Shown: positions 1 through 64,000 of the stretch, piece after piece
Layout: each line of letters begins with the position of its first letter
Position numbering within the stretch: position 1 is the first letter of the stretch
Source: Diplocarpon mali
Lineage: Eukaryota > Ascomycota > Leotiomycetes > Helotiales > Drepanopezizaceae
DNA: 64,000 nucleotides
Assembly: GCA_024741835.1 (NCBI GenBank)
Contig: JAENRP010000005.1
Location: 75,444 to 139,443 of the forward strand
Direction of reading: 5' to 3'
Program-made: the position numbers and the translations under genes
The notes under the pieces: generated by a model
What the model was told of the DNA's origin: nothing
Seen by the model: the letters and a program-made list of their open reading frames with translations, nothing else
The model's database searches: none

Positions 1-2449
1 CGCTTTCGCCTCTTCGGTGCGATGCCTCTTGGAGACGTTCAATCCGGGTCTGCTGTCACTGAGCGTAACACCCACCCGGGTTTTCCAACTCACTCTATAC
101 CCCACACACCACACACCAAACGGCCAAAGCTGGCGTGGAAAGGATTTCTAGACAGCTGCGAGGTGTGGATGATGCCCGTCATGCGTGGTAAGAGGGCTTG
201 GGCAAAGATGAAGGTGCCGGCTACGTGACTATATCCTCATGTCGATGACGAGCCCAACGCCTGACCGGGTTGCGTTCTATCTCCAGGGCAAGTCTGGGGG
301 AAGGGTGGTGTTCGAAGCTTCAACATAGGATTAGACCCCGCTGGCAAGAGTACATGTAGCCCCCCTGAGTCATTGGCCATTGAAAGTATTACCAATAAGC
401 ATATGAAGCAGTGCCATCGAGGCGACTCGTCATCTACTACAAGAGTTCCATCCTCACGTCAATCGCGGGCCTCCCCACCAAGTCAGGCCCGAGCAGAAAC
501 TGTCCCCTCCGCCCCATCGCAAGCCGCTCGATCGTCCTTCTGTTCAAGGTCTGCGGCATAAATCCATCGTCCATTATTCCGAGCAGGCCGCTCCCGTCTC
601 CTCAATCCGCGCCCGCTCAGGTGCCACAGCTAGCTTTCCAAGGCCGATGACCTTTGGGACCCAGCTCGTACTCTTCCAGTCAGCACGTCGGTCACCACCT
701 GCAGTTTTCCCGTATCTTCCGAGTTCCGCGTCGAGTCCCCGAGCCATCATCCCTGGGTTTCGACAAGCCAAGGCACAGCAAGTGCCCAGCCCACGAGAGA
801 ATCACGTCTCCAGCCCCGGTTCTCGTATCCGTTCAGTGCTTCGCATCGTCAGACTGCAGGCTGGGATTCAGAGACGGTGTGATGACGATCGCGGGGATGG
901 ACACCGTGAGCTTGTGTTGCTGTTCTCGGGCGAGCATTGCGGCTTTGGCTCGAGCCATTCGATCGCTGAAGCCCAGGTTGTTGTCTGGCTGAGACTCTCT
1001 CCGCGCGACGGAGAGGGCGCGGCTGGGAGTTACGTGCTGTTGCCTGGGGACACGATTAGCTACGAAGATCGCTTACATAAGCGGGGGATGCGTTCCTTCT
1101 GGCAGTATCAAAACCGTACATATTAATTGTATGTAGCCTTGCTGGTCGGCGTGGTTGATTACACGTGGGGGGAGAAGAGGGTGTTGTTTCCCAGAAACAA
1201 ACCGAGTGCGCTGGCGCAGTGCAGAGAGAATCGGAGGTCGGAGGAGAGCGAGGCACCTGCACCAGGGAATCCAACATATTTGAGCATGGGACGAAGACCA
1301 TCGAAATTTAATTCTCCAAATGGCATCTATCCGAGACAGGCTCTCAGCCACGCTCTCGCCACACCGGAGCGAGGATCTCATTCAAGGCAACGTTAACTTT
1401 CAGCCCGCCACCCCTTGTCAGGACCCAGCACAACCTGCCTACCCTAGTCACGAAGCGCCGCTCACGAAGCTTGATCGATGTCCCGCAGCCGACCGGCGTC
1501 AAGGGGAGGAGCCGAACATCTGCTGTGGTGCAAGGCCAGCAGAATAGTCTGGTGGATGAAGCATGATGCAAGTATGTCGGAAGCACGGGCGGGGTGGCGC
1601 GTTCGTATTCCGGGCCTTTCGCTGGGGGGCTCGTGTTGCGGGGGATCTGCAGACGGCGCTCGTGGTCATGCATGCGGGGGACACGAGGTTTAGGTGCAAG
1701 GCCTCGGCTTCGAGTCGTGCCCGGCGGCGGTCGAGGGCTGAGCTCGTGTTTTTTTTTTTGCAGAGGACGCAGAGACCGGGCGGTTCTTACAACGAGAGCA
1801 GGCCGATGGAAACGAGCGACGAAGTTGCGGAGCGCTCCTCTGTCGATACCTGCAGAGAATGCCGGGGGGGGGTGGAGGATGGGGGTTTTGCTATCATGCT
1901 TTGCAAGAGCAGAGCGCTGGATGCCGGATACTTCGGCTTACGCAAAATGGCTCGGATGCTTCTGCGTCGGAAACCCCACAGACATATGTGAGCCCTGCAG
2001 ACCCGCTCGACCCCCCTCGCCTTGGAATGGACGCCAGCGTAGTGCTTATTACGCCTGCCATGGAGTAGCGTCCTACGTACGATCTGTACAGAGTATACCT
2101 TGCATTCGCCACTCTGCCGTCATGGTAGGTCCTCGGGATCCCAGACAGGCAATCCTAGGTGCTGGTCTGGTGAAGCCCCGCGGAGCAAGTCTAAAATCAT
2201 TGACTATCCTGTGGTGGTTCGGTTTTGCCGAAGCCGTACTGCTGGTCAGGGAGGCGAAGGGCGTAGATTGAGGCGAAGGGTGTCGATTGAAGAACGAAAG
2301 GCTGAGCAAGAGAATTCAGGTCGAGTTTTGCACAAGAAGGGGTTAATGCCACAGCCGAGCTAACCCTCTCTAGAATGGCACCAAGGAGTATAAGGGGTCC
2401 CAGTCACGGCTCCCCGCTAGATCAACTATTCGGATTAGCATTTCAAGGC

Positions 2450-2486
2450 GACTCGAACCGACTCCAGTTCTAGTTCGGTTCGAGTC
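2450..2486. repeat. Perfect 12-bp inverted repeat (hairpin)
   Basis: The arms GACTCGAACCGA (2450-2461) and TCGGTTCGAGTC (2475-2486) are exact reverse complements separated by 13 bases. The GGTTCGAGTCC core resembles a Pol III B box, but no tRNA cloverleaf can be built around it. Function unknown. Confidence 0.6.
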
Positions 2487-4284
2487 CGATTCGACCTCGC
2501 TTCCGCGGGGCCGAGGGGGGAATCAGTACAGTTAGAGCTCTACAACGTTTAGGGGGCAAAGATCAGAGACGCATGTATACTTTATAGTCAGGCTGGCTCT
2601 CAGGCTAATTCGTGGGTGTGGAAACCGAAAACTCCATGTCAGAACCTATATCCGATTCCCAGAAGAGTGCTGCACACCGCGAACCAATCGGGTCTATCTC
2701 GTGGAATAATTCTGCAGGGCTGATGTCCCAGACTCGACTAGACGTCGATTTCAGATTCACGCCATAGATAATGCCATGTTTGGAAATCAAGATTCGGGAC
2801 TTGCCAAGCGCGCCCCACGCTCAAATCCGACTTTCGGTACAGTCTTGCTCTTCAGTGTTGACGAGACGAGACGGTATTGATGCTCAGTTTTGAAAAACTT
2901 GTAGCTGTAAGTAAAATACAGATGCTCGATAGGGAAAAGTCCACTTTGCTAACAGTTCTGCATTATACTGTGTTGGCACGTATCGGATGTGTATCTAACA
3001 GTATCAACGGGCTTGAGAGTCCGAGGTAATTAATAGGCAACTACAATCCTACCAAGATCAGATGAAAAGAAGTTAATGTTATAAGAATTTGATGTAAATC
3101 AGGGATAGGTTGATACACGATTGTTGCGATACTAGTATAAAAGTAGAAGACAAATGGGCTTGCTCAGTTGAGCTTCGTGAAGCTTTGGTAATCAAGCCTG
3201 CGACTGGTCCAGACGGTTGTGCGTACCACTTGCAAATGTCCCAAAACCTGTGCTAAACCCCTAACACTATCAGTGACAATTCACATGCTTGTATGTATGG
3301 CCAAACCCGACTTGAGCAGTCCCTCGCTGGGCGGGGAGTAGATGGAAGCCGAGCCGACGATGACGAATAGTAGTGAGGCTTTGCAACGGCTGTTGAAAGC
3401 TCATCTCTACTAAGATGAGAATTAGCCCAGACCTCGCGAGTCAACAGGCAAAGCAACTCAGTATCGGAGTTCGGCAAGGCTACCGTGATGCAGCAGGCTC
3501 TGTCTTTCCTAGCCTCCGATCGGACTGTCGAACGCGCTTTCCCCGAATCTTGTATGGTCCTGTGGGGGAGAGGAGGCGGACGGGGTAATATAAGGGTTCA
3601 AAAAGAAAAGTCTGTTGACGTGGCAATCTCTGCTCGAGGCTGTGTTCGAAAGGGAGAAAACCTTCTTATATTGGCAGTACAATCTCCGTTCCCCCATATC
3701 TCCAAACTCTGATTCGGATAAAAATAGAGCAAAAGCACGAAATCTGCCCTTCACCGATCGCTCGAACTGTGTCTGTAACTGCTCTCGTGCGTACCTTGCG
3801 TACCCGGGGGAGTAGCTTCATACTGCATCAAGCTGTCACAACGTCCATCATACTATGTGTCTCGAGGGGCACAAGGGTTTCTGGTCAGGACTGCCAAGCA
3901 CCCGGGGAGAACGCGTAGATGTGACGCAGTCTTTTATCCTTTTTGACATTTATTTCGGGGGCGGGGAATGGCCGAGGCGGCTGTAACAGAAGGGGCCAGG
4001 AGGGCATTCCACGGGGGAGGATGATGCTAATTTGGGGTGCTTCTATACCCCAGGCCTGCGGAGGGCGGAGATCTGCTGAAGTTCTCCACAGCACGCAGTG
4101 GCTGGTCCTGATGGAGAGTTTTCGATAGAAAGGCGGGCAGATGAAGATGCGGGATGAGGGCAGTGGCGCGGGCCGGCTGTTGCTCTTGGCGTGTGGCGCG
4201 TGGTGTGTGGCGTGTGGCGTGTAGCATCGAGGCTGGTTCTCGGTCAGTACCTACCAACCTGTCTACGTGACGTCGGGCTACGTG

Positions 4285-4414
4285 ACCGAGTAGTATCAGT
4301 AGACCGTGGTATAAGGAGACCGCAGTATCGGTAGACCGTAGCATCAGTCGACCGTAGCATCAGTCGACCGTAGCATCAGTCGACCGTAGCATCAGGAGAC
4401 CGTAGTATCAGTAA
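4285..4414. repeat. 16-bp minisatellite, about 8 units
   Basis: Tandem units of the form ACCGTAGCATCAGTCG run through the interval. Three are identical (from 4335, 4351 and 4367), flanked on both sides by diverged copies at 4285, 4303, 4319, 4383 and 4399. The differences are mainly single substitutions. It lies in intergenic DNA about 1.1 kb upstream of the secreted-protein gene. Confidence 0.8.
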
Positions 4415-5531
4415 TCAGTAGTATTAGAACTCGAGAGTATCCGCAGTATCCGCAGTTCACTGATATCACAGGTACGTGCGCGGTTCAGGAGGTGGTGTAG
4501 GTGCCGCAGGCAAGGCTACATACCTCCCGGGGCATCGGGTTTCCGCCGTCGTCCCGCCGTCGCGTCAACGCATCCGCAGCACGAGTCGTGTCTCCTGGCG
4601 GCATCCTTCTCTCGTGGCCTGCGTCGAACGCTGAGTGACTTATGTCCCTGCTGTGCCAATGTCTGGCCGCGAGTTGTCCAATTCCCCCTTCGTGGACCTG
4701 TTTGAAGCGTGGGCCGAATCTCCGGAGCCTCGGCGGGGGTTGATCGGATGTCTAAACGGATCGGAGCCTCGGCGGGGCTGGATCGGATGTTCAAACGAAT
4801 CCCCACGCTAGAGCACAATGTGCGGCTCCAAAGTTCCCTCCCAGTAAGGGGGAGTCAGCAGGAGGAGCTCACGCGAAACCTTCCTTCTCTCCCCTGGCCC
4901 TGCGTACCGCCGTGGCCCGTGACCTGCCACCCGGATCGAACGGCGACCGGAGCGAGCCATGACGACCTCCCTCGGCTGCCTCGGCTTACCTCAGCTGTCC
5001 CCCCGCCATCCGTACGTCTCATTGGTCGGGGGGCGCCGCTCGCGCCGCATCTCAGCCTATTTTCGTCCGCCGTAGTGCGCGGAACCTCTACGGCATCCGA
5101 CGCTCTCCACACCGAGTTAAAATTAGACCCCTCGCGCGCCGCCACACGGAGAGGCTGAGACGCAGATGCCGGTCCTTAATTTGACCCCGTACGGTACAGC
5201 AGAAGGTGGCTGGCTGGAGAGCGGGGGAAACGCGGGAGCTAGGGAGCTCGGCAACCTGGTGACGAAGTGGGTAGGGGTAACTGACTGCGGTGCGAAACTA
5301 AACCTACCTCCGTCACTTACTGCCTTCGATCAAGTATAAGTTCTCGACAATCCCCTTCGGAAGAACTGCACTCACACACGCATACATTGGCTCTACATTT
5401 CTCTTTCGCTTCCTTCTCCCACAATCGTTCCAAACACCTCCCTCGACATACTTCCATCTTCCGCAGCATATCCGTCCCATCTCAATTCTCGGTTTTTCGC
5501 CTCTCAGCTCACCCACCCCCGACTCTCAATC

Positions 5532-6139
5532 ATGTATACATACAGAATCCTGTTCGCATCGATCATTGCATCGGCAGCTGCTTTGGTACGTTTTCCACCT
5601 CCGGCGACCTCAACACAAGACCGTGGACTAACCCCGTATAGCCATACAGCCCGGGCTCGTACCTCGAGCTCGGCGCCGACTGCACCCCGGGCTCGACCCC
5701 GTGTGCTAATGGCGCTATTTGCTACGCCGTGACTGCGTTGCAGCAAACACAATGCGGCAATTTCCAAGCGACCTGCCAGACAAACGACCAGTGCGCATAT
5801 AATACCTGCGAAAACGGTTTCTGCAGCGGCTTCAAGGCTGTAACCACCAGTACGACCAGCAGCGCCCCGACCGCAACACCAGCCATGGCATACCTGCCCA
5901 TCGGTGCGGCGTGCAATCCGAACTCGACCCCATGTGCCAACGGAGCCAGTTGCTACGCTTCCAATGCCTCGCTGCAGCCGGTATGCGGAAACTTCCAAGC
6001 GCTCTGCATATCGAGCGACCAATGCGCATACAATATTTGCGTGGAGGGATTCTGCAGCGGTTTCAAGGCGACGACTACTCCGGCCGCGCCCACTTACATG
6101 CCCACTCCCACTCCCACTCCCACTCCTGCTGGCTACTAG
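5532..6139 (+). CDS. Secreted cysteine-rich protein with two 8-Cys modules
   Basis: Two exons, 5532-5585 and 5642-6139, joined across a 56-nt intron (GTACGT...TAG, phase 0), give 183 residues. Exon 1 encodes almost exactly a signal peptide (MYTYRILFASIIASAAAL). The mature part holds two tandem modules of about 53 residues, each with eight cysteines in the same order and sharing the strings PCANGA, CGNFQA and CAYN. Each module ends in FCSGFK. A serine/threonine-rich linker joins them, and a proline-threonine repeat tail ends the protein. The cysteine spacing loosely recalls the Dickkopf-type cysteine-rich fold often annotated in fungal secreted proteins, but that is only a resemblance. A role as an apoplastic effector or wall protein is inference. 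The start is the only ATG giving a signal peptide. Confidence 0.82.
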
Positions 6140-7745
6140 CGATTTCGTCGGAGAGCTGGCAATTCGAGGGCTTGCCTTTGAATGGAAAATGCAGGGAGTT
6201 GCCTTGAGTAGAGAGAAGATACTGCGATGGTTTCAAATTTGTGATCCACAACGACGAATTTAGTGGCCGGATTTTGTATAAATGCTCATGTGCTTAGATA
6301 GCAAATTTTAACCAAAACGTCTAGGATGGAGAGAGAAAAAAAATGGAGAGAGAGGGAGGGCGGGAGGAATAGAGGATAGAAGATAGAGAAGAATAACACT
6401 CGTTTTTACAGGAAAATACTCTTCCCGTGAGGATGCAACGGTGAAACCCGGACATTTCTGCTAGAGTCTCGGTGAATTGGGGACAAGAGTGAGAAGCCGC
6501 TAGTCTTGAGATCCGCGAATGAGAAAACGGCAGCCAGATTCTGTTCCAGCAGCAACATCCAGAGCACAGATACGGCACAGACCACAGCTCGGTTCTTGTT
6601 TACAACCGCCCAAAGCCAAGCGAAGAGTCAGCCGCAGAGCATCTTCTTGCGTACCCAGAATATGATGAATGCTGCAAACTCCCGCTCTCTCTCGCCGCGT
6701 CGAGAAGTAGCAAATCAACCTACCAAGCATGACACTCACCCTCTCTCTCTCCTGCAAACTCGCCTCGACATCCCTTCCCTCCTCGATGTCTCGGCGGTGA
6801 CACGTAGCAGACAAGGATCAGGTGAAGATGGGGGAGGGAGCGGTAATCGTCAGCGGTGAGCCAGAGGTTCGCTGTTTACAGAGAGGGGCGAAGGNGGGGG
6901 GGGGGACTTATCACTGAATAGGTCAGGAAGTACTGCTCAACTGGGCGGATCATGTGACGTGCTTGGCGTGTTTTGGATTGGTGGGAATTGATACGTCACG
7001 TTCTGCTAGCACGTGGCGACCGGGGACGTCGGGCATAGGATTTCCCCGTTCGACCCCTGGCGGGACCAGACAGACTCCCACATCACACATTCGACGTGCG
7101 CGACGCATACCGACAACCCCGCTGCGAGGCCTGCCCTGCCGCATTGCTGCCAATCGGCCACGTCTGCTGCTGCGATCAGGACGTGCGGGCTCTGGAGACG
7201 ATGCAAGACTCGGATCTCCCCACGCGGAGCCTGGCGGAGTCCGGAGGGTGGGAGATGGAATCGCACCGCTGGATCGGTCGCTCGACCCGGCGATTCGGCT
7301 CTGCGCTGCTGGCATCCCGGCTTTTGGCACGTCGGAGGAGGCGGGAGCTGGCAGCGGGAGAACTCCAGGCTCGGGAGGGTGTAGGACGTCGACTGATATC
7401 GTGTGTCGCAAGGTCTGCCACGCGGTAGCCTGGTGGTCTCCCTTGCCATGGCGGGCTGGAGTTGTGAGGTCGAGGAGAGACCCAGCGTACAGAGGCACGT
7501 CTTCTCTCGGAACGATCCACAGGGAGGACTGAGTCCATCCGCATATTTGTGGCTGCTCCCGAGCCAAACCATGGCACAATTCTTCCCTCAGGTTCGTGCA
7601 ATCCAGGGCCTCCTCTCCCGTCGGACAGAAGCGAGACATCTCACGTCGAAACAGGGGGTTGCAATGGAAGGATGGGATCGCATCCATTGTCTCGGAGCTC
7701 AAGAGCACACTACCTACATCTAAAAATCCTGCGCTCGTTTCGAAT
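6140..7745. other. Intergenic, no supported gene
   Basis: The stretch separates two genes pointing toward each other. Long frames occur on both strands around 6950-7720 but have arginine/serine-rich, domain-free translations typical of GC-rich non-coding DNA. One ambiguous base (n) sits at 6895 at the edge of a G homopolymer, so the run length there is uncertain. Confidence 0.5.
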
Positions 7746-9101
7746 TCAGTACCCTAGCTCAATCTTCCACATCGTGATGATGTTCTCGGCAGTACCACTC
7801 GAAAGATACAGAACCCTGGGGTCCTCGCTCATCGAAGGGTGGACGTTGATCCCGTAGCCCTCCGTCTCGCCCAGTAGCGTGTATTGAGTGCTCCACGGGC
7901 CGTAAGGCGTGTTGCTAAGATAGAAGTTTGCAGACCAGCCGTACATGCACGTAAACAACATCCACTTCTCCAGATATCGGTTATACATGATGCTCCCTTG
8001 GCCGTCGCTGTGGATCTTGCCCTGCTCCTGCCCAGTGGTCTGAATACCGTAGCCGCCATCATCTTGCTGGGGGATGCCGACGACCCACTGGCCATCGGTT
8101 CGCATGAACTCATACTTGGAGGCATCGAACGCCTCGTTGAGTTTCGCCCTTCCGATGACTATGCCGGTCGGACCACCGTTCGAGTAGGTATAGATGTAGC
8201 CATCCGCTCTGGTGATCGTCATCAGCCCAACCTGCAGCGCCTCCGGACCTGCAATCAGCGGGCCGAATCTCTCCGCAACCGGTGCCTTTTCCCCCAGGCT
8301 ACACTTGAAGATTGCTAAACCCTTGGGGACCTCCTTCCCCGTCGTATCTCTCCATACCTCGAACGCAAAGCCAACGCCGACTCCATCCTCGACCTCGGCC
8401 ACGTTCGAGGTATCCATGCCCCAGTGATTCGTCTCGCCGCAAGGTTTCTCGTCGCTCGCGTGCGGCTTGACAAAGTCCCAGCCCGCGACATTCTCGGCCC
8501 CCTTCGTGTCGATTTCCAAGACATTATGCGGGTTTGCGTAGAAAGCCGCCCCCATACTGAATCCGTGATGCAGCCCGTCGACGGCCAGCACGTCGCCAAA
8601 GTTCCAGAATGTCTTCCCGGCGAGGGTGGAGGTGCGACCTTTGTCCCACCCTAGCTTTGGCATGGAATTGGAGAAGATAGCCCCGAGCTTGGCGGCTCTC
8701 CATTTCTTGTCTTTGTCGGCGTGGAAGGCGTCGGGTTCGGGCAGCTCAGCAGTTGCTTGAGGCGATGATGATGAGGGTCTGGTTGTGAATGGGATTTGAT
8801 GTGGTGGCGAGTGATCCGCGTGGCCCCCGGAGGAATGTATCTTCTCAGCTGCTTCCAATTAGCGATGACACGTCAGTCAATCAAGACAGAAGAGCAACTA
8901 CAGAGCTTGTTCAACAGCTTCGACATCTTGATTACAATGCGAGTATATAGTAGGAAAAGAGTCGCAAAATACAAACAGCGATGGAGCGGTTGTTGTTGTA
9001 TGGAGCGCGATACCGAGGCGGGACTTACTATCCCGACCCGTCTTGATTGTTAGCGTCAATACTTGGGCGCACACGAATAATGATGTAATGGCTGCCGACA
9101 T
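7746..9101 (-). CDS. DUF4185-type beta-propeller protein, probably secreted
   Basis: The main exon (8848 down to 7746) carries a propeller-like protein with the string FWNFGDVLAVDG near the start, NHWGMDTSNVAEVEDGVG in the middle and a C-terminal YLEKWMLFTCMYGW segment. These are typical of DUF4185 proteins, which resemble glycoside hydrolase propellers. The main frame has no good ATG upstream. A first exon at 9101-9029 (MSAAITSLFVCAQVLTLTI...) ends at a perfect GTAAGT donor and joins in phase 1 to a CAG acceptor at 8849, giving about 391 residues with a signal-peptide-like start. The implied intron (about 180 nt, branch CTAAT) is much longer than the others in the window, so this first exon is tentative. 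The enzymatic substrate is unknown. Confidence 0.65.
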
Positions 9102-9862
9102 ACTTGTTCATAATCTAACGGGCTTATCAAGTTGTTGGTAGGCAAGCAATATGCCCCTCCTACCCTCGAAGCTCGGGAGACATCGTCTTGGCAACAGTGT
9201 TGTTGACTCCGCTCGCTAAACAAACGAGGTGCGACGCAAAGCCATCACCGCATCTTGCCAAACCACTCTACTCATTGTACCCAGATACATGGAAACCCGA
9301 ATTCCAAGGATTCGAGACCAGCACAGCCTGCCAAACCGAGCCTTTCCCGACGCAAGACGAAAAGTCGAAACAGACATCAACTGCAGCGTAGAAGCTTGAG
9401 CCCACATGCGTGCGATTTTCTGCCGGTGTTGCCCATGGTCCTTTTCGCTTCTCACCCCATGCCTGCTCGGCTGCGTGAACGCACGAACAGCGATGGAGAG
9501 GTGTGCATGAACCCGGGCATTGCAGACCGAAGGCTCACAGCTGATGCAGCACTTGAGGGGAGCCTCTGCCTGTGCAAGGATGCTCAACTTGATGCCAAGT
9601 AGGCGAGAAAAAGCAGGAGATGGTAGGGTGCGGAAATAATCGGTAATCGATTGGACACGCGTCGATACATAGAGAGGTAGTGGGGGAAACAGTATAGATT
9701 CACATCTCTGACTATATGCGCAAGATATAGCTAGGGCCTCTTCAGGGGTACGTGGACGAACCAAGCTAGGGTTGACATGCAAATTAACCCCTAATTAGGA
9801 GATATTTCAAGCTAGAGCGCATATTTATAATTTGGGTCGAGAGCAGCCTTCTGTGAAGAGAA
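9102..9862. other. Intergenic, no gene seen
   Basis: Between the DUF4185 gene and the first copy of the 129-bp repeat. Short frames on both strands have no recognisable domain. The composition becomes AT-rich from about 9780 onward, the edge of the repeat-rich block. Confidence 0.5.
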
Positions 9863-9991
9863 GGCATGGTTCGTATGCTACTGCAGATCATAGGATTTAT
9901 ATGCAAGTCCCCGAATCAATATACATCCCTTTTTTAGCTATCTTGAATCATAAATAATGAAGTGTTTGTATCCTGCACCGCGTGAAGGTAT
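9863..9991. repeat. 129-bp direct repeat, left copy
   Basis: Aligns without gaps to 11261-11389 (offset exactly 1398 bases). By eye there are about 14 differences, about 10 of them transitions. Similarity stops abruptly at both ends. No TG...CA termini and no convincing target duplication are seen, so it is not an obvious LTR. Confidence 0.85.
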
Positions 9992-10077
9992 ACAGCCCCG
10001 CGCCCCTAGGACCGCCCGTCGACTCGATGACCAACATCTCCGCCGCCCGGCACCCGCGCTTGATACTGCCCTTCTAA

Positions 10078-10341
10078 CTAAGTGCAGCAGGCATGTCGAT
10101 CGCATGCTGAATCTTTGTGCTTATCTGCGCAGCTCGCCTCGTTCATTTGAGTCAGGTTGGCGTCAAAGCTTTGAATTGATCCTGGGTCGCAAGTGGAAAG
10201 ATATGCGGAGCAGAAGAGCTTATTGCCTATCATGCATGAGCCATAGCTTTGCTTATATTCTCCCTCGCACTTCGCGGTGCAAAGGGACGCGATAGCGAGG
10301 AGGGTAGCCGCGGTAACCGGAGCAGAGAGCTGCATTTTCAT
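10078..10341 (-). CDS. Small secreted protein with 8 cysteines (effector-like)
   Basis: A single exon of 87 residues. Residues 1-23 form a clear signal peptide (MKMQLSAPVTAATLLAIA then SLCTA), leaving about 64 residues with eight cysteines and a C-terminal pair of adjacent cysteines (ACCT end). An even number of cysteines and a small acidic/polar mature chain are typical of fungal apoplastic effectors or antimicrobial-like proteins. Which of these it is cannot be told from sequence. The first ATG (10341) is used; a second in-frame ATG lies two codons later and would also keep the signal. The gene sits alone between two 129-bp direct repeats, and its frame is intact despite apparent RIP in the surroundings. 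Confidence 0.75.
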   Translation of the reverse strand: MKMQLSAPVTAATLLAIASLCTAKCEGEYKQSYGSCMIGNKLFCSAYLSTCDPGSIQSFDANLTQMNEASCADKHKDSACDRHACCT

Positions 10342-10830
10342 ATGTAGCTATTCCGATGAGCCGACGCGGGATTTTCTAAAGAGATAGTAGTAGATCGAGA
10401 TGTTTGTATTAAATGGCAAAGGGGGCAGAAAGCTCATATTTTAAAGCTAGGAGTGCTTGCTTATATATTGAAATGTTCACTTATTTCTAACGCTGGATCC
10501 TATTTCCTCGGTACTTCATACTCGAAGCCTAGGAGCTAACTACTTAATATGACGCATTATACTCTCAGCTTAAGGATGCTATAGTCAAACCAAGATCCTC
10601 CGCAGTAGTATACTAAGGCCGTTTCGCCCCTTACTGTTTAATTAACGAGAGGGAGTGAGAACGGACCATATTCCCCCGCGCCTATTCTTAAGCGACAACC
10701 GACTTACGCGCGCACTAGCTATAAATAGGCCGTCTCAGCGCCACACGGGCAACCACACGCTATAAGACGCTATTACACGCTTCGAGAGATCAATACAAGG
10801 CATAGTATCCCTAAGGGGATGCCCTCTAAC
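10342..10830. other. Upstream region of small secreted protein, no gene
   Basis: AT-rich in its first half, with no open frame of note. It probably contains the promoter of the gene at 10078-10341, which is read leftward, and it ends at the solo LTR. Confidence 0.45.
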
Positions 10831-11058
10831 TGTGACGGATGTTACCAGAGTCAGGGTTACCGCGGTCGTGGTCCGGTCCTACCCCGACTCGGCTAGGGTA
10901 GGGGTTCCACTTTTCTTCATATATATAAGCACCGCCCATTCACTCCTAGGCTCGTTGGTTGTCGATCCTAAGGTATGACTTGGAAGTTCTATTGGCATTG
11001 CTAGATGATCCGTACATATATCAGTGCCGAATCAGTGCTTACACTCCTGGTCGTCACA
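10831..11058. mobile_element. Solo LTR of an LTR retrotransposon (228 bp)
   Basis: The segment begins TGTGAC and ends GTCACA, the inverted TG...CA termini expected of an LTR. It is flanked by CTAAC (10826-10830) and CTGAC (11059-11063), a 5-bp target duplication with one transition. A TATA-like tract (CATATATATAAGC) lies internally at about 10916-10930. No internal retrotransposon domain or second LTR is adjacent, so this is probably a solo LTR left by recombination. Whether Gypsy or Copia cannot be told. Confidence 0.7.
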
Positions 11059-11260
11059 CTGACTATAACATAGCAAAGGAACGCCCTCCCCTAGAGACGA
11101 CGGCCTAATACCTACGCGCAGCGCCTCCCTTGAACCTGTAGCCCCTCTCTTGAAGCTTTAAGCCGAGAGCAAGCCGAGTCTACTGCGGGACATGAGAGCC
11201 CAAGTAGAACGAGCTCGTCCTTGCGAGAGCTTCGGGATGGGGTTCTTCACCGGCCTTCTC

Positions 11261-11389
11261 GGCATAGTTCGTATGGCATTGCAGATCATAAGACTTAGAT
11301 TCAAGCCACTGAATCAATATACATCTCTTCTTTAGCTATCTTGAATCATAAATAATGAAGTGCTTGTATCCTGCACCGCGTGAAGGTAT
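11261..11389. repeat. 129-bp direct repeat, right copy
   Basis: Partner of 9863-9991, in the same orientation and of the same length, with no indels. Together the pair encloses 1.27 kb holding the small secreted protein gene and the solo LTR. Confidence 0.85.
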
Positions 11390-14300
11390 TGAGTACGGCT
11401 TTGCAGGCCTGAATTGACAGAAACTATAGCGACTGACAGTTATCAATAACAAACCAATCGTACCAGGGATTTAGCCTTCTTGAGACCTCACTGAGGATAG
11501 CCTCCACAATATCGCCATTCGAGACCCCAGCTTCCTAGGTGGCAGTCTTACAACGATCTCCATCTTCTGCACTTGCAACCATAACGACCATTCCATAGCC
11601 ACCAACAGCAGCACGGGACGCAGCGGCACAGAACCCAACATCTTGAATCTTCTAGCCTTCATCTCTCGTGCTAATCCGGGATAGAACACACCAATATCCC
11701 GTATAAGAGGGAAGTTAATCAAAAAGCGCCCCAGACCCCAGAGAGTGCCGACTGCCTCTTCGTCCTCTCCTCATCGGTGGCAGGAGGGGCACCTGTTGGA
11801 GAGAAGGAGTGCTGCGTGAATAATGCCTCCGGAGATATCGTGAGGCAGGAACCCAATGCTCCCAGCAAGTTTCAATGCTGATCATACGACCGTCAGACAG
11901 GGAAAAAAAACCGAAAGTCGCGGGCGAAAGCAAAACCGAGCGGGCCAACTTACTGCCGTCAGGCCGGACATCCTCCCGGACGCATGTCTCTGGGCTGTTG
12001 TCTATGAGATTTGCCAGCCGATTTCGTGTTATGCATCTCTCCTGGATGCCTTAGTCGATTGTCTAGGCTTCCATCCATATGACGTCCCTAGGGGGGGCTT
12101 CGCTCTGCTGCCCGGTGTAGGAAACACACGTTAAGCATGGTATCTTCGCCGACGTCGTGACACGTATCATTGTGTCTATCTTTCGTAGGCTCTGTCAGTG
12201 TAATTCACACCTGGGCGTGGGTCTTCATGCTCCTGTAAGAAAAGCAATGCCTCGTTATAAGGCCTTACCCCAGACGGGAGGTCAACATAGCCAGTTTCGA
12301 CCTATCACCGAGCCACTCTGAATCAAAACGAGATAGTAGGATTTTAACTAGATATTTTTGTTATCTACGAATAATGTATGCCATAGCATCAATGAGTTTG
12401 ATATATGTGCTTACTTGGTGCTCTAGACTCTTCACGCTCTCTGGCTGCCTCCTTCCCAACTTAGCGCCCGTGAACTACGGTTCGCAGTATTCCACCAAAA
12501 GCCATCATTCACGCAAATAGTTGTCAAATGAAACTTGAGCTTTATCAATACCACAGCCCTCTTTCTTTCTTATGACACCAAAGAATTTCAACTCGACAAT
12601 CTCCTTACAGCCTAGGATAAATAAGAGTAACGTCTTTTCCATTATAAACCCTGGCTACCTCTTCATTGTGTCTAGTGAGTATCTCCAGAGGGATCAACTG
12701 CTACGCCGGGATCACTCTCACCATGTTCAACTAGACGAAGATGGATTGGAAGACTGACTTTGGCAGCAAAGTAAGAGAGTGTCATGTTCATGGCGATTAT
12801 CTCATGGAGAATACTCTGCTTATACAACGGCTCCATGCCATACAATGGGCTATTTGCTCTTAAATTGGAATTTCTGGACAGCCCCTGGAGTTATGACTTG
12901 AGCATTTTCTGGCCACTTCCAGGAAGATTACATCGTTGCGAATCGTTGTCAGATATCTCTGCCTCTTGAGACCACCTTCTTTCGGATATAAACTCAGCTT
13001 CCCTCGAGATACTGGTGACTGACGTTGAGCTTCTGGGTCATAAATACTGGCTATCGCTTGCCGCGCAACTCGTTTCACTCATATTCAGTTGATCTTGATC
13101 GGAGTGGTCTATAATCGCGCTATTTCGATCTCATCAATCCTGGAGATGAGGTGGCACTTCGCTGCGCCGGCCTTTCCAGGATTCGTATGGGAATCAACCA
13201 TGGTATCGACCATTCGCGAGCGAAAGTAGCCAGATCCAGGCATTCAGAGTCTTGAACTCAAGTACAAGAAAATTTCCAGGTCCTAATGGAGGAGGAAAAA
13301 CCAAAATACTGAACCCATCGCCGGAATTACCATTACAGGCTCAGGTTCGTGTGTTTGGAACTCAACAAAGGCATTTTAGTCTTTGGAATCTGGCTACCAT
13401 CCAAGGTGAGAATCCCAAATCTGGTCAGAAGTTCTTGCTAACTCATGTAAATATTCCGGATATCACTCACAGTCTTAACAGCATGTCAGTATCTGGAGAA
13501 AACTCGAGACTACTGCTTACAGCGGCGAAGTGGCGACGACGACAGAGACGTTCTCGAGGGATGCGATCATAGACAAGTCACGTTTACCAGTTTGCAAATT
13601 GAGTGCTGGCTCAATACGGAAGCTGTAACTGCCAACCAGCAACCGCTAATGTTGGCGGATCCGCAAAGGTCTGTATTGATTAACTCTCGATTAGGCCTGG
13701 TAGTTCGCTGTTCCTGGCCATTGATTATAGGATGTTGTTCTGTGGCTGGATAGGGTAGTATGGAGTGGATTCGCAAAAATATTACTTCTCGTGTCGTCCC
13801 TTCTCTTCAACACGTGAATATTGGAGCAGTAGCTAACCCGCACGAATTGAAAGTGCTAGGAGAACTTCACTTGTGACCGCTACAGAACTTTGCTAAGATT
13901 CCAATCTTCCCAGTGTATGGCTGAAAGTAGCGGTCCGGTAAGACCGGCCGACGCAACGAAAACGAATAATGCTGCCACTCAGGTTCAAGCTTTGCTCTTA
14001 GCTTGTCTGCTTCTCGAGCGAGTAAGTACACCGCTCAGGCGTTCGCAGTTGAGCATGTCTCCCCTGATTTCTCCACGAACCAGACACTCATGTTCCGCGG
14101 AGTGACACCGCTGGGGAAATGACAGTGGTTATTATGGTTCGAGGCGAACTTGACTCAAAATCAAGAGATATCTGCTTAAACGGTATATTTCCTACCCAAA
14201 ATCTCATAGAACGAGTTAAAACATCGATCTATGTCACAGACGACGCTTTCGACGACCTGACTGTTGAATAAGGGATTAGGGATTAGGAGAAGATCGAACG

Positions 14301-17300
14301 AGCTACAAAATAAACGTCTGCGGTATTTTCGGCTCCGTTTCAGGGGACCAATACAAACTCTGGAGAGTTCTCACGTGTGTTTATACTAACCAACATATAT
14401 TTTACTAGGCCTAGTCAGTTTAAGGTCTTGAACCCTTCTTTCACGCTTGAGTTTGTGCAAGCAAACCTAGCTAATAATTGACCAAGCCACTCTTATTTTT
14501 ATTTTTTACTTTTCTTAATTTTTGGCTTGAGTAGTTTCCAAAAGCAAGCTAGCTTTAAAGTGAAGTTTTAAACTTTTTATTACTAATGTATTTGTGAGTT
14601 ACTACAAACACAGTATTCTCAAAACCAGCAGTTTTATTCGAAACAAGTTCAAAACATGTCAAGAAACAAACCGACCTGTTAAAATCTTTCTCCACTCCCT
14701 ACTAGCCAGTGCGAGGTTTAAGAGTGGTCTAGATGATGCGTAAGAAGAGTTTTTTATTCGTATTGCCAGAGTTATCTCCCATGTTTCTTCCCCTCTATCC
14801 CTTATCCTTTCCCACCAAACTTCGACGATAACTTCATCGCCTGGTGCGCCTGTCCGATTTGCTTGAAGAAGCTCAGATGGGAAACTATCTTACCTTTGAG
14901 GACCCCTAAACTAAGCTTCAAGCTGTCCAATTCCCTGAAAAACCACAGGACCTGAGGCTAACCCACCGGCCATTTATGAAAACATTACAGCTAGGTCAGC
15001 TTTCGGAAAAGGCGTGGGGCTCCAATATGGGATTTCTGTTGCATGTCGCGCGATTAGTTGAAACAAGACATTTCGGGCTGGTCCTAGTGGGGAAATGGGC
15101 TGGGTCTAGCGGGGGCGAGGTAAAAAAGCGGAATAGATTTCATATGGAAATGGATGTGACCTGATGAACATCACTTCGTTACTACAAATGGTCGGGGACC
15201 TGACAAGGGATTGAAATGAGATATCGTGTTCTAGGCGACGAAAAATACCCTGGGACTACAAAGTAGGATTCTATTGCACATCGCACTATTAGTCGAAACA
15301 AATTTTCTCGCATTGCCGGTTTGATACTCCTTCATAGACGGGAAGTCAGATAGCGCCAGAGCGTAGATATCTGGAGAGCTGGGATGAAGAACAATAGTCA
15401 TGCCACGTTGAAGATAAGTAAACTGAGATATGTTGCGTATCGTACTTCTTCGCTGAACAAGCAAATGGTTGTTTCTCCTTCCTCAAAAGAAATTGATATT
15501 GAAAGAGCGAGGATTACTAATAAAACGACACAATCCAATCAACTCATGCACTATGGTTCAGTTCTCTGTGACAACTCTCTCTTCTTGATAGGATGTTTGT
15601 TTTTCATAAAAAAAAATCCCTTGATAACATGAAAGTCCTAATCTTCTTAGAACCAACTCTATCTAAGACCTGACATCCCCGCAAGCTCGGGATTCCGATC
15701 CTACTCGTTAACTAACTAGCCTCAACCCGTGGCAAGAAGCTGCCTGAGAAGGTTTAGCGTGTGTGGAGTTACAGTAGGTATGTTGAATTAGAGATCTTCC
15801 TACTCTGAACCGTGATTCAAGAACCAGAGGTTGTTCGAGATCGGAAGGGTAAACGAGCGTCGACTTAGGTTAGTCGTCAGAAGCAACCTTCAGAACAGTT
15901 ATTCTTCCTATCTAGTCCTATAGTCTCGGGGTATAAAAGCTCGGTCCGTGTATCCGGACGGCGGTGGGGAAAGCTTTATCTGTACTAAATATCAAACATG
16001 ACACTTCTAGACAAGACTAGAGTGTACACTTTGGCCTGCATTTTCAATCAAGTGCAGGTCGTGTAGAGAGATATCCGTAGCGAGTACGGGAGAGAAGGTG
16101 CGGGTTTGTTGCATATCGCGGGTTTAGTTGAAACGAGACATTCTTCTTTGCCGAGTCATTATGAGACATCTTGTCCTTGTCAACAACAACGAAGGAGAAG
16201 ACAACGTAATGATCAAAGAGGGTTGAGATACAGCCGATGTTTCTAGGAAATTGAAAGGCTGCATGATTGTTGCACGTCGTCCTCCGAGGCGAGACACTCG
16301 CCTCATGATTGGATGGAACGAACATCACTTCTCTACTCAGACTTACTTACAGAGAGTTTGGCCTGCAGGACAGCATTCGAAGCTCAAATCGATCTCTTCC
16401 CCGGCATAAAATGGAATCGTTTGAGTATAAGGGAGCGAAGGCAGAAGCGAAAAGAAATAAATGTACATCCCCGGAATGCTAGACTGTACAACGTCGACAA
16501 TTTAACGCAAAACTGACCAGATCACGAACCGAGCTAGTATTCCTTTCGCGAATTGCAAATCCGCCACTCGTAAGGCTGTATCTTGTGGCTCGGCGCGTTG
16601 CAGGATTCAAGTCGTGTAACTTCTCATCTGACGTAAGTTGTAGCTCGTCATCTTAACATGATCTTTGTTGCCGCCGAAGTTGTACAATTTACCTTGGCAC
16701 CCGGCCATTCGGAGATCCACCAAGATGGTATTTTTCAGCCAGCCGGCTCACATCAGATTCGCTTATCACCGAACAGAGCTGGCACTGTATACCATGCAGT
16801 ACTACACACCAAAACCACGCAAAGGGGTATCGAGGACAAGGGCAGATGTCGCTCTGATAACCCTGTTTTGAACATTGACCGGCCAGTGCTGGAGGCAGAG
16901 ACGTATTCTATAGATAGCGTAGACCGAATAACGCGATGATGCGCCAGAATACGAGACGCCCGGGTGGATTAGCGAGCCAGATCATTATTTTAACAAACTT
17001 GGTGCGGACACGGACGCGGTGATCTTCAGCGTAGGAGTTGGCAAACGGAGATATCACCCAATCTGACTTGGAGCCAGGTATGGTGTGTGTGTGTAGACGA
17101 GCTCAAGCTTCGGATTGATGAATATTATATCATAGTTGAAGCTTAATATTTTCGTGTTAAGGCCAAGGATAAGATATAAGACAGGACTTGCATCCAGTAG
17201 ATATCTGCCTGCATAGGGAGAATATGGGAAGGCAAAGAAAGCACTAACGAGAGAGGTAAGGAGGGAAGAAACATAGGTACGAAAAGAGGAGACTTTTAAT

Positions 17301-18889
17301 CCCCTGAACCAAATCGTTCTTTGAAAATCTTGCCCTTATTCTCTGTATTCATGTGAATATCTACTCTGCTGAGAAAATAAGCACGTAATTTTTGCCCCTT
17401 GCTCAGAGTATGTTAGCTGAAAACAATCCCACAAACTAGTTTTCCACTATCAGGGAAAGAAGAATAACTTTCAACGGTAATAAGTTTAGAGCTGAATGAC
17501 CAGGAAACCGATTCACAGCATTCGATTTTCTTTCCTATCGTTTTTTTCAATTAGATATTACAAACATCTGAAGCACTGGTACCTTTGTTCAAGTTCAATC
17601 TTAAGAAGCATGTAATCGCTGACTGGATATTAACAAGTAGAGAGCTATGGTATTTTGCTAGGGCACTAGCTAGTGCAATAAAAATAGGTGCAGAGGATAT
17701 ATAAAAGACTCAGGTATCAGGACATCTACGCAAGCTAGTTTCGTTGTGTAAGTGCTTTTGCAGTTGCCGTTCAGACCTATGTCCGAATCCAGTAAGTTCT
17801 AAATCAAAGCTCCTAGTATCTTGAATTGTAGTTTATCAATAGTTTTCTCAGAGTCTCTCATGCAAGTCTTGTATTCATACCATCTATAGCAGCTGTCCTA
17901 TGTCAAGCTCGACTCTAACAAATACCAATTGATATTAGGTTCATAGTAGTGATACAGTAACGAGCCTGCAGATATACATGCTCTGACATAGCTCGTGGAA
18001 AATCTCTATTTTTTGCTTCAAGCTACAGGCATAAGGCCTCAGGATCAGACATTCATGATAGGATAAGCAATAAAAGATAATTTGACAATAGAGCTTCTGT
18101 TTAACAATACAGGACACTGCCAGATAAGGCCAAATCTTTGATAGTCTTGTTCTAATGCATATTTAGATAGGATGTCAAGATTGAACAGGATATGGCTAAA
18201 CTGTAGCTTGAACACTTGGAGAAATGGGACTGACAGTGTATGAACATTGCATGAAGGAGGAATATGCTGGTCTACAGTAAAGCTAATAATTCGAACGCAG
18301 AAACCTGACTTGGTAAATATCCACCTAATCAAGTAATGGATGCTCATTGCGAAGCCTTCACTAGAGTTTGAGATTGTTTGAAGAGAATTCTAGCATACAT
18401 GGCCCCCCAGTTGATATAGGATTTCCTTCTCAAGTCTCAGAAACAGATAGCAGAGTTGCTATCACACCAGGAGTCTCAGTCCTCGAGCTTCTTGCGCTAT
18501 GGTATTCATATTGCTGGATTTGTAAGAAGGTCCAATATTTCTAGTACCTAGAATATAGTGGAGGCATATTTATATTCTTTAAATGCCTAAACGCGCCTGT
18601 CGCTCATATAGGCCGCTCTTGCAGAGATGTCTAAGGCGCTTGCGATGCTGGCGGCCCTTTAGACAAAAGCTAATTAGACAATTGCAAAGGAGTACAAACA
18701 TAAGTTGAATAATATGACCTTAACCATCAAATATTTATTTACAGATGCTTCAAGTTGTAACTAGAGAAAAGAAAGAACCCTTCTTTTACTCTATAAACAT
18801 ATTGGCGGTTCCTGGATGAGTAGTAGTAAGTAATAGAGTCCTTCATGGAGACGACGACTCAATACCTATTCGCGATGTCTCCTACGAAA
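11390..18889. other. AT-rich repeat-relic block, no intact gene
   Basis: Frames are short and broken by stops on both strands, AT content is high, and no domain could be recognised in any translation. A diverged repeated motif (15036-16310) is listed separately. A TATA-like GGTATAAAAGC at about 15930-15940 resembles a promoter of a dead element. The stretch is best read as RIP-degraded transposon DNA. Confidence 0.6.
15036..16310. repeat. Dispersed 35-bp motif, 4-5 diverged copies
   Basis: A motif of the form TTGCATGTCGCG followed by TTAGTTGAAAC and AGACATT recurs at about 15039-15073, 15272-15306, 16108-16142 and 16265-16300. A weaker trace is seen near 15430. Copies differ mostly by C/T and G/A changes. 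Spacings are irregular (about 160-840 bp). A GAACATCACTTC string follows copies at about 15167 and 16319, suggesting a longer degenerate unit. Confidence 0.55.
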
Positions 18890-19260
18890 CTGCAGACTCT
18901 TTGAGAGTCTGCAAAGCCGAGATTGAGTCCTTTCAATTACGAAATAATCAAACCTTCAGTCGGATAAAGCTAGCACTTTTCGAAAGCTTCGAAATGAAAT
19001 CTTTTCCATACTACCTCTTTTACAAATACCCTTTACTTTCGACCTCCGATTACGTACTCTAGGATTATTCAAATATATACCGACGACTAAAGGAAAAGCT
19101 TAGTAAAGGATATTAAGGGGAACAAGGCAGGTTATAGTATATGAGGAAAAGGAGGAAGGAAAAGGATACTTTTTAAAAATTTATAAAGTCGATAAGAAGA
19201 GCCACGATCGAGAGCTGCCGCTTACTATTAAGACGCGTAATGTAATTAAAAAATAGCCGC
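18890..19260 (+). repeat. Inverted-repeat arm 1 (about 350 bp, diverged)
   Basis: Its reverse complement aligns with 22120-22500 over most of its length. Shared landmarks include GCCGAGATTGAGTCCTTTC, a CTTTACTTT block, TATTCTAGG/TACTCTAGG and a GTCGATAA block. The arm begins with a perfect 10-bp hairpin (TGCAGACTCT at 18891-18900 and its complement at 18904-18913). Divergence is high and transition-rich. Confidence 0.6.
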
Positions 19261-22119
19261 TTTTGGTAGAAAAAGTTTTTCATGGAATAGAGAAATTAAA
19301 GCGACTCTACGAAAAATTGGAGTCCTTTTATTCGTAGGATATCATTTATGCGCCTCATATTGAATAACCTTCTTTGAATTAAAACTGCAGGCGCGTGAAG
19401 GCGTTTAAGGGATGTAAAATTTGCCTCTAGTATATTTCAATTGTTGGAAACATTCAGTTATACAAGATAATAACAGCTGTCGAAGGATAGTTAATACGAA
19501 AGTGGACCTCCATTTGCTTCACAGAGGTGCCTGGGTCAATATCTGACTCGGTGCCTGTTTCTTTTAGTGGTTCTTTTTGTAAAGCGGTGAGCGGAACATG
19601 ATTCCCTTTACATCCGTTTGAACATGCTAAGTACTAGGTGAACAAACTGAGAGCAGAAAATTAGTCAAGTAGGTAGCACGACTCATGCGATGTCTTGCCC
19701 TGAGCGAGAATTCATGATTATCAACAATTAGTCATGCTTTGTACTCGGTAAAGGTCCTTTTTGCATTTTCTCAGTATTCTGTAATTTATAATAAAGATTT
19801 TATTTATAGATAGAATTATATTTGATATATCAATATATAGATTAATTTTTAAACCAATACTTGCGTGCTCAATAGTGATTCTGTGGAATATAAATAAGTA
19901 TAAGTAAACTTTTTTTGTGAATAGTTAGATGCGTTTCCCTTTACCGCCTTAAGACATCAGTATTGCAACGCATAGGGAGATTAGAGTAGGGAGTTTAGAG
20001 CTAGGTTAGATAATAGTTGCTGAAACTGAATACTAAAAGTTTTAAGTGATTAACAGAATTCAAGTTTAATTTTATCCAGCAGCTTATCTCTCAAGAGATA
20101 AACAAAAAAACAAAAGACTGTCGGTCTTTTGCTACCATTTCCAACCTTTGAGCAAAAACCCATTCGCGCTGAGAAATAGGGCAGCTTCTGATATACCAGA
20201 TACCCTGATCAGAACGAGTGAGCCCTAAGTACCTAATTCATGCGCCGTGTGATGATTTAGTGACCGAGGGTTTGCCTCTGCAGAACCCGCAAATTATGCT
20301 TTGGTTCGTCTATCTATAGGGACCATCCATATTAGCATTATGTGCGAACTGCTTGTGACAGAAATGTGGCGGGCGAGGTACTCCCGGTTTTCTAGTAATT
20401 TCGGGAATAGTGAATTAAAAAATTCTTATATAGATTTCATCATCGCACAGTACTTGGGATAGCAATTTCAGGTACGAATATTAAAAGCCGAATGGCCAGA
20501 AAAACTACCCGGTGCATGATATACTATAGTCAAATATTTTTTATAAAACCAATTCAAAAGTCCGCTTGTGCTATTTAATAAGGTTTGAAGCGTTCGGCTA
20601 CTTCTTTAAATGGCTAGGATGCCTCCTTTTCAGTGGATTTTGGTCCTGGTTCGCTTCATCGTACTCAGAATAAGAAACTGGAGTATCTGGTATCTCATCT
20701 CATGTGAGCCTGCCACATGGCACCGGAGGATTGATTGTGAAGAACTTATCACTGTGTACCTTGTCTATACTACAGGTCTTAATCTGTCGCCAGCTGAAAA
20801 AATGCCGCAAGAAAGTCAACTTGGGGTGGAGGAGAGCGGGGTGTTAGAGTTCTGCGGGTTGCGTTACTCCCATGCGGACTTCGTTTGGCCACCGACAAAG
20901 TGCGGAGTAGCACTCCCGCTTTCTACGAAAATTAAGAACAGTGGATCAGAAAAGCCCATAAACCGTACTTCATCAAACAGAGTTTGAGACAGTAATGTAG
21001 AGTGCCAATGCTAAGATCCAGACAGCTGGAAAATTTATCCAATACATGATTCACTGTACTCGAGATATGAGAAGAGACAAAACCTGGCAGTAACGTCTTC
21101 ATTGATGGGCTACAATTGTATGGAACGCATATTCGTTACAGAGTCTTTGAGCAAACACAAAACCCCCTGTCCATAGAAATCGAAGGGTTACATGTACAGC
21201 CTACCAAGAGAACGGGTGTCTTTTCAAGTGGCTCTCCTTGTACTTATCTGGTAGTTCATGCATGCAGTTCGCTCGGATTGGAAGGTAGTCAGGGGACGTG
21301 TGACTTTCTATGTATGCTATACAGAGTAGATAGTCTTATGCGACCGACATGGAGGATGGCTGGTGTGATCCGTAGGTAACCCTAAATTAAAGTGTTGGAA
21401 AGAAATATTTAGTATTATATAATCTCTCCCTGATCTGAATGTCAAAACGTGTAAAACTTCGGGTAGAATTGGGATTAAAAAGAAGGAAAAATGGCGCCTG
21501 TATTGGTATGTAGTTCTGTATAAGTACACTGGAATACAGTAGCTAATGCTTCTGCTTAACTCAGGCATCTGGCGTTATCTAGAAGTTTCTATACTTCAGC
21601 ATTTTTTATACTAAATTTTAGGTCTTGGCGCAAATTAAGCAAAGGAATTTGAGTATTCAAGAATAGAGCCTCATTTTACGCCTGCCTTGTAAAGGCTTAC
21701 TTATCACAGGCCAAGTCATAGGCCAAACAAACACCACATTAGCGTGTATGCAAGGGTAGAACATTAGTGGATTTGCAAGGTTAAATATACTTTCTTATGG
21801 TATTTGTTTAGCCTGCGACAAGGTATAAAGCACATTAGATACCTATTCTGAGGTATAGTATATCTATTTTTTAGTTATTTTCCTTTTAATATACTACATT
21901 ATTTATAAACTATGTAGCATAAGCGAGAAAACTATAGTGGGATTAAGCTTAAATAGGAGCTAGTATAGAAACTTTTTAATTTTAGCATTCAGTCCAATAT
22001 ACTTATAACTTATTTTCTTTAAGCCTCAAAAAGCAGATTTCTACAAAGGTGCCTAGATAGATGATGTTGCTCAAGTTCCTTATCCCAAGACGGGCCCTCC
22101 TTGCTAATGTAACTATCTA
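19261..22119. other. Interior between inverted arms, no intact gene
   Basis: About 2.9 kb of AT-rich DNA with no recognisable transposase or other domain. The longest frame (20610-20987) has no family resemblance that I can see. If the flanking arms are terminal inverted repeats, this would be the degraded interior of a DNA transposon, but nothing in the interior proves it. Confidence 0.45.
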
Positions 22120-22500
22120 CTTAACTGTATTAAGCGCTTTATCATTTAGCTGCGGCCACCAATTACAAGACTTTTTATCGACCTGAGCTTTAAAAAATAA
22201 TTTAAAGAAAAATATGGAAACCCCGAGGCTGCGAAACATATCCTTTCCTCTTTTTTTTTCTCTTATATAGTACAACCCGCCTTTCCCCTTTTACATTTAT
22301 TGTTAAGCAGTTCCTCTGGTTAAAGGTATAAATCTAAATGACCCTAGAATACGCAAGTACATATTAAAGTAAAGAGCATTTATGAAAAGGTTAGTGTGAA
22401 AACTTTTTACTACAAAGCGTCCGAAAATTTCTAGCTTGATTCCAATTAGGGTTTCATGTTTCACAGTCGAAAGGACTCAATCTCGGCTCTGCAGACTCTT
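22120..22500 (-). repeat. Inverted-repeat arm 2 (about 350 bp, diverged)
   Basis: Reverse-orientation partner of 18890-19260. The outer end carries GAAAGGACTCAATCTCGGCT (22468-22487) followed by a TGCAGACTCT hairpin arm (22489-22498), matching the outer end of arm 1 in inverse. Confidence 0.6.
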
Positions 22501-25500
22501 TAGAAAGAATCTAACGAATCTGCAAGTTCATAGTAAGTACTGCGTATACGAGATGAGTGGTTGTTTCTCTCTAGTATGTAATATTAAAGTACTATTAGTG
22601 GATTTTTTCGATCCACAGTACTCATATAGGAAAAATAAGGGAGTTCAGCGGTAAAGTACTTGGCCATATCGATAGGGTGAGATCACTAAGCTTTTCCACC
22701 TGTTCAAAGGTTGAAGTCTTGGCGGATGATTCCTTCAAAACTTACCTAGATTCAATACTTTTACTTGGATATAAAAGTAGTATCTCTCGCGCTTTGAATT
22801 AAAAGTAGTGATGCTCCAACTCTTGCTCCCTTAATTTGAAAGCAAACCTCATGATTGTTAGATGCTCTTGATTACATCTAATACCATATCATACCAACTA
22901 TTACTTCACCTGCGCTATAATTCGAAGTGTTGTCTATGAAGGTCTATAGTGGTGTCTTCATAGTTCACAGGCGCCAATTCCTTGAGTACGCTAGTGACAT
23001 ACATCCTTTAAGATAATGTTCTTACATGGATACGAAAATTATGATTTCCAATTGAGAAGAACGATCTAGATGCGTATCAAGTTATTGACCTCTGCCCTGT
23101 ATGAAATTTTCTACAGAGGCCTTCATACAGCGTCTAGGGTGGCCGACTCAACTAGGATGTGTTCAAAGTTGGGGGTGTTGACTTAGAGAACTTCAAGACT
23201 AGGTCGAAACCAAAATAGACAAAACCTTATGCTCATGCCCACGAATAAGCTGTTGCTGGATCAGGAATATCCTGTATCCGATATTGCCGAGCATTGACAT
23301 CTAGGTGGTCTGGTGATAGCTATTTAGTTCCCAGATCTCAGATGATTGACAAGATAGGACTTAGCACACTTTGTAGCCAGATAAGAGCGGGTTAACTTCG
23401 GTTATTACAGAAAGTTGACTTCCTTGTCCTTTCGACTAGGACAGAGAGTAAGAGTTCTAATTACCTCGGTTAGCGAAGCAAGTGAGGGCAAACCGAATGG
23501 TCAACTTGAAATATCAATAAAACCGTGAATGCTTATGGAGATATAAGCAGCTATTGTCCTGTCGAAGGCTGAACCGACTTTTAGCCATTGAGCTTTTATC
23601 CTGTAGGGGCCAGTGGGGTATTGCTTCAAAACACCATCTAAAAAGCTAATTGACTTTCAATGCCAATCAGTGAGTTTGAACCTCGCTGTAGGTACAAAGC
23701 CTGCATGACAGTGCATTGTTCTTGGGTTTCACTCAGAAAAGAAACCAAGCTTAGAGGATTGCCCACTACATGAAGAACTTGCTCTTGTTTAAACAGAATC
23801 CTTTTCTTGAAAATAGAGTTCAGAAGGTGTTTTGCCGCAGGCGTAATAAACACCCCATAAAAGTATAATTCACCCTGCAAGCGCCCTCCAAACCAGCCTT
23901 GAGAATATGCTATTATTGTGTTTATCTAGCCTGTGGAGAAAGATAGCATTAAGACAAGATTCTAGTACTCCCAAGGAAGTCGCCAGCATCAGATAAGCCG
24001 AAGAAGATGGCAAGCAGCCTATAAAATACCAAAGCGAGCTTGTGGGTGTATTACATGGAATTCCAAGCTGAATTGAACTTGGCGCGAGACACTAATGTAT
24101 ACAAAAGCATTAAAGAGTTCAAGCGATAGGCATTTCATTCGGCAACGACGCATGAATAGCTCTGTGGTTAGTCACGCGAGGAGTTACGATCAGCGCGTCA
24201 GGTACTTGACACTATGTAGAAAGAGATGATTAGATTCATGGGCTCCAGATCACGTTCTGCCGGCTATCATCGCCGAACTTCCCAAGGAGCCGATCCGAGG
24301 CAGACGCTGAGAAGGAGAGTTCGCTGATAATGGTGAGAGGCAAGGCTCCTCTATACTCCCATCGCAACATAACCTCGCAAGCTCGCTTTGATCCACTGCA
24401 TGCTTACTAAGCCCGGCCCTTCTACCCCGCAAGTTGCCTCAGGGCCGTTGAGGGATGGCTCAACCTCGATAACCGGACCTCCCTTGACAGAAGTGTAATC
24501 GCGTCAAACCTCACGGGTGGCGCAATACCGCCAGACTGGCATTGGTATCAGAACAACTACCGAGTCCCGACACGTCCTCGCACTCTATTTTGGGCGCATG
24601 CTGTGAATTGGCCCAGGTCTGCAGAGTAGGTTTGCACTATTGTATTCGGATAGCAGTAACAAGTCGAGCCGGGTGTTCTCCTCCATTGCCAGTGCAGCCA
24701 TACCGACCCTAGTGATGCAATTCCCACTTTCTAATCTTCGGAGATTTGATGGGTGCTCACTTGTGTTTTCCCCCGCAGACACGATGTGCCAAAACCTGGT
24801 GATAAGTACTCCGCTACTGGGGAGAATGGCCACTCAGAGTAAAGTATCGTAATGGAGCTATATAATTAACTCTCGAGTACTATGTTACAGTTTGATCCTC
24901 CAAAAATAACTCCCAATTTTTTCCTTTTTCCAAGTAATGTTTGCGAAAAAGAAAATAGCTAAAATAATTGGCAAAACCTTACATCATTCTACAGTCGAAG
25001 CTTTCAAGACTATCTCGCTTTTTTTTNATTTTTGGAATAGCTATTTTTCCTCCCGTAGTGTAAAGATGTAAACCACAACAAAGCTGGACCCAAGATGAGA
25101 AGCACTATTCCTCGTGCTTCCTAGTTAGCAGCCCTTGCTATTCTCAGGTCATGCGGAGGTACTGTGTACTCTACCGTTATACAGCGGTAGAGCATTGGAG
25201 CCTGTCTTTTTTGCCTCGAACTTTTGTCTCGAACTTTTGTCTTTGCCGGCCAATCGGCCACTGGATTATGGCATCCGGAAAGATCCTCCGAGTCAATTTC
25301 ATGTGTCTCTGCTGTATTGTAAAAAAAGGACGTCTGCCTGCAGGAAACCTGTTATAAAAGCTGGGATAGCCATAAGCGCTTCTACGACTCGGGACAGATT
25401 GGAGGCTAGCAAGGGGTTAAATATGACCGATTTTTGGTAATTATTTACCCTAGAAGAGCCGTCCAGCCTTTCGTACGACTTAACATTTGCCTCGGAATTA

Positions 25501-28223
25501 AGGGGGCCAACGCTGCTAGATGAGGCCATGTGTACGAGTACCCGGAGGAACACTTGGCTCACCGCCCACCTCTGAATCGAACCCTTGTCACTCTTTAGAC
25601 GTTTCGCTATCTATCCTGGTCTACATCTCAGGCCAGATTCTGGCCTCTGCCCTCAACCGAGCGAGGACTTCTTACTAGCCGGGAGTAAATAAAGCCTTAC
25701 TCTCTGCCCCGCGAAAGATTACTTTAAATGTTAACGTCGGCGAAGGGATCGCAGCGATTTGCTTCTACAAAAATTTACCACGGACGCAATCAGAACTCGA
25801 CTGTGTACAGAGCAGGTACTGGGGCTCAGTCGTGTCTCTGTCTGCCTCTGCCCCTACTCGTGCTCTACCGGTTTGACGTGGGGCCTACCTCCCGGTAAGT
25901 CTCCAGGTGCATCCTGTCTACATGGGTAGAATTATAGTTAGGACAAAGGCAGTGGTCACATAAGCCGGCCTCGGTACCTCGGTAGTAGATGAGAGAAACA
26001 TGTCTCTTTCAGACCTCTCAGGGGCCGCTGTCAATGATCTGCTGCAAACTCGATCCGGAAACGTGTCTCTGATGGACCGAAAGTCAGCCAGCCAGCCAGT
26101 GAAGTCGAGCGCCAATGCGATGTGGTTCTCCCGTTCGTTTCCGCTCCCAAGGTGACGAAGGGGTAGTAGGTAGGGGGCTATGGAATAATACTCTGTGCTG
26201 TAGGGTGCCTCCCTATCTGCGGCACAGAGGTACAACGCAGTAACCCAGCCCTCTTCCACTCTCTCATCTTCTCCGTACAAACAAATGTCAGCGCGACGAG
26301 AGTACCCTGAAATGGTCGCCGCGTCATGGCAATAATGCCCCGTGCAATGCAATGCCATGCCATGCCATGCCATGCCATGGTGCCACACCCACTCCGACCT
26401 AGTAGTCAAAGTCAAACTCATGACTCCGCGTTGCCGTTGGAGGCGCTGCCAGCCCTATCCCAGGAACCGACTCGCAGTCGTCTTGATTCGTGCTTGTGCT
26501 CCGTAGGTACTGCACCGGACCGTTTGTATGGTGGCGTATTCCTCTTGTACATCAAAGTGCAGGACATGACATTTTTGTTGTCCAGCCAAGATCACATCAG
26601 ATCAGATCGGGTCGGGTCAGCCTTCCTCTGCTCACCCCTGATCACGACCTTAACTGCAGCGACTCCACCTCCACTTCCCGTCCAGCCTCCGATAGCCATC
26701 CTCCCCCACAGCCGGCAACCCTATATACCTCGTACCGTAGAACGAACGCCCTTACTACACAGTATGTACGGTTCTGTAGGTACTCGTACGGTACAGTACA
26801 GTGCGAGTACGAGTATGCGGTCCCCGACTCAGAGCCAGGACCAGCATAGGGACCAGAACTCTTCGGTTCAAGTTCCTCTTCTTCCACTTGGAACCACCGG
26901 TCGAGAATGCCTCCCGAGCTGAGTAGAGTCACGGAGGCGCCGTTCTGCCTGCCACCGTCGTTCGCTTTATGATGGCAGCTCAGCCGTGCTCAGTCCAATC
27001 CAGCGCTGTGTTGGTCTCTCGCAGCTTGTCGTTCGAATCCAAAAGCCTAACTGGCATCGTAGGCTGTTGGTCAGGCTAGATTAGGGCATATAGTACTAGA
27101 ACATGGACTCCTTGGGGCCTTCATGTTTCCGCAGACGGTGGATCAAAGACACCCCTCATGTCCCACTCCACGGCAATTCAACGGACTAGAAGCCGTGTGG
27201 CTGGATCATTGTCCGGTGCATGATCGACTGTCTTTGAAATGTCACCAAACAGTGTCGAATGTCCCACATTTGCTTCTTCCTCGGGTTCCAAGCCTCGGAT
27301 ACCTCTTTGGAGGGCTAGAATCCCTACTCTCTTATAGGGTTTTGTGGCTGTTCTTTCGTCCACTGTCTCTTCGAAATGCCTCGTAAGTCAAGGAAGGGGA
27401 GTGCTTCCGTATCGCAGCAGCAGAAACCCTTATTCCACCGACGCTGGTGGCTTACGTACAAAAAGTCGGCGTCCGACCGGCATACCGGTACCCTGTCCTG
27501 TCCTCTGTACTGTATCAGCTCTGAAACAAGGTTACTTCAAACCTAAAACCATGCGCTTGCTGCTTACCTTGTTCTCCGCACAGGAGCGTCCTCGTACAGC
27601 TTGCTGCATTAGGTTGGGACCGGGATCTATGGCACCGTGAGGCGACGCACCTGCCCACGTTCCTTGCTGCGCTGTGTGCTGTGTGTGCCGTGGTAGGGGT
27701 AAAAGTGCGAGCTGCGACGGCGAGCATGCGTTGCTGCCTCACAAACCTCAGGCAATCATCCCAGAGATCAAGACATCCATCGGCCAGGCCGCAGTCCTCT
27801 TGACGCGATCTAGTGCAGGGTAGGTACAAAGTAATGTAAGGGTGCAAGTCGGGGCGAACGGCGGCGGGAAAAGAACTGCAGCACTTTACTTCGTACGCAG
27901 TAGGCGAGAGAGGGCCAGGATCAGGGGTTCGAGGGAGAATCCTGGTAGAGTTGAGTACCTACAACCACCGTACACACTCCGTGCAGTACCCACGAGGTGC
28001 GGAGAGCACGCGCTGCAGGAACCCATCTATTTCCAAGTAGCAAGAGTATTTACCACCTCCCTCCCTCCCTACCTACCATCCTACCTCCGCAACCTACGTA
28101 ACCTACCCAACTAATCCAGTCTCAATCCTCGACCACGCCCCTCCTCAATCTCTGGGCACACTTCCCGATAACCCTCCCGCTGTGCCTCGACTCACCCGAG
28201 ATTTCTCTGCAGACTCATCCCAC
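22501..28223. other. Long intergenic region, AT-rich then GC-richer
   Basis: From 22.5 to about 25.8 kb the DNA stays AT-rich with broken frames and an ambiguous base (n) at 25027 in a T run. From about 25.8 kb the composition normalises. Frames of 100-198 residues at 25.9-27.9 kb overlap on both strands and show no domain. The last few hundred bases, with CCTCC and CTACC runs, are the probable promoter and leader of the RING/vWA gene. Confidence 0.5.
26346..26380. repeat. 5-bp microsatellite (CATGC), 7 units
   Basis: Seven consecutive pentamers of the CATGC/AATGC type end in CATGG. Intergenic. Confidence 0.85.
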
Positions 28224-31200
28224 ATGTTCAACATTTCGGTACGAAGAGCTTTCCGCCAGTCGATCTCGTCCAGCTCTCTACAACCAAAAAATAACAGCGG
28301 CTCGAGCGACCTGCGCCAGCGGGGAGGAGAAGTAGCAGGCATGTTCGACGTCGAGAGGAGTCGGACGAGGAGGGAGAGGACCTTTGTCGGCAGCCACTGT
28401 GCGGTCTGCGAGGAGCCGCTGGAACACACACTTCGAGGAGAGAGGATCCTCCAATTTTCTTGCGGGCATGTCTCCCACGAAGCGTGTTTCTACGAGTACA
28501 TAAAGGAGTTCGAGTCCCAGTACTGCCCGACATGCAATGCGCCATTAGGTTTGGATACTAGTCGCGGGGGCAATATTCTTGATATGGGTAAGAAGTTCGG
28601 TAGTGGTGCGTTCTTCTTTTTCATATCAGACAGCTAGCTGATGGTCCTCTTCTCTGCAGAAAAGCTCAGTTGTATCGTGCGATCAGTATCTGCTTCCGAC
28701 CAGTCAACCAGATCGCAACAGACCCCAACACCGACTGCCTGGGACAGCCGGACCGTACGGCCACCTAGTAGGGATTCAAGCGCAAGAACCATGCCTCGAT
28801 ATGCCAGCGATAGCAGCAAGGACTCTAGGGAGACCAGGGATAGTCACAACGGAAGTGTTTTGGATGGCTGGGACAGCCGAGAGCGAGCAGGAAGATATGC
28901 CCCACCGTCGTTAAGAGTATCCCACACCAGAAATGACTCCGAAAATACTGGTGCCGCGTCATCTGGCGGGTATCCAGAGACAACAGTGAGCGGGCCACCA
29001 CGGCGTCATGAATACGATGTTCAATCGATGGAAACTGGTCTGGTGAGTCCTAGAGAAAGCGGCACAAGGAATTCTATACCGCCTCCACTAGTTAGCGTCA
29101 GATCAGAATTCCCGACGTTGAATCGGTCTCGGCAGCAGCAAACATTAACCTGTCTGATTACCATCGAAGTTCCTGAAGGCAATGGGAGACCGAGTCCTGA
29201 TGATCTTCGGAGCCCCCCTTCTTTTCCCGCAGTACCAGCCGAAGATACGTATGCCGGACCTCCATCGCCAGCGCAAAGCGCGCCGCGCTTTTACCCATAC
29301 GAGCAGCCAGAGGTGTTGGAGGAGATTTCCGAGAATCTCCGGGCCCGAGTGGACAATTGGCATGGCTTGGATTTCAATAGGTACGGTCATCCCGAAATCG
29401 TCAGATGAGTTGTGTTGATGGCAGCACAGGTTCGGAAAACTGCGTTTATCTGGGACCATCCGAGTCGGCAAAGACCAGCAGTCGTGGCAAGAGCTGGAGT
29501 GTTTCTTATTCACAGAGATGCTCATCTGCGTCAGGGAAAAGAAAGTTGTCGTTCCACAGTCATGGGACGGCACGAAATTGCCGAGTAAACCCACGAGATG
29601 CACTCTCAAAGGCTCAATTCTAATAAGGAAACATCTTCATGAAGTAATCGAATCTGGAAGTGGTAACAGCCACCCTGGCCAAACCGAAAAGATCATCATG
29701 GCTAATCATTGACAAGCAGACGACAATATTTTGACCCTGAGCCTGTCCGTGACGGAACTACCATCCTTCCATCTTCGATTCGATGACAGAAACCAATTGA
29801 AGTTCTGGCAACAGGCTCTCCTTGACCTTAATGTTGTCGAGGGCTCGCCAACCCGAAGCCCTGATCCTTCCACCTCTGAGACAGACGAAGAAGACTGGCA
29901 ACGAGTTTCCAATCCGAAGCGTGTCTCCTCGGTCAACTCCTCTTCCTATGGCGGGCCTCAGTCTGCCACGACGGCGCCCACAGAATACACCAATGCAAGA
30001 CAAACGAGATTGCCAGCAGCAGTACATGCCCCCGTTGACATTGTCATTGTCATTCCAGTCTCTTCATCAATGCAGGGTGTCAAGATCAGTCTGGTGCGAG
30101 ACGCGTTGAAATTCATGGTCCAAAATCTTGGGGAGCGCGATCGCATGGGTTTGATCACGTTTGGCTCGAGTGGTGGAGCTGCACCCCTTGTCGGTATGAC
30201 TTCAAAAGCGTGGAATGGATGGCCGAGTATCCTAGCATCAATCCGACCAGTCGGACAGAAAAGCCATCGCGCGGATGATGTTGTCGAAGGTGCTAACATT
30301 GCCATGGATCTCCTAATGTCGAGGAAGTCAAGTAATCCAATTGCCAACATCATTCTGATTAGCGACTCACCTACCTCTGACGCGGAGAGCGTTGACTTCG
30401 TTGTGTCAAGAGCAGAGGCTGCCAAGTAAGTTGCTTCTAGAGTCCCTCGACATGCTGATTTTTGCATGCACATTCTGACGATACCAGGATTGCGATCCAC
30501 TCTTTTGGACTCGGGATGACCCATAAGCCGGACACCATGATCGAGCTCTCGACCCGAACCAAAGCGTCCTATACGTACGTCAAAGACTGGATGATGCTTC
30601 GAGAATGTCTTGCAGGCTGCCTGGGTGCCCTGCAGACTATGTCTCATCAGAATGTAAAGCTGAAGTTGCGACTTCCGGAAGGATCGCCAGCAAAATTCGT
30701 CAAGATCAGCGGTGCATTACAGATTACGAAAAGGGCCACGGGCAAGGACGCCGAAGCGTCCTTGGGAGATCTCAGATTTGGTGACAAGAGAGATATTCTT
30801 GTGCAGCTTGTGATCACGCCCGACAACTCGTCGCAGGAACAACTTCCACAGGATCCTTGGGAATCAATTGTCTCGGGTCTCGAGGCTCTCGGTGGCCCTC
30901 TAGACAAAGAGGATGAGAGAATCTTGTCCATAGAAGAGGTTCCACTCATTCAGGCAGATCTGACTTGGGGCGACATCCTGAGAGATGGCTCATTGGCTCA
31001 TCTACCTCGCCCTTCACTGCTCGCAATTACGATGCTTCCTGCGCCAACACCTGAACAACAACAGAAGAAGTCATGTTGGCCAAACACCCCGCCAATCCCA
31101 CCCCATCCGAGCGTTGTTCAGCGACGAATGGAACTTCTCACGTCCGACATGCTCACCCGTGCGTTGACTTTGGTCTCCCGCGGTCAACATGACCGGGCTC

Positions 31201-31709
31201 AGCATCTCCTCCAGGAGACCCGCTCGATTCTTAAAGGCCTCGGGAAGGGTGGCCTACCACCGATCCCCACACCTCAAACGAAACTGCCAAATCCACCTTC
31301 CGCCATTTCTTCATCTCCACCTTCCGCAGTGACATCTGATCGCCGCCGTACACCATCTCCTCCTATGTCCGCTCATACACCATCTGCATCGATTCATTGC
31401 CATCATTCTAATGATGCGCTCTCCGTGGGTTTGTCTTCCGGAATTGATGCTGCCACCGTCGCGGCTCTCGACGCCGAACTCGAAGCTAGCTTGGAATGGA
31501 TTAATCACCCTGCAGTTTTTGGAAGGGATAGCAGGAAAGCAGTGCTTCAAGGCATCGGAGTTATCAGTAGCCAACGAGGATATACTTTCCGCTCGCCTAT
31601 AGAAAGTCTCTGGGCTCGCCGTGTTAGTGGCGTAAAGAGATTGGCGGAATGTGGCCGGGAGTGGCGTGAGGAGGGCTGTGGTGATGTCGGTATCATGGAA
31701 GAAAGCTAG
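28224..31709 (+). CDS. RING-H2/PH-like/vWA scaffold protein (Far1/Ste5-like)
   Basis: Five exons (28224-28587, 28660-29380, 29430-29662, 29720-30425, 30488-31709) give 1081 residues. All four introns (72, 49, 57, 62 nt) are GT-AG and keep frame. Domains seen: a basic amphipathic N terminus (MFNISVRRAFRQSI); a RING-H2 at about 59-104 (CAVC, CGHVSH, CPTC); a serine-rich linker; a PH-like segment at about 362-480 (FGKLRLSGTIRVG...FHLRFDDRNQLKFWQQAL); a vWA domain at about 545-750; and a long C-terminal region. This order is that of the Ste5/Far1 MAPK scaffolds of the pheromone pathway, so a scaffold role in mating or cell-fusion signalling is inferred. The vWA metal site is degenerate: PVSSS replaces DxSxS. 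A generic RING E3 ligase is the alternative. An upstream GTG in frame is not used; the first ATG is. Confidence 0.85.
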
Positions 31710-33897
31710 ACACGGGCGATGCCTCTCATCGCTCAGCAATACGCCCCATCACGTCAGATCCGGATCTTCTTGCATATACCTCGACTTGACTGCTTTGGTC
31801 AACCAATACCGCGATATACCCCCACGATATTACCCTAACGACATTATGGCTAGCTCTGCGTGCGTTTTTCCATTTTCTCTATTGTATTTTTGTAATTCTG
31901 AAGCTCTTTAGCAGCAGATTTGTTTGCCGCACCCTTCCATTTCATGTTCATATTCTGGCCTAATATTTTCCGTGGTTGTTATATAGGAAAATGTGCATTT
32001 GGTCCTGGGTTTTTGTCGCGATTAGGATATGAGGACGCATGAACTCTACCATTGCCTTTTCTCCCCTGGGTTGGATGCACGGATAGGAAATTGTTTTATT
32101 TTTTCTTTATGTATGTTTAGATAATGCTCAAAATAGGCAGTCTATGACCAACGGGTTACCGTATGTCGCGGGTGTTTGGGACGATTAGTGGGCAGCTGAT
32201 GGAGATATGGGATTAGAGTCTACTAAATAGACGATGATGAAACGGAATATATCACTCTGAGAATCTGAACTCGGCAAGACTTTGCCCTACGAAAAGTGGT
32301 CAGTAGATCTGCTTTCTGTTTTAGTCAGCTGGTGATTGCAGATCCCTCTTATGTTTGCACCCGTCTAGGCAAACGCTGCCACGCCGGTTTTCTTGCCATG
32401 AGGCGGCTAGTCCTGTTGTATCGCTTGCGAGGCTGGATTAAGGGGCGCGGATAGAGCAAGACGAGGAAAGTATTTGAATGATGCGATTCATTGGTGGCAT
32501 AGGACTTCGTCGCTTGAAAGCTATTGAGCTCGCTTTTCGTCGCTAGTTAGCCACACACGAGGAATATAAAAGTCCGCACTGTAGAGGGCTGCAAGAGCAT
32601 GCCTTTTTCTGCTCTACCTGGGCTCACTGTCAATTTTCTTGGTTGGTGTAGGACAAAGGAGAAAAAAGAAGGAGAAGGAGAAGGAGGCTCATTCAAGCTT
32701 CGAGTCTCGGTCGATCCGAACCTGACGCCAGTCGATGAGGCATAGACGACAATATGGCGCAAGCTTCAGGTGGACGGTAGCGGAAACTTGGGCATTACAA
32801 CCCGACCATGTCCTGAAGGTTCGCAACGTGTCATTCCACTCGGCCTCCTTGTCTAGATGCTGCAATTCAAACTCAAGTGGATGCCAAAGCAATTCCCACA
32901 CCGAGGGGGGTGGGAGGGGAACGCATGGGCCTCGCTGGTGGTCTTCGTGTCTAGACTGTCGCGCCTCAACTCCTTGCCGGGTGACAACAGTTCACTTCTA
33001 CTATTGAAATATCAGGTGTTAGGAGTCCCCGCTCTGCTCCACGCGCGGACTTCCTTCGTATATTCATCGCCGGGGCGTGCGTAGAACGTGACCTGGCGCA
33101 TTGGTAGGTTGACGCAGCGCGTTAGGCTCTCGAAGGGTCTGAACGTAAGTTGTTGTTCAGAAGATCGAGAAGATTAAGGAAGTGATTAGAATCGGGACAG
33201 GTTACGGTAGCGTAAAAGTACCCTCCGGAGTGTACGATGCAGCAGTATGAGTAAACCGCGCTGTGAAAACACACCTCAGCCTAACTCTACCCAAACTTGA
33301 AATTTTATACTACGCTTCGATTGGTACTGGAGTGGAAATTACAGACTTTGGCCTCCAGAGGACCCACCAATCAGAAACGAAGCGCCGATATCATTGGGAA
33401 GGGTGAACGATCTCGGCTTCGTCACAGTTCCGGGATATGTTTTGGCAGAATATAGTAATAGGTTGGACATATTAATGTGTGGGCACGATATTTGTTTGGT
33501 AAATAAAGCGGCATATGGTGTGACTAAGCGAGCCTCTATTTACGGCGTCGGGCCGCTCTACATGCGCGATGTTCTCAACGATGAAGTTCGAGTTCCTAAG
33601 TAGACGGGGAGGCTTCGACAAACGCAGCCACCATGTGGGATGAGGGCATAACAAGTTCACAGCAGCGCGCGGGCAACACCAAAGCTACTAAAGCTCCTGG
33701 AAAGCCTCGGTCCTACGCGAAAACGCCATCACGTTTCGTCGGCTGTCCCGGCAGGCCGAAGCTAACTGGTGTCCCAGCCCGGCCAATCTGGTTCGTAGCA
33801 TGCTGACGTCGAGTGCTATTATCTCGTGATAGCCGTTAAGCAGAGGCTCAGAATCGACATCAACCACAAGAATCACCTATCGGAGTGAAGGCTCGCC
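31710..33897. other. Intergenic, no gene seen
   Basis: Downstream of the RING/vWA gene. Only short domain-free frames are present. AT-rich tracts after 31900 may include the 3' UTR and polyadenylation region. Confidence 0.5.
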
Positions 33898-34659
33898 ATG
33901 CTGGCACTCATAAGCGCAACCCCCTCCCCGTTTGCTCGCAAGAATCGCATTGCACTTATTGAAAAAGGCATACCTTTCAAGCTGCAGACTGAAGTCCCGT
34001 GGCACAGCACCACCGAAACTCCAAAGTACAAACCCCCGTTACTGATGCCGGAGCGACTGGACGACAAGTTGCTAGTGAGACAGATTCAGGTCCTAGCCGA
34101 TGGGGCCTGCGATACTATGGGGTTGGTGTTCTTCGAGACCATGCAAGGAGGGACGAAGAGTGAGGAGTGGCTAAGCAGAAGATACAGGAAGGTGAACGGG
34201 GCGCTCGCTGCAGCTGTAGGTCATCTCCTCGGAGCATCACCTGTCGCAGGTTGACTCCATGCTCACCCCTTCTGGGACACTGGATACCCAAGATAGACCT
34301 CTGCTCATATTTCTGCCAGGATGGGTTGGTAAGGACGAGCGGCGAGGGTAGATTTTTGGTTTGCGACGAGTTTTCAGTTGCGGATATTGCGCCGGGGTCG
34401 ATACTAGGCATGATGAAGTACGTACAGGGAAAGCTTATTTCAACTGCTCTGAAATTTCTCACCCTTTTCCAAAACGCTCTCGGTGAAGCACTTAATGACT
34501 CCGCTCGTCCTTTACAGTATGGTAGAGACGCAGTACGGAATGGTCCAGTTTTTGCGCAAGTACCCAACACTAAAGAAGAACTAGGATATGAAAGAAGCGC
34601 GGAAGAATTTTGAAGTGACACAGCCAGAGATTTTTGAGCTCACCGAGAAGGTTACCTAG
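33898..34659 (+). pseudogene. Broken glutathione S-transferase gene
   Basis: The start (MLALISATPSPFARKNRIAL) is a typical fungal GST N-terminal thioredoxin-fold start. After PKYK the sequence jumps to the RQIQVLADGACD helix region, so about 40 residues that complete the N-terminal domain are missing. The C-terminal half continues in another frame (FLVCDEFSVADIAPGSILGM), needing a frameshift or extra splice near 34200-34330. A plausible 100-nt intron (34418-34517) then leads to MVETQYGMVQFLRKYP, interrupted by an in-frame TAG at 34582-34584. The frame beyond it (ARKNFEVTQPEIFELTEKV) ends at 34659. Internal deletion, frame change and stop together indicate a dead gene. The TAG could derive from TGG by a G-to-A change. 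Confidence 0.8.
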
Positions 34660-34955
34660 CAATGGTCGCTGCGCAAGACGAGAAGCTCGGCTATTTGTTG
34701 TTTGGTTCCCAATTTTGATAACCTATGCTTGCTTTACCCGGCTAGATCTTAAAGTAAAGCGACGAAAGTTACCCGAATGACAGATTTTCATCTCAATCAC
34801 AGCTTTCGGTTTGCCTGACGGCTGATAAGTTGTATTCTCAGGTACCAGGAAAATGTAGCGGGAGTAATCAAAGAAGCGAAACTTCCACCAACAGTGATGC
34901 CGCCAGACCAGGAGTCTATTTGTATCTACTTCGCACGGCTGCAGATGGAACAAGC

Positions 34956-35345
34956 TTAGCTCAGAAGAGAGAGAGAAAAATCATGCGCTGATGGTTCTAT
35001 GGTTACGTGGCGTCTGGCGTTCCAAGCTGACCGCAGGGAATTTCGAGTATGAAAGACCTTAAGACTGTTATCTGAATTCGCTACGGCAAGCATAGCCCGG
35101 ACAATATTCCTAGTAAGAGAAACATGAAGCGTGTAAATGTTCGCATATATGCCTATAGCTTTGCCGTAATCCTCAATTAGGGAGACAAGTGGTCGTATCC
35201 TCTCACAGGCCAACCGAAATTTGCGGGCCTCGATCGTTCCGCTCTTCGATACTCGATCAGTATAACAGGTTTTCAACGGTGGCCTCTTTGCGGACAGCCG
35301 TCCGTCGCCAATTCCGTCGAGAGATCTGACTTTGGCAAATTCCAA
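34956..35345 (-). pseudogene. Possible relic of NACHT/STAND-type N-terminal domain
   Basis: The leftward translation contains the string FRLACERIRPLVSLIEDYGK followed by AIGIYANIYTLHVSLTRNIVRAMLAVAN. This resembles the helical region (DUF7708-like) at the N terminus of many fungal NACHT or ankyrin proteins, where a similar Cys-x-Ile-x-Pro...Tyr-Gly-Lys-Ala-Ile pattern is usual. The frame opens without an ATG and closes after 129 residues, and no NTPase domain follows, so only a fragment remains. The assignment rests on pattern memory and is weak. Confidence 0.35.
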
Positions 35346-35625
35346 CCGTAGGATGATTTTCCAGGTTCTATCTAACCAAAGAGTGGAGCGCCCGACCAGC
35401 CTATTGTTATCGATATATCTTATGTTCTGTAGTGCTTTTTTGCCAATACTGAGGTAGGGGGGGAGGGGGGCTCGGACAGCGAGAGAGGAATAGGATGCAT
35501 CTCTAGAGCCGATGGCCGTAACGAGATGGCTGCATCGAAACCAGCCTCACCAAATATCGGCTAATCATCCGGCGACACAATAGCAAGATTCTGCCCGATG
35601 AAATTGACAGTTTACTTCCAGGCTG

Positions 35626-37645
35626 CTACAGATTTTCAATGTCTAAGGAGATATCGTTCAACAGCTCCGTGAATTCACTAGATTCTGCCTCATCTTCCAA
35701 GCTCTCAACAGACAATCTCAGCTGCTTCACCAGACCAGAAAGAGCCGGCAGGCTGGTGAAATACCGCTTTCTCATTCCTCCTGACAATTTGCCTAGAAGT
35801 GCCACTGAGACTTGAAGCATTGCGATCTGAAATTCGATAATCATGGACGGAAGGGTGACAGCAGAAATCTTCATTGAAATCGTAGTTGTAACTACCATCA
35901 TCCAATCACCACGCGGGAACGACGTAGCCTCGTGGTCCACGATGGCAAGCAGGACGCGAATAATCTGTAGACCTCGGCTAGCCTCAGCTGAGGAGGTGCT
36001 GGCTGTAGCGTTGTCGGATGTGCTCCTTGTAATCGATTGAAGATCTTGGAAAACTATCTGCCATCCATCTTGACTAAGGAAACCACTCAGAGCTTCTTCC
36101 GCAGCCATAATTCCCTCCAAGGCGAGCAATATTGGGTATCGAAAATCAAGTTTACTCTGCGAGCTGGATTTATAAAGTTCCATCAGCATGTCCATGAGTC
36201 CTGTAGTCTCCATTCGAAGGTTTTCGTTCTCGTCTTCGCGGATCCATATTGCAAGAGCCCTGATACTAGCCAGGATGAGCGAATCGGCATTCACATCGTC
36301 CTTCATTGACTCCCATGTCAAAGTGAGCCTGGTTCCTTCCGAAGTAGCTGCTGCACCAGTCCGAGCAGATGGATGCAAGCCAGATGCACCAGCTACAGAT
36401 GCATCCCATCGATCACGAAGGTACTCAATGGTAAGAGACATCGTTTCTGCGATGTCCTTCCGAATCTTCAATAGCAGATCCGGGCTCACGCTGAACCCAG
36501 ATTCATCTTCATCATCCAGACTGCGAACAAGAAATCCTATGTAGCTGGAAATCACGTCAAATGCCGCGGCTAGTCGTTGCGAGGTTGAGGGATACTCCGG
36601 GCTGTTTAAATTTTCTAGCAACGATGGAAACGACGAACGAATATCTATGAGTAAGAGGTTGACGAGCAAAAAAGAGAAAGGCTTGCTGTCAGACTCCCCC
36701 AATGCGTCGTCCTTGAATAGTAAAGGAGGGCAGCTGGCAGGATATGCTTGCAGAAGCGCTGCTGACAGCTGAGTGTATGCTGCTCTGCCGGCTGCAGTAG
36801 GCTTACTTGTGACAAGCTTTCGCAATATTGATATAACAGGACCAACCCACTTTGGGTTCTCTGGCATAGCCTGCTTCACGTCAGCATATTATGTCTTCGG
36901 AGCACAAAAGGTGTATTACCTCGGATTCTAGCTTGACCAGCGTATTGCCGAGAAAAGCGATGAACGTGACTGCATCTGTTCCCTTGAAGTTGAGAATGAG
37001 CTTAGGAATCACTTGATTGATACTCCGGCGCACAGTCTGAACTTCAGCACAGACGGTAGATGCATTTATCCAGCTGTACGCAAAGATCTCCAGTGCCAGA
37101 GGGTGCTGGTTGGTAATTTCGATCAGAGGAGAAAGGTCTTCAAGCTTAAGGAATTCCGAGGCCCCTTCAGGGTGACTGACAATAGTCAACAGCGTCTGTA
37201 AAATGAGTTGCGCAGTCTCTGGGGTGCTACATGTGGGTCAGCTAGAAAGATCTTCGTTCTTATTCAGGGGCACTTACCTTTGTATCAACGCCTTCACGAG
37301 CGGAGCTATACGCCCAGTTAGTCTCTTTGCCCTTCTAGATCCTTCTGATAAAAGTAGTGAGAACGTATGTAGCACGGCTACTGCTAAGTCAACCATGTCT
37401 TTCGAGTCAGATTTGTTTACTTTTTCAGTTGGTTGGGCTCGAAGCAATCGATCCAAGAACTTGGGTGGCATGGATTCCCATAAGGCCCCTAGTTTTGCTT
37501 GATCTTGAACAAGCTGGCCGTTGTCAAGGACCGTTTTCAGCAGAGCCAGGCCAACAAATCTGGATGTGTCGTCCTTTGCTTTGAGCAATTCTTGTATCTT
37601 TTCAAAGGTTGCGGACTCATATTCGGGGCGACGAGGCTCTGCCAT
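35626..37645 (-). CDS. Neurochondrin-family protein
   Basis: Three exons (37645-37278, 37226-36920, 36870-35626) give 639 residues. The introns are 51 nt (GTAAGT...TAG) and 49 nt (GTAATA...CAG, with GCTGAC upstream). The protein is a helical, leucine-rich armadillo/HEAT-like chain starting MAEPRRPEYESATFEKIQEL, with LLKAKDDTSRFVGLALLKTV near the start. These features and the length match the fungal neurochondrin (formerly DUF1941) family. No signal or membrane segment is seen. The molecular role in fungi is poorly known, so none is assigned. It is read divergently from the CLC gene, 244 bases away. Confidence 0.85.
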
Positions 37646-37889
37646 GGTACCTTGCGACTGCTCAGTGACTTCTGCACTATTCGGTTGGCTTTATGAGGAG
37701 CCGAATGTGATATCACAGAAAGGTCCTAACTCCGTACCTGAGTAGGTATGTTGCGGCCTGATTTCTGTCAGGTTAACATGGCATCAATGCGTCACTGGAG
37801 CCGCAAACGTACAGGGCTAATAAGTCGCAGCTCAGCCTCTAGCCTCATCCACTTGTGATTCCAGTTATGCGAGAACCGCCCTCAAATGT
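37646..37889. promoter_or_regulatory. Shared divergent promoter, neurochondrin/CLC
   Basis: 244 bases separate the two start codons. No TATA or clear known motif could be singled out. Confidence 0.5.
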
Positions 37890-40825
37890 ATGAATATGGC
37901 GAGCTCATTTGCTGCCAAACATCCGCCAGTAGAGCAAACAGCTTCGTTGTCTTCCTCCAGTCGAAAACCCCTGAATCCTACTGCAATCGAAGACGATAGC
38001 GACAACGACGACCCTAGCGCAAGTTACTCTAGAGACAGAGCATTGTTATCTGAGGATCCTCTCAAACCCGAGGAAGAAGACCTAGTCTCTTTCAAACGCA
38101 AACCCAAACAGGCTGCTGGCTCGCGGTTTTCCACATCTTCTGGCAGCGGGTCCAACGTACGACAGCCAATACCTTCCCCAAGAGCTGGAACGCTGTCAGT
38201 TGGTTTGAACACAGTTGAAGGCGAAGATGGCCCAAGAACACCCGGCATAAAGGATGGAGGACCATTGGATTGGTATGCCGAGGAGCCGGGGCGCAGAGTT
38301 GGGTACGAAGACATGACCGCAATCGATTGGATTTTTGAATATACAAAAGAACGGCAGCGCTTGCGCATACTACACTCGCATGCCACTGGTCTGGTAGGAT
38401 ATGCTAAGCAGCTTTTGGATGCAAGTCAGATCTGGATTATTCTTATTCTCACAGGTCTGGCGGTCGGATCCTTTGCTGCAGCGATCGATATTATCACCGA
38501 CTGGCTAGCAGACCTAAAGACTGGCTACTGTTCGGCTGGTTTGGATGGTGGACACTTTTATCTGAATCAATCTTTTTGCTGCTATGGTTACGATGAGTTT
38601 GCACAATGCAGGGATTGGGTACCATGGAGTATTGCGCTTCATGTCACTTCGGCAGGCGGCAAGTGGCTTATCGAATACCTATTTTTCATACTGTTTTCGG
38701 TGAGTTCCTCACAAATGTGCGCATTGCTGGAAGAAAAGCTTGCACTGACGTCTCCATAAAAGGTCTGTCTCGCTGCAACAGCAAGTGTGCTGGTGAAGGA
38801 ATACGCTTTGTATGCAAAACATAGCGGCATCCCCGAGATCAAGACAGTACTAGGAGGATTTGTGATACGAAGATTCATGGGAACCTGGACTTTGGTCATC
38901 AAGTCCCTAGGCCTTGTGAGTTCTCTGGAACACTTGAGTTAACCACCATCTGATAACCACAGTGTCTTGCAGTTGCATCAGGTATGTGGCTTGGTAAAGA
39001 AGGCCCACTTGTGCATGTCGCATGCTGCTGCGCCAATTTGATTATGAAATTGTTCGGAAATATTGACGAAAACGAAGGTGTGTCGTGCTTTTTCACCCCA
39101 GCAGCCACAAACTCTGATTCTGCATAGCTCGGAAACGGGAAGCATTATCAGCTGCGGCGGCAGCCGGGATCTCAGTCGCATTTGGTTCCCCAATCGGTGG
39201 TGTCTTGTTCAGTCTCGAGGTAAGTCACATGGCTAAAATCCGGGCTATTCCCTGACCATTGTAGCAACTATCGTACTACTTCCCGGATAAAACTATGTGG
39301 CAGAGTTTTGTCTGTGCAATGACAGCAGCAGTGACCTTGCAAGCATTTGATCCATTTCGAAGTGGTAAACTTGTGCTGTATCAAGTTACATATAGTACTG
39401 GCTGGCATGGGTTCGAAATGATCCCATTTGGTTTGTTGGGCATTTTTGGGGTGAGTTGTTGGTGGTCACTGAATGAGGAGCATCTGACTGACCTTTCTGC
39501 AGGGTATCTACGGTGGTCTGTTTATAAAAATGAACATGAAAGTCGCTGAATGGAAGAAATCGGCAACTTGGCTACCTGGGCCCGTTACTCAAGTCTTAAT
39601 CGTGGCACTATTGACAGCACTGATCAACTATCCAAATTTATACATGCGAGCCCAGTCATCGGAGCTAGTATATTCGCTCTTTGCAGAATGCTCCAAAGTG
39701 GTGGATGATCAGTTCGGGCTTTGCAAGACCGGTTCTGCGAGCGTGGGGACAATTTTCCTCCTCATATTTGCCGCCGTTCTTGGGGTCTTTCTGGCCTCGG
39801 TAACGTTTGGATTACAGATACCTGCCGGTATCATCTTGCCTTCCATGGCTGTAGGCGCTCTATTTGGCCGAGCGGTCGGCCTCGTCATGGAGATCTGGGT
39901 GCATAATCACCCGAATTTCTTTCCTTTCAGCACGTGCGAGCCCGATGTGCCCTGCGTCACTCCTGGAACATATGCAGTCATTGGGGCTGCCGCTGCTCTT
40001 GGTGGAGTCACGCGTATGACAGTTTCAATCGTGGTGATCATGTTCGAGCTCACAGGAGCGCTTACCTATGTCTTGCCCATCATGATTGCCGTGATGGCGA
40101 GTAAATGGGTTGGCGACGCTTTTGGAAAGCGTGGCATTTACGAAAGTTGGATCCACTTTAACGAATACCCTTTTCTCGACAACAGCGAGGAAAAAGTCAT
40201 TCCAGACATTCCCGTCAGCCGGATTATGACGCGTATAGAAGACCTCGTAGTGTTGACCGCCACTGGCCACACGATCGAATCGCTCTCCGCTATTCTTGCG
40301 TCCCAGCCCTACCGTGGCTTCCCGGTCATCTCGGACCCCAGAGATGCCATATTACTTGGATACATATCTCGAGCTGAGCTCGAATACAACCTTCGATCAT
40401 CAACTCAAGGTCCACGATCTTTACCTCCCGAGACGGAGGCCTTCTTCTCGCACCAGCCGATGGCAGACCCGCGCATGATCCTTGATCTACGGCCGTGGAT
40501 GGACCAAACACCCTTAACCTTACCTGCTCGATCTAATCTTCTGCTCACAGCAAATTACTTTCAGAAGCTCGGCCTACGATACGTGCTATTCAGCGATCGA
40601 GGCGTATTACAGGGCATCTTGACGAAGAAGGATGTGTGGTATGTTCTCAATGGCGCAGAAGAGACGATGAGGAACTTGGGCGCAGATGGCATGCCAGAGA
40701 ACATGGGGTTGACCAGAGAAGGCAACGAAGGCGAAGAACGAGGGCTGTTGGGCAGGGACGGCGACAGTGTAGATAATATGTCCATAAGCCTAGACGAGCA
40801 TAATGCTCATGTTATGACACCATAG
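37890..40825 (+). CDS. CLC-type chloride channel/transporter with CBS domains
   Basis: Six exons (37890-38699, 38763-38915, 38963-39077, 39128-39219, 39265-39450, 39503-40825) give 892 residues. Introns are 45-63 nt. A polar cytosolic N terminus of about 175 residues precedes the first membrane helix ([20 protein letters not shown]). CLC signatures are present: [22 protein letters not shown] (gating glutamate at about residue 334) and [16 protein letters not shown]. Two CBS domains occupy about 688-830 ([35 protein letters not shown]). The extended GKEGP motif and CBS pair fit the intracellular CLC-3/4/5/Gef1-like group, usually Cl-/H+ exchangers of Golgi, endosome or vacuole. The subcellular site is inference. 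Confidence 0.93.
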
Positions 40826-42711
40826 ATCAGACGAAATGTATTTACAACAGCAACACAAGTAGCCACTTCTACAATGACAGACATGTAAGTTCCTTTACTT
40901 TTTTTCAACCTCCCGACAACAAGGATGCGTACATGCTTAGCGCTCGCCAATTCAAACGGTGGAAGCGTTAAGGTCAAAATGACAATAACATATACCTCAG
41001 ACGGCCTTTCCAGGAGCCTCTCTTCACATGGCACGTAACTTTTATAACCCACATTCTATATACAGTTTGCCGTTGCTTTATCTGTCATCTTTATCGAGTA
41101 CCTTTGAAAATAGTTCTAATCGTTTTCCCTGCTCCTGCAAGGGGGGGTTTTTTATTTTCTTTCAATACCTCTGGCGCGATATAAAATACCGGTCTCACAG
41201 GACCCCGCCGAGAGCGCGGGAAGAACACACCGTCCAGACCAGCCAAATCCCTCTCCAGATTACCGAGCGGCACATGGCCGTTCACGAACCACCCGTCTCT
41301 GGGAGGTAGGACGGCGCGAAAAAGCACCGGCCGAGACCCTCTTCCCGAGGTCGCGACACGTTTCGCCCTCGGAATCCCGCGGCAAAGTCTCGAGCTCAGC
41401 GCCGACCTCTGGAGAGGAGTGCCTGCCGAGTCTCCTCTCTTCCTCCAAAGCCCCCGTGGCAGTTGGCTCGTTCGCCACGCGACGCTCTTCGCAACGCGCA
41501 TCAAGGCAGCGAGCTGCGAGCTGCGCCGGTCGTTTTCAGAACTTGCATGGGTGGACACAGCAGACGCGCATCTCCGGGGCGGGGCGTGCGGTCGCAGGAG
41601 GGTCGAGATAGTCGATCCCGGGGGAGAGCTTGCGCAAGATCCAAAAAAATCTCGTCGAGTGGGCCGCGGGTCTTGCCTTTGGCAAACTGGCCGCGGAACT
41701 TCTCAGTTCATGGTCGGAGGAGAAAAACATTAGCTGCAACGTGCCATCGGAATCCGACTTGCAGCCCAGCTGCAAATGGTGGATGGTGAATGGTATATAA
41801 ATGTCAATCTCAACGTCGCACCATTTCTGCTCTTCCCAGCAGCACACACTCTGGCAAAGTTGGGGTTCGGTTCGGCGAGCCCAATCCAGTTTTCTCTATT
41901 CTACCCGGTCCATACACTCGACCGAGCAACATCCAGTTCCGTGCCAGCTTCGACGTCAACAGCCTCGTAGGTAGCTAGTTGCAGTTTCCTCAGTTACACC
42001 ACACTCAGTGCTGCTCATATCTCAGCTACTGAGGATAAAACAACTGATCCCGGCTTCTACAAGGCTGGGGCAGATAAAACGCACGTGGATGTCCTTGCAC
42101 GCGTCCTCTGAAGATGAATCAACACGGTAGAGCACGGTGTGTGTATAACGTTCGGACCTGAAGAAGGGTACGTGGGAGATTGATGTATACTAACAGTACT
42201 GAGTTCGGACTCTTTAAACTTTTGTTCCCCTTGCATCGTGAACATGAAGAACACGTGCGGTAGGAACGATTCTTAAATCTAAACAGATTGCTTTCCTTCC
42301 TGGCAATAGTAATGAGCGCGAAGAAAACCTTTTGCTGCAACTCGCCATGCATCAAAGACGAAACCTGTTTTGACAGCCATGGAGACTAAAGCAGATCGGC
42401 GGCAGGGAAGAACAGTCGAGCGAAAGATATCTTGACCGAGTAGCACAAAACCCATTTGTAAATCGCTTAGTTGCATCTTACGGAATTGGCCGGGGTGACC
42501 TTAGATGTCCTTTGCCTCATTTGCGGTAAAGGGGTATGCAAACGGTCAACGCCCTGAACGCCTCGCTGGATCGCCTGTATCTCCCCTTTTCTTCATCCGT
42601 CTGGAAAGCCCCCGAGATTCTCCGCACTATGCAAGACCCGGAGAGCATGGATTGAGCTTGAGCCACGCCAGTCACCTGTTATGCGACATCCTCTGACCCT
42701 TTTGAGCATCG
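40826..42711. other. Convergent intergenic region, no gene seen
   Basis: Lies between the 3' ends of the CLC and DPY-30 genes. Frames at 41.1-41.8 kb overlap on both strands and are arginine/serine-rich with no domain. Confidence 0.5.
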
Positions 42712-43335
42712 TCACGTCCCTTCCAGCTCCTTCGATCTCTGCAACAGATATTCGCCCAGAGCGCGCAGGGGATCTTTTGGTCTGAGGTAGCTGTTAGCAC
42801 CATTTCTGGTATGCGACATATTCCTAGGCAGGATTGGGAGTTCCTGGAGACCTACTGTTCCTTCGCGAGAAGCTTCATGCCATCCATCAGAGGCCCCGTC
42901 ACCTTGCTATTCAGATATTGTCTAGTCGGCGCGCCGTGTGGAGGGGCTTCCTTAGGTATCGTAGAGGATGGCTCAGGGTGCTGAGATGCTGCTCGCGAGG
43001 GGGTATCGTTGCCATTGGTGTTGCGCGAAGGGGTACCGACTCTGGGAGGAATCGGACTTGGGGCATTCGCTGTGCTGGAAGCAACTGCAGGAGACTGCGC
43101 ACTCGTCAGCTACCAGCATCGTAACAGGCGTCCAGTTGCTTACAGCAGGTCTTTCCGGAGTGGTATCCGCCATGACAACGTCTTTCAAGGCGTCTGTGTA
43201 CTGTGGAGGTAGGATTGCGGGTGGAGCTGCGATTTGCTGTCGTTCCATCGCAACGTCGTAGGAATTCGCGTGATCCGTCACGGTCGGAGGGTTTTGGTCT
43301 TGCATCTTCGCTCCAGGTGAATTAGAACGGGACAT
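42712..43335 (-). CDS. sdc1: DPY-30 motif protein, COMPASS subunit Sdc1
   Basis: Three exons (43335-43144, 43094-42856, 42781-42712) give 166 residues. The 49-nt intron (GTAAGC...CAG, GCTGAC branch) and the 74-nt intron (GTAGGT...CAG) keep frame. The N-terminal two thirds are low-complexity, rich in proline, serine and threonine. The C-terminal 45-50 residues form the DPY-30 dimerisation motif: APTRQYLNSKVTGPLMDGMK, then LLAKEQPKDPLRALGEYLL. Family knowledge: this helical hairpin docks on the Ash2/Bre2 subunit of the Set1 H3K4 methyltransferase complex. The last exon holds half of the motif and is only 70 nt, so simple ORF searches miss the gene. It is divergent from FAN1 (171 bases). Confidence 0.88.
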
Positions 43336-43506
43336 CTTGGGTGGCGGTAGTCGTTAGGATGTTGTTGACTCCGTGCGCGTTAGCTGCCCAGCTTGAACCT
43401 CACGTGGTCTGGTGACCTCCCGATCGCGTCGGAGCCTGATAGGTGACGCGCCCAATGCACGAAATCCTTTCAGCCCAGCAGAATACATTCACATATTAAT
43501 TTCAAG
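43336..43506. promoter_or_regulatory. Shared divergent promoter, sdc1/fan1
   Basis: 171 bases lie between start codons. The stretch holds a CCAAT string (within GCGCCCAATGCAC, about 43450) and a GACGCGCC string just before it. Use of either as a factor site is untested. Confidence 0.5.
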
Positions 43507-46120
43507 ATGGTTCTCGAGCCTCGTAGTGCCGCTGATGATAATGTAATGGCTGGAAGAAGAGCCCCCCATCCAGGATCGACCAAATTTCACGACGACCTCC
43601 TACCAGCGGCCAAGAGACTAAAGACCTTTGAGAGCACCAACGGAGACGAAATCAAAGGCTTTTCAGATGAAGAGGCGGTTTGTAGGAGCCCTGGATTCAT
43701 TCGAGGTGAAATTCCGGATTCAGATGATGAAAGTGGATCCGATGACAATGAGCAGCTAATTCCTCCGCGACTTACTGAACTGGAAAGCGCTTTGCCCGAG
43801 GTCAAAATAGACAAGCTTGCGATTGATGAATACGAAGCAATGCGGGCTGCTGAGGATCTTCCGGAAGACCTGAAGTCACGCCTTAATCGGCGAAACTGGA
43901 CCAGGGGGAAGAGCTCGATCTATGTGGACGCCTTCCACCTAGCTTTAGAGACTGTCCTCGAAGACGAAGCTCATCTTTTTGACGAGAGGGAAATGGAGGT
44001 CTTCAACCAGTGGAGAAAACTCGACTACGAGGCGCAATACCTGTCAGTGTCTGTCATGTCACGAGCAAAACTGTGCTGACCCAGCAAGATATGTTCGGCT
44101 ATTCTTGAGGAAAACATCAGTATGGCACCGTATCAACCGTCTTGGCTATTACAGCGACATTGCGGATCTCCCAGAAGCTGCTAAGACCCTCCAGTGTGAC
44201 CGGGCATTACCGGGTTCTTCGTCAACTCTCCAAGAGAACCCTGCAGAGCTCACTCCTCCAGAAGGTACTCTCTTAGGATCAAGTTTTAGCTTCGCCGATT
44301 CTTCAGACGGACTGATAACTACGCTGGAGGAAGCCTCTTCGCTTCTGAAATTAGAAGAGTTAAAAGCTATCGCTAAAGAAGCCAAGGTGCAAGGGAAAAA
44401 CAAGGCCGGGCTGCTGAAGTCTCTCCTGCAGATGAGCCAACGCCAAAGTGGCCTTGGATGGGTCGGACTTAAGAGGTCAGACAGTCAGCACAGTATTGCC
44501 TCGGAGCCTGGGGGTGAAGATGGCACGGATGATTCGATGTCGGATGTGAATAGAGACAGCCATTTCCGGAGAAAGATCATGGCCACCACTGGACCCTGTA
44601 TTCGACTCTCGCTTCCGGCGTTGAAACTTTTTGAGAGGGTTCACCTGGTATTCTATCGATCGACAGAATGGACGGATAAGTCTCTGACGACCATCATTCT
44701 AGCTAGAATATCACGTCGAAACTTCCCGGGGTACCTAGTCTCCCGGTCACACAACATATTTCCAACCCGATCAGATTTGTTGGAGTTCGAGGCCTCTCTT
44801 CGAACTCAACATCGAGTCGACAGCATTCTCGAGCTCCATGGAAACCCCTCCAAAGGAGCGTTGGAAACCGTTCTCGCGATATTCGAAGAAGTCTATCCCC
44901 GCTGGAAAATTCTACTGGAGGAGGAACAGCGGAAAGAGGATCGTGTCTACGAGAGCGGCGAGGGTGCATACCTCCGACGCTTCTCTCCTGCCTGGGTGTA
45001 CACGCGGATTGTGCACAAGGGAACCTACGTCCTGGGTCGTTTCAAGATGCATGAGCGAGAACACGAAGTCACCTCGGAGCTTCTGAACCAGCACCTGTTC
45101 CATGCCGCAAGGCGAGGAGCCTGGTACCAAAGAAAGGCTCTCTTGGAAGAACATTACATGCGTAGTCTCCAGCCACCTCTCGGCATCGTTGATTTGGAGC
45201 AGCAGAAAAAGTACTGGAAGAAGATCGCGCTGCGAACTTGCGAGGCCGGCCTGCAGGATAAGGAATGTCACACGATATTCCATCACGATCTGCAGAAGCG
45301 GATACGCAAACTTGAAAAGAGCCTCAAGATCCCGAAGCGAGAGCAGCATGACTTTGATCACGTCTTGCTCTCCAAGCCTGTCGAAGTGACGGTGGAAGGC
45401 ACCCAAATCAAAAAGGAATACCCACCTAGCAAGAGGCGAGTCAGTGCCACAGGGGAAGCGAAGCAGCGAAGCACGAAAACAAGATGGGTCGACGCAGCCG
45501 AGGGTGGAGGCGAATGTAGTGTTGAGGCCATGTGCCTTTCTGACTACCGCTCGAGGGGTTTCAAAGGTTATCATGCTGAGGGAGGCATTGTCCGGACTCT
45601 GTTCGCGTATCTCTTCTACGATGTCTTGTTCACGTACATCCCCAACGTCTTCCAGACCGCGTACCAAACGTGCCCCTTGGACCTCCACACCGACGCCTTC
45701 TTCCCGTCCCGAGCCTCGGAAATCAACCAGCGGCTGGTAGAGATCGAAAACGGGTCCGCAGCAGACATCATACGTGCCGTAGATGCTCGGGAACGCGCGA
45801 GACGCACCTGCGTCATCGGCTTGAACTGGGACTTTGGGCTCGAAGATCTGCTGGAGATCGTGGGCTGCTTTGACGGGCGAGCATTGGCGACTGTTTGTCA
45901 GGTCATGGCGCAGGAGTACCGGGTCAGAGGGGGTGGGGTGCCGGACTTGTTTCTCTGGGACGTGGAAGACAAGAAGGTGCTCTTCTCGGAGGTGAAGAGC
46001 GAGAATGACCGGTTGAGCGATACCCAGCGGCTATGGATTCATGTCTTGACAGGAGCCGGCATTCGAGTTGAGCTCTGCAACGCCGTGGCGAGAGAGGTAA
46101 GGGTCGTTTCCGTTGGATGA
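43507..46120 (+). CDS. fan1: FAN1-type structure-specific nuclease
   Basis: Two exons (43507-44042, 44089-46120) with a 46-nt intron (GTCAGT...AAG, GCTGAC branch) give 855 residues. A disordered acidic N terminus is followed by a SAP-type DNA-binding segment at about 258-295 (KLEELKAIAKEAKVQGKNKA). A long helical region follows, and the C-terminal VRR-NUC nuclease domain carries VPDLFLWD and FSEVKSENDRLSDTQRLW. The Asp of PDLFLW and the Glu/Lys of EVK are the catalytic residues of this family. FAN1 cleaves 5' flaps and acts in interstrand crosslink repair. No N-terminal UBZ zinc finger is seen, unlike the human protein. Confidence 0.92.
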
Positions 46121-49100
46121 CACAGAGGTCAAGCGTGGCGGTACAAGTCACGGCCGTTGCATCTCCATCGGGATCTGATGCAGTATACATGTTCCACTTC
46201 TGGAAGCTCCGTACATGTAGAATTTCTGATTGCACCGCTACGGACATATCCGGCCCTCTCCCTGGGGAAGCAATTCCGCTCGGCAGACTGAAAGACTCCC
46301 AGATGCCCACCTCGCGACCGTGTCGACCGGTTCGGATTGCAAAGGTTCCCGCACCGCGATGCCCCCTCGGGCGCTCCGCATCGGGAGTCTGTTCCCTCGG
46401 CCACGTTGGCGAGGAATGTCAACACCGCACCCCGGCCGCGAGGTATCCTGCCCGCCCCAGGGGAAGAAGCCAGCGTGATCTGGGGATGAAGCGGGCGTGC
46501 ATCTAGGGGTGCGGCTCGTCCGGAGCTGCCACGCGGAAACCCGTGAGGGCGGGGACGATGTCGCGATGATGTGGGTGGTCTGAGGGCGCAGTTGTGCTTG
46601 GAGACCCGGGATTGCGCGGCACTCTGCTTGCTCTATATATACCTGGGAAGATCCCCGAGACCTCGCTAATAGGGCGTTTCTGTATCCCGAAAAACCGAAT
46701 CGGCGCAGATAGCTCCTTGTTAAATAGGTTGAGCTTGGGACCGCTGGCTCTGGTACACAACAGGGAGTCGAAGGAACCGTACACATGTATTGCACGTTGA
46801 TACTGAGCCTCTTTTGCTAGTTCAACATTGTATTGTCTCGCTCTCAGGAGTTGTTTTCACCTTGTTATGATCTTGGCATCACATGGGCTCGCCATCAAGA
46901 GCCGTCTCAGCTGGTCTCTACCGTGTAATAGCACAACAAGCGTGACCACGTGAGAAACCCCGCCACCGAGCGCCGTACTGCTCGCAAGCCCTCGATGCCT
47001 GTCGACGGGAAAACGACTGAGAACGGGTTGAAGACCGGGGACTCACGATTCAGTTTCCTTGTTTTTCCCGAGATACAAGGCCTGAACTTGTTTCTGGAGG
47101 TCGCCAAGGGTGTTTTCCGGACCAGACAGACCCTTATGCTCTAGGTCTGATCCCCGATCCGAGGTGGATGTCTGCGGTGATGGATGGCCTGTCCGAGACA
47201 CCGTCCCAAGTAGCCATCCCTCCTGGGATGACCGTTCACAATGTCGGTAGCGAATGATTTATTCATAGCCCCTTCGTGTCAGATCCCCACTCGTATCCCT
47301 GAGCGCAGAGAAGTGGTATGAAGGGCGAGTTTGGCAAAACCTGAAGCGATAGAACTAGAGTATCAACACCGGAGACTAGCTGACCCTTTCTGGGACAAAG
47401 CTTCACACGGTGTCAGATTCAGCGCAAGCGTGACCTCCTCCAAGCGGGGATCGATTGATACAGCTAACCCCTCAGATTGCTGGAATTGGTGGCCTGGCAC
47501 GGGAATCTCGATGCCAAAATCCCGAGAGACTATCTGCAGAGTAAGCTTGCCAAATCCATGCGAGTTGGGGCGAGTGTTGCCAAGTCATCTCTGCAAAGCC
47601 GGTGTTCGATACGCGACGAAACGCCGGACTGGATTCCACGCCACACTTCACCTCCTCGAGCCAGTGCCGACACTGGTCGTGTGGAGTGACCACACGAGCC
47701 CTGGGACTGCCATGGTTGAGGGTCCTCCCGCCCCCAACAAGATCGCGGGATGGTGGCCCGGGTCTGGCTCATGAATTGACTCGCAGGAGTAAGCGCTGAA
47801 CGGCTCTCGAAGACAAATGACCCCGTATTCCGAATGATTCTTGATGCTACCCACATGAGGTCGAGCGTAGATCGGACGGTCGTGCGGGTCGACGGTAGAG
47901 TTCATCGGCATCGTGACAGATGGCTGGGCGTTGACGAGCGGAATCCATGCCAACAAGGATCCCGCGCATCTTCCCGAACGCCCCTCGCTGCCTGTGGCGG
48001 CAATAGCAAGGGAACATGCGTGGATCATGCGATGGAGATTGCTCGGCTCCGTGGGTCGTGTTGATATCCACGCCCAAGAAGACATTCGTCGACGTCCGGG
48101 GACTTTGGGGAGAGATGGGTGACGGGTGTTGAGTGTCCAGCGGGGGAGGTTCAACCTCGACTCTCGAAGGCATCATCGTCGGCGCAAAACCCACCAAGGA
48201 CCGAGCCACGTGACTTGGCTGTGGAAGAGTCTCGATGCGACCGAGACAGCAACGTTCCAGCGTGAGCGCAAGCAGGTCGTAGCACGGGAGGTGATGGTGA
48301 GCGGACCAGACTTTTCCCAGGGAGCGAAACGACGGAAAACTTTCTGGGACGCTGGTGGGGGGATCTGGGGAGCACCGGGTGAGAGACGTGGCACGCAGAC
48401 GAGATGAAGTCGGAAGCTTGCAACTCAGTCGGGGAGAGTTTTCGCTTCGCAAGGCCCGAATCAACACCGCGTTCCCCACGCATCGAATGTGCTCCCCTTC
48501 TCACCCGAAGTCTCTCTGGCTTCGGCCCTGCTGCCGCATCCAGCTCACGGGGCGGACACCCGTAGACGACGGGAATGTGACGGCAAGAAAAGCCGGCCGT
48601 GCTTGGGGTCTTCTGCCGCAGCTTGCACCTGGGGAGGATTCGCATGGCCGTTGCGCTGGGGGCGAAGACCGCGACACCTGAGGATGGCCAGCCGTCCGGT
48701 CGCACGCTTCTCATGGATCCAAGCGACCCCGGTTGTCTCGCATCGGATTCCTCGTGTAAGACTTCTTCGCCGGGACGCCGTCGAACCAGGAGCGCCGGTG
48801 CCTGGGCTCCGTTACCTGGCCGTCGGCGAGGGATGTTGCAGGCCGCCGACTCGCCATCATGGCCCAACATCACGATGCAACAATCAAGCGCGTGCGGGTT
48901 GGGCACGTCGACACACGCAACTCGGGGCTGGGCGAGCTGCCAGCTTCGCGCCGGCCGCGTCACATCACCACGGCCGACACCAGTCTCGCGGCCGCAACCC
49001 AGTGGGACTGCGCGGCTGTGGAAGTCCTGTGTATGAGAGGTGAAGCGTCGGCCAACGAAAGGTCGTCAACTCTCCCTTCGGCTCGACCGAGTGCTTGTGC

Positions 49101-50094
49101 TCTACGAATCGACAGCGGCTTGCCCAAATTCCCCGTCGTCTCGTCGCCCTTGGACAGACTCTGGCAGACCAGACCAGACCTTCCTCCCCCCCTTTTCTAA
49201 GCGAACATGGCTCGAGCGGCTGACCCCTTTTTCTCACAACATGTCAACCTCCGTCGCCCAGTGGCCGCGGCTCTCCCCAATCACCTGGGGAGAGCTGGTG
49301 CCAACCCGGCCGAGAAGCAGCTTGCTCTCGCTCTTCCGCGTCCGCTGCTCTTGGCCTCTTACCCTCTCTCTTCCTTTGCCTCTTCCTCTCTCTTCCTCTG
49401 CCTCTTTCCTCTCTCTCTTCGTCTGCCTCTTCCTCTCTCTTCGTCTGCCTCTTCCTCTCTCTTCGTCTGCCTCTTCCTCTCTCTTCCTCTGCCTCTTCCT
49501 CTGCCTCTTCCCCGTCTGCCTCTTCCTCTCTCTTCCCCTGCCTCTTACCCTCTCTCTTCCTTTGCCTCTTCCTCTCTCTTACTCTGCCTCTTCCCTCTCT
49601 CTCTTCCTCGTGGCGGCCCATGGCCCCCTTCGCGGCGCGAAGACATGGGAGCCCTGAAGCTCGGAAGCCCTCCGGCCGACTCACCCAGGCGAGAACAGAG
49701 CCGCTGGCATTCATGGCGGGAGCACTCTCCGTGATCCGCGGGAGCTTTCCCATGACCTCTCGGTCCTGAACCTCCGCTCATCCCATCTCCCGGCCATCCC
49801 TTCTTGATATCCCTCGGTCCCTCTCGTCGCGGCTGCGTGATCTTTTCTACGGACGCTCTCTCACGAACCATGGCTTCTTAACTCCACTGTCTCCCCACCT
49901 TCTACCGCTCGACTCAAGGTCCCCCCCCCGCAGATCAGATCTTCGGAAGTTGGTCCGGCTCGTACTGCTCGCTCGATCCGTCGTCACCACGGCGTGCCGG
50001 TCGACGAACTTTGCCATTATCTTGCCTGCCACGAGAGTACCTCGGCTGAATAAGTCACTTCAAAGAGGAGGGGGTGTCGCGTGATCCAGCCAGC
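46121..50094. other. 4-kb GC-rich intergenic region
   Basis: Many overlapping long frames exist on both strands (for example 48151-48963 reverse and 48489-49043 forward), but all are arginine/proline/serine-rich without domains, as random GC-rich DNA gives. Contains the polypyrimidine tract at 49355-49615. The right end is presumably the promoter of the 7TM gene. Confidence 0.5.
49355..49615 (+). repeat. Polypyrimidine (CT) minisatellite
   Basis: About 260 bases are almost pure C and T with scattered G on the + strand. They are built from variants of TCTTCCTCTCTCTTCCTCTG-like units of roughly 20-22 bp. The strand asymmetry is extreme. It lies about 480-740 bp upstream of the 7TM gene start. 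Confidence 0.85.
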
Positions 50095-51722
50095 ATGTCG
50101 AACGTCACAGAGCATCCGCAGCAGGGGACCTGCCCGGCCCCGTTCTTGCGAGCAGAGTTGTTCCCTCGCACTGGCGGCCGTGAGTTGTACCCTCACCACC
50201 AATGACGCCCGAAAGACTGACGGGGGAGCAGACGAGGCAGGGAGATTCTGCTCGGATCTCTTCGGCCCTGATTGCTGTCTGCCGTGCCCCCGAACAGATT
50301 GGTTGTATCCAGATGACTTCGAGACCCTGACAACAGCAGCCAGCTGGATCAACGTGGGGGGCATGGCATGCTCCGTTTTCCTCGTGCTCTCTTTCGCCTG
50401 TCTGCCGGTGGAGAGAACACATCGGCATTACCTCTCGGTCTGCCTGACGCTGGCCGTGGTCATCATGCAGGTACGTGCCGCGAGACCCCCGGGACAGTCG
50501 ACTCGGCTCACCAGTTCGCCAAGCTCGGCTTCATCATTCCCTTGGGCGCGAAGCCCGAGCAGTGCTTCAACGCCATCACCCCCCACGACATGAGAAGTAG
50601 CACGACCTGTGCGCTTTCCGGCGCATTCTTGCTTGCTGGAGGATGGTGTGCTCTGATGTGGGTGTTCCTGAGAGCACTCGCCCTCCACCTACAGATATGC
50701 TGGCACTTGGTGATCGGCGAGACCTTCATGTGGGGAGCGCTCGCCACCGGCTGGGGCATTCCTGCGGTTGCATTGACCGTAGCCATGCTCCTCAGCGGCG
50801 TCTCCTTTCGTTTCGGCGACACCTGCCACCTCAACCACAGCAACAGCTTGGCAGCTTTCTGGATTCCGTTGCTGGTCTTCGCGGGAGGAACTGTCTTCAT
50901 CCAGTTCGGGACCTTTGGCTACTGTCTCCAGGTCTACCTGAACTCGCTCGGGGACGATTCCATCCCAACGGACGGCTCCGGCCCGCGATCCCACCATCTC
51001 GGCGCGGGGGACATCATCTCGCCCCGGCAGGCGTACCGGAGAGTTCGGAGAGTCATCGAGCTGCAGTGGAGAGGCATTGCGATCGTCCTGCTCATCCTCG
51101 CCGATGTCGTCTTCTTCGCCGTCATCTTCGTCTTCATGGATGACCTCGAGTCGAGCACCATCAAGAACCCGCCCCAGGCACGAGACTGGCTAGAATGCCT
51201 GGCGGCGACCGCAGGAGACAAAAACAACTGCCTGGCGTTCGCGCGGCATCTGGTCATCAACGAAGCCACTGTGATGACTGTTCTGGTGTTGCTCTCGGTC
51301 AGTGCCTCGAGACCCCCACACTCTCTATCTATCCTGCTGATAATCTGCAGATGAACGGCGTCTGCCTCCTGATCTTTCTCGGCCGTGTCTCCATGTTCGT
51401 CGGCTGGTACAAACTGGCCAGGGGCGGCGACGAACCCAGCAGCGAGTTCGTCAGCGCCGACGCCCGTGTCTTCAAGAGCCCTCCCGCCTACGAGATGCTC
51501 GGCCGGGACCGCGAGGGAGGCAAGACCCCCGAGCCTCCCATCGCCCGCGCCGTCATACCTCGCCCACCACCAGCCGCCAAGAGCGGACGGGAGACGACGC
51601 ATGGTTCTTTCGGTCGGGAAGCACGCTACACGTCTCCTGCGCGTTCGTTCTCTCGTCCGCGGCTTCCGCTGGCCAAGGATGATGGGGATCCAGCACCGAC
51701 TCGTCCGCCGCCCCGTCCTTAG
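50095..51722 (+). CDS. Seven-helix GPCR-like membrane protein (Frizzled-like fungal family)
   Basis: Four exons (50095-50179, 50241-50470, 50515-51297, 51351-51722) give 489 residues. Introns are 61, 44 and 53 nt. The extracellular N terminus is short and cysteine-bearing (TCPAPFLRAELFPRTGG; FCSDLFGPDCCLPCPRTDW). Seven hydrophobic stretches follow, beginning near WINVGGMACSVFLVLSFACL and ending near VCLLIFLGRVSMFVGWYKLA. A long proline/arginine-rich cytosolic tail (about 100 residues) ends the protein. The CCLPCP/W motif before helix 1 and the 7TM layout match fungal receptor-like proteins placed near the Frizzled/Smoothened or cAMP-receptor classes. Ligand and coupling are unknown. The ATG at 50095 gives the conserved CPAPFL start. 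Confidence 0.8.
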
Positions 51723-52902
51723 GCCTCTCCCGGGAGGGATCCTCGGTCTATGAATTAGATCTGACAAGCACTCGCGGGCTACTTGGGTTCGCTTCGTGCA
51801 TCGTGTCGTTTTCCCGCGTTGGAGCGTTTGACTGTCTGGGTATCTATATCTCTTCCCCTCCTCTTTCGACACTGCAAGGGGAGAGGCCTCTGGTGTATAT
51901 TTGGATGGGCATGGGTGTAACGAGAGATCTGGCGAGGGATCATGGTCACGAAAGGAAGGGATCAGAGCGTAGGAGGGATGGTGTGGTGGCACAGCACTTG
52001 CGCACTATATTGCGTTGCAAGGAGGGGCGTGGTTACAGCATGAACTCGAGATCTGGAGCTGGGAGTTGTGGAGTCGCATAGGAAACAGCCCATTCTAGCT
52101 AAGAACAAATCTGCGAGTCGGGGCTAGGCTCTGGCGCAAAGAAACGGCATACATGAACCCAATCTGCCTCGCGATGATCACCTCCTGCATGGAAGCTTAC
52201 ATTAGCGAGCAAGCTATCGCCCAGAACCAGAAGAGTGGTTCTCGATTGCGGAGGTATACTGGAGTATCGAGGACGGCCCGAGGTATGTCCATTCAACGGT
52301 GTTTGTCGTGCAGGAGATCTGGACACAGCTCTCAGGAGTGGAGTGCAAAGCGTGGTACTCAAGCTTGCAAGCCACGATGTCTTGCAGACCAGGCGTTTAT
52401 GGATTCAACTGGTTGAGTACAAGTAGGGGAGGAAGGGTTCAAGGTTATGATGGTCTTTGTATTGCTGTGCGCCGGCAATTCTGATCCGAAGTTATGTTCA
52501 GCAAGTGTCATGACAGAATAGCAGCAGCGTATTCAGACCGTGAGATGGATATGCCCTCAGGCTTCGTTTCAGGATAAATCAAGCACCCAAGTGCACACAC
52601 AGTATATCCGATTTGAGAACCTGAGAAGCTTGCTTGGAGAGTCGAGCAGCCACAAGTTACCCCCTAGCATGAGGAATGGACACCTACCTGGGCAGTCTCT
52701 TCCACCCGTCGATTCAGAGACCCCGATTCAGAGACCCCGATTCAGAGACCTCGGTGAAAGGCCTCAATCCAAGGTGTGCCTGCAAATTTTTGTGAGCTGG
52801 GCTTCTGGTAGAAGTCAGTCGGTGTCTTCGAGATAACGGAAGAGGAAGCTCATGAGTCCCAGAGCAGAACAGGTACATTGCTACCAGCGCCACTCCAGTC
52901 TC
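51723..52902. other. Convergent intergenic region, no gene seen
   Basis: Lies between the 3' ends of the 7TM and G-patch genes. Only short unsupported frames are seen. Contains a three-unit tandem repeat at 52711-52752. Confidence 0.5.
52711..52752. repeat. 14-bp tandem repeat, 3 units
   Basis: GATTCAGAGACCCC occurs three times head to tail; the third copy differs by one base. Confidence 0.85.
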
Positions 52903-53892
52903 TCAATCATGATCTTCCTCCGCAGAGCCCGGGCAGCCGTCCATATCCTTGTCAGGATACGAGGACTTGCACCAGAAGCAATACTTGAATTCCTCCCGAA
53001 GATGCACCACGAGCTTCTGCAGGCGCTCTGCAGGGCCCAGAGCCTGGAAGGCATCGAGTTCGGGGTCTTCCTCCTCGAGATCTTCGACAAGCGTATGCTG
53101 GACCCGATCCTTCCCAAGCGCCCTCCTGTCGTCCTTGTCTTCGTCGGGATCGTCGTAGGTAGGGAGTCTCGAGAGACTCTGATGGAGATCGTGCCGCATC
53201 CTTCGGTCCCTCTCTTTCTCCTCCCGCTTGCGGACGAGGCCTCGCCATAAGATGTTGGTCTGTTTGAGAGGCCTGGTCGAGATTGTCCGTCTCTTGACAT
53301 CCCTGAGCGGCTCCCGGGTCGCGGATTCCCCCTCCTCTCGCTCATCGTTCATACGCTCTGCGACCCTCGTAGCAGCTCCCACCAGACCCTCCAATCTAGC
53401 CTCCTCCCGCTCCTTCATGACCCGTTCTCTGTAGTCGCCCTCCTGGGCCTTGACCCTCTTCCCTTCCCTCTCGACCTCCTCCCTTAACTTCCTTTTCTTC
53501 TCCGTATCCAGTCCGATACCACCCCGACCCTCCTTCATTGCGATCCCTATCGGCTCAGTCCGTGCCCCGACATTATCCTTGCTTCCCAGTGCGACGCCAG
53601 GCTTGAATCCCATCTTAGCCATCATGGCGAGTCCTTTGTTCGAAGACACCGCAGGGTCGGCGAGCAGTGATTTGGAGAGCGCGGCTTCCCTGGCGGTCTT
53701 CTCCTCTTCCGCAAGCTCAACCTTTGATTTGGCACGTCCTCGTATCTCTGCCTCGCGTTTCTGGCGCTGGCGCCGCTGGAACGAGCTCTCTTTTGCCCCA
53801 GGTACCGTAGGCTCTGCAATAACCATGTTCATGTAATCATCCTCATCCCCCTCCGGGTTAAGAAGGGATGGAGAATCCGGTGTAGACATCAT
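52903..53892 (-). CDS. G-patch/DUF4187 protein (GPATCH11-like)
   Basis: An intronless frame of 329 residues. An acidic N terminus (EGDEDDYMNMVIAE) resembles GPATCH11 proteins. A G-patch follows at about 83-130 (GLAMMAKMGFKPGVALG...GRGGIGL). Next come long charged, helical, coiled-coil-like segments, then a C-terminal DUF4187 (LREEFKYCFWCKSSYPDKDM), which contains a CxxC pair and ends DGCPG. Family knowledge: G-patch proteins bind and activate DEAH helicases in RNA processing. The vertebrate relative is nuclear/kinetochore-associated. A role in splicing is inference. Two adjacent ATGs exist; the first is taken. Confidence 0.88.
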   Translation of the reverse strand: MMSTPDSPSLLNPEGDEDDYMNMVIAEPTVPGAKESSFQRRQRQKREAEIRGRAKSKVELAEEEKTAREAALSKSLLADPAVSSNKGLAMMAKMGFKPGVALGSKDNVGARTEPIGIAMKEGRGGIGLDTEKKRKLREEVEREGKRVKAQEGDYRERVMKEREEARLEGLVGAATRVAERMNDEREEGESATREPLRDVKRRTISTRPLKQTNILWRGLVRKREEKERDRRMRHDLHQSLSRLPTYDDPDEDKDDRRALGKDRVQHTLVEDLEEEDPELDAFQALGPAERLQKLVVHLREEFKYCFWCKSSYPDKDMDGCPGSAEEDHD

Positions 53893-54074
53893 GACGTACT
53901 ATGACCGAGTCTCAGCGCGTGGGAAAAGCTGTGGTGACGGGACGAGAGTTCTTTCCAGATTGATGTTTTTGGGTCGTTCGGCAAATCTGTGGTGAAGGGT
54001 GGACAAGAATTTAGCTGCTTATTATAACAAGATAAGTCGGCATTCAGATCAATCTTCACAAACTCCAGTGACGC

Positions 54075-54126
54075 GTAAGTCTGCGTTGCTGCCCTTGATT
54101 GCAATCAAAGGCTAATTTTGTGCTAG
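54075..54126 (+). other. Spliceosomal-type intron inside tRNA D arm (positions 13/14)
   Basis: A 52-nt insert with 5' GTAAGT (54075-54080), GCTAAT (54111-54116) and 3' TAG (54124-54126). These are the same donor, branch and acceptor signals and the same length as the mRNA introns of neighbouring genes. Base identity at the ends fixes the junction uniquely if the canonical D arm is to be restored. The interior contains the palindrome TTGATTGCAATCAA (54095-54108). Confidence 0.75.
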
Positions 54127-54150
54127 AGTGGTTAGCGTGTCGTTCTTATA

Positions 54151-54193
54151 TTATTCGGATATTCTGATTAATATGATCTACTCATCAGAAGAG
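54151..54193 (+). other. Canonical tRNA intron after position 37
   Basis: A 43-nt insert one base 3' of the anticodon TAT, the standard position for nuclear tRNA introns removed by the tRNA splicing endonuclease. It contains TAAT/ATAT strings able to pair with the anticodon region. Confidence 0.75.
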
Positions 54194-54251
54194 ATGCGAA
54201 AGTCGTGGGTTCGACACCCACCTGGAGTAAATGAATCTCTGGATTGCAAAG

Positions 54252-54265
54252 TTTTGGTGTTTTTT
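54252..54265 (+). terminator. Pol III T-run terminator
   Basis: TTTT at 54252-54255 and TTTTTT at 54260-54265, 23-36 bases after the tRNA 3' end. Confidence 0.75.
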
Positions 54266-54813
54266 CGCTCTTGCGGTGTTGATTTTGGGCCGATCAGGCT
54301 AACGGACAGATTGTAGAGATAATGAAGGAATGTCTATACGTTCTTTACAGTACTTACCTGTACCTAACACTCTAATCAGTTCTTTGTACGCTATTTGGTA
54401 TAGGCTATGTAAAAAATTGAAGTGGCTGATTCTCTATTTCAAAATGTCCATATCTCGTAATGTATTAATGCAAAACTGCAGAACAATGGCTTGAAGCGTA
54501 CAGGTGCTCTTGTAAACTTTGGAAGGGGAAGAAAGAAGCTATTTCAATTTCGTCCTTATTTCCAGGCATTTCATTGTACTCTAATATAGGTACTAATAGT
54601 ACTCATGCCTCGGCGAGCTCTGGTTGTCCTATAAGACTCGGGGCAACGAGTGCAATCCATTGTTATAGGGAATACAATTAATTATACAATGAGTTTGCAA
54701 CACGTTTCACATCCCTAGTATTCAACACAATATCGCCTTGTCCCTTCTATTCCATGTCTCTATTATACGCTCTGGGAGTTGGTATATAGCACTCCTTCCC
54801 AATCCTCAAGTTC
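54266..54813. other. Intergenic, no gene seen
   Basis: An AT-rich spacer between the tRNA gene and the 3' end of the PPR-like gene. No frames of note. Confidence 0.5.
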
Positions 54814-57705
54814 TTATAGGCTCTCCTCTCGCGACTCCCATGGAACACAATCAGGGACACCCATTGCCTTGGCCGTTTCTATCGAGCGCTCGGTGAAAGT
54901 TCCACTACTTTCATCTGCGGTTTGAATAGCCGCAAAGCGTAAGATTTGTGTGAGCAACAATATCGGCTCCTCGGATTTTGCCTCACCTTCCAACTCACTG
55001 AACTCGATCCCTTGTTTTCGCAATGCCAGAACTCGCTCCTCCTTGAACCCTTGCAATATTTTTACCACATTTGCTATCCTCGCTTTCGAAATCGAGGAGT
55101 CCATATCTAACCGTCGTGGCATGTAGCCATCCTCATCGACGAGACCCAGACGGGCGAGCTGCAATACGATAACTCGAGCAGTTTCTGGTTCCGGATAAGC
55201 ACCGAAATGCTTTCGCAATGCACGCAAGGCAACTGCAGTTCCGGACAGATCCTGGGCCATGCTGAAACTCTGAACGATCACTTGATATAAAGGAGGAGGG
55301 AAGCCTCCGTTATTCATTCTCGGTAACTTGGCCATCATATCTGCGAAGAGTCCCCTACATTTCAAGTGACGCTCATGTATATCATCCTTAGAGAAAGCTC
55401 TGACGGGATCAACTTCTCTCTTGAGATTGTGCCAGAGGATCAGGTATGTCCAGAAATCGGGGGGGATACCCTGTTCTTCTGTAGCCACCCGGTATGTCTC
55501 TACCACCTCATCATTGCGGTGTTCATTGTTACTATTCCAGAGTATCTCGTTCATGAAGTGTGTAGATGGCTTTATACGTGATCTCTCGAAAGCATTCATG
55601 AGATCAGTCATGCGGACTAGCTTTTGTGACTTCCTGTAGTGGCTTATGAGAATACAAAATGTTTCAATTGTCGCTGGTGGTATACTTTGAAATGTTTTGT
55701 CGGAGGACATTGACTCGGTGGAAATCAAGCGAGCAGAGGGTTCAAGACAGTCTCGCTGCTGGACGAATTCGTGTCTTTTTTGGATCATTTTCCAAGCCAT
55801 GTCTTCAGCCAAAATTGCACTTGGTGTTGTGTTTTGCCGCAACAGAGCACCAATGAGACCGTTCAGCTGTATAGGGCTAGTCGTAATCCCATGAACACTC
55901 ATCAACTGAACGACTTGGAATGCTTCCTTCAGTCTCTTATCACCGATGAGCCGCTTGATCCATTTCCCAAAGAAAAATTTATTTTTGAATTTAGCTGGGA
56001 GCTTGACCAGCGTGCTCAAGCTTGCCCAGTTAAGCTCTGCATCCGTGATAGTTAGGGATGAAAGATCACTGAGATTGTTTGTCGCATTTTTGTATAAGGT
56101 AGTGGAGTCTTCCTCTGACATGGTTGGTTGGCCTGTGAGCATCATGTCCTTGAAAGCCCCAAGTGCCAGATCTGTTTGGTCGGCAGAGAAGAACATAGAG
56201 ATGATGACATCGTAGTCATCCATCGTCATGAGAGACCCAAGGCCCGTCCTCAACCGGATATAAAGCGCCCAAGCGCGTTTAACTGATAATGGATCTTCTT
56301 GTTCAAGAAGATTGGCCCGAATCAGCGGGAGTACGATTCGAAAATCTGCTGGACTCGTATCAATCTTCATGAAACACTGTGCTTCTATAGCAGCCGTTCT
56401 GGGCATTCCATGCTGTGCAAGCATTCTGGCACCCAGCTCCAAATAATTCTTCCAAGCCTCTGGGATATCATGTGCTTCAATCCTATAATCTTCCCACATT
56501 TTGATAGCACGATCTCGATCCCCGTCAATGAAAACTGCCTCGATATAGAGCAATCGTTGGGACCAGTGCATGGCCCGACCCAATTCGACCAAGTCATCAC
56601 CCAGAATTTTCAGTCTTGCCATACGATCCAGATTTTGAAGACCTTCAACCTGGAAAATGCTCCAAAGTTTGTTCAATATCTTCCATCGATCATCGTGAGT
56701 TAATACTTCAGAAGCCAGTGCATATCGAGACAACGAATACGCTTTCCATGCTCTAAGTATAAAGTCTTTCTCGGTTTTGATTCTGGGCTCTCGTTTACGT
56801 CTGGCCTTCAGCTTCGGTGAGAAGGCAAGTCTCCTCAATAAAAAAACCAACTCCGACATGCGCAGGCGTTGAGCTGGGGGAAATCCATGGAGAGGAATCT
56901 CAAACTCCTCTCCATCTTCAGTGCCGAGTGTTCGTCGTCTCAATCCTAATTTCGTTGTATCCTCAGGGCGCCAAGTGGCTGGGGAGCGTTGGGAAGTCGT
57001 CGGAGACGTTTCTATTAACATGGTTTAGAATTCCTCTGAGCATGTGTCACGATGTGTGGTAATACCTTGTTTGTGACCTTTCAATAAGACCTCTCTAAGT
57101 CGTAGCCGATCCTCCTCTGACAAGTTTTTCAAATCATATTTCTTCAGCTCCGCCAGCTGTGCCCTGATAGAATCAGCCAGAGGGGTTGAGGCTTCCGGAC
57201 CTTGCCCAGATCTTTTGGCATGCAGTCTCTTAAGGAAGCCCCCCATTTCGTCATGCATGTCCTCCTTCAGGTCCCTGATATCTCTTTCAAGCGCCTCCAA
57301 GTCCCCTACATTATCAAGATCTTCTTCTTCAATCCGAGCTCCATCTAGGTTCTCTTCGAAGTATTTGACTGTATTTTTCGGCAATCCGCCTGGCCTGGAA
57401 GGTCCATGTTCCGCTACGTCTTTTCGCCGCTCGCGCACTTCCGCCTCCAGAGCATCCAATATTGCCGCTTCGTCAAGATCATCTTCTGAATCAAGGACCT
57501 TTCCGTCTGGTATATCTTTGATATCTCTGCCTGCAGGCTTAGGTATTTTATCTGCCCCTCGGTGTCTTGACGGTAGTGGGCCGGTCGTAAAGCTCCGTGC
57601 CTTAAATTGTGATCTTTGCCGTTGAGAAATTCGTAATTTTGTTGTACATGACCGACATACGAACCCTCGAACTTTGGAGGCCAGAACGTATTGCGGAGGA
57701 GGCAT
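54814..57705 (-). CDS. Mitochondrial PPR/TPR-like repeat protein
   Basis: Two exons (57705-57066, 57011-54814) with a 54-nt intron (GTATTA...TAG, CTAAAC branch, phase 1) give 945 residues. The start MPPPQYVLASKVRGFVCRSC, with a following basic, serine/arginine-rich stretch (QRQRSQFKARSFTTGP), looks like a mitochondrial targeting region. An acidic coiled-coil-like segment follows. The rest is alpha-helical with PPR-like repeats (for example DYDVIISMFFSADQTDLALG, ...AFKDMMLTG; PPLYQVIVQSFSMAQDLSG). Fungal proteins of this kind act in mitochondrial mRNA stability or translation, but I cannot name the ortholog (Cya5- or CIA84-like are candidates). An in-frame upstream ATG exists inside ORC3; the ATG at 57705 is preferred because it gives the targeting peptide. 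Confidence 0.8.
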
Positions 57706-57819
57706 AAGGGTCGAAGTCAGGTTGTGATCTAGAAAGACAAGGCTGGAAATATTTTTGGGGCGCCGGTGTTCTCTACAAGGCGCGTGCGTCGCGTCAGCTA
57801 AACAGTTTCCAGGGCCAGC
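57706..57819. promoter_or_regulatory. 114-bp divergent promoter, PPR-like/ORC3
   Basis: Only 114 bases separate the two start codons. They contain GCGCGT (57780-57785) and TCGCGT (57789-57794), that is two ACGCGN cores on the other strand. This core is recognised by the MBF G1/S factor in yeasts, which would suit an ORC gene. Use of the sites is inference. Confidence 0.5.
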
Positions 57820-60251
57820 ATGTCTACAATTGATGAGGAGCACAGCCTTACGGGCTTCGATACTGATCATCAGGTCTCATGTACTTCTTTTCTCATATTT
57901 CACTGCTAATATTCCCATAGACTGCTTATGTGTATGTTCCGGCTAAAGTTCTCGACGAGCAATCCACGCGACCAACGAAGAGAAGGAAGATAGCCAAGAC
58001 ACGACCCTCCATTTGCGAACCCCAAGCTGCCCAAACCGTTGGATTTGAGTCTTTGCTTGAGGGTTTTGAGACGCTTGAATGTATTGGTTTCCGCAAAGCG
58101 CAGTTTGAACGATTCTGGGCAGCGACCGAAGAGCGTGTTCAGGTACGAGGTCTAAGAAGAAAGAGCCAGCAAATCAATTGCTAATGCGTGCAGAGCATAC
58201 TGGATGAAGCAAATGAAGGCACTCTAGCAGAGGTCACAGATTTCATAAATGCATCGAAGCAGATAAGGTACAGCTCGGTCAAGGACTCAGTAGACCTTCG
58301 CGCTAATGACGCTGTAACAGCAGCTTAAACGTTGCAACCGGATTCGTGGTTACTGGGCCGAATATCACGTCTCAAGGACTTCTTTTCAAACAACTCTCTA
58401 GTCGGCTCGTAGAGCAAGTCGGTGGGCCGGTGGTAACTCTACGTTCTGGAGATGCGTCCAATTTGAAAGCTGTTCTTAAAAAAGTCATTCGAGATGCTAC
58501 AAGTCAAAGATACGACGAAGATGATGACGAAGGAGTTCTGTATAAGAAAGATGTACGTTTTGTTCCCTGGCCATTCTGATCATTGATTCTGATTTTGGTT
58601 TAGGGACGTAGACTGCTGAACTATGACTTGGAAATCCTTCACGGGTTCATCCAACTGCATAAGTGCCAAGCGGTCGTTATTGCATTCCAAGATAGTGAAG
58701 CTTTTGATTTCAATCTATTGGCGGAACTCATCATTCTTCTCAGGTACACTTTGATGACAGTTGACCAGAGTATTTCCTAACTTTTTGCAGCTCCTGGAAG
58801 GATCGTATCCCCTTTGTACTCCTCTTCGGCATCGCTACGTCTATCGACTTGTTTCGCGAAAGATTGTCAAGGGCAGCAAGTCGGTGCCTAGAAGGTCGAC
58901 AGTTCGATGTCGAGCAAACTAGCTCATTGCTAGAGAGGGTTTTCTTAAAGGCTGTTGCTGGTGCTGAAGCACCGTTACGGCTGGGCGCCGGGCTGCTATC
59001 CGCCCTGATTGATCGACAGGAAGACCATATTCAGAGCATCCAGTCATTCATAGCGGCATTGAAGGTATGGCTCAAGTGTGGTTGATTCGAACTGTGCTAA
59101 CAGGGAAGTACGCCTACATGTGTCACTTTTACGGCAACCCGTTGAGCATCCTCACTGGGCAGACCAACATTTCATCTGTAATGGAAATTTTCCAATGCCA
59201 GCATCTTGAGCTGTTGCGCATGCTTCCATCGTTCAAGAAATTGACAGAGGAGCTTGTTGGGGCTAGACAGCTGGCACGTGTACGGGGTCTGCTCGAGGAT
59301 GACAATCTGCTGCTTCAAGAAGTTTCAAGCCGGTTAGAATCGGGTAGTGTTGAAACCACTCGTATCTTGAGAACTATGCACTTAGTGGCGAGCTGTTCGA
59401 CCGTGTCTGTTTCAAAGATTGAACTCTACATCACCATTTTCCGAGGTAATTTTGTTGAATCAGAGTACATGCGCTCCATGTTTGATTCAATCAGGCGTAT
59501 GGCCCCTGAGGATCTGGTTGAATTTTTCCAGAGAATCATAAGTTGTACAAAGAAGGGCTCCCCCGAAATGGACCTAGAGGGATGGGCCGATGATGACGCT
59601 CATTTTCTTGGGGAGATTTCCAACCTTCAGTCGCAAGTCTTCTCACTACTCCAAAAGTCCAAAGTGACCGGCAAGCCAGTACGAAGCAGTTATGCTATTC
59701 ATAGTAAAGGCGTGAGGACGACAGTGATTGCACAAAGAGTGCAGCTCAGTTACGAAAACTCAACGCTGTCTCAACAAGACAAGGAATTTACAGGTCTTGT
59801 CGATAGCTTATCGAAGCTCTTACTAGATCACCTTACTTCTGGAAATCCTCAAGACATGTTTCTAAATGAAATCTGGCTCTTCAACTCGACCTCGCCTTGT
59901 GCCGACTACTTCAGTCCTCGACCTCGGACAATCATCGAACGGGCTCTCTCTGCACCTTTTGACTACCTCACTTGTGCATGCTGTGATCCATCGGAGGGCC
60001 TGTCATCCACCCATCCTGCAACGGCGATTCTATACCAAATGTACCTTGAAGCAGGATCTCTCATTAACATTTTCGATCTCTGGTCAGCTTTTTTTGAGAT
60101 GATTAATGGAGGAGATGAGTTAAATATCGATGAAAGAGATGCATTGGTGTTGTTTTACAGAGCCCTGGCGGACCTAAAATCACTAGGTATGGTGAAGCAA
60201 AGTAAGAAGAAGGCCAACCATATTGCGAAAGTGGCATGGAAGGGGCTTTGA
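57820..60251 (+). CDS. orc3: Origin recognition complex subunit 3
   Basis: Seven exons (57820-57873, 57921-58142, 58194-58267, 58321-58552, 58604-58743, 58791-59064, 59109-60251) give 712 residues. All six introns (44-53 nt) keep frame, and two use GCTAAT branches. The protein follows the Orc3 plan: an N-terminal AAA+-like domain without a canonical Walker pair (VATGFVVTGPNITSQGLLFK; SWKDRIPFVLLFGIATSIDL), the conserved LK-YAYMCHFYGNPLS segment, a helical insertion, and a C-terminal winged-helix-like end. Orc3 is a core subunit of the hexamer that loads MCM helicase at replication origins in the nucleus. The sixth intron ends at GGGAAG rather than at the CAG five bases earlier; only the former restores YAYMCHFYG in frame. 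Confidence 0.92.
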
Positions 60252-60944
60252 GTGTGTGTATCGGTTGGAAGATTTGTTAAGTTGCATGATGCTGTCTCAT
60301 TTATCTTAAAATATTTGACCCCTACCCTTGTTTCCAGGTCCGTGAATGTTCTGTCCAGTTCAAATGTTGAAATAGTGCGTCGGCTGTGGAATATGATTGA
60401 ATTAGTATTGCTAACGGAGCCAAAGAGCTCATCGCGGCTTTACAGGTCCTCAAAATCACTGTCATGTCTGGGCTGCTGGCGGGTTTTGCCTTATAAATAC
60501 CTACAAACACTTTCGAGATACTAGGGTTCTATGAATTACTAATAATGGACAAGGTCGTGTTACGCACTTACCCACAGAAATCCAAGGCTCTTGTTTGTAA
60601 CTGTTTACAGACTCGCTTAATTCAGAGGCCTTCTGCAGCGCGATGGCCTGCGAGAGAGGATGCAACGTATCTATTCATTGTCTTGGTCATTACTCCCTGA
60701 GTGAGACTGGGTTTAATGACTTGTTAAATCTTGTAGAGCAAGTGCATTTATCACTATCTTTTCAGGCATCGAGAGACCGTGACCACGAATGGTGATTAAG
60801 AACGATCATACATGTCTCACTGTCAGTTTCCACCTGTCGATTCACCTGTCATTTCACTAAAATGCATTGATTGAAATTTATAGAAATCACATAAGAAAAT
60901 GACTTCATCAGGTAGCTGTACTCAAACAGATAGCCTTGTTCTCT
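60252..60944. other. Convergent intergenic region, no gene seen
   Basis: Lies between the 3' ends of ORC3 and the hypothetical gene. No supported frame. Confidence 0.5.
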
Positions 60945-61352
60945 CTAGTACCACCTCCCCTTTACCCTAAATCTCTCCTCTTCCAAAGCCCTTTCTCGCT
61001 CCATCCTTATATTGCTAAGGATCTCATTCTCACTCAACAGGCGAACAGGGCTCTCACAGCCTCTCAACCCAATGAATCGTCCAATACGTCTGCGCTTCTC
61101 CTCCAACGTAGCATCAGTTCTCCACTCGACCGGACAAGGATAGTGTTTCGTATACATGCTGGGAGTACGCTGGTGATAGAAATGTGCTAGCTCATCGCAC
61201 TGATCGGATGTCAGGAGCCAGAAATTGAGGAGCGTACAAGGAAAGATAGGGTGCACTTCGCCAGTGGTAAGGCGGAAAAGAGGTGCCAAGGGGAGTGCCA
61301 TCTGTTTGATTTTGGCCTCCAGAGCCGGGCTGCGGTCGCGCGCGGATTGCAT
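60945..61352 (-). CDS. Conserved-looking hypothetical protein
   Basis: An intronless frame of 135 residues starting MQSARDRSPALEAKIKQMAL. It contains HPIFPCTLLNFWLLTSDQCD, a tyrosine/proline-rich stretch (HFYHQRTPSMYTKHYPCP), then EEKRRRIGRFIGLRGC and an arginine/glutamate-rich C terminus. The mix of aromatic, acidic and basic residues and normal codon texture argue for a real protein. The pattern resembles uncharacterised short fungal proteins, but I cannot name a family. No signal peptide or membrane helix is seen. Confidence 0.6.
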   Translation of the reverse strand: MQSARDRSPALEAKIKQMALPLAPLFRLTTGEVHPIFPCTLLNFWLLTSDQCDELAHFYHQRTPSMYTKHYPCPVEWRTDATLEEKRRRIGRFIGLRGCESPVRLLSENEILSNIRMERERALEEERFRVKGRWY

Positions 61353-61980
61353 CCTGTGTTAATGTTAGGAATGTTTTGAACCCTCGAGTGGAATGGTGCT
61401 GCTATAAAAAAGTTCGTTTTGAGGACGAAAATAAGTATAAATGCCGCAGGGTGAAAACAGAGCTCAATCAAAGTGAATATTTCAACAGATGCCCGCAGCC
61501 TAAGGATTGTCTGGAAAGTGTAAGTGAGTGTACAAATGGAGAATGACACAAATTAAGGATTCTTGAATGATTGAGGAGAGTAGGCATGATCGTCACTCCT
61601 GTACAGAGTCGCAAGGGCTTTGTGACTTTATTCCCCTGTGTGCTCGAAGGGTTGTGTTATCAGTGATATAAAAAGGAGTTCTATTTTCGGAAAGGACAGG
61701 CCTTTGTTCGACTTCTTCCAAAGAGTCCAACTTTGTGGGAAATGGATACAAAGGAAAATTGTCCTCGAGGTTAGTGGAATGTCGAGGTTTGAGGAGGACA
61801 GTGTGCTGATCAATCAATGTCTTGCAGGAAAATCCTAGCTTTCTACGCCATCCAAGTTATGTATTTCTCTTCGGAATCTCCGTTAGTATGCGCCTTTTAG
61901 TACACGCTGGATAGCCATGCGCCAAAACACCTTATGTCGAATGCGCCACTCTACAATGCACCAACCCTTGAAAAGACAAT
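61353..61980. other. Intergenic, no gene seen
   Basis: Spacer between SEC66 and the hypothetical gene, both read leftward. It would hold the promoter of the latter and the 3' UTR of the former. Two overlapping short frames at 61.6-61.8 kb are unsupported. Confidence 0.45.
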
Positions 61981-62802
61981 CTATTTCTTTCCCTTCTTCT
62001 TCTGTCTGATGCTTCCTTTGTTATTGACGGCCGGGCCGCCACTTTCCACAAAGATTGCATCCTCATCGCTACCGGTCTTGCATGTCGAGGACTTGGCGGA
62101 CAGAGATGTGGGCGCATTAATTTCCTTCATGAACTCTGCTTGAATAGACGCTCGTCGCTTCGCCCACCATTGTTTCTCGGATTCAGTCTGAGCCTGAATG
62201 TCGTTAAGTCGGGTCCGAAACAAGGTGTTTGCGGCAACTTCATTCGCAGACTGGAATATAGTTTGTCCCCAATTTGGAGACAGACCATTCGCCTATACCA
62301 CGTTAGCATCCGGCATTGCATTTGCTTGTCTCAACGAACCTCCAAAACGACATCCCTGAGCTCTTCCTCCATTTCCTTCTCTGCCCTCAGAAATCTTTGC
62401 CACAGGTCGTCCCCCACGCTGCCACGTTGCAGAAGTGTACTGCATGCCTGCTTTGCAGTCCTGATTTGGATGATTCGGTGGATATCCTCAACAGCTCGTT
62501 CTAGAAGTGCGGCACGTATGACACTTTCCGGAACTTTGGGTGCCTTCTCATTACCTTCCTCTGGTTCAAGGTGTAGCAAGGAAAGATAAATATTGCGCTG
62601 CAAATGAGGAGGAAACCATGGCGCAAGAGTTGCAGAGGCAGCTGGAAGTAATTAGCATAGGCGCTCTCATCGCGGGCAAACTGTACTCACCTGCCTTCCT
62701 TTTCCGGTACACACTGGAGAATGTTGTCAGAGATCCAACAAGGACAGCGAGGTATGCGAAAGGCACTGCCAGGCCTAACCAGTCGACATCGAGACTGAGC
62801 AT
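61981..62802 (-). CDS. sec66: ER translocon subunit Sec66 (Sec71)
   Basis: Three exons (62802-62691, 62641-62340, 62292-61981) give 241 residues. A lumenal stub of about eight residues is followed by one transmembrane helix (LAVPFAYLAVLVGSLTTFSS), then YRKRKA. Conserved Sec66 strings follow: LAPWFPPHLQRNIYLSLLH, SPNWGQTIFQSANEVAAN and EKQWWAKRRASIQAEFMKEI, with a lysine-rich end. Sec66 is part of the Sec63 complex for post-translational protein import into the ER. The second intron (47 nt) starts with the poor donor GTTCGT but has a perfect GCTAAC branch, and only this junction restores LEANGLSPNWG. An upstream TTG in the same frame is not used. Divergent from NPL4. Confidence 0.92.
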
Positions 62803-63273
62803 CGTGGGATTATTTACCCTTGAGGATTGGACCAAATAAGGTGAGCTAAAGGTATAAAAGTTCTTTCCAGAAGATCAAAATAGTTACCTCCAACGCAAGA
62901 TCTTTGCAGACGCAGCGAAGTACTTGGTGATTATACCTAAATAGGGACCATTGGCCTTGAAGCCAGGTATTGCGTTTAGAAATGCGGCCGCGTCCGAGTC
63001 GGGTAATTCACGGAAGCGCTAGTACAGACCCCCTACAGATACATTTCGTGAACCTGGCGCGGTCGTCATAATGGCCGCCTGGGGTCTTCTCTGCACTTTC
63101 AACTGAATTCCTACTCGCGGAGCTTTTATCGCGAAATTTTGCCTTTCGACGATCACCTTACATCTTCCTTATTACATATCAGCACTCCTGCATTCTCGAT
63201 TTTTATCAAAAACTTCAACCTGTCCATCTCTAGGTGCCACTGTTACCACCCAGTATTGCACACAGGACAAGAC
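62803..63273. promoter_or_regulatory. Divergent promoter region, sec66/npl4
   Basis: 471 bases lie between start codons. No clear TATA or stress-element consensus could be singled out. Confidence 0.5.
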
Positions 63274-64000
63274 ATGCTTCTCAGATTTCGAGGTCCCGAT
63301 GGGACGGTGCGAATTAATGTTGAACAAGCGGATACTTTCGCCATGTTAGGGGAGAAGGTTGACATATATTTGCAGGAGAGTAAGGCAGTGTACTGACACA
63401 GCCGCAGTTATCGCAAGTCCTGCCAGCTACTGTTGACTTCAATACCTTGACTCTTGCAAACCAACCAGCCGGCGGAGAAATCAGACCGCTAAAAGATATT
63501 GCTAGACACAAGGTTTCGCAGATCGGACTGAGGTGCGTTGGCCATTTTTAGAATACCAATTTCTCTGCTAAAACTCCTCTAGCCATGGAGATATTGTGTT
63601 TATAAATTACCAGCGTGCCAGCGCATTGTCAAACGGCAGCTCTAACAGCGACACCCAACCCTCTACCACCTCTCTCCAATCCTCCACGAACCGACTCAAT
63701 GGTCAAGTCATTCTGCCAGCCGAAGACATCACAATAGCTCCTCTACCTGTAACCTCGCCTACACAAAAGATCAAGAATCCATGGGAGGTGGTGAAACAGG
63801 CAGCTGTAGACGATAGACTGGATAAGCAGAATGGTAAGATTCCACGAAGGAGAGATTTAAAGATGTGTCGACACGGAGAGAAGGGTATGTGTGATTACTG
63901 TATGCCGATGGAACCATTTAACTCGGAATACCTGGCCGAAAAGAAGATCAAGAATCTCTCTTTCCACTCTTACCTTCGGAAAATCAACTCAGCCACCAAC
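63274..64000 (+). CDS. npl4: Npl4, Cdc48 cofactor (5' part, cut by window end)
   Basis: Three exons are visible (63274-63357, 63408-63532, 63593 to the window end). The N terminus is the ubiquitin-like (UBX-fold) domain [20 protein letters not shown] continuing through [20 protein letters not shown] to [15 protein letters not shown]. After a serine-rich linker comes the zinc-binding Npl4 signature ([19 protein letters not shown], then [20 protein letters not shown]). With Ufd1, Npl4 brings ubiquitinated clients to Cdc48/p97 for extraction from the ER membrane and chromatin. The first intron (50 nt) opens with GTTGAC, a weak donor. The MPN-like C-terminal region lies beyond the window. Confidence 0.93.

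Follow-up and report, generated by a model that had tools for sequence, protein, structure and literature searches.

We read the 52-nt insert in the D arm of the tRNA-Ile(UAU) gene of Diplocarpon mali as a U2-type spliceosomal intron in a nuclear tRNA gene of the Pol III type, one of at least 19 such introns in this genome (probability roughly 0.88, a figure that stands for removal by the spliceosome, whichever of the two polymerases makes the transcript). Together with an ordinary intron in its anticodon loop, this insert means that the tRNA would need both splicing systems, as the preliminary description of this one gene had proposed, and that proposal is now supported by 18 more genes of the same anatomy, by exact matches to paralogues in two families, by an intron in the U6 gene and by the lack of any excess of bulge-helix-bulge folds. 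The phenomenon is genome-wide and larger than the single gene first described, which strengthens the original interpretation. Gene anatomy, splice signals, the agreement of joined exons with paralogues, the U6 intron and the retained TATA motifs can all be read from the DNA directly.

Structurally, the tRNA-Ile(UAU) gene of the window (the whole stretch of 64,000 nucleotides that was analysed, to which the coordinates refer) is laid out as follows:

54023..54027, plus strand: TATAA, a candidate TFIIIB site beginning 39 nt before the 5' end of the tRNA
54062..54074, plus strand: exon 1, tRNA positions 1-13 (acceptor 5' strand ACTCCAG, positions 8-9, D-stem 5' strand ACGC)
54075..54126, plus strand: mRNA-type GT..AG intron of 52 nt between tRNA positions 13 and 14, splitting the A box
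54075..54080, plus strand: 5' splice site GTAAGT of the D-arm intron
54111..54116, plus strand: branch-site motif GCTAAT, whose A at 54115, 11 nt from the 3' end of the intron, is the candidate branch point
54124..54126, plus strand: 3' splice site TAG of the D-arm intron
54127..54150, plus strand: exon 2 (D loop AGTGGTTA, D-stem 3' strand, anticodon-stem 5' strand, anticodon TAT, position 37)
54151..54193, plus strand: 43-nt intron at the canonical 37/38 site, of tRNA endonuclease type (ARAGORN)
54194..54229, plus strand: exon 3, tRNA positions 38-73 (contiguous T arm and B box GGTTCGACACC, acceptor 3' strand)
54252..54265, plus strand: T4 (54252-54255) and T6 (54260-54265), 23-36 nt downstream of the tRNA, candidate Pol III terminator

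The coordinates and lengths first given for this gene are correct, with three exons that sum to 73 nt around an insert of 52 nt and an anticodon-loop intron of 43 nt, and the insert does contain GTAAGT, GCTAAT and TAG. The acceptor, D and T stems of the spliced tRNA are fully paired in ARAGORN, as had been claimed; to this we add, as a correction, that the anticodon stem holds a U31.U39 mismatch and one U-G pair. When 54075-54126 is deleted, the check that had been proposed, ARAGORN calls a tRNA-Ile(UAU) with a 43-nt intron at 37/38, and when both segments (54075-54126 and 54151-54193) are deleted it calls an uninterrupted 73-nt tRNA-Ile(UAU), while no tRNA is called in the whole window, in the unspliced gene or with just the 37/38 intron deleted. 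The spliced form scores 104.2, the lowest of the 19 spliced genes and just under the minimum of the uninterrupted ones (104.4, n = 49). Once spliced, the product has the cloverleaf and the conserved bases of a nuclear tRNA (ARAGORN). Its second intron occupies the 37/38 site typical of endonuclease introns, and the insert sits away from that site, at 13/14. Features of a group I or group II self-splicing intron were not found, the insert being 52 nt long and the window matching no Rfam family at gathering score; when the unspliced gene was compared with Rfam, a single chance match resulted, far under its cut-off. In terms of the type 2 Pol III promoter, with its contiguous A box (8-19) and B box (52-62), the A box is split at 13/14 and the B box is contiguous.

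Within this gene, the ACGC of exon 1 can pair with a GCGT in the intron (54071-54086), which would place the 5' splice site in the loop of a false D arm. As a general feature, a hairpin that presents the 5' splice site was rejected (mean z -0.21, standard error 0.23, 19 genes). The idea that the intron's end restores the A box was likewise rejected as general, since the window intron, ending in TGCTAG, fits and the other three introns at 13/14, judged by eye, do not. The neighbouring protein (54814-57021, minus strand) matches Diplocarpon mali JHW43_000575 at 100% identity, D. rosae at 77% and Drepanopeziza brunnea at 51%.

Genome-wide, 68 nuclear tRNA genes, the window's included, were recognised in the 49.4-Mb assembly (676 contigs) of this helotialean ascomycete, an incomplete list in which 49 genes lack and 19 carry a GT..AG insert away from 37/38. 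A search with the RF00005 tRNA model returned at least 48 matches, with 63 of 2443 candidates scored, and further genes came from patterns of a T arm followed by a T run: the first 100 of 256 rows of one list, and two later full lists of 45 and 57 rows whose patterns demand G52-C62 and the T run. Examination of 41 pattern-derived stretches gave 20 tRNA genes, 17 stretches without an accepted tRNA and four repeats of known genes; the rows left out were mainly repeats, rows already covered and a few unlikely ones. An AT-rich, organelle-like tRNA-Lys (L026) was excluded before counting, and two genes labelled SeC(tca) by ARAGORN (L022 and L023) are Glu(UUC) and Leu(CAG) by our own reading. Restricted to the genes matched directly by the two later T-arm patterns, the set numbers 45, of which 11 are interrupted; a script recognised 39 of these 45, and the other six, with flanks too short, were assigned by matching places to the lists. 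By tRNA position, each set by hand, the inserts lie as follows:

5/6: Ser(GCU)
8/9: Lys(UUU); Gly(GCC), one copy
9/10: Ser(UGA); Gly(CCC)
12/13: His(GUG), two copies; Glu(UUC)
13/14: Ile(UAU), the window gene; Gly(GCC), three copies
15/16: Ala(AGC)
20/20a: Leu(CAG); Leu(UAG); Gln(CUG)
20a/21: Gln(CUG), another copy
46/47: elongator Met(CAU)
52/53: Tyr(GUA)

The 19 genes are interrupted at ten distinct positions, mostly in the D arm, with the A box (8-19, box limits after the cited part of PMC3978253) split by 12 of the 19 introns; in 17 genes, exon 1 measures 5-20 nt in addition to the leader. The inserts cluster toward the 5' end, 17 of 19 lying between positions 5 and 21 and, in the T-arm-pattern subset, 11 of 11 between 8 and 21.

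All 19 inserts, 48-65 nt long, begin with GT and end with AG, a count that is not an independent test for all genes because the inserts were picked by eye for GT..AG, branch motifs also being seen during the reading. Bases 3-6 are mostly AAGT (15, 15, 18 and 17 of 19), and the inserts finish in YAG (18) or AAG (one). Every insert has a CTRAY motif whose A lies 9-14 nt before the 3' end, compared with a mean of 3.25 and a maximum of nine of 19 in 2000 shuffles, for which CTRAY was accepted over the broader range of 6-40 nt from the end. For comparison, introns measure 51 nt in U6 and 51-72 nt in four cases in the window that join ORFs; these four, with branch motifs CTGAT or CTGAC, resemble the tRNA inserts in lengths and distances, but the same splice motifs were used to pick them and they are not a free sample. 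The idea that the inserts are copies of one element was rejected, the best match among the 19 introns and that of U6 being 13 nt at 92% (E 0.11).

Mechanistically, these signals bear on a different reading, in which the tRNA splicing endonuclease releases the D-arm insert by cutting outside its standard site, a route that has been put forward for the red alga Cyanidioschyzon merolae. That reading has a published analogue in the very same tRNA, the D-arm intron of C. merolae tRNA-Ile(UAU) (PMC9602550), and the window gene itself also bears an ordinary 37/38 intron. Bulge-helix-bulge introns need no GTAAGT, CTRAY or YAG, yet the 19 inserts have them, and a simple test over the 19 genes (two geometries, bulges of 1-3 nt), which carries out a check suggested in the preliminary description, found a 4-bp central helix with bulges of 1-3 nt in five of 19, against 5.08 expected from random cut pairs. 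We consider endonuclease cleavage of the insert highly improbable. In C. merolae, tRNA-Ile(UAU) has introns at 12/13, 37/38 and 53/54 (PMC9602550, PMC3978253), and those of the D and T arms are supposed to leave before the anticodon one (PMC9602550). The genes of D. mali resemble these multi-intron tRNAs in having D- or T-arm introns besides that at 37/38, in the isoacceptor and in upstream TATA-like elements (PMC9602550, PMC3978253); they differ in that the C. merolae introns are treated, in the cited parts of those papers, as bulge-helix-bulge introns for the endonuclease, whereas the inserts here bear spliceosomal signals. Another likeness is to the nucleomorph tRNA genes of cryptophytes and chlorarachniophytes, eukaryotic lineages with D- and T-arm introns (PMC4090602), of which some are extremely short; the cited portion of that review calls their splicing mechanism unknown and does not describe a GT..AG and branch-site pattern.

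The boundaries of the putative spliceosomal introns were also approached from structure alone, through a scan of single deletions of 38-110 nt in 90 regions on both strands in which tRNA structure was scored and GT..AG ignored. The GT..AG segment was among the top-tied deletions in 11 of the 19 genes; at tRNA-Ile(UAU), two single deletions tie for the top, and one of them is exactly 54075-54126. For the other eight (L043, L048, L084, L093, L097, L105, L106 and L119), a different deletion scores higher in ARAGORN, and their boundaries depend on paralogues or hand parsing. Two stretches without an accepted tRNA, L089 and L099, gave tRNA calls on some deletions other than GT..AG (best 105.1 and 102.7). 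Against paralogues, the joined exons of Ala(AGC) equal the uninterrupted L024 and L025 in 27/27 bases and those of Glu(UUC) equal the uninterrupted L022 in 26/26, followed by Ser(UGA) against other Ser genes (22/23), Lys(UUU) against Lys(CUU) genes (21/22), Leu(CAG) against L023 (25/27) and Ser(GCU) against its uninterrupted match (17/19), the remaining genes having no close uninterrupted match at hand. Copies of the same tRNA with inserts at different positions agree as well: once spliced, the exons of the Gly(GCC) genes are the same whether the insert lies at 8/9 or 13/14, and this also holds for the Gln(CUG) genes interrupted at 20/20a and 20a/21, except for differences in the acceptor stem. 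Spliced, all 19 genes are called by ARAGORN as the expected isotype; unspliced, 12 give no tRNA call and seven a lower-scoring one. In L119, ARAGORN sets the 37/38 intron differently than in L086. Median ARAGORN scores are 108.7 for the spliced interrupted genes and 111.3 for the uninterrupted ones (P 0.08).

Could the interrupted genes be pseudogenes, that is, dead insertions in spare copies? Uninterrupted paralogues do accompany Ala-AGC, Glu-UUC, Gln-CUG and Leu-CAG. Splice signals and cloverleaf are nevertheless intact in 19/19, and a TATAW motif at -60 to -20 is kept in 10/19 interrupted genes against 30/49 uninterrupted ones (background in random 60-mers 6.4% in the window and 8.5% in tRNA loci), which argues against decay. 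Nine isoacceptors were seen in interrupted form only, within the incomplete set of 68 genes (Ile-UAU, Tyr-GUA, His-GUG, elongator Met, Gly-GCC, Ser-UGA, Ser-GCU, nuclear Lys-UUU and Leu-UAG), and because that list is incomplete, uninterrupted copies of those other than Ile-UAU may exist. We take Marssonina coronaria to be the same species as Diplocarpon mali, presumably the agent of apple blotch. For M. coronaria NL1, 136 tRNA genes have been reported, and M. coronaria is described as the cause of apple blotch (PMC7864672). For Ile-UAU, genome-wide searches by mature sequence, by a D-loop/anticodon pattern and by a looser pattern for uninterrupted copies found no second gene, the intact copy on which a refuting condition of the preliminary description partly depended. 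The D-loop/anticodon pattern matched the window gene alone; the looser pattern gave 31 matches, against 36 with the pattern reversed, of which 30 loci (the window's included) yielded no tRNA in ARAGORN and the 31st lacked a D stem. The window gene fell among these matches because its intron end, TGCTAG, mimics an A box. On these grounds we judge the pseudogene reading very improbable. An assembly error, for which nothing was seen in favour, is of practically negligible probability, given 19 different inserts that share splice signals, plus that of U6, across many contigs.

With regard to decoding, AUA codons are used in the long ORFs of the window (for example, 14 of 736 in the neighbouring gene). 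The preliminary claim that UAU is the only usual decoder of AUA may be too strong, given three copies of tRNA-Ile(AAU). A tRNA-Ile(AAU) with inosine-34 could in principle read AUA.

Among other small RNA genes, that of U6 (L103:1501-1653, G000:C67:136807-136959) holds by our reading a 51-nt intron, GTGAGT..GCTAATGATATCCAG, between GCATGGC and CCCTGC, just downstream of the ACAGAGA region and with the signals GTGAGT..GCTAAT..CAG. The U6 covariance model matches across this intron with an insertion, its boundaries a few bases off from our reading. No insert was present in any of the 20 above-cut-off matches to 5S rRNA, all 119-120 nt (47 of 1960 candidates scored). The 5S rRNA genes are dispersed, with at least 20 above the cut-off on 20 contigs in that same set. 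In fission yeast, too, the U6 gene, short and transcribed by Pol III, has an mRNA-type intron; the hosts described here differ in being tRNAs, in the shortness of exon 1 noted above for 17/19 genes and in often having a second, endonuclease-type intron. Lichen-forming ascomycetes (Pezizomycotina) carry spliceosomal introns in rDNA, that is, in non-coding genes outside the Pol II set; their hosts are Pol I rRNA genes, whereas those of D. mali are tRNAs.

Which polymerase would make these precursors is a question within the spliceosomal reading. At tRNA-Ile(UAU), the TATA-like element upstream and the T runs downstream suggest Pol III, and yeast tRNA genes are reported to undergo TATA-driven transcription without TFIIIC in vitro (PMC3978253). 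A T4 run lies within 40 nt downstream of 13 of the 19 interrupted genes and in three more by the T-arm/T-run pattern, counts to be read in light of the 11 genes found by demanding a downstream T run; L048, L086 and L119 have no T4 run within 40 nt downstream. A version of our main reading, counted within its probability, has the same spliceosomal intron removed from Pol II transcripts, the tRNA being freed from a capped and spliced precursor by RNase P and tRNase Z. Most spliceosomal introns leave Pol II transcripts, the A box is split in the 12 genes counted above, and a T4 run inside the window intron (54116-54119) could stop Pol III and calls for caution about Pol III at this gene. Against Pol II stand the upstream TATAW motif, about equally frequent in interrupted and uninterrupted genes, the downstream T4 runs (with the preselection just given) and the U6 gene, which is made by Pol III in S. 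pombe (PMC8917221) and carries the same intron type here. We therefore hold Pol II transcription to be unlikely. Depletion of T runs from the introns was rejected as a mark of Pol III: TTTT occurs in 1/19 tRNA introns against a shuffle mean of 2.4 (P 0.27), and the comparison with motif-picked ORF introns (4/11, P 0.047; under stricter ORF thresholds 2/6, P 0.13, and 2/4, P 0.07) is weak. In Ala(AGC) (L024, L025 and L048) and His (L086 and L119), whether these genes are interrupted or not, the gene's own B box is followed 35-51 nt downstream by another T-arm-like one, GGTTCRANTCC, possibly an extragenic B box.

From these features we infer that splicing takes place, and the acting polymerase and the order of the two steps as well. 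The precursor would probably be transcribed by Pol III from the upstream TATA element and the contiguous B box, terminating at the T run. The D-arm intron would then leave through the spliceosome's usual two-step lariat reaction, after which the D arm and cloverleaf could fold, and the tRNA endonuclease and ligase would then excise the 37/38 intron. On this basis, we think it probable that the spliceosome acts here as an essential tRNA-processing enzyme, in that about a quarter of tRNA genes (the 11 of 45 matched by the T-arm patterns) and the only tRNA-Ile(UAU) found would depend on the excision of a U2-type intron from their Pol III transcripts, in many cases alongside a second step of the endonuclease type, such that splicing and decoding capacity would be tied together.

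Conceptually, tRNA splicing has been described as independent of the spliceosome (PMC13149111). The preliminary description knew of no spliceosomal intron in a nuclear tRNA, and among the matches listed in searches of the open-licence PubMed Central literature none reports one. Many tRNA genes with spliceosomal introns would break the taught division in which tRNA splicing belongs to an endonuclease and a ligase, both proteins, and not to the spliceosome. Several matters become testable, namely the action of the spliceosome on Pol III transcripts whose first exon is very short, the reading of a split A box, whether the two splicing systems work in a fixed order and the manner of intron gain. 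tRNA finders overlook or misread the interrupted genes, and for some Helotiales tRNAscan-SE is reported to give no more than about 50 tRNA genes (PMC11678538), a low count that interrupted genes escaping such finders could partly explain. The phenomenon may thus be common in related fungi that seem poor in tRNA genes, and in Diplocarpon mali itself the gene sequences suggest that some of the tRNAs are made with the help of the mRNA-splicing machinery.
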